A stretch of 37,123 bases of DNA from Syntrophobacteraceae bacterium (GTDB taxonomy: Bacteria; Desulfobacterota; Syntrophobacteria; Syntrophobacterales; Syntrophobacteraceae): NCBI GenBank assembly GCA_003165235.1, contig PLSV01000337.1:1-37123 (forward strand), read 5' to 3'. Below the pieces are notes generated by a model that was not told the DNA's origin, made no database searches, and saw only the letters and a program-made list of their open reading frames with translations. Below are positions 1 to 37,123 of the stretch, piece by piece. The position numbers and the translations under genes were made by a program. Within the stretch, counting starts at the first letter, position 1. Each line of letters starts with the position of its first letter.

Positions 1-38
1 AGGTACTCATTAGCCGGATGAGCCTCTAATTGGTGATG

Positions 39-857
39 CTACATCACCAGAAAATCGATGGATTTGAGGTGGGATTTTAGAGTGACCTTCTTTCCTTTCA
101 ATCCGAGTTTCGTGCGCAGATGGTACCGGTGGGTCGTGACGGTGTTTACCGATACGCCAAGTATATCGGCTATTTCCTTGCTATCCTTTCCAGCCTTGAT
201 GAGGTTTGCAATTTGGATTTCCATATGGCTGAGATTTGCGCGCATTTGTGAAAGGCCCCTCATAAACGGGGAAGTTATCTTCGAAACATTCACGTCCAGA
301 ATATTTACGTACGCCCTCTGCTTTTCATCCAGACGACTACCCTTTAATTTGTCTAAATAAGGGAAAACCATTTGCTGCAGATTGCACAAAATATCGGCGT
401 TGAGCTTCTCCTTGTCTCCCTCAACCCGCTTAAGGACCACGTCGAGGGCAGTGTTAGTTTCTTGAAGCTCCCTCAGCATTCTTCGTTCCCGATTGACTCT
501 TTCTATCTTAGCCTTCAATTCCGCCAAATTAAACGGTTTTCCGATAAAATCGGCTGCGCCGGCCTGGATGATGTCGCTGTAGCTGTGCTCACTCGTAAAT
601 GCAGTCATCATGATGGTATCGACCCCTGGATGCTTTAGGCGTAGTTCCCGGAGAAGCTCCAGACCGCTCATTCCTCGCATTCTTATGTCTGAAATGACCA
701 GGTCGAAATCATTGTGTTCCAGGATTGCAAATGCTTGGGCCGAATCTGTGGCGCTCTGGCAATTGTATCCTTCCTGCCGAAGGAATTTAAGCAGCATTAA
801 ACACATCTCTTTTTCATCATCGACGACCAGAATTCTTTCGCTATGTTCGTTTTCCAT
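39..857 (-). CDS. Response regulator, REC + LuxR-type HTH
   Basis: Cytoplasmic two-component response regulator of 272 residues. An N-terminal receiver domain (about residues 8-122) shows the acidic pair D13-D14, the phospho-acceptor D57 (in DLVISDIRM), T85 and K107 (GKPF). A middle segment of about 85 residues has coiled-coil character (repeated Glu/Lys/Leu). The C-terminus (about 210-265) is a LuxR/GerE helix-turn-helix with the pattern KEIADILGVSVNTVTTH. The domain order, with the long linker, resembles regulators that pair with orphan histidine kinases in Desulfobacterota. The start is the ATG followed by ENEHSERILVVDD, which places the receiver at the usual distance. It is divergent from the PilZ gene. 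No kinase lies beside it, so the partner is unknown; the kinase at 17191 and the broken one at 5053 are only candidates by presence. DNA targets cannot be told from the sequence. Confidence 0.93.
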   Translation of the reverse strand: MENEHSERILVVDDEKEMCLMLLKFLRQEGYNCQSATDSAQAFAILEHNDFDLVISDIRMRGMSGLELLRELRLKHPGVDTIMMTAFTSEHSYSDIIQAGAADFIGKPFNLAELKAKIERVNRERRMLRELQETNTALDVVLKRVEGDKEKLNADILCNLQQMVFPYLDKLKGSRLDEKQRAYVNILDVNVSKITSPFMRGLSQMRANLSHMEIQIANLIKAGKDSKEIADILGVSVNTVTTHRYHLRTKLGLKGKKVTLKSHLKSIDFLVM

Positions 858-1305
858 TCTTTCCTTCCGCTTTCGATTCTAAAATCCTGCAGCCTTTCTT
901 TGCAGGCGGTTGATTGTCGCCACCCCTGCCAAAACCCGACATCCGAGGCTCGATGGCCCACCAGAAGCAGGGATGGCCGGTAAGGTCTCTTTGCGCGATC
1001 TCCATGCCGTTGAAATCTCCTGATGTTGGCCATGCCTACGTCCTGAAGGGGAACCGGGATCTGGAAATTCAAACGGATTTCTCTCTCATACCGCATTTGT
1101 GACGTTCAGAACAACGGGGATGTATTCAGCGCCTTGAGATGGAACTTAGGAGTTCCGGCATAGGGCGCAAGACCTATGCGTGATTTTTCGGCAGTCTCCA
1201 TCCCGGGTGTGAGTGAGATTTCACTAATGTTTGATTTTACAGTAATCGCCGCCCCCTAAACAGCCGATTAACGTTTCAATGTCTGTCGGCCGAAAGGAGC
1301 CCGCG
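858..1305. other. Intergenic region between divergent genes
   Basis: About 450 bases separate the response regulator (-) and the PilZ gene (+) and should hold both promoters. I see no convincing sigma-70 or sigma-54 pair. A short palindrome, AGTGA-GATT-TCACT, lies at 1212-1225, about 80 bases before the PilZ start, and could be an operator or chance. A 99-codon open frame on the minus strand here (797-1096) has no recognisable domain and overlaps the regulator gene out of frame. Confidence 0.4.
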
Positions 1306-1683
1306 ATGGAGAAAGTGGAGAGGAGGACATTTGTAAGGGTTCCCTTCAAATCGGAAACTATACTAAAAACTAAGGATGCCCGGATCGAGGGAACAATTAA
1401 CAATCTGAGCCTTGGCGGCGCTTTCATCAATACGCAGGAAAGAATCGAGCAGGACACGGAGGTCGAAATCGAAATTATCCTGCACGATCCCCCACCCGAC
1501 GTGAACGTCATTCTGAGCGCGAAGGTAGTGAGGCTTGCTCCCAAGGGCATAGGGATTCAATTTACGGGAATGTCCATGGATGTCTACGAGCGGCTGAGGG
1601 ATGTTATCGCATACATTCATGGAGATAAAAGGAAGGTAGTGGAGGAGTTCCTTAAGTACATGGATTTGAAAGCGTATCTTTAG
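1306..1683 (+). CDS. PilZ-domain c-di-GMP-binding protein
   Basis: Stand-alone PilZ domain of 125 residues, expected to bind cyclic di-GMP and pass the signal to a motility, exopolysaccharide or regulatory partner. Both parts of the binding signature are present: the N-terminal arginine loop (RRTFVRVPF) and the N-x-S-x-G-G strand (NLSLGGAFI), followed by the beta-barrel and a C-terminal helix (about residues 90-125). The frame is open from an ATG at 1279, but the ATG at 1306 is preferred because AAAGGAG lies 6 bases upstream and the arginine motif then starts at the normal position. It stands alone and is divergent from the response regulator. No effector domain is attached, so the output is unknown. 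Confidence 0.9.
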   Translation: MEKVERRTFVRVPFKSETILKTKDARIEGTINNLSLGGAFINTQERIEQDTEVEIEIILHDPPPDVNVILSAKVVRLAPKGIGIQFTGMSMDVYERLRDVIAYIHGDKRKVVEEFLKYMDLKAYL

Positions 1684-1720
1684 CTTGGGTCCGATGTTTT
1701 TTTGATGCTTCGATGTGACC

Positions 1721-2122
1721 TCAACCCATGCCGTTTGTCTTTTTCCGGAGTCGAGCGAGGAAAGGTTCCAGGCTGATTATGGCGCGGGTGTGAACGCCTT
1801 CACCCACCCTTTCACGTTCATCGTGAGCCTCCACGCGGAAAGTGAGTGTGCGGCCGTCAACAGCCAGCAGCTCTGCGCGCGCCGTCACCCTCATCTTTAT
1901 TGGGGTAGCGGCCAGGTGCTTAACACAAAGGGACGTGCCGACGCTTAGTTTTTCCGGCTCGAGCAGAGGATCAACCAGGTTGCGCGCGGCCTCTTCCATC
2001 AAAGCAATCATGATTGGGGTCGCCAGCACATGGACGCCTCCGCTCCGGAGGTAATACGCAGTATGCTTCTCTTCCACGATGAGTGTTGCTTCCCCAACCA
2101 GCCCCGGTTTCAAGCTCACCAT
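1721..2122 (-). CDS. FlK-like hotdog thioesterase
   Basis: Single hotdog-fold acyl-CoA thioesterase of 133 residues resembling the fluoroacetyl-CoA thioesterase (FlK) family. The three catalytic residues of FlK (Thr42, Glu50, His76) have counterparts with the same spacing: T35 in LATPIMIALMEEAA, E43 eight residues later and H69 (VKHLAA) 26 residues after that. The family glycines before the Thr (RSGGVHVLATP) are also kept. The start is set by AAGGAGG six bases before the ATG at 2122; the longer frame upstream has no ribosome site. Family members hydrolyse small or aromatic acyl-CoAs. The true substrate here is not visible, and fluoroacetate resistance should not be assumed. It is monocistronic, divergent from the SulP gene, and its 3' end faces the PilZ gene. 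Confidence 0.85.
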   Translation of the reverse strand: MVSLKPGLVGEATLIVEEKHTAYYLRSGGVHVLATPIMIALMEEAARNLVDPLLEPEKLSVGTSLCVKHLAATPIKMRVTARAELLAVDGRTLTFRVEAHDERERVGEGVHTRAIISLEPFLARLRKKTNGMG

Positions 2123-2523
2123 TGGTTCCTCCTTGACTCGACGGTTCGGAATTCTTTGCCAATAACAAATCCTGAGAAATATCACTAAGTGTCCACAGCG
2201 GATTATACCGGCAAAAGACGGGATTGACCACCTCCACAAGGGTTCTTACCTAAAGAGCAAAAATAAGAATCCCGACGGTTCAAAATACACCATGAGCGAA
2301 GGTCACGTAAAGAAATGGGCGATCCTGTGATGCTACACGATCCCACACGCGTGACCGAGGTCGTCGAAGTATCTGACGATACCATCCCGGCTGCGCGTCG
2401 TGGTATTTATGAACTCCCGGCCGCCCGCCGCACTGGCGCGTGGAAGGGGCGGCCTGCAGCACTGGAGCCGGCCGGTTGCCCGTTTGGGGGCGGCGCCACT
2501 GGAGAGGAGCCGAGACAATAACA
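2123..2523. other. Intergenic region between thioesterase and SulP genes
   Basis: About 400 bases between divergent genes. The second half (about 2390-2510) is GC-rich and open in several frames, but none of these frames shows a recognisable domain. I see no clear promoter, repeat or RNA. Confidence 0.35.
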
Positions 2524-4236
2524 ATGACAGGCGCATCCCAGACCGAGACCCAAGGCGTGCGGTTTCCCGTGCTCCAGGGGATCCTGCCTTTCGATCGGTC
2601 CATGGCGCCCGCCGACATTCTGGCGGGCATGACCCTGGCTGCCCTGGCCATCCCTCAGGTCATGGGCTACACCATGATCTCCGGCGCCCCGGTGATCACC
2701 GGCCTTTACACCATTTTCATCCCTATGGCCCTGTTTGCTATCTTCGGCTCGTCCCGCCACTTGGTGGTGGGGGCTGACTCAGCCACTGCGGCCATTCTGG
2801 CCGGCGGTCTTGCCGGCCTGGCCGTCTCGGGCTCGGCCGAATACGTGGCCCTATGCGGTGTGTTGGCTTGCATGGCCGCAGTGATGCTTATCATCGCCCG
2901 CCTGATTCGCCTGGGGTTCCTGACGGACTTCTTGTCCCGCACCGTGCTCATCGGCTTTCTGACGGGGGTGGGCGTCCAGGTGGCCTGCGGTGAAATGGGA
3001 GGCATGCTGGGATTGCCCAGGGGCGGACACGGCGCCCTGGGCAGATTAATTCACGATTTCCAGCATCTCCAACAGTCGAACTGGTCCACCCTGATAACGA
3101 CAGCGGCCGTTCTCATCATCATTCTCGGCGCGCGGAAAATATCCAGTAAACTCCCCGGCCCTCTTATCGCGGTCATCGGCGCTATCACCGTAAGCTGGGC
3201 GATCGACCTGAAAGCCCACGGAGTCGCCATCCTCGGCCCGGTTCCCGGCGGCATCCCGGCGCTGGGCTTGCCCCACGTGGACCTGAGCGTCAGCCTCCTC
3301 ATGAAGCTCCTGCCCACAGCCTTCTCCATATTTGTGGTAATCCTGGCGCAGAGCGCCGCGACGTCGCGAGCCTATGCCACCTGTCACAACGAACGCTGTA
3401 GCGAGAACGTTGACCTGATTGGTCTCAGCCTCGCCAACGTGGGTGCCGGGCTAACGGGCGCTTTTGTGGTCAACGGCAGCCCAACCATGACGCAGGTGGT
3501 TGACAACGCCGGAGGGCGCAGCCAGTTGGCGCAAATCACTACCAGCGTTATTGTCCTCCTGGTGCTCCTCTTCCTGACCGGGCCATTGGAGTTCATGCCC
3601 GGCGCGGCGCTTTCCGCCGTGGTTTTCCTGATCGGCCTTGATTTGATTGACGTGTCGGGAATGCGGCAGATTTTTCGCGAACGGCCGGCAGAGTTCGGTG
3701 TGGCCCTCATTACCGCTGCCACCGTAGTCCTCGTGGGGGTGGAGAAGGGTATCCTGGCGGCGATGTTCCTGTCACTTGTGAGCCACACCCGGCACGGCTA
3801 TCGGCCGAAAAACGCGGTGATCGTGGCGGCCCAGCCTGAAGGCTGGAAGATCGAGCCGGTGGCGAGTCAGGGCCAATTGCTCCCGGGGCTGATGGCTTAC
3901 CGGTTCAATCACAGCATGTATTACGCCAATGCCGAACAGATGTTCGAGGAGGTCAGCAGGCTGGCCAAAGAGGCGAAACCTCCCCTGGTATGGTTCTGCA
4001 TCGGCGCCGGCGCCGTGGATGACATCGATTACACGGCGGCCGCAGCTTTGCGCTCCATCTACGCCCTCCTCCGGGAGCAGGGTATAAGGCTGATATTTTT
4101 CGAAGTCTCGAGTGAGGTTTATGCCCAACTGGAACGGTCTGGGATAACCGGCCTGGTCGGCAAGGACGCCTTTTACACCTCCGGAGCTGCGGTGTTCAGC
4201 GCATACAAGGCGAGCCAAGAAAGAAAAAGACTATGA
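2524..4236 (+). CDS. SulP-family anion permease with STAS domain
   Basis: Inner-membrane anion transporter of the SulP (SLC26) family, 570 residues. The first part carries the family signature ([18 protein letters not shown]...GLYTIFIP) and about 10-12 hydrophobic segments to around residue 430. A C-terminal STAS domain follows (about 450-565). Bacterial members carry sulfate, bicarbonate, C4-dicarboxylates or other anions; the substrate is not evident here. The STAS helix start reads [10 protein letters not shown], with Thr in the position often held by the phosphorylatable Ser. The ATG at 2524 was chosen because the protein then begins just before the conserved membrane region and a GGAGAGGAG site lies about 14 bases upstream; an ATG at 2440 would add an unlikely Arg/Gly-rich leader. 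Its stop overlaps the next gene by ATGA, indicating translational coupling. Confidence 0.88.
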
Positions 4237-4991
4237 CAGGGTTGGAGTTTGGTCTCGTTGGACTGGCGGCTGTGGCGGGAGGAGCGGTGAATGCGCTTGC
4301 CGGTGGCGGAACTCTTATCACTTTCCCAATGCTGATTGCCCTGGGCATTCCGGCCGTGGCGTCGAACGTGACCAACACCGTGGCCCTCTGCCCCGGTTAC
4401 CTGGGTGGGACCCTCGCGCAGTTAAACGATCTGCATGGGGACAAGAAACGCCTTTGCCGCCTCGCCCCCGCCGGTGTGTTGGGTGGTGTCGCCGGCGGAG
4501 TTTTGCTCTTGAACACGAGTGAACATCTGTTTCGCTCGATGACGCCGTTTCTGATATTGCTCGCCGCCTGTCTGCTCGCCGCTCAGGAGCCTCTGCGCGC
4601 CTGGATCGCGCGCCGCGGCGGACGCTCACTATCGTCAAAAGCGCACGAAGCTCTGATCGTTTTGCCGGTAGCCCTGGCCGCCGTTTACGGCGGGTATTTC
4701 GGCGCAGGCTTGAGCGTGATCGTACTGGCGGTGCTCGGACTCGTGCTCGATGACTCACTCACGCGGTTGAATGCGCTCAAGCAGGTTCTAGCGTTCAGTA
4801 TCAATCTGGCGGCCGCCTTTTTCTTCCTGTTCTCAGGGCAGGTGATTTGGCCGGTAGCGCTGGTGATGGCTATTGGCGCGCTGATAGGCGGGGTCCTGGG
4901 CGGACGCCTTGCAGCCTGGATTCCGCCGATCGTGTTGCGCTGGACCGTTGTCTCGGCCGCTGTTGTGATTGCCTTGCTCTTTATGGTTTGA
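4233..4991 (+). CDS. TauE/SafE (TSUP) family permease
   Basis: Integral membrane protein of 252 residues with about eight hydrophobic segments and the typical N-terminal TSUP motif ([19 protein letters not shown] ... [10 protein letters not shown]). A second half-repeat contains [17 protein letters not shown]. The family exports or imports sulfite, sulfoacetate, taurine-derived or other organosulfur anions. Its ATG overlaps the SulP stop codon (ATGA), so the two are almost certainly one operon. That pairing suggests oxyanion or sulfur-compound traffic, but this is context only; neither substrate can be read from sequence. Confidence 0.88.
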
Positions 4992-5052
4992 AAGCAGATC
5001 CAGCGGTCCTTTCACACTGGTGCGCGACACCCGCATCCGGATAGGGGGGCAC

Positions 5053-5554
5053 ATGATTTCAGGGAGCTTTCAAAAGCTTCGAACCAAGATAATTCTGATG
5101 ACGCTGCTCTTTTCAATTGTTCCCATCTTGTGCCTGGGAGCGAGCATTTATCATCAGTACAAAGAGGCATATAGGGAAAATGTCATCGAGTCGCTAAAGG
5201 CTCGAGTTCAAAATCGAAGCTCCCATCTGGAGACATTCTTAAATGAACGAATCGCTCAGCTCATCACTGTCGCCCGTGTTGAGTAGATCGACAGATTAAG
5301 AGATGAAGCCTTCCTGAATACGGTTTTGCAGGCTCTTCAGTCCCACTCCAAGACTTTTATCGACTTGGGCGTAATCGATCAGGATGGAACCCATCTCGCC
5401 TATGTCGGGCCTTATGCCGAGCAGCTTAAGGCAGCCAACTACAGCCAGGAGCAGTGGTTCCATGAGGCGATCTCCTCGGGCTTTTATGTGAGCGATGTCC
5501 TGCTCGGGTTTCGAAAAATCCCTCACATCTTCCTGGCGGTGACGAGAAAGGAAA
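5053..5554 (+). pseudogene. dCache sensor histidine kinase, N-terminal remnant with amber codon
   Basis: The start (ATG at 5053, after AGGGGGG) encodes a membrane anchor (IILMTLLFSIVPILCLGA) and the first part of a double-Cache sensory domain. The frame meets TAG at 5284-5286 but continues in the same frame with family-typical sequence (FIDLGVIDQDGTHLAYVGPY, then EQWFHEAISSGFYVSDV, then FLAVTRKE). Homology stops abruptly near 5554, exactly where the terminator hairpin of the opposite gene begins. No PAS, HisKA or ATPase domain follows here. Intact relatives are about 500-700 residues, so this is a 5' remnant with a nonsense mutation. A matching ATPase-domain 3' remnant lies at 7854-8039. Confidence 0.85.
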
Positions 5555-5584
5555 GGGCGGGGCCGGCTTCGTGCGGCCCCGCCC
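5543..5584 (-). terminator. Intrinsic terminator of the Ig-like gene
   Basis: Perfect 11-bp stem GGGCGGGGCCG / CGGCCCCGCCC (5555-5565 with 5574-5584) and an 8-base loop. Read on the minus strand it is followed by TTTCCTTTCTC. It lies 12 bases beyond the stop codon of the Ig-like gene. Confidence 0.75.
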
Positions 5585-5596
5585 CGATTCAGCATA

Positions 5597-6607
5597 CTAA
5601 AGGTTGTGAAGCTCCCAGGTCCCCACAGTTTTCCCCTCGATAACCAGATTTCCGGAAACGTCGCCATTGGCCGACATGGTCCCAGTCCCGCTGACGTTGT
5701 GATCCCTAATGGTGGAGTTGAAAGTTATGTTATTGGATGATTGGTCATAGCTCCCATTGACCGGCGCGATAACATTATACTTGGGAATTTCAACGATACC
5801 GAAAAAAGCGTTTGTGCTGGGGGGAATGGCCATTCCAGCCAATGTGCCGTTAAGAACTACCCCGAAAAGCGACTTGTCGGAAATCGTAAAAGTCCCAACT
5901 TTGGCGGCCACCGTGCTCGTCAGAGTGGCTGTCCATACGCCAATAGGATTAATCTCGCCGGCGGTGTGCAAGCTCCCTGTCATGACTTCCGCTGTTCCGC
6001 CGTTATATTCAACCTGGCCGAGAGCGGTGAAGGTTCCGGAGGAATTTTTGTAAGTTCCATGGACTGTATTCGTTTTCAGGATGATAGCCCCGGGAAACGT
6101 CTCGTAACCGGTTAATGTGCCGTTAAGCACCAGCACATCTATCGCGCCGCCTTTTTTGACGTTCATCGCCAAATCGAATGCCTCTCCGTTACACGACCCC
6201 CCTGTGCAATAGACTGTGCCGATGAAAAGCCCTGGGGCCGGAATCGGATCCATTACGGTAAAGGTGGCTGTGCCGGAAACGGGTGGCGACGACCCCGTGA
6301 CTGTCGCTGTGACCACGGGCATAAATGAATCGGGCGTAATTGTGCCGGGGACGCTGAGCTTTCCAGTTGAACTGATTGTGCAGCCGTTAGTGAGAGAAGT
6401 GTTGTCGAGCGACCAGGTAAAGGTCGCTCCCTTGATTACGGTGACCTTGGCTGTGAATTGCTGCGTCCCGCCCAATTTGACCGCCGGCTTTGAAGGAGTG
6501 ACGGTTACTTTCGGGGTGGTGGTGGCGGAAGCCAAATCAACGAAACCGCCCGCCAGAAAGGCGCAGACCAGAATACACGCAAGCACGGCAAAATTCGAAC
6601 TCTTCAT
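5597..6607 (-). CDS. Secreted Ig-like (Big-type) domain protein
   Basis: Exported protein of 336 residues. A signal peptide (MKSSNFAVLACILVCAFLAG, cleavage probably after ASA near residue 29) is followed by one bacterial Ig-like domain (about 32-115: VTVTPSKPAVKLGGTQQFTA, then FTWSLDN). After it come about 220 residues of Gly/Thr/Asn-rich beta-strand sequence with repeated LNGTL and GxxxGT patterns, probably a beta-sheet or beta-helix module. The ATG at 6607 is preferred over an in-frame one 42 bases upstream because AAAGGGG lies five bases before it. The IS630 element ends 48 bases upstream, so it may have displaced the native promoter. It sits inside the broken histidine-kinase region. Function unknown; surface or extracellular adhesion is the usual role of such domains. 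Confidence 0.75.
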   Translation of the reverse strand: MKSSNFAVLACILVCAFLAGGFVDLASATTTPKVTVTPSKPAVKLGGTQQFTAKVTVIKGATFTWSLDNTSLTNGCTISSTGKLSVPGTITPDSFMPVVTATVTGSSPPVSGTATFTVMDPIPAPGLFIGTVYCTGGSCNGEAFDLAMNVKKGGAIDVLVLNGTLTGYETFPGAIILKTNTVHGTYKNSSGTFTALGQVEYNGGTAEVMTGSLHTAGEINPIGVWTATLTSTVAAKVGTFTISDKSLFGVVLNGTLAGMAIPPSTNAFFGIVEIPKYNVIAPVNGSYDQSSNNITFNSTIRDHNVSGTGTMSANGDVSGNLVIEGKTVGTWELHNL

Positions 6608-6655
6608 AATGACCCCTTTGATTGTTGGTGGAAAACGAACTCTCTTCACTATCTA

Positions 6656-6675
6656 GTACATTGTCAACTTAGTTA
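6656..6675 (+). repeat. Left terminal inverted repeat of the IS630-family element
   Basis: GTACATTGTCAACTTAGTTA matches the reverse complement of 7599-7618 at 18 of 20 positions. Confidence 0.85.
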
Positions 6676-6714
6676 CAGTATGTTATGTCAGGCCTCCTGA
6701 GGGGGGCAACAACT

Positions 6715-7605
6715 ATGAATAAACAATTCCATATCCAGCTTACAGATGAGGAGCGCAGAGAGCTTAAACGCCTGGTTGAAAGTGGACGCAAACTGGCCAG
6801 GAAGATTACACGCGCCCGCATTTTATTGCTTGCCGATGCCGGGAAAAAAGACCGGGAGATCGCAGAAGCGCTGCAAGTGTGCATCCAAACTGTACACAAG
6901 GTGCGTAAACGCTTTTTCAATGAAAAATCCATCAACAGCTTGGAGGAAAAACCGCGATCTGGAAAACCTCCCAAGCTGGAAGGCCTGACGGCGGCGCACA
7001 TGACGGCTCTTGCCTGTTCAGACCCGCCCGAAGGCCGAAAACGTTGGACACTGCGGCTGCTGGCCGATAGAGCTGTGGAGCTTGAGTTAGTCGACACCAT
7101 CTCTCACGAAGGCGTACGCAAGTTTTTAAAAAAAACGAATTGAAGCCGCATCTGAAAAAGATGTGGCGCATTGGTCGAATAACCCCGGAGTTCATTTGGC
7201 GCATGGAAGATGTGCTCCATCAGCATGAACTGCCCTACGATCCAGGACCTCCAAGAATAGATTTTGACGAGCGCCCCTGTCAGCTGATCGGCGATGTGGC
7301 GCAACCCACAACCCAGGCTCCTTCTACAAGGTTTTCAACCCTGCGGAAGATCAAGGCTGGCCTCCAGATTTGAGTTTCACTACACTCCCAAGAAGGCCAG
7401 TTGGTTGAACATGGCAGAAATCGGGCTATCAGTAATCTCGAAACAATGCCTCGACCGCCGCATTGCCACCCTAGAAGAGCTTAAAAACGAAGTTTATGCA
7501 TTGGTTGAGGAGCGAAACAGGATCAAAGCTACTGTCAAATGGAGTTTTACCAAAACTAAAGCACGACAAAAGCTGCAAAGGCATTATCCAACTATTACTA
7601 ATTAA
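6715..7605 (+). pseudogene. IS630-family transposase, frameshifted and internally deleted
   Basis: Three reading-frame pieces together resemble one DDE transposase. Piece 1 (6715-7143) is the helix-turn-helix half (LTDEERRELKRLVESGRKLA ... REIAEALQVCIQTVHKVRKR). It ends at TGA shortly after TTTTTAAAAAAAAC. A -1 shift on the A8 run joins it to ELKPHLKKMWRIG, the normal continuation. Piece 2 (to about 7310) reaches the first catalytic Asp region (IDFDERPCQLIGDVAQP). Then about 70 residues, including the second catalytic Asp, are missing. Piece 3 (about 7311-7605) resumes with FEFHYTPKKASWLNMAEIGL, holding the third acidic residue, after another frame change. The A8 shift may be the family's programmed frameshift, but the deletion makes the enzyme inactive. 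Confidence 0.85.
7128..7135 (+). other. Possible programmed -1 frameshift site in transposase
   Basis: An A8 run preceded by T5. Slippage back by one base joins the helix-turn-helix half to the DDE half in the frame expected from family alignment. Several IS630 members are known to use two overlapping frames; use here is inferred. Confidence 0.5.
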
Positions 7606-7618
7606 GTTGACAATATAC
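7599..7618 (-). repeat. Right terminal inverted repeat of the IS630-family element
   Basis: The outer 20 bases mirror the left end. The mismatches are C/T at position 4 and G/A at position 16, counted from the outside. Confidence 0.85.
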
Positions 7619-7620
7619 TA

Positions 7621-7853
7621 GCGTTGCTGAAGACTCCTCACATAGAGTTCGCATGCTACCGACGGTCGCAGCACGAGTCAAGGGGCATTTTAGGGGACAT
7701 GAAATTGGGTAGATGGTCTATGCAAATACCAATGGTAGCCTGACGTTTCAGTTCCTTGACAGCAATCCAATAGGTAATACTAAATACTGAAAAGTTTATG
7801 CTTGTTGCCAATATGTTGAATTCAATGCATTTTACTATATGAGCCTGGAACAT
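7621..7853. other. Degenerate spacer after the IS element
   Basis: AT-richer than its surroundings. No frame gives recognisable kinase or transposase sequence, so it may be decayed coding sequence or foreign spacer. Confidence 0.35.
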
Positions 7854-8039
7854 GGACAAAGTGGAGACCACGGCCCCGGAATTCCGCCTGAGAAGAAAGG
7901 AGGCGCCTTCTTGCCCTTTTTCACTGCAAAGAAATAGGGAACAGGCCTGGGGCGTTCCATAGTAAAGAAAATCGTCACAGCCCATAAGGGCCGAATCGAG
8001 ATCCCTGATAATCTTGATAATGGGCTCACCTTTGTTTGA
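7854..8039 (+). pseudogene. Histidine kinase ATPase-domain remnant
   Basis: Reading from 7854 gives the C-terminal half of a HATPase_c domain. A G1-like box, DHGPGIPPEKK, is followed by FLPFFTAKK, an in-frame TAG (7935-7937), GTGLGRSIVKKIVTAHKGRI (G2 box) and a natural TGA at 8037-8039. There is no start codon, HisKA or N box upstream; homology fades before 7854. The amber codon falls between the F box and G2 box where relatives read KKKGTGLG. This is a decayed 3' end of a kinase. With the dCache 5' remnant at 5053, on the same strand, it plausibly marks one original gene whose middle was lost and where the Ig-like gene and IS element now sit. Confidence 0.8.
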
Positions 8040-8050
8040 GCGATGACAAT

Positions 8051-9286
8051 TCACTCGCTCTCTTCAGGCGCCCGGATAGTCCGGAAACTGCGGTAAAGCA
8101 GAAGGTCGTAGACTATTTTAAGGCTGCCGCTGATGAAAAAGGGAATGCTCGCAAGCGCTGCGCTGGCCAGCAACGGTCCTGCGAATACCGGCGAGAGGGA
8201 GGCGCCGACCGTTCTGGCGACTCCGGTGATGCCGGCGGCGGCCGAGCGTTCATCGGGTTCCACCACAGCCATGACATACGACTGCCGGGTTGGCACATCC
8301 ATCTGCGAGATGCTGAAACGCAGCAAGAGCACGGTGATCGCCAGAGGCAGATTCGGCATGAGCGGAACCAGCATGAGAAGGACGTTCGAAGGAATATGGG
8401 TAAAGACCATCGTTTTGACGAGTCCTATCTTGGATGCGATCCAGGAGGCCGACAGAGACGATGCTCCCGCGAGAATGTTCGCCCCGAAAAAGATGCCGCC
8501 CAGCACGGCAGGCTGAACCCCGAAACGCTTGTAGAACCAGTAGGCCAAGATGCTTTGCAGAATGAAGCCGCCCGCAAACGCATCTAGTGAAAACAGCGCC
8601 GAAAGTTTGAACACGATGCTCTGGGACCGATGAAGGCCAAAGCGCTTCCTGAACTCGGACGGAACTTCGCGCGAGCCTTCCCCGGGGACCTCGACAAGGG
8701 GGGAAAGCACGCAAAAAAGGGCGGCCAGCAAAATACCGATGACGGCATAGCCGACGATTATAATGCGGTAGCTTGCAACAGGAGTTATATGCGCATTCTC
8801 TAAGAGCTGGACCAGTATTCCGGCAGCAAAGGCGCCGAGCGCGGTGGTGAACAAACCGGCCAGGTTATACCAGGCGAAGATGTTAGTGCGTTTTTCATCT
8901 GGAATGATGCTTGACAGCGCTGATTGTTCGATGGACAGAAACGGACCGACCTCATATCCGCTGGGACTTATCACACCGATAATCGCTGCAATCAGCAGGA
9001 CCGCAAAATTTGAAGTCACGGCAAATAGAGTCCCTCCAAAAACCATAAGGCCCGCTCCGGCCAGAAGCATCCGCCGCCTGCCGGCACGATCGGCCCTTGT
9101 CGTAAGCCAAAGGGAGATAATCGTATCCCCGAGAAGAGTAAGGGTCAATAAAAGGCCTATTTGCGCATCGCTGAGGCCTATTTGCGCCAGGTAGATCAAT
9201 AGTATGACGGAAAGAGAACCATATGCGAATAAGCGCAACATGCGGGTAATAAACAGGATGCAGCCATCTTTGGATAGTATCGCCAT
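8051..9286 (-). CDS. MFS transporter
   Basis: Inner-membrane major facilitator superfamily permease, 411 residues with about 12 predicted membrane segments. Loop 2-3 carries the MFS motif A pattern (RADRAGRRRML, with D66, R67, G69, R70 and R71). The first helix pair (LIYLAQIGLSDAQIGLLLTL) and a central acidic/basic cytoplasmic loop near residues 195-220 fit the family. It resembles multidrug or small-metabolite efflux members, but the substrate is not readable. The start codon is the ATG at 9286, with a weak GGGGAT site upstream. Its 3' end faces the kinase remnant 12 bases away. It is preceded by malic enzyme on the same strand, with a gap of about 115 bases, so co-transcription is possible but unproven. 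Confidence 0.85.
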   Translation of the reverse strand: MAILSKDGCILFITRMLRLFAYGSLSVILLIYLAQIGLSDAQIGLLLTLTLLGDTIISLWLTTRADRAGRRRMLLAGAGLMVFGGTLFAVTSNFAVLLIAAIIGVISPSGYEVGPFLSIEQSALSSIIPDEKRTNIFAWYNLAGLFTTALGAFAAGILVQLLENAHITPVASYRIIIVGYAVIGILLAALFCVLSPLVEVPGEGSREVPSEFRKRFGLHRSQSIVFKLSALFSLDAFAGGFILQSILAYWFYKRFGVQPAVLGGIFFGANILAGASSLSASWIASKIGLVKTMVFTHIPSNVLLMLVPLMPNLPLAITVLLLRFSISQMDVPTRQSYVMAVVEPDERSAAAGITGVARTVGASLSPVFAGPLLASAALASIPFFISGSLKIVYDLLLYRSFRTIRAPEESE

Positions 9287-9400
9287 ATTTCGATCCCCGG
9301 CCCTTCATCCTGCTTATAAATGTTCCGGTCTCTTAAGATTCTTTTCCGGTCAGTCTGAGAGTTTATCTGTCACATTGCTAAACTGCGCATAAACTCAATA

Positions 9401-11109
9401 CTAAATGAGCGAGCAGTATTTGGGCCTGTAAACGTGGCCCCGAATGAGCGCCTCCAGGTCCGACGGCCGTTCGACCCGAGCAAGCTTGTTCTCAAATACG
9501 ACCTTCGCCACCCTTGCGGCCGTTTTCACCTCGGTCTCAAGGATATTCGACTGCGGTGGGTACAGGAGTCCATGATCGAGTTGGTCCATGGTCATCTGGT
9601 CTGCAACGGCCCTGGCGGATTCTACGAACATCTCATCAGTGACCCGCCTGGCCTGTGTCGCGTAGATCGCCATCCCCACAGCGGGGAAGACATACAAGTT
9701 GTTCGCCTGGGCAGGCAACAGGGTCCTCTGCCCATACCGAACCGGCGGGAACTGCACACCGGCGGCGTAAATCGCCTTGCCTTCCGACCAGTTGTAGGCT
9801 TGCTCGGCAGTGCACTCTGCGTGGTCTGTGGGGTTGGACAGGGCGAAGATAATCGGACGTTCATTGATTTGGCGCATAGCCTCCACCACCTGTTGAGTGA
9901 AAGCCCTGCCTATGGTGCTAACCCCGATAATGGCGTTTGGCCTGAGCGAGCGTATCGCGGTCGCAAAGTCCTTCGTCGGCGCCTGAGGATGGGCGTAAGG
10001 CATTTGAAAATCGAAGAGGTCCCTGCGACTCGCCTCAAGCAGTCCGTTCACATCGAACAGTGAAATTTGGGCCTGTGCTTCTTTCAGCGAGACTCCTTCC
10101 AGAGTCATGGCTGAGACGATCAGGTTCGCTATTCCAATGCCGGCAGAACCAGCTCCAAGGAAAAGGATGCGTTGATCTTTGAGTTTTCCTCCGGTGATTT
10201 TCAATGCACTGAAGAACCCTGCCAGGGCGATCCCTGCCGTGCCTTGAATGTCATCATTGTAGCAGCACACCCGGTCTCGATACCGGGCGAGCAGGCGGAC
10301 GGCGTCGCTGCCAGTCCAGTCCTCAAAATGAATGCAGCAAAGAGGGAAAACTTCCTGCACAGCGTCCACGAACTCGTCAACAAAGGAGTAAAGCTCTTCC
10401 GCCGAAGGCCTCGGGCGGCGCAGTCCCACGTATAGTGGGTCATGAAGCAATGTCTCGTTGTTCGTCCCTGCGTCCAGATACATGGGTAGAAGGCCATGGG
10501 GAGGCACACCTGCCGCTGCGGTGTAGAGCTGGAGCTTGCCGATGGGGATGCCCATGCCGTTAGCGCCCAAATCGCCCAGTCCCAGAATCCGGCCGCCGTT
10601 CGTCACGCAGATGAAGCGCACATCTTTGACCGGCCAGTTTTGGAGTATCTCCTTCACACGGCCTTTGCGGGTGATGGATAAATACATCCCTCTGGGACGA
10701 CGGAAAATGTGGCCGAACTTCAGGCATGCCTCGCCAATTGTGGGGTCGTACACAATGGGCAGGAAGCGGGCCGGGTCTGACATCAGGACCCGGTAGAACA
10801 GCGTCTCATCGTTGTCCAGCAGGTTCACAAGGTAAATGTAGCGATCGAGGTCGGTAGTTTTGTGTCCAAGCTGGAGCATCACCCGGCGTAACTGGATGTC
10901 CTCGGTCTCAGTCACTTCAGGGACCAGCCCCACGATGCCGAGCGACTCTCGCTCTGCATCTGTGAAAGCAGTCGATTTGTTAAGAGCCGGGTCACGAAGG
11001 ATCTCGACGCCGCGCTTTTTTTGAGGATTTTGATTCTGTGTCGTGTCTTGCCTCCCGGCGCTTCAAGCAGGGTTTTCGGAGAACGATTTTCCCGCGTGTA
11101 CTTATTCAT
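9401..11109 (-). pseudogene. maeA: NAD-type malic enzyme, frameshifted in an A7 run
   Basis: Malate to pyruvate plus CO2, NAD-dependent by family resemblance (SfcA/MaeA type). The long frame (GTG at 10933 to 9401) holds the NAD-binding domain (RILFLGAGSAGIGIANLIV), the metal/substrate region (HFEDWTGSDAVRLL) and the CYNDDIQGTAG signature. Family homology continues upstream of 10933 in the same frame (KRGVEILRDPALNKSTAFTD), but no start codon exists there. The ATG at 11109, overlapping the fumarase stop as ATGA, opens a different frame ([12 protein letters not shown]) that would join the homologous frame if the A7 run at 11016-11022 (minus strand) had one more A. The joined product would be 569 residues, normal for the family. 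It is either a true frameshift mutation, slippage at the run, or a base-calling error; the rest looks intact. Confidence 0.85.
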
Positions 11110-12509
11110 CGGCCGGCCACATACGGACGGACCATCTTTTTGGGATCGACGATCCGGTCGTAGTCGGCCTCACTTACGTAGCCGAGCTTTAGCGCCGCCT
11201 CCTTCAGTGTCATATCATGGTCGTTTGCGTAGTGGGCGATCTCTGAGGCTTTATCGTAGCCGATCGCTGGAGACAGGGCCGTGCCCAACATCAGCGACTG
11301 TTGGACAAAGCGATCGATCTGCTTCAGGTTCGGTTCCGTTCCTTCAACCAGAAATGTCCGGAAGTTGCGGCAGCCGTCGGTGAGAATGCGGACCGACTGC
11401 ATGACGTTGGCTATAATAAGCGGCTTGTAGACGTTCATCTCCAGATAGCCTGAGGCCCCGCCGAAGCCCACGGCGACGTCATTAGACATGACCTGCACCG
11501 CGATCATGGTCAGCGCCTCGCATTGCGTCGGATTCACCTTACCGGGCATGAACGAAGAGCCCGGTTCGTTCTCAGGGATTTTCAGCTCGTGAAAACCGCA
11601 CCGTGGCCCGCAGCTCAGCAGACGGATGTCGTTTGCAATTTTATAAAGGGAAACGGCCAGGCTGCGCAGCCCGCCGGAGAGCCTTACCAGAGCGTCGTGG
11701 GCGCCCTGTACGGCAAATTTGTTGGCCGCGCTTACGAATGGCAACCCTGTCAGGCGTGCAATCCCGGCAACGGCGTCTTCGGCGAATCCGGGCGCGGCAT
11801 TGAGCCCGGTTCCCACTGCCGTGCCGCCAAGGGCAAGATTCCAGACGCCTGTAAGGCTGTCCCCGACATGCTGAAGGCCCTCGTCCAGCATAGCGGCATA
11901 ACCTGACCACTCCTGGCCGAGGGTCAGCGGCGTCGCATCCTGCATATGGGTGCGACCTATCTTCACGATGTCTTTCCACAATTCGGCCTTGGCCGCGATG
12001 GCGTCGCGCAACGCCTCTACCGAGGGCGCCAGCCTTTGCCCGGTTCCGATGCCGGCGGCGATGTACATAGCGGATGGAAATGTGTCGTTGGTGGACTGCG
12101 ACATATTCACGTGATCGTTCGGATGGATCGGGGACTTGCTGCCTAGAGGCGTACCGGCTATCTGACAGCATCTATTGGAGATCACTTCATTGACATTCAT
12201 ATTGAACTGAGTGCCGCTGCCTGTCATCCAGACGTGAAGCGGAAACTGATCTCGATGCTTTCCGGCCAGAATTTCGTCGCAAACCCCGGCAATCAAATCC
12301 GTTTGTTGCTTTGTAAGCCTGCCGCCACTCTCATTAGCGAATGCCACAGCTTTCTTCAAAATAGCATAGGCGTCTATCAGCTCGCGCGGCATCAGGTCGT
12401 CGCCGATGCTAAAGTGCTGGAGCGAACGCTGTGTCTGCGCACCCCACAGCTTGTCGGCTGGCACCCGCACCTCCCCCAGGCTATCCGTCTCGGTACGAAA
12501 CTCATTCAT
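11106..12509 (-). CDS. fumC: Fumarate hydratase class II
   Basis: Cytoplasmic, iron-independent fumarase (fumarate + water to malate), 467 residues, the usual length. Family features in order are the substrate region [14 protein letters not shown], the [20 protein letters not shown] stretch, the catalytic His region [18 protein letters not shown] and the superfamily signature [15 protein letters not shown]. The ATG at 12509 is chosen because AAGGGGA lies just upstream and [14 protein letters not shown] is the typical N-terminus; in-frame ATGs farther upstream add only a basic tail. Its TGA overlaps the malic enzyme ATG, so the pair forms a coupled fumarate-malate-pyruvate module, useful in fumarate- or propionate-using anaerobes (inference). 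Confidence 0.95.
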
Positions 12510-13022
12510 GGTCTTCCCCTTACCTTTCCCAATTCGCGATAGCGCCACCGCCATCGCCATAGCAGCTCTTCTTTTCCTTCACTGCACTCAGTTCTTTCCT
12601 TACGCCCCTTTTTTCGACTCAATCCTTACCATTGCACTAAGCACTCCGTGTTGGAAGATCAACTTAAAGGCCAAAGCCCCGGTAAGGAAAGAATACTGCG
12701 ATAATTACCAGTTCGGTATCAAGAGGATGCGTCAGCTTTTCACAAGGAAGATTCCGCCGGGCGCCTCGGCAGTTGCCCCATATTCGCAATTACGTGACGA
12801 GAGAACTCCTTCGGATTTAATAAATATTGGTTCCGTAAGAGATCGCGCTCCGCCGAATGACGACTGAATGAGGACCGTAAGGAGACCAAGGGCTATCGTC
12901 AAGCATTCTTGCGTCCCTGAATCCGTGATTTCAAATTGATTTTGAATAGACGTTTGAGCAGAATTAGTTCCCGGACTAATGCCGGTTTGCGCTTGAAACG
13001 ACACCGGCAGCTTGCTGCAGCG
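12510..13022. other. Intergenic region upstream of fumC
   Basis: About 510 bases between the fumarase start and the end of the permease gene, both on the minus strand. It must contain the fumC promoter, but no clear -35/-10 pair stands out. Short open frames on both strands lack ribosome sites and recognisable domains. No hairpin with a T tract was found. Confidence 0.4.
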
Positions 13023-14180
13023 CTATAAAATTGTGGCTTGCGTCCCCCCCTGCGCAGCATTTTCTTCAGGCGGATTTGGAGGAAGTCCCCGGATGTGCTC
13101 GAACTCATGTCGAACGAAGACTACAAGGGGTATGGCCAAAATCAAGCCGGGAATTCCCAGCAGCACCTCACAAAAAATCAGCGCGCCCAGGGAAACGGCC
13201 ATCGGCAGATGCACGATCCCGCCGATTATTTTGGAATTTAGAATGTACTCCAGTTTGTGAACTCCAACCAGCAGGAGCAGGCAGACTAACGTTCCCCCCA
13301 TTCCTGAAGCTACGAACGCATTTATCGTCAGGACGCTGTTCGACATCAGATTTCCCACCACCGGGAAAAGTCCGCAGAAGAAGACCACAAAAATCATCAA
13401 AAATGGATGACGAAGATGCAATGCGAAAACCACAATAGATGAGATCAGGGTGTTGATGATGGCTATAATCACCTGCCCTCCCATGACCCGTCTGAAATAG
13501 ACGTAAAATATTCTCAATCTCATCTGTACAAACTTGAACAAAAAAGTCATAAGGCTGTCCGGATTTCGGGTGAATGCCTGTTCGACCTTCTCGGACTCGA
13601 AGTAGAAAAACAGGTTGATCGCCAGCGCAAAGACGAACTGAATGAACCCTTTATAAAGAGGAGTCAGACTGGTCGCCAGGAACTGCAAAATGCCCGTGCT
13701 GGCCTTTAAAATCGAGGCTTTCAATTCATCGACGTCCACATATGCCGGGAGGTTCCATCTTTGGCTTGCCGCTTTGAGCTCTTTTACAATCTGAATCTGG
13801 AGCTGGTTTGAGAGCTCCGGAAGGTTCTTCAGCATCATCGGAACGACTTTATAAGTAATTAGTATGATGGCCCAAATGACCAGGATGTACAGGACCGAAA
13901 AGAGCACAGCCTTTGGTACGAAGGGGGCGATCTTGTGGACGTCTCTGGTCATGAAATCAGATATGAAGAACAGAAAAAGGAAAGATATTGCGAAAACCAC
14001 CAGATGAGAAAGAGTGAAGGTTACGGCGAGGCCGATCAAAAAAATATAGCCGATGAGATAAGGATGATTTTCAACCATAGTGTTGCGCTGGTTTTCCATC
14101 TTCCCTTCGAGACCGGACTGACTGCGGATGCAATCGACCATGTCGTCCAGCTTGTGCCTTACGCACTCATCCTTTTTCAT
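13023..14180 (-). CDS. AI-2E family (PerM-like) membrane protein
   Basis: Polytopic inner-membrane protein of 385 residues from the AI-2E/UPF0118 family, which includes exporters, Na+/H+ antiporter-like proteins and uncharacterised permeases. The layout fits: two close N-terminal membrane pairs (LIGYIFLIGLAVTFTLSHLV..., then VLFSVLYILVIWAIILI), a long amphipathic region (about 120-200) and a C-terminal cluster with the family loop LRHPFLMIFVVFFCGLFPVVG. The C-terminus ends in a Pro/Gln-rich tail. The start at 14180 is supported by AAAGGGG about eight bases upstream; the in-frame ATG at 14309 lacks a site. It is divergent from the phenylacetate-CoA ligase leader. The substrate is unknown and the family name should not be read as quorum-sensing function. 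Confidence 0.85.
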   Translation of the reverse strand: MKKDECVRHKLDDMVDCIRSQSGLEGKMENQRNTMVENHPYLIGYIFLIGLAVTFTLSHLVVFAISFLFLFFISDFMTRDVHKIAPFVPKAVLFSVLYILVIWAIILITYKVVPMMLKNLPELSNQLQIQIVKELKAASQRWNLPAYVDVDELKASILKASTGILQFLATSLTPLYKGFIQFVFALAINLFFYFESEKVEQAFTRNPDSLMTFLFKFVQMRLRIFYVYFRRVMGGQVIIAIINTLISSIVVFALHLRHPFLMIFVVFFCGLFPVVGNLMSNSVLTINAFVASGMGGTLVCLLLLVGVHKLEYILNSKIIGGIVHLPMAVSLGALIFCEVLLGIPGLILAIPLVVFVRHEFEHIRGLPPNPPEENAAQGGTQATIL

Positions 14181-14360
14181 CCCATCTACCCCTTTGCCGC
14201 TGAATTCGATAAATTGGCGAAAATATAATCCATCACACTTCACATCCGCAACAGCTAAACTCCGTCGCTGCGCTCTACGGCGCCAACTCCCAAAGGGGTC
14301 CGCCACCATTGGAAGCGCACCGACATTATGTCTTCAAAAGTATTTTGTAATTGATTTTAA

Positions 14361-14389
14361 TTGACAATCCGGATCTGATTAGATATTGA
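14361..14389 (+). promoter_or_regulatory. Candidate sigma-70 promoter for the ligase operon
   Basis: A consensus -35 box TTGACA (14361-14366) is followed after 17 bases by TATTGA (14384-14389), a moderate -10. It lies about 35 bases before the leader peptide start, the position expected for an attenuated operon. Confidence 0.5.
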
Positions 14390-14423
14390 TTCGCAGATAA
14401 TTTCAACGGGATTTGAGGAGATT

Positions 14424-14477
14424 ATGCGAAGCAGGTTTTTCCACTTCAGCCTCTTTTTTAGCGGGTTCTCATTTTGA
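14424..14477 (+). CDS. Phenylalanine-rich leader peptide (attenuator)
   Basis: A 17-codon open frame preceded by GAGGAG encodes MRSRFFHFSLFFSGFSF, with seven Phe of 17 residues, including two FF pairs. The TGA at 14475-14477 is followed three bases later by a 12-bp hairpin, and an intrinsic terminator lies 100 bases downstream, in front of phenylacetate-CoA ligase. This matches the plan of pheA/pheST-type transcription attenuation: when charged tRNA-Phe is scarce the ribosome stalls on the Phe codons and the terminator is avoided. The peptide itself probably has no function after synthesis. The evidence is the composition, the ribosome site, and the order promoter-peptide-hairpin-terminator-gene. 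Chance T-richness is possible but unlikely to produce all of these together. Confidence 0.75.
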   Translation: MRSRFFHFSLFFSGFSF

Positions 14478-14609
14478 AAGCCTGCCCGTGGGAGAAAGGT
14501 AGAAGCGATCTGAACTAGAAGATAACAGCCATGGGCGGGCGAAGAGGGACCGGGGCCATGGCTTGCATTTTTCCGGGGCTGTGGATTCCACCAATCCACA
14601 GCCTTTTTT
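14478..14609 (+). promoter_or_regulatory. Attenuator leader RNA of the ligase operon
   Basis: The first hairpin pairs GCCTGCCCGTGG (14480-14491) with CCATGGGCGGGC (14529-14540), 12 bp with two wobbles. An alternative perfect 8-bp hairpin pairs AGCCATGG (14527-14534) with CCATGGCT (14556-14563), excluding the first. A short candidate antiterminator pairs ACAGCC (14525-14530) with GGCTGT (14577-14582), the left arm of the terminator. These mutually exclusive pairings are what attenuation requires. Which of them the stalled ribosome favours cannot be settled by eye. Confidence 0.6.
14577..14609 (+). terminator. Intrinsic terminator in the leader (attenuator)
   Basis: Perfect 11-bp stem GGCTGTGGATT / AATCCACAGCC (14577-14587 with 14593-14603), a 5-base loop, then TTTTTT. 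It lies 45 bases before the ligase start and after no complete large gene on this strand, so it makes sense only as a conditional leader terminator. Confidence 0.85.
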
Positions 14610-14654
14610 ATTACCCGCCTTCAGGGTATTCTCAGTAGCAGGAGGAGTCCGGGG

Positions 14655-15956
14655 ATGGTTTATGACATTGAATTCGAAACACTGCCCAGGGAGGCGATCG
14701 AGGCTCTTCAACTACGCCGCCTCAAAGAAACTGTGGAAAGGGTTTACGCCACGGTTCCCTTCTACCGCCGCAAATTCGATGAAGCCGCTGTAACGCCGTC
14801 CGACATAAAGAGCCTGGAAGATTTGAAGCGGTTTCCCTTTACGTCCAAACAGGACCTGCGGGACAACTACCCTTACGGGATGTTCGCGGTCCCGATGGAT
14901 AACGTGGTCCGCATTCACGCTTCCTCAGGGACAACCGGGAAATCGACGGTCGTGGGTTACACCGCACGGGACATCCAGACGTGGTCCGAACTGATGGCTC
15001 GATCTCTGGCGGCAGGGGGCGCGACTCGAGGCGACATCATACATAACGCATACGGCTACGGCCTGTTCACGGGCGGACTCGGAGTACACTACGGGGCTGA
15101 AAAGCTGGGCGCATCGGTGATCCCGATATCCGGGGGAAATACCAAGCGCCAGATACTCATCATGAAGGATTTTGGTCCGACGATCCTGACTTGCACGCCC
15201 TCCTACGCCCTTCATCTGGCGGAAGTCGCAGCGGAAATAGGTGTGGACTTCGCCACTCTTAGATTCAAGTCGGGTATTTTCGGCGCCGAACCCTGGTCCG
15301 AAGAGATGAGGACCGAAATTGAGGCGAAACTCCACCTGAACGCTATTGACATATATGGTTTAAGCGAGGTGATCGGACCGGGCGTTTCCATCGAATGCCT
15401 GGAAGCCAAGAACGGGCTGCACATCTTTGAAGATCATTTCATACCCGAGATAATCGATCCGGAAAGCGGCGAAACACTACCCAACGGCGAACAGGGTGAA
15501 CTGGTGTTTACATCGATCACCAAAGAGGCTTTCCCTATCATCCGGTACCGAACACGCGACGTCACATCGCTTAACCGTGAACCCTGTATTTGCGGCCGTA
15601 CTCATGTACGCATGCGAAAGGTGAGCGGCCGCACCGACGACATGCTCATCATCCGCGGAGTGAACGTTTTCCCCTCGCAGATCGAGAGTGTGCTCATGGA
15701 AATGAAGGAGGTCGAACCTCATTATCAGCTCGTAGTCGATCGCCTGGATAACCTCGACACCCTTACGGTCATGGTCGAGGTCGCCGAGTCCTTCTTTTCG
15801 GATGAGGTCCGCATTCTACAGAATATTGAAAAGAAGATCTCAAAGAACATAAAGGAGTTTTTGGGAGTGTCGGCCAAGGTGAAACTGGTGGAACCCAAGA
15901 CAATAGCCCGAAGTGAGGGCAAGGCCCAACGGGTGATCGACAATCGGAAAATTTAG
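14655..15956 (+). CDS. paaK: Phenylacetate-CoA ligase (aryl-CoA ligase)
   Basis: AMP-forming aryl-acid CoA ligase of the PaaK family, 433 residues, the normal length. The AMP/ATP loop is at residues 90-97 (SSGTTGKS). The adenylate motif [10 protein letters not shown] follows at about 235-245, and the C-terminal hinge region near 329-342 ([15 protein letters not shown]). GGAGGAG stands about eight bases before the ATG. It is cytoplasmic and forms phenylacetyl-CoA, or a related aryl- or indole-acetyl-CoA, from acid, ATP and CoA. In anaerobes such ligases serve either aromatic degradation or, with indolepyruvate:ferredoxin oxidoreductase, the making of aromatic amino acids from aryl acetates. 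The Phe-rich attenuator upstream and the ACT gene downstream point to the biosynthetic use (inference). No oxidoreductase gene is in the window. Confidence 0.9.
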
Positions 15957-16007
15957 TTCGTTTCATAGCAGTGCTGTTAAATAATCTGTCATAAGAGGAG
16001 GATGTCC

Positions 16008-16442
16008 GTGGACCATGTGGAACAGATTTCCGTTTTTCTGGAAAACAAGGCGGGGCGGCTTGCGGAGGTAACCAGGATCCTGACCGAAGCCAATATCAAC
16101 ATTCGGGCGCTCTCACTTGCGGATACTTCCGACTTCGGCATTTTGCGCCTGATCGTAAACAATCACGACAAGGCAAAGGCGGAACTCAAGAAGGCCGGCT
16201 TTGCAGTGGCCAAAACAGAGGTGGCCGCAGTCGAGGTTTCCGACCAGCCGGGCGGGCTTAATCATATCCTGCGCATTCTTAAAAAGGCCAGCGTCAACGT
16301 TGAATACATGTACGCTTTTGTCCAGCAAAGCGGCGCCAACGCAGTGCTCATATTCCGCTTCGACAATCTCGGTGAGGCGCTTAGGATTCTGAAGGACAAC
16401 GATGTGCGGGTCATAACGGGCGAAAAGCTCTACGCAATGTGA
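16008..16442 (+). CDS. Tandem ACT-domain amino-acid-binding protein
   Basis: Small cytoplasmic protein of 144 residues with two ACT domains (about 3-68 and 72-140), each with the beta-alpha-beta-beta-alpha-beta pattern and the Gly turn at the ligand site ([39 protein letters not shown]). ACT pairs bind amino acids, often aromatic or branched-chain, at their interface. The GTG at 16008 is the better start, as AGAGGAGG ends six bases upstream; the ATG at 16002 directly abuts it. It lies 51 bases after phenylacetate-CoA ligase and should share its attenuated transcript. It may sense phenylalanine and modulate the ligase or a partner enzyme; this is inference, as no catalytic domain is attached. 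Confidence 0.88.
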
Positions 16443-16472
16443 ACGCCGAAAGTAAGGCGGACCTGTACCGGC

Positions 16473-16497
16473 AAGGAATCCACGCAATCGATTCCTT
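16473..16497 (+). terminator. Hairpin after the ACT gene
   Basis: An 8-bp stem AAGGAATC / GATTCCTT with a 9-base loop, 30 bases past the ACT stop. There is no T tract, so termination is uncertain. Confidence 0.35.
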
Positions 16498-16557
16498 CCG
16501 CTCCATATGACGCCGGCGAGTGCGGTGTAAACCGGGTCTTAGAAAAAAGAGCTTGCA

Positions 16558-16791
16558 TCAGGCTGCCAACGGGCGCTGGGTAGGCTCCCGGTTGCACGCG
16601 GCGCAATGCTCCCTTTGTTCGCCTCGGGGGAGTTTGGCGCAGATTTCGTCGGGCGCCTCGATGCTAAACGACGACATCAGCTTCTCCACGCTACCGTGGC
16701 GCTTCGGACAACTAATCGGCTCACCTGCGCTCAAAACCAATTTTTCAAAGGTGTCGCCACATTCTGTGCATCTATATTCATAAAGAGGCAT
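16558..16791 (-). CDS. FmdB-family zinc-ribbon protein
   Basis: A 77-residue protein with the FmdB-type start MPLYEYRCTECGDTFEKL, a putative regulatory zinc ribbon. The first Cys pair is C8 and C11. The second knuckle reads ISCPKRHGSVEKLM, whereas relatives usually have CPKC at this place, so the fourth ligand is Arg (codon cgc, one base from tgc), with His directly after. Two more cysteines (HCAAC) stand near the C-terminus. AGGAAGAG precedes the ATG. It is located between the ACT gene and the PAS kinase and is transcribed towards the former. Its role is unknown; zinc binding may be weakened or use the His. Confidence 0.8.
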   Translation of the reverse strand: MPLYEYRCTECGDTFEKLVLSAGEPISCPKRHGSVEKLMSSFSIEAPDEICAKLPRGEQREHCAACNREPTQRPLAA

Positions 16792-16906
16792 TGTTTCTCT
16801 TCCTGACCTTTCTTGCTTCGTAAAAAAGACTCTCAGACAGTCATCTCAGGGCAAACCCTGCCGGACAAAGCACATGGCGCCCAAACAGGGGATGGTCCCT
16901 GAAATC

Positions 16907-17161
16907 TTACGGACCATCTCTATTAGAGTAAGCATTCCCGGCATTGAATTCCAACAACCGGCCCGGGTCAGGCTTGTCATTGTCGTCAACTGCCAGCCAA
17001 AGCAGCCCGGTTCGCCGAACCATCCAGGGAGCGTCATCTTGCGCGAGTCGCCCCTCTGGCGCCCACCCCGCCTCACGACTATCTTTGAACTCCATCAGGC
17101 TGATTCCTTCCCAACGCCACGAAGTCCCTTGCAAAGTCCCTTTGCAAATCTTACAAGACAT
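16907..17161 (-). CDS. Small hypothetical protein, N-terminal CxxC
   Basis: An 84-codon frame starting MSCKICKGTLQGTSWRWEG, with one CxxC pair and a Trp-rich, acidic body (GLLWLAVDDNDKPDPGRL). I do not recognise a family and see no ribosome site before the ATG. It is listed because it fills an otherwise empty stretch of about 400 bases and lies in the same direction as the FmdB gene. A direct repeat, GGGACTT...GCAAGGGACTT, lies near its start. It may be spurious. Confidence 0.3.
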   Translation of the reverse strand: MSCKICKGTLQGTSWRWEGISLMEFKDSREAGWAPEGRLAQDDAPWMVRRTGLLWLAVDDNDKPDPGRLLEFNAGNAYSNRDGP

Positions 17162-17190
17162 CTGAAGAACGGTTTGCCGCGTGTCCGGAA

Positions 17191-18987
17191 TTGGAGGCGA
17201 AAGGTCGCTGGGGACAATTGAAAGAGATTATAACCACACCAGGACAATCACCCGCACAAGGTGGTCTCAGAATAGCGCTGATCTATGCAGCAGCCGGAGC
17301 GCTGTGGATCGTTTCCTCCGATCTGGTGGTGGATTTGATTTTCGGCCAATCCAGGGCGGCGCTCGCGGCGCAAACTGTTAAAGGCTGGGTTTTCGTCGGC
17401 GCCTCCGCCCTGTTCATCTATCTGCTCACCAGCAGGACCGTCTCCTCCATAAAAAAGTCCGAGAAAGCGCTCTCTGAAAGCCAACAGCTTCCATCCACGC
17501 TCTTTGAGAACCTTCAGGGAATGGTTTACCGCTGCAAGGGCGAGGGCCGCCCGCTCGATTTCGTCAGCCCCGGGGCCGTTGAGTTGACGGGATATTCCAT
17601 TTCCGAATTGAGTCAAAAACGAAAGCTCACCGACCTGATTCTGGAGGAAGACCGCGAGACAGTCAGGTCGAAGACCCAGGACGCTTTGGCCAACAGGCGG
17701 CCCTTCAAGCTGATCTACCGAATCCAGGCCGCCGACGGCCGGATTAAATGGGTGCGGGAGCAGGGCCTGGGCATTTACTCTCAAGACGGCCGGCTACTCG
17801 GAATAGAAGGTTTCGTTGCGGATATCTCCGGGCGCAAACGCATCGAAGAAGCCCTGGAAAGATCGGAGGAACTCTACAAAGCCCTTGCGGAAGGCACATC
17901 AGACGCTATCTTCATGGTGGACAGGAACCGCGATATAGTTTCGGTCAATCATGCTTTTCTAAACCTTTTCGGCTTTTCGAGTCAAGAGATCATCGGGCAG
18001 TCTATAAGACTTTTACACCCTTCGGATGAAAGCTTCATCGAGTTCGCGAAACTGGCCTATTCCGCCTTCGAACATGGACCCATCAGGATGGAATTGGAAT
18101 TGAAGAAAAAAGACGGAACAGTTTTCCCGGTGGAGGGGACCTTTTCGGCCATCGAGGGACCTGAGAGCGCAGTCGGAGGGCACGTAGGAATCATAAGGGA
18201 TATAACCGAACGTAAAAAAGCGGATAAGGAACTCGGGGAATACCGGGAACATCTCGAGGAGATGGTGCATGAGCGCACGCGTGAACTCAAGGAGGCGCAA
18301 GCTGCGCTCGTGCAAAGAGAGAAGCTCAAGACGCTGGGCGCCACGGCTGCTGAAGTCGCTCACGAGATCAGGAATCCGCTTGTTTCAATAGGCGGCTTTG
18401 CGCGGAGGCTGCAGAAAAAATATCCCGAATCTCCGGAGGCCGAGATTATCCTGAAGGAAACCGAACGGCTCGAAACAATGCTCAGCCGGCTGCGCGATTA
18501 TCTGCGCCCGGTGGACATGAAATCGCGAGAATGCCACGTGAATGAGATTCTTACCGATTCGGTCGCGATCCTCGGTCCGGATTTGAACAAAGATAAAGTG
18601 AAAATCAATTTGAATCTTTATCCCGGTCTGCCTACGGCCCACGTTGACCCGGCCCTGCTCACCCAGGTCTTTGTCGCAATGATTCGAAACGCCGTGGAAA
18701 TGATGGACCTGGAAAAAGAGATAACTATGAAGACCTATTACGGCGAGCACAGCATCTATGTGGACATGATCAGCCCGGTCGCGGGGAAAAAACTCTGGGA
18801 CCCCGAGCTTATGCTTCTGCCATTCGAAAAGGGGACCGGGATTTCCTCGACATTTAAGCTCCTTAAGGAAATGGGCGGCGCGCTCTCTTTTTCCAAATAC
18901 GACTCAAAGGCCAAATTTACGGTTTCGTTGGTTAAATGCAATGAAGCCGCGCACGGCAAAGTGATTGAGGAGCAGCAACCGGGGTGA
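17191..18987 (+). CDS. PAS-domain sensor histidine kinase, G1 box not recognisable
   Basis: Membrane-bound kinase of about 598 residues. Two membrane helices (about 27-45 and 64-82) precede PAS domain 1 (about 100-220, ending with a PAC motif) and PAS domain 2 (about 225-345). A coiled coil and the HisKA dimerisation helix follow, with phospho-acceptor H391 (AAEVAHEIRNPLVSIGG). The ATPase domain has an N box (MIRNAVEMM, N500), but where DxGxG is expected the sequence reads ISPVAGKKLWDPEL. Then come LLPFEKGTGISSTFKLLKEMGG, an F/G2-like region. No ATG lies before the membrane helices; translation must begin at TTG 17191 or TTG 17218, the latter with GGGGA just upstream. No response regulator is adjacent. 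It may be a weak kinase or a phosphatase-biased sensor (inference). Confidence 0.85.
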   Translation: MEAKGRWGQLKEIITTPGQSPAQGGLRIALIYAAAGALWIVSSDLVVDLIFGQSRAALAAQTVKGWVFVGASALFIYLLTSRTVSSIKKSEKALSESQQLPSTLFENLQGMVYRCKGEGRPLDFVSPGAVELTGYSISELSQKRKLTDLILEEDRETVRSKTQDALANRRPFKLIYRIQAADGRIKWVREQGLGIYSQDGRLLGIEGFVADISGRKRIEEALERSEELYKALAEGTSDAIFMVDRNRDIVSVNHAFLNLFGFSSQEIIGQSIRLLHPSDESFIEFAKLAYSAFEHGPIRMELELKKKDGTVFPVEGTFSAIEGPESAVGGHVGIIRDITERKKADKELGEYREHLEEMVHERTRELKEAQAALVQREKLKTLGATAAEVAHEIRNPLVSIGGFARRLQKKYPESPEAEIILKETERLETMLSRLRDYLRPVDMKSRECHVNEILTDSVAILGPDLNKDKVKINLNLYPGLPTAHVDPALLTQVFVAMIRNAVEMMDLEKEITMKTYYGEHSIYVDMISPVAGKKLWDPELMLLPFEKGTGISSTFKLLKEMGGALSFSKYDSKAKFTVSLVKCNEAAHGKVIEEQQPG

Positions 18988-19166
18988 TTCCGGCAGCGAA
19001 ACAAGCAGCAGAATAACCGGGAGCACGCATCGATTCCGGGGGCTCAATTCGAGACAGTTATTCATGTCCCTTTGGGCTGTCCTGAAACAATGAAAAGACC
19101 TGTAGGCAGGGTGCCGGGCGTAAGCGGAGCGCAGCCCACCAAAACTTTTTGCAACAGGAGGTTACC
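18988..19166 (+). other. Spacer with GC-rich dispersed-repeat-like block
   Basis: About 180 bases. Positions 19105-19140 (GGTGCCGGGCGTAAGCGGAG onward) resemble a short sequence often scattered in environmental genomes. It forms no strong hairpin here. The ribosome site of the acyl-CoA dehydrogenase lies at 19152-19161. Confidence 0.3.
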
Positions 19167-20315
19167 ATGGATTTCCGAATGCCGGTCGAATTCGAAGAAA
19201 ATCTTGAGATCTATAAGAAGTTCCTCTCTGAACGCCTCACCCCTAACCTTAGTAAATGGTCCGCCGAAAAGGAGGTCCCCCGTGACTTCTTCCGCGAACT
19301 TGGCGCCCATAACTGGTTGGGGCTGGAACCGGACGGCAACGGTTACCGCGAGCACCAGGCGCTCAAAGCGGCCCTCATGCAGGAACAACTCGGGATTGTC
19401 TCGCCTGGCGTAGGGGTGGCCGTCCTGGTTCAAATCTCACTGGGCGCAAAGGGAATAACTCTTTTCGGGAGCCCGGAACAGAAAAGCCTTTACCTTCCTC
19501 CCGCCGCTCGAGGCGAAACCCTGATTTGTCTCGGCAATACCGAGTCGGGCGCCGGAAGTGACGTCGCAGGAATAGCTTCAAAGGCGAAAAAAGTGGACGG
19601 AGGATGGACACTAAGTGGAATCAAATCCTTCGTGACCAACGGCTATATAAGCGACCTTGCCCTCATTACGGCGATCTCGGACCCGGACGCGCCCAGAACC
19701 AGCCGGATTTCCATGTTCCTCGTCGACCTGTCCTCCAAAGGAATCACCCGCTCCAAGCTCCACAAGGAAGTCTGGATTCCGTCCGATCTCACGCGCATTC
19801 AGCTCAGTGACGTTTTCGTGCCGGAGGCCAACCTGATCGGCAAGCGGGGACGAGGACTTCAGCAGGTGCTCGAGATTTTCACCAACAGCCGAATCACTAT
19901 CAGCGCACTAACTCTGGGTACGGCCGAAGGGGCGTTCCGAAACGGCATCGAACATGCCAAAAAGAGGCAGATTTTCGGCCAGCGATTGATCGATTTCCAG
20001 GCGAAATCATTCGAGGCCGCCGATTTTTACAGCAAAATCGAAGCAGCCCGGTTAATACTCTGGAAAACCTGCTGGGAAAAAGATCAGGGGCTCGATTTCA
20101 GGCTGGGGGCTTCAATCGCTAAATATCTTTCCGTCGACCTGGCGAGGGCCGTCGGAACTTGGGCGGCGGACCTGTTCGGGGCGGCCTCGGTTATGTTCGA
20201 TCACCCCATCCACAAATACCCTATGGACGCATGGGCCTCCTCGCTGGGCGAAGGCACTCAGGACGTCCAGAAACTCATCATCTTCAGGGAAATTATGAAG
20301 TCCAGCTACGCGTGA
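19167..20315 (+). CDS. Acyl-CoA dehydrogenase family protein
   Basis: FAD flavoprotein of 382 residues that oxidises acyl-CoA to 2-enoyl-CoA, passing electrons to electron-transfer flavoprotein. The helical N-domain is followed by the flavin/substrate strand LGNTESGAGSDVAGIASKAK (family form CxTEPxAGSD) and the middle beta domain (SGIKSFVTNG). The C-terminal helical domain contains KRQIFGQRLIDFQAKSFEAAD and ends SLGEGTQDVQKLIIFREI, where E362 is at the position of the usual catalytic base. AACAGGAGG lies five bases before the ATG. The substrate chain is unknown; it could serve fatty, branched or aromatic acyl-CoAs. The gap of 47 bases to the DUF4412-like gene suggests co-transcription. Confidence 0.92.
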   Translation: MDFRMPVEFEENLEIYKKFLSERLTPNLSKWSAEKEVPRDFFRELGAHNWLGLEPDGNGYREHQALKAALMQEQLGIVSPGVGVAVLVQISLGAKGITLFGSPEQKSLYLPPAARGETLICLGNTESGAGSDVAGIASKAKKVDGGWTLSGIKSFVTNGYISDLALITAISDPDAPRTSRISMFLVDLSSKGITRSKLHKEVWIPSDLTRIQLSDVFVPEANLIGKRGRGLQQVLEIFTNSRITISALTLGTAEGAFRNGIEHAKKRQIFGQRLIDFQAKSFEAADFYSKIEAARLILWKTCWEKDQGLDFRLGASIAKYLSVDLARAVGTWAADLFGAASVMFDHPIHKYPMDAWASSLGEGTQDVQKLIIFREIMKSSYA

Positions 20316-20362
20316 TGCCGGATACTCAAAATCAGTTTACTGGAAGAAATGAAAGGAAACGG

Positions 20363-21070
20363 ATGAGGATAAAAAAATGGGCATTGTGCCTGGGTATTAT
20401 GGCCCTTTTTACCGGATTATGCGCTCCCTCGACCAACGCCGATCTTTACTGGGAAGCTGAAACCGTCTCCACCAATATTCCAAACCAGCCTGACGGCGCC
20501 TCGATCCAGAAAAACTATTTCACCTCCAACGCCTCGCGAGTTGAATTGGGTGACGCCAAGGTAATAATCGTAGACTACAACGCCATGGAGCTCTACTCGC
20601 TCGACACGAAAACAAAAACCTTCAGTGAGCTGAATTTAAATCAACTGCCGGGGCTTCCCGGGGTGGCCGCTTCCGATCAGAAGAAAATGGCCGAAATAAT
20701 GGGGGCCGTCATGGGGACCCAGGTTACTCCTACAGATGAATTGAAAACCATCGCGGGCTACAAGTGCCGCAAGTATAATGTGCGTATGGCGGTGATGAAC
20801 GGAGAATACTGGGTTTCAAAAGATGTGCGGGGCTACCAGGAGCTGAAGGCCCTGGGGGCTAAAGTGGGCGCCATCGCGGAGCGCAATCCAATGCTCAGGC
20901 AGATCGATTTTACCGGCATTGTCGAAAAGCTTGGCGGTTTCCCCGTTTACACCGTCAATCATGTCATGGGCGGAACTCTTGAAAGCACGCTCAAAAAAAT
21001 CGAGCAGAAGTCTCTGGACCCGGCGCTGTTTATCGTCCCCAAAGACTATGCTATGAAAAAGAGCAGGTGA
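20363..21070 (+). CDS. Secreted DUF4412-like protein
   Basis: Exported protein of 235 residues with a signal peptide (MRIKKWALCLGIMALFTGLC, cleavage around residue 27 before DLYWEAE). The mature part is beta-rich, with a central YNAMELYSLDTKTKTFSELN segment and a later YKCRKYNVRM ... GEYWVSKD segment, the layout of the DUF4412 family of periplasmic or outer-membrane-associated proteins. The Cys at 20 is not in a clean lipobox. AAAGGA stands about seven bases before the ATG. It follows the acyl-CoA dehydrogenase by 47 bases. Function unknown; family members resemble LolA-like lipid-carrier folds, but that is a weak comparison. Confidence 0.7.
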   Translation: MRIKKWALCLGIMALFTGLCAPSTNADLYWEAETVSTNIPNQPDGASIQKNYFTSNASRVELGDAKVIIVDYNAMELYSLDTKTKTFSELNLNQLPGLPGVAASDQKKMAEIMGAVMGTQVTPTDELKTIAGYKCRKYNVRMAVMNGEYWVSKDVRGYQELKALGAKVGAIAERNPMLRQIDFTGIVEKLGGFPVYTVNHVMGGTLESTLKKIEQKSLDPALFIVPKDYAMKKSR

Positions 21071-21196
21071 GCCCGAAGCAATCAAGCTGGCAAGCCCCTT
21101 CCGCGCATCTTTTGGGATGAGGCGCCCGGCCCTGAGGGCTTGGATATCCAATATCCGTCATCTTAGACGGAGTTGCGCTCAAATCGGGCGCCACAA

Positions 21197-21268
21197 GGGA
21201 GGGCATAAAGCCCTCCCCGACGCACAAGCCGCGCGACAATGCTGTAGGGGCTGGGATTATCCCCGCCC
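21197..21268. repeat. Pair of REP-like inverted repeats between convergent genes
   Basis: A perfect 8-bp hairpin GGGAGGGC-ATAAA-GCCCTCCC (21197-21217) is followed 30 bases later by GGGGCTGGG-ATTAT-CCCCGCCC (21247-21268, one mismatch). Both lack T tracts, so they look like dispersed REP-type units and may act as a bidirectional 3' end for the two convergent genes. Confidence 0.5.
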
Positions 21269-21796
21269 GGTCTTGATCTTGGTATGAGACGGACTGTGGC
21301 GCCAGCTCTCCTTCGCGTATTCTTCAAGCCCTTTGGGATCGAATCCGGCAATATAAGTCCACGCAGAGGTTTGCGAGCCGCCGGGCAGAGTTATGAACAC
21401 AAGCGCCCTTATGTAAGTTGATGGACACCCGGGCTGGAATTCCTCGAAGCTGTCCAGGAGCGGCAGCCTGGTTTCGGGATCGTTAAATATGAGCAACTCT
21501 CCCCGGACCTTCCCCCAACTGTAAGCGCCTGACGATCCCGGGCCTCCGGACTGCCTGCTTTTTAAAAAAGACTCGAATTTTTCCTGAGTTTCAATATCAG
21601 CGGCCACGCCGGCTGTCCCGTATGCGAGGATGTCCTCATCGGGAAGAGTCATCGCGGGAATTTCGGAACTGAGCTTGAAAAGCTTTCCCTGAAGCCATGC
21701 TGGAGAGGTCCGCAACACACCGGCACAGTATGCGTCATGATTTGGAAAGCCCCTCTTCAGGGTCCCGTACGCAAAGACCCGCAGTTCCGGCGTCAT
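21257..21796 (-). CDS. Gamma-glutamylcyclotransferase-like protein
   Basis: AIG2/GGCT-fold protein of 179 residues. The N-terminal signature RVFAYGTLKRGFPNH (residues 6-20) forms the YGTL substrate loop, and LDSFEEFQPGCPSTYIRAL near residue 130 is the usual place of the acidic catalytic residue and the closing Tyr-x-Arg. Members convert gamma-glutamyl amino acids or gamma-glutamylamines to 5-oxoproline. The insert with GGPGSSGAYSWG (about 96-110) is longer than in minimal members. The start is placed at the ATG at 21796 because the signature then lies near the N-terminus; the earlier in-frame ATG at 21847 adds 17 residues, and neither has a strong ribosome site. The stop lies inside the REP-like repeat. 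Confidence 0.8.
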   Translation of the reverse strand: MTPELRVFAYGTLKRGFPNHDAYCAGVLRTSPAWLQGKLFKLSSEIPAMTLPDEDILAYGTAGVAADIETQEKFESFLKSRQSGGPGSSGAYSWGKVRGELLIFNDPETRLPLLDSFEEFQPGCPSTYIRALVFITLPGGSQTSAWTYIAGFDPKGLEEYAKESWRHSPSHTKIKTGRG

Positions 21797-21883
21797 CACA
21801 GTTCCAGGCGATGTCAACGTTGGATAATGAAAACTTGACGGCTGCAAAGAGACAATACAATTGCCGAGGATGCCTCAGCGGCA

Positions 21884-21908
21884 AAAAGAAGGGCGCCCGA
21901 AGACGCCC
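21884..21908 (-). terminator. Terminator of the small hypothetical gene
   Basis: On the minus strand, stem GGGCG / CGCCC (21904-21908 with 21891-21895) has a TCTTCGGG loop and is followed by TTCTTTTT. It sits six bases past the stop codon of the gene at 21915. Confidence 0.65.
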
Positions 21909-21914
21909 CTGTTC

Positions 21915-22133
21915 TTACTTGGAGGAGGCACGCCTGCTTGGTCTTCTGTTGAACCTTCGGTGTGGTCTTGGCCGCAGGAAATCCACCCTGATATATTCAT
22001 GTTTGTTTACAAATGAAACGAACACCCGGTCTATGTTAAGCTCCTTTTGCACTACCGCCCTTATCAGGGCCGGGTCGGAATATTTGCTTATTCCGTGTTT
22101 GCGGTAATCGTCGGTTTTAATGTAAAGAGACAT
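21915..22133 (-). CDS. Small hypothetical protein, basic tail
   Basis: A 72-residue protein with a folded-looking first half (KTDDYRKHGISKYSDPALIR AND the following VVQKELNIDRVFVSF segment) and a strongly basic C-terminus (RPRPHRRFNRRPSRRASSK) suited to nucleic-acid binding. GGAGA lies about nine bases before the ATG and a good terminator follows, so it is probably a real gene. I do not recognise a family. Confidence 0.6.
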   Translation of the reverse strand: MSLYIKTDDYRKHGISKYSDPALIRAVVQKELNIDRVFVSFVNKHEYIRVDFLRPRPHRRFNRRPSRRASSK

Positions 22134-22354
22134 CGGGCAATCTCTCCGCCAGCCAAAATTGGGGGCTTCGCAGTTTCACTGGACAGGTTAAGCTTAATTA
22201 GAAAAGCCACAGGACGAAAAGGTTTTTCAAAGCCCATGGTCTTTCCTGGTTTTTCCCCCTGCTTTTATGTTAACAAGTTATAGGGATTTTTCAAATACCA
22301 GGAACCTGTCCTTAAACTATACAACATTTCACCCTCTCTTGTCAGCTATTTGCG

Positions 22355-24568
22355 ATGGAAAATCAGAATTCGCTCAAAAATACCGGCGGTAAGCTTCAGG
22401 GGCTGGTTGAACGGATCACGTTCACCTCCGAAGAGGATGGCTATAGCGTGGTGAAGATAAAGGCTCCCGGATACAGGGACCTGGTCACGGTAGTTGGAAA
22501 CTTTGTCTCACTGTGCCCTGGCGAGACGCTTCTGATGGAGGGGACCTGGAGCGCCCATGCCCGTTTCGGCAGACAGTTTCGAGTCGATCGCTACGAGACG
22601 ACTGCGCCGTCAACGGTTCCGGGAATAAGGAAATATCTGGGATCGGGCCTTATACGCGGGATCGGACCTAAGATGGCCGAACGCATAGTAAAGCGTTTTG
22701 CCGAAAAAACCCTGGATATCATCGAAAGTCAAGTAGAGCGCCTCCTCGAGATCGACGGGATCGGCAAATACCGCGTAGGGCAGATACAAAAGGCATGGGG
22801 GGAGCAAAAAGAAATCCGCACGCTAATGATCTTCCTGCGCTCCAACGGGGCGAGCGCGGTCCTCGCATCCCGTATTTTTAAGAATTACGGGCAGCAGTCT
22901 GTCGATATCGTCAGGGAAAATCCATATCGCCTGGCGATGGACATTACTGGAGTGGGGTTCCTCACTGCGGACAGACTCGCCGTGAACCTCGGATTCGCAG
23001 CCGACTCCCCGTTGAGGGCGGAAGCGGGCATCCTTTTTGTTTTGCATGAGTCTGCCGAAGAGGGACACGTCTACATGCCCTGTTCTTTGCTGATGGAACT
23101 GTGCCGCAACAGACTCCAGATTGAAACGCATATCCTGGAAGAAGCGTTGTCCCGGCTGAGAGCAGACATGCGTATAAAAGAGGAAAAACTTCCGCCTGCC
23201 GCTTCCGGGCAGTTCGAAGATGAGCGTGCGATCTACCTGCGCCCCCTGCACGCTTCTGAAGTCGGCGCCGCCGCACGATTCGACGCCATCCGGCGTTACA
23301 GGAGGCTGCAACCCAGGATAGATTCACAAGAGGCTCTCAATTGGGTCCGCGGGCGTCTGAATTTCTCGCTGGCGCCTCTTCAGCAGGAAGCGGTCAAGCA
23401 GGCCCTCCGCGAAAAAGTTATCGTAATAACGGGAGGACCTGGCACGGGCAAAACCACCCTTGTCAGGGCAATTCTTGCCATATACGAGCGTATCGGGGCG
23501 CGCGTCAGCCTGGCGGCGCCCACCGGCCGAGCCGCAAAGAAGCTCTCAGAGACCACCGGGCATCCAGCCGCGACAATTCACAGGCTACTGGAATTCAGTC
23601 CCCAACTGGGCGGGTTTCAGCGAAACGAGCACAAACCTCTTCCCACCGACCTCCTGATCGTGGACGAGATTTCCATGATGGACATAGTAATTGCCAACCA
23701 CTTGCTCAAGGCGCTCCCTTCTCAGGCAGTTCTAATTCTGGTGGGCGATTCCGACCAGCTTCCGTCCGTTGGTCCGGGAAAGGTGCTTGGCGATATTATC
23801 GAATCGGGCAGATTCCCGGTAATCCGTTTAACAGAGATATTTCGGCAGGCCAGCCAAAGCCGGATCATTACAAACGCTCACCTCATCCGGCAGGGGGCCG
23901 TTCCCGACCTGCGGGCCGACAGCGGCCAAAAACAGGATTTCTACTTCATAAATAGAGAAGACCCGCAAGAGGCGTTGAAAACGATAGTCCAGCTCTGCAC
24001 TGAAAGGATTCCGCGCCGCTTCGGGCTCGACCCCATGGAGGATGTCCAGGTTCTGAGTCCCATGCACCGTGGAGAGGTGGGATCGCAAAACCTTAATTTC
24101 GTCCTTCAGAACGCCCTCAATCCAAGGGGAATAACGCTCGAATTAGCAGGCCGCACTTTCCGTATAAACGACAAAGTCATGCAGATAAGGAACAATTACG
24201 ACAAGGACGTGTTCAACGGAGATATTGGCCGCATCCGAAGGATCGATCATGAAAACGGGGAAATCCGGGTTGAATTCGACGGCCGGAGCGTAAAATACGA
24301 TTTTTCCGAACTCGAGGAACTCCTTCACGCCTACGCCATAAGCATTCACAAGTCACAGGGGAGCGAGTACCCTGCGGTGGTCTTCCCTCTGCTCACCCAA
24401 CACTTCATGATGCTGCAGCGCAACCTGCTCTATACGGCGGTAACCAGGGCAAGGAAACTGGTTGTGATAGTGGGATCGAAAAAAGCGCTCGCGATCGCGG
24501 TTAAAAACAACCGCATCCAGTCACGGTTCACCTTGCTCAAGGAACGGCTTTCCCCTCAGGCGCAATAG
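22355..24568 (+). CDS. recD2: RecD2-type ATP-dependent DNA helicase
   Basis: 5'-3' superfamily 1B helicase of 737 residues, acting in DNA repair without RecBC. An N-terminal OB-like segment (VERITFTSEEDGYSVVKIKA) is followed by helix-hairpin-helix repeats (about 85-240) and the motor. Walker A GGPGTGKTT is at about 359-367 and motif II LLIVDEISMMD at about 433-443. GDSDQLPSVGPG is motif III, and YAISIHKSQGSEYP with YTAVTRARKLVVIVG form motifs V and VI. All motor motifs look intact. No strong ribosome site precedes the ATG, which is the first in frame and fits the family start. It stands alone, flanked by gaps of about 220 and 120 bases. A short fragment of a second recD2-like gene lies at 33847. 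Confidence 0.95.
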   Translation: MENQNSLKNTGGKLQGLVERITFTSEEDGYSVVKIKAPGYRDLVTVVGNFVSLCPGETLLMEGTWSAHARFGRQFRVDRYETTAPSTVPGIRKYLGSGLIRGIGPKMAERIVKRFAEKTLDIIESQVERLLEIDGIGKYRVGQIQKAWGEQKEIRTLMIFLRSNGASAVLASRIFKNYGQQSVDIVRENPYRLAMDITGVGFLTADRLAVNLGFAADSPLRAEAGILFVLHESAEEGHVYMPCSLLMELCRNRLQIETHILEEALSRLRADMRIKEEKLPPAASGQFEDERAIYLRPLHASEVGAAARFDAIRRYRRLQPRIDSQEALNWVRGRLNFSLAPLQQEAVKQALREKVIVITGGPGTGKTTLVRAILAIYERIGARVSLAAPTGRAAKKLSETTGHPAATIHRLLEFSPQLGGFQRNEHKPLPTDLLIVDEISMMDIVIANHLLKALPSQAVLILVGDSDQLPSVGPGKVLGDIIESGRFPVIRLTEIFRQASQSRIITNAHLIRQGAVPDLRADSGQKQDFYFINREDPQEALKTIVQLCTERIPRRFGLDPMEDVQVLSPMHRGEVGSQNLNFVLQNALNPRGITLELAGRTFRINDKVMQIRNNYDKDVFNGDIGRIRRIDHENGEIRVEFDGRSVKYDFSELEELLHAYAISIHKSQGSEYPAVVFPLLTQHFMMLQRNLLYTAVTRARKLVVIVGSKKALAIAVKNNRIQSRFTLLKERLSPQAQ

Positions 24569-24691
24569 ATATTCTTGTGTTTCCTTCACAAAATTGATAA
24601 ATAAATCACCGCCGAGTCAGGAATTTAGTGGACCGGCTCGATTCGTTTTCGGCCTGCGGGCCGTTATGTCAACGCACGCAAAGGTCATTCC

Positions 24692-26026
24692 ATGAAAATA
24701 GCTGTCATCGGGACGGGTTACGTTGGACTGGTGAGCGGGGCCTGCTTTGCCGAATTCGGGCATGAGGTCACCTGCATGGATTATGATGAATCGAAAATTA
24801 TCCGGCTTAGTGAAGGGCAAATCCCCATTTATGAGCCGGGCCTTGAGGCAATAATAAAAAAGAATTCGCAGGCGGGCCGTCTCATTTTCTCAACCGAATA
24901 CGACCCCGCCATTCCCGAGGCGGAAGTGGTGTTCATTTCGGTGGGGACCCCGGCCTCGCGGCGCGGTGACGGTTATGCGGATCTTTCATATGTCTATGAA
25001 GCCGCCCGCCAGATGGCGCCTCATCTTCGCGACTACACGGTCGTGGTGAACAAGAGCACGGTCCCGGTGGGCACTGCCGCGCAGGTCAAAAGGATTATCT
25101 CCGAAACCAATCCTTCGGCCACTTTCGACGTTGCCAGCAACCCGGAGTTCCTTCGGGAGGGGGCCGCTATCAACGATTTCATGCGTCCCGACCGGGTCGT
25201 TCTGGGACTGGATTCCAAAAGGGCCGAAGAGGTGCTTCAATCAGTCTACAGGCCACTCTATTTGCTCGAAACCCCCTTTGTCATAACCACAATCGAGACG
25301 GCGGAGCTTATAAAATACGCGGCTAACGCCTTCCTGGCCACAAAGATCAGCTTCATAAACGAGGTCGCCAACCTTTGCGAGGAAATCGGCGGAAACGTCC
25401 AGGACGTAGCCAGGGGCATGGGGCTTGACGGCAGGATAGGGAAAAAATTTCTTCACGCGGGCCCCGGCTATGGCGGCTCGTGCTTTCCCAAAGACACTCA
25501 GGCCCTGCTCAGAATAGCCCAGGAAAATGGGGTGGCTTTCCGAATTGTCGAGGCGGTAATCGAAGTCAATGCCGCGCAGAGGGCGCGCATGACTCGAAAG
25601 ATCCGGCAGGCGATTGGCGGACATGAGAGCGGCAAAACCGTCGCTGTCCTTGGCCTCGCATTCAAGCCTGAAACAGACGACGTGAGGGACGCTCCGGCCA
25701 TTACCATTATCTCCAAGCTGGTTGAACACGGCGCATCGGTTCGCGCTCATGACCCCCAGGCGATGGACGAAGCGGCCAAATTGCTGGCCGGCGTAAAATT
25801 TTGCTCGACTCCGTATGAAGCATGCCAGGGCGCAGATGCCGTGGTGCTGATGACCGAATGGAACGAATACCGTGCGCTCGATCTGCTTCGCATTAAAAGC
25901 GCTCTTAAAAGCCCTGTGTTCGTCGATCTTCGCAACGTCTACAGACCGGCCGCGATGCAGCAGCTTGGATTCAGCTACCACAGCGTAGGAAGAAGCCCGG
26001 TGAATGGCCGCAAATATCAGGCTTAA
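24692..26026 (+). CDS. ugd: UDP-glucose 6-dehydrogenase
   Basis: Cytoplasmic enzyme making UDP-glucuronate from UDP-glucose with two NAD+, a precursor for surface polysaccharide; 444 residues, the normal length. The N-terminal Rossmann motif is GTGYVG (7-12). The active-site residues appear as K208 and N212 (ELIKYAANAF), C264 (GGSCFPKD, the thiohemiacetal Cys) and D268. The C-terminal domain carries GLAFKPETDDVRDAPA. A close UDP-mannose or N-acetyl variant cannot be fully excluded. AAGG precedes the ATG. Its last 23 bases overlap the next gene, indicating a shared transcript. Confidence 0.93.
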   Translation: MKIAVIGTGYVGLVSGACFAEFGHEVTCMDYDESKIIRLSEGQIPIYEPGLEAIIKKNSQAGRLIFSTEYDPAIPEAEVVFISVGTPASRRGDGYADLSYVYEAARQMAPHLRDYTVVVNKSTVPVGTAAQVKRIISETNPSATFDVASNPEFLREGAAINDFMRPDRVVLGLDSKRAEEVLQSVYRPLYLLETPFVITTIETAELIKYAANAFLATKISFINEVANLCEEIGGNVQDVARGMGLDGRIGKKFLHAGPGYGGSCFPKDTQALLRIAQENGVAFRIVEAVIEVNAAQRARMTRKIRQAIGGHESGKTVAVLGLAFKPETDDVRDAPAITIISKLVEHGASVRAHDPQAMDEAAKLLAGVKFCSTPYEACQGADAVVLMTEWNEYRALDLLRIKSALKSPVFVDLRNVYRPAAMQQLGFSYHSVGRSPVNGRKYQA

Positions 26027-27203
26027 ATGCGCTGCCGCACTGTTCTGTTTCTTTGTGAACCTTTTCCTGGGAATCAGCCTGCAGGAAACCTCACCCCGAA
26101 TGGCCCGGGGGTTGTGCATCGAGTCCGCACTGGCGCGCGAAGCGGAAACCGCGCCCCAATCCTCCGCCCAACATCATTTTGCTCCTTTGTTTAAGGTTAG
26201 AATCCTCAAGAGCTATCCTCACGATCCCGGCGCATTCACCCAGGGGCTGATATTCGCCAATGGCTTCCTTTACGAAAGCACAGGATTGAACGGCAAGTCC
26301 AGTCTGCGCCAGGTGGAACTGGAAACCGGCCGTGTGTTGAAAAAATACGACCTGCCCTTCCAATTCTTCGGGGAAGGATTGACCCTGTGGAATAGGGATC
26401 TCATCCAACTCACATGGATCTCTGGAAAAGGGTTCGTATATAACCTGCAAAGTTTTGCGCTCGAACGGGAATTCAGCTATTCGGGGGAGGGCTGGGGGTT
26501 GACCAATGATGGAAAAAGCCTGGTAATGAGCAACGGCGCTGAAGAGCTTATATTTCTGGATCCTGCAACACTGGTCCGGCAACGTTCGCTGCGCGTGCTG
26601 GACATGGGCGAGCCGGTCAGCCTCTTAAATGAGCTCGAATACATAAAAGGCAAAATCTTCGCCAACGTCTGGCATGATGATTTCGTAGCAATGATATCCC
26701 CCAAAACGGGCGAAGTCACCGGCTGGATAGATATGTCGGCCTTGCGCAGGGAATTGCCGCCCGGAAGCAGCGCCGAGGCCCTGAACGGCATCGCCTTCGA
26801 TGCGGAAAAAGACAGGATCTTCGTTACCGGCAAGCTCTGGCCGCTTCTCTTTGAAATCGAAGTCATAAAGCAGAATTCGACTCCACGACGAGCACAAACT
26901 CCACTCTGTCGCTCGCCATCGAGAACCGGCCGTGATGCGTTAGCGAGATTGCGGACCTATTTCCTTTTGAGAACGAAAACCTGCTTCACAGGCAATGCTC
27001 CGACCACCTCGAGGACGTTAGCAAGCCGGGAGGGCTCCGATTCCAGCTCTTCCCATGAATCCAAAAGGACGCACTCTCCGCCTTTCCTGACCAGGATGGG
27101 CACAGTCTTTTTCGATGGCCTCTTGCCTTCGAAAACCATGTTTCCCGGCTCTTCGGGCCGAACCAGTCTGCACTCGACGCTGAAGGAATCGACCGCCTGG
27201 TAA
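26004..27203 (+). CDS. Glutaminyl-peptide cyclotransferase with read-through tail
   Basis: Secreted or periplasmic plant-type glutaminyl cyclase that forms N-terminal pyroglutamate. The N-terminal signal segment (CAAALFCFFVNLFLGISL) precedes the beta-propeller (about 65-290) with FTQGLIFANGFLYESTGLNG, FFGEGLTLW, NELEYIKGKIFANVWHDD and LNGIAFDAEKDRIFVTGKLW. Family homology ends near residue 292 (about 26880). The remaining 105 codons, rich in Ser, Arg and Thr, run antisense through the gene at 26957-27544 and are almost certainly not native, so the original stop has been lost or shifted. AGGAAG lies about eight bases upstream, and the start overlaps ugd. Confidence 0.88.
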   Translation: MAANIRLKCAAALFCFFVNLFLGISLQETSPRMARGLCIESALAREAETAPQSSAQHHFAPLFKVRILKSYPHDPGAFTQGLIFANGFLYESTGLNGKSSLRQVELETGRVLKKYDLPFQFFGEGLTLWNRDLIQLTWISGKGFVYNLQSFALEREFSYSGEGWGLTNDGKSLVMSNGAEELIFLDPATLVRQRSLRVLDMGEPVSLLNELEYIKGKIFANVWHDDFVAMISPKTGEVTGWIDMSALRRELPPGSSAEALNGIAFDAEKDRIFVTGKLWPLLFEIEVIKQNSTPRRAQTPLCRSPSRTGRDALARLRTYFLLRTKTCFTGNAPTTSRTLASREGSDSSSSHESKRTHSPPFLTRMGTVFFDGLLPSKTMFPGSSGRTSLHSTLKESTAW

Positions 27204-27544
27204 AGGGTGGAAGCCGTGTATGCATCAGAGGAAAAAGGTTCGATCCTGCCGTTGTCCAGAAGAAAAACGTTATTGCCATTTTTTTGTTCGGCTGTTTCCA
27301 CGGTTTGTTCTTTTCCGTTCCTTTCAAAAAAGGAAAGCTGGCTATTGACAACTTCGGTATTGTCCTTGCGTTTCATCACAAAACTCTCCTTGAATCTTCC
27401 GGAATTCCTTAACAACTCGAAGGCCTGGCTTATTTCACCCTCCCGGGTGCGCCCGCGCACTTCATAGCAGTCCAACCGGCACAGGATGCATCGGAATGCA
27501 GGAATCCTGCACTCTTCATTTTTGCACCAGACGTATTGGGTCAT
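26957..27544 (-). CDS. Hypothetical protein with Cys-rich N-terminus
   Basis: A 195-residue protein, function not recognised. The first 26 residues hold five Cys (C7, C12, C19, C22, C26; WCKNEECRIPAFRCILCRLD), suggesting a small metal site. The rest is a mixed alpha/beta region with a Lys/Asp-rich centre. Codon use over the frame looks like that of the neighbours, and the frame is open where the opposite strand carries the cyclotransferase tail, which favours this strand as the real gene. The ribosome site is weak. Confidence 0.6.
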   Translation of the reverse strand: MTQYVWCKNEECRIPAFRCILCRLDCYEVRGRTREGEISQAFELLRNSGRFKESFVMKRKDNTEVVNSQLSFFERNGKEQTVETAEQKNGNNVFLLDNGRIEPFSSDAYTASTLYQAVDSFSVECRLVRPEEPGNMVFEGKRPSKKTVPILVRKGGECVLLDSWEELESEPSRLANVLEVVGALPVKQVFVLKRK

Positions 27545-27755
27545 TGAATTCGCTCTGTGTGGGGATAATTCAGGTAGCGCTATTCTAACCGATTAAACGT
27601 GCGAATAATACTTAAATGAAACCGTGGGAGGAGATTTTTGAGCACAAAAAATGAAATGAAATTAGCTTGATTGGGGGATTCTTCTGTATGAGAATAACAG
27701 ATTATCCATCCGGAAAGTCGGGTGAGCGCAGGAGAATTTCACCTTAGGAGAGACT

Positions 27756-28235
27756 ATGACACAAACTGGAAAGACCAGTCGAAGAAAACTCTGGCGCCCT
27801 TTTATCCTGTTTCTGGCGCTGATCGTGGCCTCATGCGCCTCTACAGGCAGCCAGGAAAAGCAGGAAAAGCTGGACAAGAAACTCGAAGCTTCGCTGAGGG
27901 TCTCAGTCGATGCTTTCAACAGCGCCTTCAGATGGGAGGATTATACGGGGGCGGCCGCTTTCGTGCCTAAGGACAAAAAAGAACAGTTCTGGGTCGAGGT
28001 GGACAAATTTAAAGGCAAGATTCGTATCGTAGAGTTCAATCTAAGGGAAGTCGAACTTACGGATAAGAGCGCTGGGGCCAACGTAATCATGCACTTCCAA
28101 TTCTGGCGCCTCGAATCGCCGACCGTGCAGACCGTCACCTTCACCCAGAAATGGCATTACACCGAGAAGGACAAACAGTGGAGGGTGAGCGATAGCGGGT
28201 ATGGAGCAATTGTCAAAACCAGGGCAGCGTTCTAA
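27756..28235 (+). CDS. Putative lipoprotein
   Basis: A 159-residue protein with a basic start (TSRRKLWRP), a hydrophobic stretch (FILFLALIV) and lipobox VASC with Cys27, so the mature form is probably lipid-anchored. The body (residues 35-155) is an NTF2-like or similar alpha+beta fold by its pattern (FRWEDYTGAAAFVPKDKKEQ ... WRVSDSGYG); I cannot name the family. AGGAGAG lies four bases before the ATG. It is flanked by gaps of about 210 and 455 bases, so probably monocistronic. Confidence 0.75.
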   Translation: MTQTGKTSRRKLWRPFILFLALIVASCASTGSQEKQEKLDKKLEASLRVSVDAFNSAFRWEDYTGAAAFVPKDKKEQFWVEVDKFKGKIRIVEFNLREVELTDKSAGANVIMHFQFWRLESPTVQTVTFTQKWHYTEKDKQWRVSDSGYGAIVKTRAAF

Positions 28236-28690
28236 CCGGTCATCCGGAAACAACTGATGAGGAGTTCGTGAAGCCCGGGGAAAATGACTCTCTGTCTCCT
28301 GCGCATATGGCCGGTCGGCAACCTTCCCCGGCAAGCGACCCGGCGACGCTTTTTCCTATACCCTTACCGGCGCCTGCAGCAATCGCCACTTTACCCTTGA
28401 GGTCCCAATCCACGGCGCCTTCCTTTTCGTTTCCGGTTTTGTCAGCCGCTCTATGTCCTATGTGCCGCCCGATTATAACTCTGATTCACATTAGCTTGGC
28501 GCGCCCACATCCTGGATGCGCAATTGTCACAAAAATGCGGCCGGCCTGTCACTTTTACGTAATAACTGAGTGACACACTCATCATGAATAACACAGCAAT
28601 GTCAACGCCGGACCTCCCGGCTGTTCACTTCGAGTTTATTTGCTCGCCCGGGCTCCGTCAATCGGACCGCTCGCCGGAAGGGGCAGCAGC
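28236..28690 (+). other. Intergenic region before the phosphodiesterase gene
   Basis: About 455 bases. An inverted repeat TGTCAC (28547-28552) / GTGACA (28570-28575), spaced 17 bases, could be an operator. A 101-codon frame at 28268-28573 is Pro/Ser-rich and lacks a ribosome site or domain. No promoter is clear. Confidence 0.35.
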
Positions 28691-30694
28691 ATGAAACATA
28701 GACCGAACCTTGTATGCATGTCGTTAATGCTGTGCGGGATTATGCTGCTCTCAGTCCACAACAGCGATCCCGCCGCCGCGGGGACACAACGGAAGGTCAT
28801 TCTTTTCGTATGGGACGGGCTCAGACCCGACAGCGTCACACCGAAAACTACGCCGAACCTTTGGGGAATGTCTCAGGGAGGGGTTTTCTTCCATAAAAAC
28901 CATTCGACTTATCCCACCTTCACTATGATGAACTCCGCATCGATCAACACGGGCGATTTTCCGGGTAAATCAGGTTTCTACGGCAACTGGGTCTGGCTCG
29001 GACCGAACACCCTCCAAGGCAAGGATTTCTCAAACAGGCCCGTCCATTTCAGCCAACCGGTATTTACGGAAGACTGGAACATATTGACCTCACTAAACGC
29101 ATATTACAGCGGACACCTTTTCCTGGTCACTCGCCTGCTGGAAGCTGCGCAGGCTAAAGGGCTCAAGACTTGTATAGTCGGCAAATCGGGCGCCGCCTTC
29201 ATGTTCGACCTGACGCGCGCAGGGTGCGGCATCGACGAGAATATGGCATTCCCTGAGCCGCTTGCTGCCGAACTCCAGAACAACGGCTATCCTCTCCCCG
29301 AAAACACGCCGGTGATGTGGCCCGGCATCAAGCTTGGCGCCAATAACGGGCGCCCGACCGCTTCCGGCGCAAAATCGTTTCTTTCCGACGGCGTGACCTT
29401 GGACCCCACAGCGGGCACGACCAGCATCTTCTACAGCGCTGATCTTTATATGCTCGACACGTACCTGAATTACATCCTTCCCAATAAGGACCCGGACCTT
29501 TCCGTCATCTGGTTCCGCGATCCCGACTCCACCGAACATTTGTACGGCCCGGGCAGCGCAGCCTGCACGGACTCCCTCGCCGGGATGGACGCCATGCTCG
29601 GCCGGATGCTCACAAGACTCAAAGCGCTGGGAATCTATGACAACACCGATATCATGGTCGTCTCAGACCACGGTCATAGTTCGGTAGCCGGCGACGTCTC
29701 GCTCTTTCCTCTCCGGGATATCCGGAGCGGAGCGGCAGTGACGACAGGCGCGAACCCCGTTGGCGGCTACTCCGTCTCGGGCGACGTGCGGCTCGCTCAA
29801 CTTCTCACCGATAACGGCATAGCGGCGAACGTCTACGACGGCTCCGGCTGCATAAAAGACCCGGTCATGTCCGGTATGCTGCCGCAGGGCGCCCGGGTCT
29901 ACCCCACCCTGACCGATACAGAGGGCACGGTGTGCGGCAAGGGACCCGGCTACCAGTATAACACGAGAAGCTTTGTCGTTCCGGCCCCGCCGCCCGAGGA
30001 CGCTGTGGTCATAGCCGCAAACGGAGGAAGCGATTACCTGTATGTGGCGAACAAGAACGTTAACACGGTCAAGGGCATCGTCTCATTTTTGCAGTCGCGC
30101 GAAGAATTCGGCGCCATCTTTGTCGATGACAGCTACGGCGCTGTCCGGGGAACATTCAAAATGAGCACGGTCAACCTTGAGATGACGGGGAGAAATCCCG
30201 ATATCATAGTCAGTTACAATTACAACGAAAACGCTGCCGTACAGGGCATGAAGGGGACCGAATACGAAAGTATGCTAGGCAACAGGGGTATGCACGGCTC
30301 ATTCAGCCCCGTGGATGTTCACAACACCCTGATCGCCTCCGGCCCCGACTTCAAGTCCGGTTTTCACGACCATGTCCCTTCCGGCAACATCGACGTGGCG
30401 CCCACGATCGCCCACCTGCTCAGCCTGAATCTCCCGAATACCGACGGCAGAGTGCTGTATGAGGCCATCAAGAATTCACGCACGAGAGTCTGGGTCACTC
30501 TCCCGCGCTCCGTCTTGACCTCCGGGCCCGTAAAGGGCCTGACCTTTTATAAACCAACGGCTATCATGAACGCCAACTGCATGATCGACCACGGAAAATC
30601 GAGCTACAAAACAGAGCTTGTCACCTCAACCGTCAAAGATTCCACCGGAAAGAGCGTGACCTATTTCGATTACGCAAAGGCGCTGAGGCAGTAA
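28691..30694 (+). CDS. Secreted type I phosphodiesterase / alkaline-phosphatase-superfamily protein
   Basis: Exported hydrolase of 667 residues. The signal segment (MSLMLCGIMLLSV, about 10-22) is followed by LFVWDGLRPD, with metal ligand D42, and YPTFTMMNSASINTG, where T78 is the nucleophile Thr by analogy with nucleotide pyrophosphatase/phosphodiesterases (PTxTxxN). WFRDPDSTEHLYGPG and VVSDHGHSSV supply the further metal Asp/His ligands. The substrate could be a nucleotide, sugar nucleotide or phosphodiester. GGAAGGGGC stands about eight bases before the ATG; an earlier in-frame TTG at 28640 adds an unlikely leader. It is followed, 37 bases on, by another exported protein, suggesting an operon. 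Confidence 0.85.
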   Translation: MKHRPNLVCMSLMLCGIMLLSVHNSDPAAAGTQRKVILFVWDGLRPDSVTPKTTPNLWGMSQGGVFFHKNHSTYPTFTMMNSASINTGDFPGKSGFYGNWVWLGPNTLQGKDFSNRPVHFSQPVFTEDWNILTSLNAYYSGHLFLVTRLLEAAQAKGLKTCIVGKSGAAFMFDLTRAGCGIDENMAFPEPLAAELQNNGYPLPENTPVMWPGIKLGANNGRPTASGAKSFLSDGVTLDPTAGTTSIFYSADLYMLDTYLNYILPNKDPDLSVIWFRDPDSTEHLYGPGSAACTDSLAGMDAMLGRMLTRLKALGIYDNTDIMVVSDHGHSSVAGDVSLFPLRDIRSGAAVTTGANPVGGYSVSGDVRLAQLLTDNGIAANVYDGSGCIKDPVMSGMLPQGARVYPTLTDTEGTVCGKGPGYQYNTRSFVVPAPPPEDAVVIAANGGSDYLYVANKNVNTVKGIVSFLQSREEFGAIFVDDSYGAVRGTFKMSTVNLEMTGRNPDIIVSYNYNENAAVQGMKGTEYESMLGNRGMHGSFSPVDVHNTLIASGPDFKSGFHDHVPSGNIDVAPTIAHLLSLNLPNTDGRVLYEAIKNSRTRVWVTLPRSVLTSGPVKGLTFYKPTAIMNANCMIDHGKSSYKTELVTSTVKDSTGKSVTYFDYAKALRQ

Positions 30695-30731
30695 CGCCAT
30701 CATCCCCGGTACCGCTGCCGAAGGTTTGACC

Positions 30732-31409
30732 ATGCCACCCAACCGGCCACGGAGAATACGAATTGCTGCGATGACCTCAATTCGGGCCATCCTTATGGCG
30801 CCCATGTGCTGCCTGGCCGCCTTCCTGGCGCCTGCAGCCCATGTATCGGCAGAACCGCTCCGCATACGGGACATCATAAAGCCGCCGATCAATTTGTCCA
30901 TCAGCGGGACCTGCCATTCGGACCGGGAAAAACGATTTTCGGTCGATGTCTCACCAGATAGATTCATCAAAACCTACAGTGATGGAGTGACTATCATCGG
31001 GGTGAAAGGCGAAGATGCGCCCGTCTATTACATCATAGACAGGAATAAGAAAACGGTGTTGAAGGTCTCCCAGACTAACCTCTACAAAATAGGCGTTTTC
31101 TTCAACTGGAACAGCATGACAACCCTCGTAGACCTGCCCGGCGACACCGCTGTCACTGCTCAGAATGAAACACAGGAGGGTTGTGTTGTGTACCTTGTCG
31201 CCGGCGCTGACGCGGCGATATGCGTTGACGGCGACTATCACATCCCGCTACGCATGTCGCAAAGGGGCGCCACGGCAGCGCGGGTGACGTCCGTGAAGCC
31301 ATTGCGCACGGACCTGAAGACCACGGCCGATTCTCTGATCCTCACATGCAGGCAGGTGCGCTACACTTTCCTCGATGTGGACTCTGACATGGCCCCCGAC
31401 GCGGACTGA
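30732..31409 (+). CDS. Exported protein of unknown function
   Basis: A 225-residue protein with a basic N-terminus, a hydrophobic segment (ILMAPMCCLAAFLAPAAHVS) and a probable Ala-x-Ala-type cleavage before AEPLRI. The mature body is beta-rich with few charged runs; KTYSDGVTIIGVKGEDAPVY and YYIIDRNKKTVLKVS are typical stretches. It resembles the DUF4412-like protein at 20363 in layout but is not clearly related. GAAGG lies about seven bases before the ATG. It lies between the phosphodiesterase and the hydrolase and probably shares a transcript with both. Confidence 0.65.
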   Translation: MPPNRPRRIRIAAMTSIRAILMAPMCCLAAFLAPAAHVSAEPLRIRDIIKPPINLSISGTCHSDREKRFSVDVSPDRFIKTYSDGVTIIGVKGEDAPVYYIIDRNKKTVLKVSQTNLYKIGVFFNWNSMTTLVDLPGDTAVTAQNETQEGCVVYLVAGADAAICVDGDYHIPLRMSQRGATAARVTSVKPLRTDLKTTADSLILTCRQVRYTFLDVDSDMAPDAD

Positions 31410-31458
31410 GGGGACATGATGCGCTGCGGGGCATCTACCGTCAAAGGAGGACCTTCCG

Positions 31459-32058
31459 ATGATAAGCGAGGTGGTGACCATCCCGGTCACTGAGCCCGAG
31501 AAAGTCTCAGGGACCCTCTCTATGCCCGATTCCGGCGCGGACACTGGAATCCTTTTAGCGCACGGCGCCGGAAATGACATGAATCACCCTATGCTCTCAT
31601 TTTTGGGTGATGGACTGGCAAAAAAGGGGTATCTAACTTTACGATTCAATTTCCTGGGATATCCCCTGCACGCCCCAGGCAGGAAGGACCGGGTCCTGGA
31701 CGGGCATCTTTATGAGATTCCCATTCCAATGCTCTTTTTCGCCGGAACGAGGGACCAGCTTTGTGACCTGCAACTCCTGAGACAAGTATTGTCAAAGGTG
31801 ATTGTCCCGTGGGAACTGGAGGTTATCGACGGCGGCGATCACTCATTTCATGCGCCAAAATCTTACGCAACGGATCCAACTCAAATTTATGAGCAGATTG
31901 TTTCCAGAACGGTTCAATGGTTGAGCGGGCGAGGATTTTGGATGCGAAACTCATTTTACATCCGCCAATACACAACGCCCCCTCATTTGAAGGGGGAAGC
32001 CTTATTTTACCCGCCGGAGCTTCTTAGCTGGTTTTGCTCTTGTCCAGCTCGCTCTTGA
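31459..32058 (+). pseudogene. Alpha/beta hydrolase, KANL3/Tex30-like, lacking the nucleophile segment
   Basis: A 199-codon frame after AAAGGAGG. The N-terminus matches the KANL3/Tex30-type fold (ILLAHGAGNDMNHPMLSFLG). After LRFNF (residue 65, about 31653) the frame jumps straight to LGYPLHAPG. Relatives have roughly 60 residues between these, including the G-x-S-x-G nucleophile elbow, so an in-frame deletion has removed the active-site Ser, while D99 (GTRDQL) and H128 (GGDHSFH) remain. After about residue 157 (VQWLSGRG) homology ends and the frame runs on into the 3' end of the opposite gene. It is likely inactive or repurposed. Confidence 0.75.
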
Positions 32059-32317
32059 GTCTTTCGGCTTCCTGTTTGTATCTTTCGGCTTCCTCTTTCA
32101 GCCTGGCGTCGCTTGTGGGTCCCTGGCTTTCCCCGGCTTTATGGAAGGGGAGCTTCTCTTTTACCTCATCGTAGCCAAGATATGCGGCCATCAACCCGCC
32201 GACCAGCAGGATAAGGGGAATCGCGCCCAGGATGATTCTAAAAACAGCATGATGCCAGATAATGATGCCCAGAAGACCAAGAAACGCCGAGGCGACGCCA
32301 CCCACAAAAACCTTCAT
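32024..32317 (-). CDS. Small membrane protein with C-terminal coiled coil
   Basis: A 97-residue protein with two close membrane segments (VASAFLGLLGIIIW; IILGAIPLILLVGGLMAAYL) and a charged, heptad-like tail (LKEEAERYKQEAERLKSEL) predicted as a cytoplasmic coiled coil. GAAGGAGGAAGG precedes the ATG, a strong ribosome site. Family not recognised, but the layout suggests a real gene. Its last codons overlap the 3' end of the decayed hydrolase frame. Confidence 0.7.
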   Translation of the reverse strand: MKVFVGGVASAFLGLLGIIIWHHAVFRIILGAIPLILLVGGLMAAYLGYDEVKEKLPFHKAGESQGPTSDARLKEEAERYKQEAERLKSELDKSKTS

Positions 32318-32520
32318 TTCCTTCCTCCTTCAATTAGGCTGGAGATTAGACATAAAAACCTGAATAATGTGTAAACTTGATCACCGGCGCATCCCGAGCC
32401 TTTCGGAATCAGATTCAACCCGAAAAAGCTCTTAAAACGCGCAAAGTCCATAAATTATAAATATCCCAATCAAAACACGCAAGTGGGAATGCCTGTGAGA
32501 CCATTCTAACTGGTTGGCGT
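32318..32520. other. Spacer between OYE homologue and small membrane protein
   Basis: About 200 bases, AT-rich in the second half. No hairpin with a T tract or clear promoter is visible. Confidence 0.3.
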
Positions 32521-33747
32521 CTATGTCTTGCGGCTGTCTTCCTTGAGCTTCCTTTCCCAGTAGCACGAAATCCCCAGACCCTCCAGACCTGTCTTGAAAC
32601 AGCGGTTGCATGAGATGCACTTTGCATTCGCGGCATCTCCGCCCTTCCATCGCCTTATGAGATTCGGCTCGCGAATAAACGGGCGGGCCATGGAAATGTA
32701 ATCCGCCTGCTTCTCCTTAAGAATCCGCTCGATTACGGGCGCCGACCGTATGCCCCCAACAATTATGACTGGAACCTTGATCCTTTCTTTAACGTACTGG
32801 GCAAAGTCCGCCAGGTAGGCTTCATCCTGTTCTTTAAAAATCAAACTCTTCGCACAATGTTTATCCGGGTTCGAAATCGAGCAGCACGCGCTTACCTGGA
32901 TCGCATCGATTCCGTCATCGGCGAGACGTCGCGCAATTTCCGCCGATTCGGAAAGCTCCAGACCGTTTCCGACAAAATCCTGTGCGCTGAGCTTGAACAT
33001 GACTGGACAATCTTTCCCTACCTCTCCTCTGATTGCTTCGAGGATCTCTCCAACCAGACGATACCGGTTCTGAGGACTGCCGCCATACATGTCGCCGCGC
33101 CTGTTCCATGCAGGAGAGAGGAACTGGTTGACGCCAAACCCATGAGCGCCATGAATCTGAATACCGTCGAAGCCGGACATGAGAGACCTCCTCGCTGCAG
33201 CAGCATGAGCCTCCACCAGTCTGGCGATATCTTTCAGGGTCATCTCCCTGGGGACTTGATCTTCCGCAGAATACGCAATGGCGGAAGCACCCCATAATTC
33301 ATCGCCTTCCCCGAAAAAGAGCTTAGTGTTGGCCCTTGCTAAACAGTGGACGAGCTGAGCAGCGATTTTGCCGCCCTCTTTGTGCGCCGTATCGACGAGT
33401 TTCTTTAGCCCTTCAACCTGTGAGTCGTCGTAATTACCCAACATGTAAGGCAGACCCTGCCCATTTGTCATGACATACTGGTAACCGGTCAAAATGAGCC
33501 CGATGTCTCCCCTGGCCAGGTCACCATAAAACTCCAGAGCCCGGTCGGTCACATAGCCTTTCCGGTCTCCTACGCCGCTCCATGTGGAGGACCTGATGGC
33601 CCGGTTAGATAGTTCCAGGGATCTGATCCGGGTTTTTTCGAATAGCAGGCGGTTATCGGCCATCGCGAGCCGGGACCCCACAACTACCGCCGCCGTCGCC
33701 GCGAGCCCTGTTTTCAGAAATTTTCGACGCGAAAGTGTGTCGATCAT
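32521..33747 (-). CDS. Tat-exported Old Yellow Enzyme-family oxidoreductase
   Basis: FMN-dependent NADH:flavin oxidoreductase of the OYE family, 408 residues. It starts with a twin-arginine signal (SRRKFLKTGLAATAAVVVG, residues 6-24), so it is expected outside the cytoplasm. The barrel carries IHGAHGFGVNQFLSPAWNRR (the substrate His pair region, then the FMN-binding Arg), a GGSPQNRYR stretch, and VIIVGGIRS and SMARPFI phosphate-binding strands. The end holds C377-x2-C380-x2-C383-x11-C395, an iron-sulfur motif as in 2,4-dienoyl-CoA reductase-type members (which usually have x3 in the middle). It lacks the C-terminal FAD/NAD domains of the larger enzymes, so electrons must come from a partner. 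GGAGGGGGC lies eight bases upstream. Confidence 0.88.
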   Translation of the reverse strand: MIDTLSRRKFLKTGLAATAAVVVGSRLAMADNRLLFEKTRIRSLELSNRAIRSSTWSGVGDRKGYVTDRALEFYGDLARGDIGLILTGYQYVMTNGQGLPYMLGNYDDSQVEGLKKLVDTAHKEGGKIAAQLVHCLARANTKLFFGEGDELWGASAIAYSAEDQVPREMTLKDIARLVEAHAAAARRSLMSGFDGIQIHGAHGFGVNQFLSPAWNRRGDMYGGSPQNRYRLVGEILEAIRGEVGKDCPVMFKLSAQDFVGNGLELSESAEIARRLADDGIDAIQVSACCSISNPDKHCAKSLIFKEQDEAYLADFAQYVKERIKVPVIIVGGIRSAPVIERILKEKQADYISMARPFIREPNLIRRWKGGDAANAKCISCNRCFKTGLEGLGISCYWERKLKEDSRKT

Positions 33748-33846
33748 AAATCTGCGCCCCCTCCGGCAGTTCCATTTTGGGAGATTTACTCAAAATCAAT
33801 AGTATAATGGATCTCTGTCAAACCAGCAGGAAAGCAGCATAATAGC

Positions 33847-33972
33847 ATGTCGGCCGAACATCAAGGACAGATAGACAGGATCGCCTGCACCAAAGAAGAA
33901 AATGGCTTCACCATTGCAAAGGTGAAGGTCCCAGGCTGGCGGCGCCTTCCTTTTGAACGGGGCAACCGATAG
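33847..33972 (+). pseudogene. recD2 5'-end fragment
   Basis: A 41-codon frame from ATG (MSAEHQGQIDRIACTKEENG, then FTIAKVKVPGWRR) matches the N-terminal OB-like segment of RecD2 (compare VERITFTSEEDGYSVVKIKA in the full gene at 22355). It ends at TAG after LPFERGNR, with no helicase motifs downstream. It is a truncated recD2-type copy, from a second gene or a foreign one, not an exact copy of the intact recD2. Confidence 0.75.
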
Positions 33973-33993
33973 TTTGTACGCAGAGGAGACCTC

Positions 33994-34356
33994 ATGTGGG
34001 GACTGGAAGAACTAAAAATGCACAGGGAAATAATTGATCGTCTGGACTGGGAAATGACACCGGAAAAGGCTGTTGAAACCTATCTCGAATGGGGGACCGG
34101 ATGGACTCGCAAGGATGATTTTGTTCGGTATGCCGGTCAGGAAGCTCTTTATTTTGTAATCTATGACTGGGAAAAGCCTGCTCAGGTTACCCTGATCCGC
34201 AGAACTATGAAAGAGGCCGATGAAATCGCAAAGATTCACGTGCCGGCCGAGATGGTCCGCAGGGCGGTTGACGCGGCTGGACGCAAGCCCGGAGTTGGAG
34301 TTTACGCCATTACCGATGAATTGAAGGAGTGGCTGAAGGATGCCCTTGGTTGCTGA
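33994..34356 (+). CDS. Small protein resembling DVU0772 family
   Basis: A 120-residue protein (LEELKMHREIIDRLDWEMTP, EKAVETYLEWGTGW, then YFVIYDWEKPAQVTLIRR) that I associate with the Desulfovibrio-type DVU0772 family from memory, so with moderate confidence. It is soluble, mixed alpha/beta and ends in ELKEWLKDALG. GAGGAG lies five bases before the ATG. It sits just after the recD2 fragment. Function unknown; the family is largely restricted to sulfate-reducing and related Desulfobacterota, supporting the taxonomic guess. Confidence 0.65.
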   Translation: MWGLEELKMHREIIDRLDWEMTPEKAVETYLEWGTGWTRKDDFVRYAGQEALYFVIYDWEKPAQVTLIRRTMKEADEIAKIHVPAEMVRRAVDAAGRKPGVGVYAITDELKEWLKDALGC

Positions 34357-34553
34357 ATTGGGCTGATTTTGACCTGCTGTCTGATTTCCCGGGGTCAAGC
34401 CATGCTCTTCTCTGAATTTGCGCCTTGCGCCTTCAGCCTTGCCTCATTCAAAAATTTTCTTGCGAAACCTGAATGCGACTGTAATATGTTTTGGGCGTAA
34501 TATTCACATGCTTTGCTCCCTTCCCATTGATTGCCCCAAATCGAGGAGGCCTA

Positions 34554-35375
34554 ATGACAGGATTCAAATTCCTGCTTTTTGTCGCTTTGCTGGCCGGATT
34601 CCCTGCTCTTGCCTACGCCGATTTGTATGAAGGCCAGGCGGCTTTGGCTGAAGGCAAAACGGCTTATGACAGAGGCGATTATGTTACAGCTTTTCGAGAG
34701 TTTAAGGGTGTGGCGGAACAGGGGAATGCTGTTGCGCAGTTTGCTGTAGGCTCCATGTATTACCGTGGTGAAGGCGCGCCCAAAGACTACCCGGCGGCGG
34801 CGAAGTGGTTCGGTAAGGCTGCAGCGCAGGGACACGCGGGCTCACAATATGATCTGGGAGTGCTGTATGCTGAGGGCCAGGGCCTTCCACAGAATTACGC
34901 CGAGGCTATAAAGTGGTGGCGTATGGCGGCGGACCAGGGATACGCTGATGCGCAACGCAGTCTGGGAGCGCTGTACGCCAGGGGACTGGGCTTTCCAAAG
35001 GACTACTCCGAAGCATTTAAGTGGTATCGCAGGGCGGCGGACCAGGGAAACGCCGACGCGCAACTTAATCTTGGAGCGATGCTCGATAAGGGTCAAGGCG
35101 TAGCGCAGGATTATGCCGAGGCTGCAAAGTGGTGGCGCAGGGCGGCGGAACAGGGACTTTCTCTGGCGCAACGTAATCTGGGATGGCATTATGCGCGGGG
35201 AGACGGCGTTCCTCAGGACTTCGTCCAGGCGTACATGTGGTTTGCCCTGTCGGCGGCTCAGAACGATCCGGAAGCCAAAAAGTCCAGAGACGAACTCGCC
35301 GGGCATATGACGCCCGCCCAGATCGACGAGGCGCAACGCCTTGCGAAAGAATGGAAGTCCAATCGCCAAAACTAG
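34554..35375 (+). CDS. Exported Sel1-repeat (TPR-like) protein
   Basis: A 273-residue protein with signal peptide (MTGFKFLLFVALLAGFPALA) and about six Sel1 repeats of 36 residues from residue 40 to 250, each with the pattern A...G...AQ..LG..Y..G.GV..DY.EA..W. Repeats are also visible in DNA as about 108-base units. GAGGAGG precedes the ATG by five bases; the earlier TTG at 34491 is not needed. Sel1 repeats scaffold protein-protein contacts, here in the periplasm or outside the cell. The partner is unknown. Confidence 0.85.
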   Translation: MTGFKFLLFVALLAGFPALAYADLYEGQAALAEGKTAYDRGDYVTAFREFKGVAEQGNAVAQFAVGSMYYRGEGAPKDYPAAAKWFGKAAAQGHAGSQYDLGVLYAEGQGLPQNYAEAIKWWRMAADQGYADAQRSLGALYARGLGFPKDYSEAFKWYRRAADQGNADAQLNLGAMLDKGQGVAQDYAEAAKWWRRAAEQGLSLAQRNLGWHYARGDGVPQDFVQAYMWFALSAAQNDPEAKKSRDELAGHMTPAQIDEAQRLAKEWKSNRQN

Positions 35376-35401
35376 GGCTTGCTGCAATCGTTTATATGTT
35401 T

Positions 35402-35436
35402 GCGGGCGAATTCTGAGGTTCAAATCCTCGCCCGCC
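35402..35436 (+). other. tRNA 3'-end remnant
   Basis: GAGG-TTCAAAT-CCTC (35415-35429) is a canonical T-arm followed directly by GCCCGCC, the 3' acceptor strand, and then TGTT rather than CCA. GCGGGC (35402-35407) can pair with the acceptor, but the D-arm and anticodon arm are absent. It is not an intact tRNA; it could be a Leu-type tRNA scar or an attachment-site copy. Confidence 0.5.
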
Positions 35437-35522
35437 TGTTCACAAACTGCCTCCTCTTTTGATCTGCGTTTGAAAACGTCCAACAGATCCATGTTCGCCG
35501 CGATGCACTTCTGAGCCAATTG

Positions 35523-35819
35523 CTAATGGCGGGACCGCCATTGTTTCGGGTCGCGGCGGCCATGAAAGACCGCCAATATGGTTATAAGACTTTCCGAAGC
35601 AATATAGAATATCCCGTATGGAAAACGACGGATTAGCAGCCGGCGGATGTTCCGGTACACTACTGGATACATTTCCGGGCTGTTCCTAATTAACTCCATA
35701 CCACTTTCCAGACACTCAAGGAAATCCGCTCCGAGACCGCCAAACTTTTCTTCATACCAGCGATATGCTTCCTCAATGTCGGCTTCCGCCTCAGGGCGTA
35801 TCAGAACCGGGCGCTTCAT
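35523..35819 (-). CDS. ParE/RelE-type toxin
   Basis: A 98-residue toxin of the ParE/RelE superfamily (RPEAEADIEEAYRWYEEKFG; later RNIRRLLIRRFPYGIFYIAS, then VFHGRRDPKQW). Its strands and basic C-terminal residues match the fold. RelE-type members cut mRNA on the ribosome; ParE-type members poison gyrase; the sequence does not decide. Its ATG overlaps the upstream antitoxin stop by ATGA, so the pair is translationally coupled. Confidence 0.9.
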   Translation of the reverse strand: MKRPVLIRPEAEADIEEAYRWYEEKFGGLGADFLECLESGMELIRNSPEMYPVVYRNIRRLLIRRFPYGIFYIASESLITILAVFHGRRDPKQWRSRH

Positions 35820-36040
35820 TTCGCAGCCTTTAATCTATCCCTGGTTTCCTCCCATGATTTGCCCTGGTTCGGGGCTGCATCGTGCAAGGCAATCCTGCGA
35901 TCCAGTTCTTTTTTCTGAGCTTCAGTCACTTCCATCAATGACTGGTCCGCGGCAATACTGTCCCATATTTCTTCGACTATGAGCATGCGCTCAGCCACGC
36001 TTAATTTTTTTATTTCCGAAGGCTTTAAGGATCGTTCCAC
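35816..36040 (-). CDS. Antitoxin of the ParE-type pair
   Basis: A 74-residue antitoxin of the small addiction-module component family (KKLSVAERMLIVEEIWDSIA, then a charged C-terminal helix binding the toxin). The GTG at 36040 is the likely start, as AAGGAGG lies six bases before it; the ATG at 36061 in the same frame lies upstream of that site. It is expected to repress its own promoter together with the toxin. Confidence 0.85.
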   Translation of the reverse strand: MERSLKPSEIKKLSVAERMLIVEEIWDSIAADQSLMEVTEAQKKELDRRIALHDAAPNQGKSWEETRDRLKAAK

Positions 36041-36442
36041 GTCTTTCCTCCTTTCCAGCATTTTTCTAAAAGCTAATCACGCGGGGTGGGCCGGAATGGC
36101 GTCCCTCGGCAAAGAACGCTGATGCTTGCCCCAGAGTCCTGCAAATGTGGGCGAGTCTCCCGTCCTTTCCTTCGGCTTATTGTAGCCCAAAAGAGCACCC
36201 GACTCCAGTAGAGTATCCTCCGTCTTGAAATATCCTTCGACGACCCCTCACACGCTGAGTACAACATGATCGGCTCTCGCGGCGAAATTGCACCGTACTA
36301 TGCCGAGTCCCTCCGTACGACTCAAGCTTTCCGTTACGAAGGCTGAGACCTGGAAGAATTCACGACCCAGCGCTATGCACTTGGCGGCTCGGCTTCTCCC
36401 TCGTCGGGCAGGTCTAAGCCTGAAAGCCACTTATTCCGGTTT
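36041..36442. other. Exon-side spacer beside the group II intron
   Basis: About 400 bases, with short open frames on both strands but no recognised domain and no ribosome site. It contains the probable 3' exon junction at its upper end. The promoter of the toxin-antitoxin pair should lie near 36050-36150; none is clear. Confidence 0.35.
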
Positions 36443-36483
36443 ATTGGGTAGCCGGGGACTGTCGCCAGTCCCAGGCCCCCTTG

Positions 36484-36517
36484 GAACCGTGCATGCGACT
36501 TTCACCGCACACGGCTC
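36484..36517 (-). ncRNA. Group II intron domain V
   Basis: A 34-base catalytic hairpin beginning GAGCCGTGTGCGGTGAAAGT and ending CATGCACGGTTC on the minus strand, with a GAAA tetraloop and the two-base bulge, matching the domain V consensus. Confidence 0.9.
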
Positions 36518-36560
36518 GAGCATCTCTAAAAGGCAGCCCCTGTGAGGCGGCCCGGTTGTG

Positions 36561-37123
36561 TTACTTCCCGGTTGCACCGAACTTGGCGCGGAATTCACGG
36601 GCCGACATGGCTGGAAGCAGCTTGCCTTCCTTATGGTGTCTGCGCCGTGCAAAGTAAGCGGCGTCTTCAGGCATATAAGGGTTAGCTGCGGCCCGGATTT
36701 TCACGTGTCTGCGAATACCAATAGATCTGACCCGAATCAGTTGATAGATTTTGGTCGTTCCCTTGGATGTCTTGGCTTTGACGGCAAAGACATGCTTTTG
36801 TCCCGTGGCTGACCGATAATGCCGGATCAACCAGTTGGCGGGCTTCTTTGGATGCCGCCTTTGCAACATACGCCAAAGATGTTCGAAGACATAGTTGTCG
36901 ATGCGACTAAAGGCTGCCGATGCCACCACATGACGATGGTAGTTGGCCCATCCTCTGAGTGCCTGGTTGAGCGCCTTTATCAGTGCCGGCATCGGTGCGC
37001 CGACGTGTTCACGGATCAGCGTTCCCACCTTCTGCTCCAGGGCGAGGACTCCCTGTTCGGATGGCGTGATGTGCAGCACCCTGCCATGCTTGCGGAGGGT
37101 TTGCCCGAGGAACGTAAATCCGT
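36561..37123 (-). CDS. Group II intron maturase / reverse transcriptase, C-terminal part
   Basis: The frame is open to the window edge and upstream reads GFTFLGQTLRKHGRVLHITP, a reverse-transcriptase thumb-like region. The GIIM/maturase domain follows (LNQALRGWANYHRHVVAS ... YVFEHLWRMLQRRHPKKPAN). The end (RKFGATGK-like region) lacks an evident HNH endonuclease Cys/His set in what is seen. It assists splicing and mobility of the intron. The N-terminal RT core is outside the window. Confidence 0.88.
   Translation of the reverse strand, partial: GFTFLGQTLRKHGRVLHITPSEQGVLALEQKVGTLIREHVGAPMPALIKALNQALRGWANYHRHVVASAAFSRIDNYVFEHLWRMLQRRHPKKPANWLIRHYRSATGQKHVFAVKAKTSKGTTKIYQLIRVRSIGIRRHVKIRAAANPYMPEDAAYFARRRHHKEGKLLPAMSAREFRAKFGATGK

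Follow-up and report, generated by a model that had tools for sequence, protein, structure and literature searches.

A phenylalanine-codon attenuator of predicted six-segment type before a phenylacetate-CoA ligase gene in a Syntrophobacteraceae bacterium, and similar leaders at aromatic genes of Desulfobacterota

A phenylacetate-CoA ligase gene (paaK) preceded by a short reading frame rich in phenylalanine codons raises two questions: how the gene is controlled, and whether its product breaks down phenylacetate or helps to make phenylalanine. Such a locus was found in a stretch of 37,123 nt (the window), contig C418 of a draft genome of 7.07 Mb from a Syntrophobacteraceae bacterium. Very probably, a ribosome-mediated attenuator of the six-segment type senses charged Phe-tRNA here and controls paaK and the following ACT gene, with a ligase that most likely supplies Phe.

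A promoter, a leader ribosome site, a leader gene and a terminator lie between the divergent gene of an AI-2E-type transporter and paaK. The features of the locus are as follows:

14361-14389 (+), promoter, TTGACA (14361-14366) and TATTGA (14384-14389) with a 17-nt spacer, read in the sequence
14415-14420 (+), leader ribosome site GAGGAG, with a short 3-nt spacing to the ATG, read in the sequence
14424-14477 (+), leader peptide gene MRSRFFHFSLFFSGFSF (ATG 14424, TGA 14475-14477), 7 Phe among 17 residues, read in the sequence, with Phe-rich counterparts at this position in relatives
14461-14467 (+), segment 1, GCGGGTT, overlapping the final Phe codons; its pairing with segment 2 (helix 1:2) forms when untranslated RNA is folded as far as segment 5
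14480-14491 (+), segment 2, GCCTGCCCGTGG, from conservation and compensatory changes of helix 2:3
14529-14540 (+), segment 3, CCATGGGCGGGC, partner of segment 2 or 4, from the helix alignment
14556-14564 (+), segment 4, CCATGGCTT, partner of segment 3 (terminating) or 5 (antiterminator), from conservation of both helices
14575-14587 (+), segment 5, GGGGCTGTGGATT, the terminator's 5' arm, from terminator prediction and the helix alignment
14593-14609 (+), segment 6 (the terminator's 3' arm) with the T6 tract, supported by six covarying pairs in helix 5:6
14655-15956 (+), phenylacetate-CoA ligase (PaaK1), from TIGR02155 and solved relatives
16002-16442 (+), ACT domain pair protein, PF19571 ACT_8 (100 bits), solved relative 2f06

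PaaK1 scored 639.9 bits against TIGR02155, narrowly below the cut-off of 646.3. Its best solved relatives, 2y27 (E 3e-154), 2y4o and 4r1l, are each a phenylacetate-CoA ligase. By family profile and these close relatives the product is assigned as a PaaK phenylacetate-CoA ligase, with a predicted substrate. The ACT gene is found immediately 3' of paaK in 79 of 81 loci.

The promoter, the leader with its own ribosome site, the 12-bp hairpin behind it and the terminator had been described in a first-pass annotation of the window and were all read directly in the sequence. The 12-pair hairpin GCCTGCCCGTGG/CCATGGGCGGGC begins at the third base 3' of the leader stop. The intrinsic terminator consists of a stem (14575-14603) and six T (14604-14609), and the ATG of paaK at 14655 is 45 nt further. 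The −10 box TATTGA is weak and is missing from a promoter consensus scan because it matches TATAAT in only three of six positions. When the intergenic region was shuffled 20,000 times by dinucleotides, 100 of the shuffles contained an ORF 10-30 codons long carrying 7 or more Phe. The fold of the leader RNA was better than that of 198 of 200 shuffles (z −2.6; −3.0 for the part behind the leader alone). A leader reading frame that has a ribosome site of its own and clustered Phe codons, followed by predicted mutually exclusive helices that include an intrinsic terminator, is the set of features by which an attenuator is recognised.

Conservation is the strongest evidence that the predicted attenuator is real. 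The relatives of the window's genome are Syntrophobacterales and Desulfobacterales, and Phe-rich leaders 5' of paaK span both orders. Among 80 ligase relatives, such leaders occur at the same place, for example MRFRFFYFGFFSFLGGFFFRKSIHGPAR and MDNRFFRFRFFGFFGGFFFRKSAHGRGR. The residues of the listed paaK leaders are 29% Phe, 4% Tyr and 1% Trp. Each of the 38 aligned leaders has a TTGACA on its 5' side, in most cases with the 17-nt spacing, against an expected 0.045 per locus. In most relatives the leader runs through segment 2; in a few, as in the window, it stops immediately in front of it. A chance Phe-rich ORF was rejected on the shuffles and this conservation.

The leader is missing in about half of the 80 closest relatives, some of whose contigs end just upstream of paaK. 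Random loss of Phe codons and hairpins among relatives, named beforehand as the outcome that would speak against an attenuator, was not seen: every intact attenuator keeps its Phe-rich leader. Random decay of the leader was rejected, loss being mostly of the whole block. Leader presence takes 16 changes on the ligase tree, where shuffles need 27, and leaders are found on either side of the midpoint root. This distribution suggests that the element is old and has been lost repeatedly. In L052 (4845-4978) and L168, the 3:4 and 5:6 hairpins are kept before paaK and the leader peptide is gone, so that paaK may sit behind an unconditional terminator there.

Helix support was derived from an alignment of 38 paaK leader sequences, with the same structure slid by 1-3 columns as control. 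The alternative pairing proposed in the first-pass annotation exists, but it is not one pairing: five mutually exclusive helices, 1:2, 2:3, 3:4, 4:5 and 5:6, form a chain of alternatives. Helix 2:3 is paired in 97% of cells in its 10-pair part and 93% in the rest, and pairing is kept in 83% (1:2), 96% (3:4), 93% (4:5) and 95% (5:6) of cells. Compensatory changes are present in 2:3, 3:4, 4:5 and 5:6. Helix 1:2 is the weakest and segment 1 the least conserved segment. Taken as states, the predicted read-through state (2:3 with 4:5) has 94.5% of cells paired against at most 46% when slid, and the terminating state (1:2, 3:4 and 5:6) 92.5% against at most 51%; the slid controls range from 31 to 51% overall. 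The role of the 12-pair hairpin was corrected by assigning it to the putative read-through state, and read-through would also need 4:5 to hide the terminator arm.

An ordinary four-segment attenuator with one terminator, in which 3:4 and 4:5 are incidental or 3:4 is the main terminator, is unlikely. At least five T within 8 nt after segment 4 are found in 28 of the 38 leaders, which can make 3:4 look terminator-like, but both 4:5 and 5:6 are conserved, and the window has only a poor T tract behind segment 4 (CTTGCATTTTT). Helix 4:5 also shows a double change from C-G to U-A at columns 152/184, in the group with segment 4 CTCATGG and segment 5 GTGAG; segment 6 changes along with these columns, and thus both 4:5 and 5:6 are kept in that group. 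Within the six-segment reading, the U-run behind 3:4 means that many members may carry two tandem terminators.

Folding of the leader RNA in two states, proposed earlier as a check, produced the helices called for by the model in the majority of the 38 sequences when these were folded up to segment 5. With a starvation-type leader mask, 2:3 formed in 74% and 4:5 in 68%; with a sufficiency-type mask, 3:4 formed in 79% and 4:5 in 18%. In full-length RNA folds the terminator won over 4:5 every time, so the read-through state must act kinetically. For the window, the antiterminator is predicted in a register that is slightly shifted, yet it hides the same terminator arm. Rfam covariance models, amino acid leader families included, gave chance matches only on the window leader, and the T-box model gave no match. 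A T-box or other Rfam element was therefore rejected.

Ribosome stalling and termination in vivo are predicted from these features as follows. When Phe is scarce, the leading ribosome would stall at the Phe codons over segment 1, allowing 2:3 to form; segment 4 would then be freed to pair with segment 5, the terminator arm would be hidden and the polymerase could enter paaK. When Phe is plentiful, a ribosome at the stop codon would cover segment 2, 3:4 would form, and segment 5 would be free for the terminator 5:6 to end transcription. In many relatives, 3:4 with its own U-run could act as a first terminator. On comparative grounds, namely the leaders, TTGACA and the five covarying helices, the Phe-codon attenuator first proposed from this sequence is strongly supported, and its existence is close to certain.

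A covariance model was built from the paaK leaders. It matched 38 ligase relatives strongly and L075 weakly; since 37 of the 38 had been used in building it, only L086 is new there, together with the weak L075. Whole genomes gave independent evidence: the model matched 47 of the 56 genomes from the class and 128 of the 395 from the phylum. Sixty-two of these places were examined in detail, and target classes were assigned by BLAST with one representative each and confirmed by NCBIfam or Pfam. Strong matches lie in front of paaK; some families have a TPR protein gene in that position instead. The TPR protein gene lies directly behind the Phe attenuator in L086, L126, L128, L130 and L164, and in L086 paaK is found about 1.3 kb beyond it. 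In two Desulfamplus loci (L046 7009-7168 and L062 7009-7167) the match is downstream of paaK, not before it.

Among the 62 places, all weaker matches with a readable downstream gene precede aromatic or aromatic-linked genes. Their targets are DAHP synthase (21, one of them fused to prephenate dehydratase), periplasmic binding proteins of liv-type transporters (16), ADH synthase (6), aminotransferase (5) and a TrpB-like enzyme (1). The leader codons fit the pathway branch of the target gene: F at paaK, mostly Y at the liv-type transporter (liv-paaK2-iorAB), F and Y at aminotransferase, W at the TrpB-like enzyme and some DAHP synthases, and mixed F/Y/W at DAHP synthase and ADH synthase. At L167, a Trp leader of the same build (end NGMWWWQAWM) precedes the TrpB-like enzyme.

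The window's own genome holds further leaders of this kind. On contig C80 (about 34800-34928, minus strand; L194), the leader MNKHLFLNIRSLLPGRRGLDGPAFLSFSGFFFFFFRSVHLGY with hairpins and a terminator precedes a DAHP synthase-prephenate dehydratase fusion. Phe leaders at both this fusion and paaK place, in one genome, a textbook Phe gene and the paaK-ACT pair under one signal. The L194 leader end SGFFFFFFRSVHLGY resembles FFFRKSIHG of the paaK leader. On contig C137 (4579-4653, minus strand; L098), the Tyr-rich leader MLSRFYYYAYLYPGEGNASGMLGY and a terminator precede a DAHP synthase, which is followed by an apparent tyrA.

An indolepyruvate oxidoreductase, which the first-pass annotation had suggested looking for, was found in the same genome: on contig C286, iorA and iorB follow a second paaK in the order livHMGF-paaK2-iorA-iorB. 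No attenuator was detectable at this operon; livK is missing from its place, and the sequence upstream looks rearranged. In relatives, the order behind the Tyr-rich attenuator is livK, liv permeases and ATPases, paaK2 and iorA. Of the 56 class genomes, 50 have an IOR alpha subunit that scores above the cut-off, and in many of these the best one lies about 6-9 kb downstream of a Tyr-rich attenuator on the same strand. Tyr-rich attenuators of the same build were seen at the liv-paaK2-iorA operons L148-L157, L166 and L189-L192. In the proposed route, the ligase would convert phenylacetate to phenylacetyl-CoA, the indolepyruvate-type ferredoxin oxidoreductase (IorAB) would convert this to phenylpyruvate by reductive carboxylation, and transamination would give Phe.

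Since leader codons mark the amino acid that is supplied, paaK-ACT most likely serves Phe supply and not catabolism, as had been proposed from the window alone; the Phe leaders of relatives and the gene company support this well but indirectly, and we infer the direction from regulation and gene company. Purifying selection on the Phe codons shows that Phe is the controlling signal; it does not show which substrate the ligase uses or in which direction it works. The genome has a normal prephenate dehydratase (pheA), and the paaK route would therefore be an additional Phe supply, as salvage or supplement; phenylacetate is not required as a main source of Phe.

It is rather improbable that a real attenuator governs a ligase with no part in Phe synthesis, one that recaptures phenylacetate or acts on another acyl substrate, with the Phe signal as a general starvation cue. 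The TIGR02155 score slightly under the curated cut-off, the prephenate dehydratase and the presence of three PaaK-like proteins in the genome are consistent with it. Against it, the paaK leaders are Phe-specific where those of DAHP synthase mix F, Y and W, so that the codons follow the branch; the best solved relatives are phenylacetate-CoA ligases; and the partner is an ACT protein. That the operon serves phenylacetate or aromatic breakdown and the Phe-rich ORF before it arose by chance, as the catabolic role from which PaaK is best known might suggest, is already contradicted and hardly credible, as leader and helices are conserved across many genera, no PaaA/PaaC-type aerobic phenylacetyl-CoA epoxidase was found in the genome and no phenylacetate-degradation gene among the neighbouring window genes scanned.

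In the preferred reading, the leader peptide codons state which amino acid a gene serves. They assign the common and ambiguous paaK-ACT pair, and by extension liv-paaK2-iorAB, to the making of Phe and Tyr and not to phenylacetate degradation, which would change the annotation of many anaerobe genomes. This suggests that sulfate-reducing and syntrophic anaerobes rebuild Phe from phenylacetate instead of breaking it down, and a CO2-fixing route from arylacetate to amino acid becomes testable in bacteria. The matches also point to a regulon of aromatic attenuation, spread across Desulfobacterota, that has yet to be described. With moderate confidence, one architecture (aromatic leader, six-segment chain, often tandem terminators) may have spread over the aromatic genes of this phylum with its codons rewritten per branch. 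Arylacetate-CoA ligases and IorAB would be anabolic there, making Phe from phenylacetate behind a Phe leader, with an uptake-ligase-IorAB operon for aryl acid or amino acid behind a Tyr leader.

The kind of control is known: leader peptide attenuation with a his-type six-segment topology. The his attenuator of Salmonella and E. coli (hisL) follows a six-segment model, A:B / B:C / C:D / D:E / E:F. It shares with the paaK leader the six-segment chain, a stalled ribosome picking between two registers and an intrinsic terminator at the end. The paaK attenuator differs in its Phe instead of His codons, its unrelated sequence, a CoA ligase as target, the U-run often found behind the middle hairpin and the lack of a matching Rfam leader family. 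In enteric bacteria, pheA (pheL) and pheST (pheM) are controlled by a Phe-rich leader peptide and a conditional terminator; the paaK attenuator belongs to another phylum, has the six-segment architecture and controls another operon.

The aryl acid route of Methanococcus maripaludis reportedly includes an arylacetate-CoA ligase step. In this archaeon, aryl acids and indolepyruvate oxidoreductase (IorAB) provide a second route to aromatic amino acids (cited in PMC4162585). That route is archaeal and is not known to have an attenuator, whereas the window is bacterial with predicted control of the aminoacyl-tRNA type. For Desulfovibrio vulgaris, the Merino database (cited in PMC1173090) has a predicted attenuator in front of the aroA'-aroB'-pheA-aroF-tyrA-trp cluster, a case of aromatic amino acid gene attenuation in the same phylum; as given in PMC1173090 it is only tabulated, with no paaK, Phe leader family or phylum-wide set described. 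The main text on delta-proteobacterial regulons in PMC545781 contains no leader peptide attenuators. A literature search on attenuation with phenylacetate-CoA ligase, Deltaproteobacteria, Geobacter and Desulfovibrio, in which subscription journals are thinly covered and an earlier mention is possible, returned only the Merino prediction (PMC1173090). As far as found, what is new is the RNA family, which has no Rfam match, its paaK target operon and the set of aromatic attenuators in Desulfobacterota.

Apart from the paaK locus, a group II intron match (Rfam, 58.8 bits) was located in the window at 36443-36519 on the minus strand.
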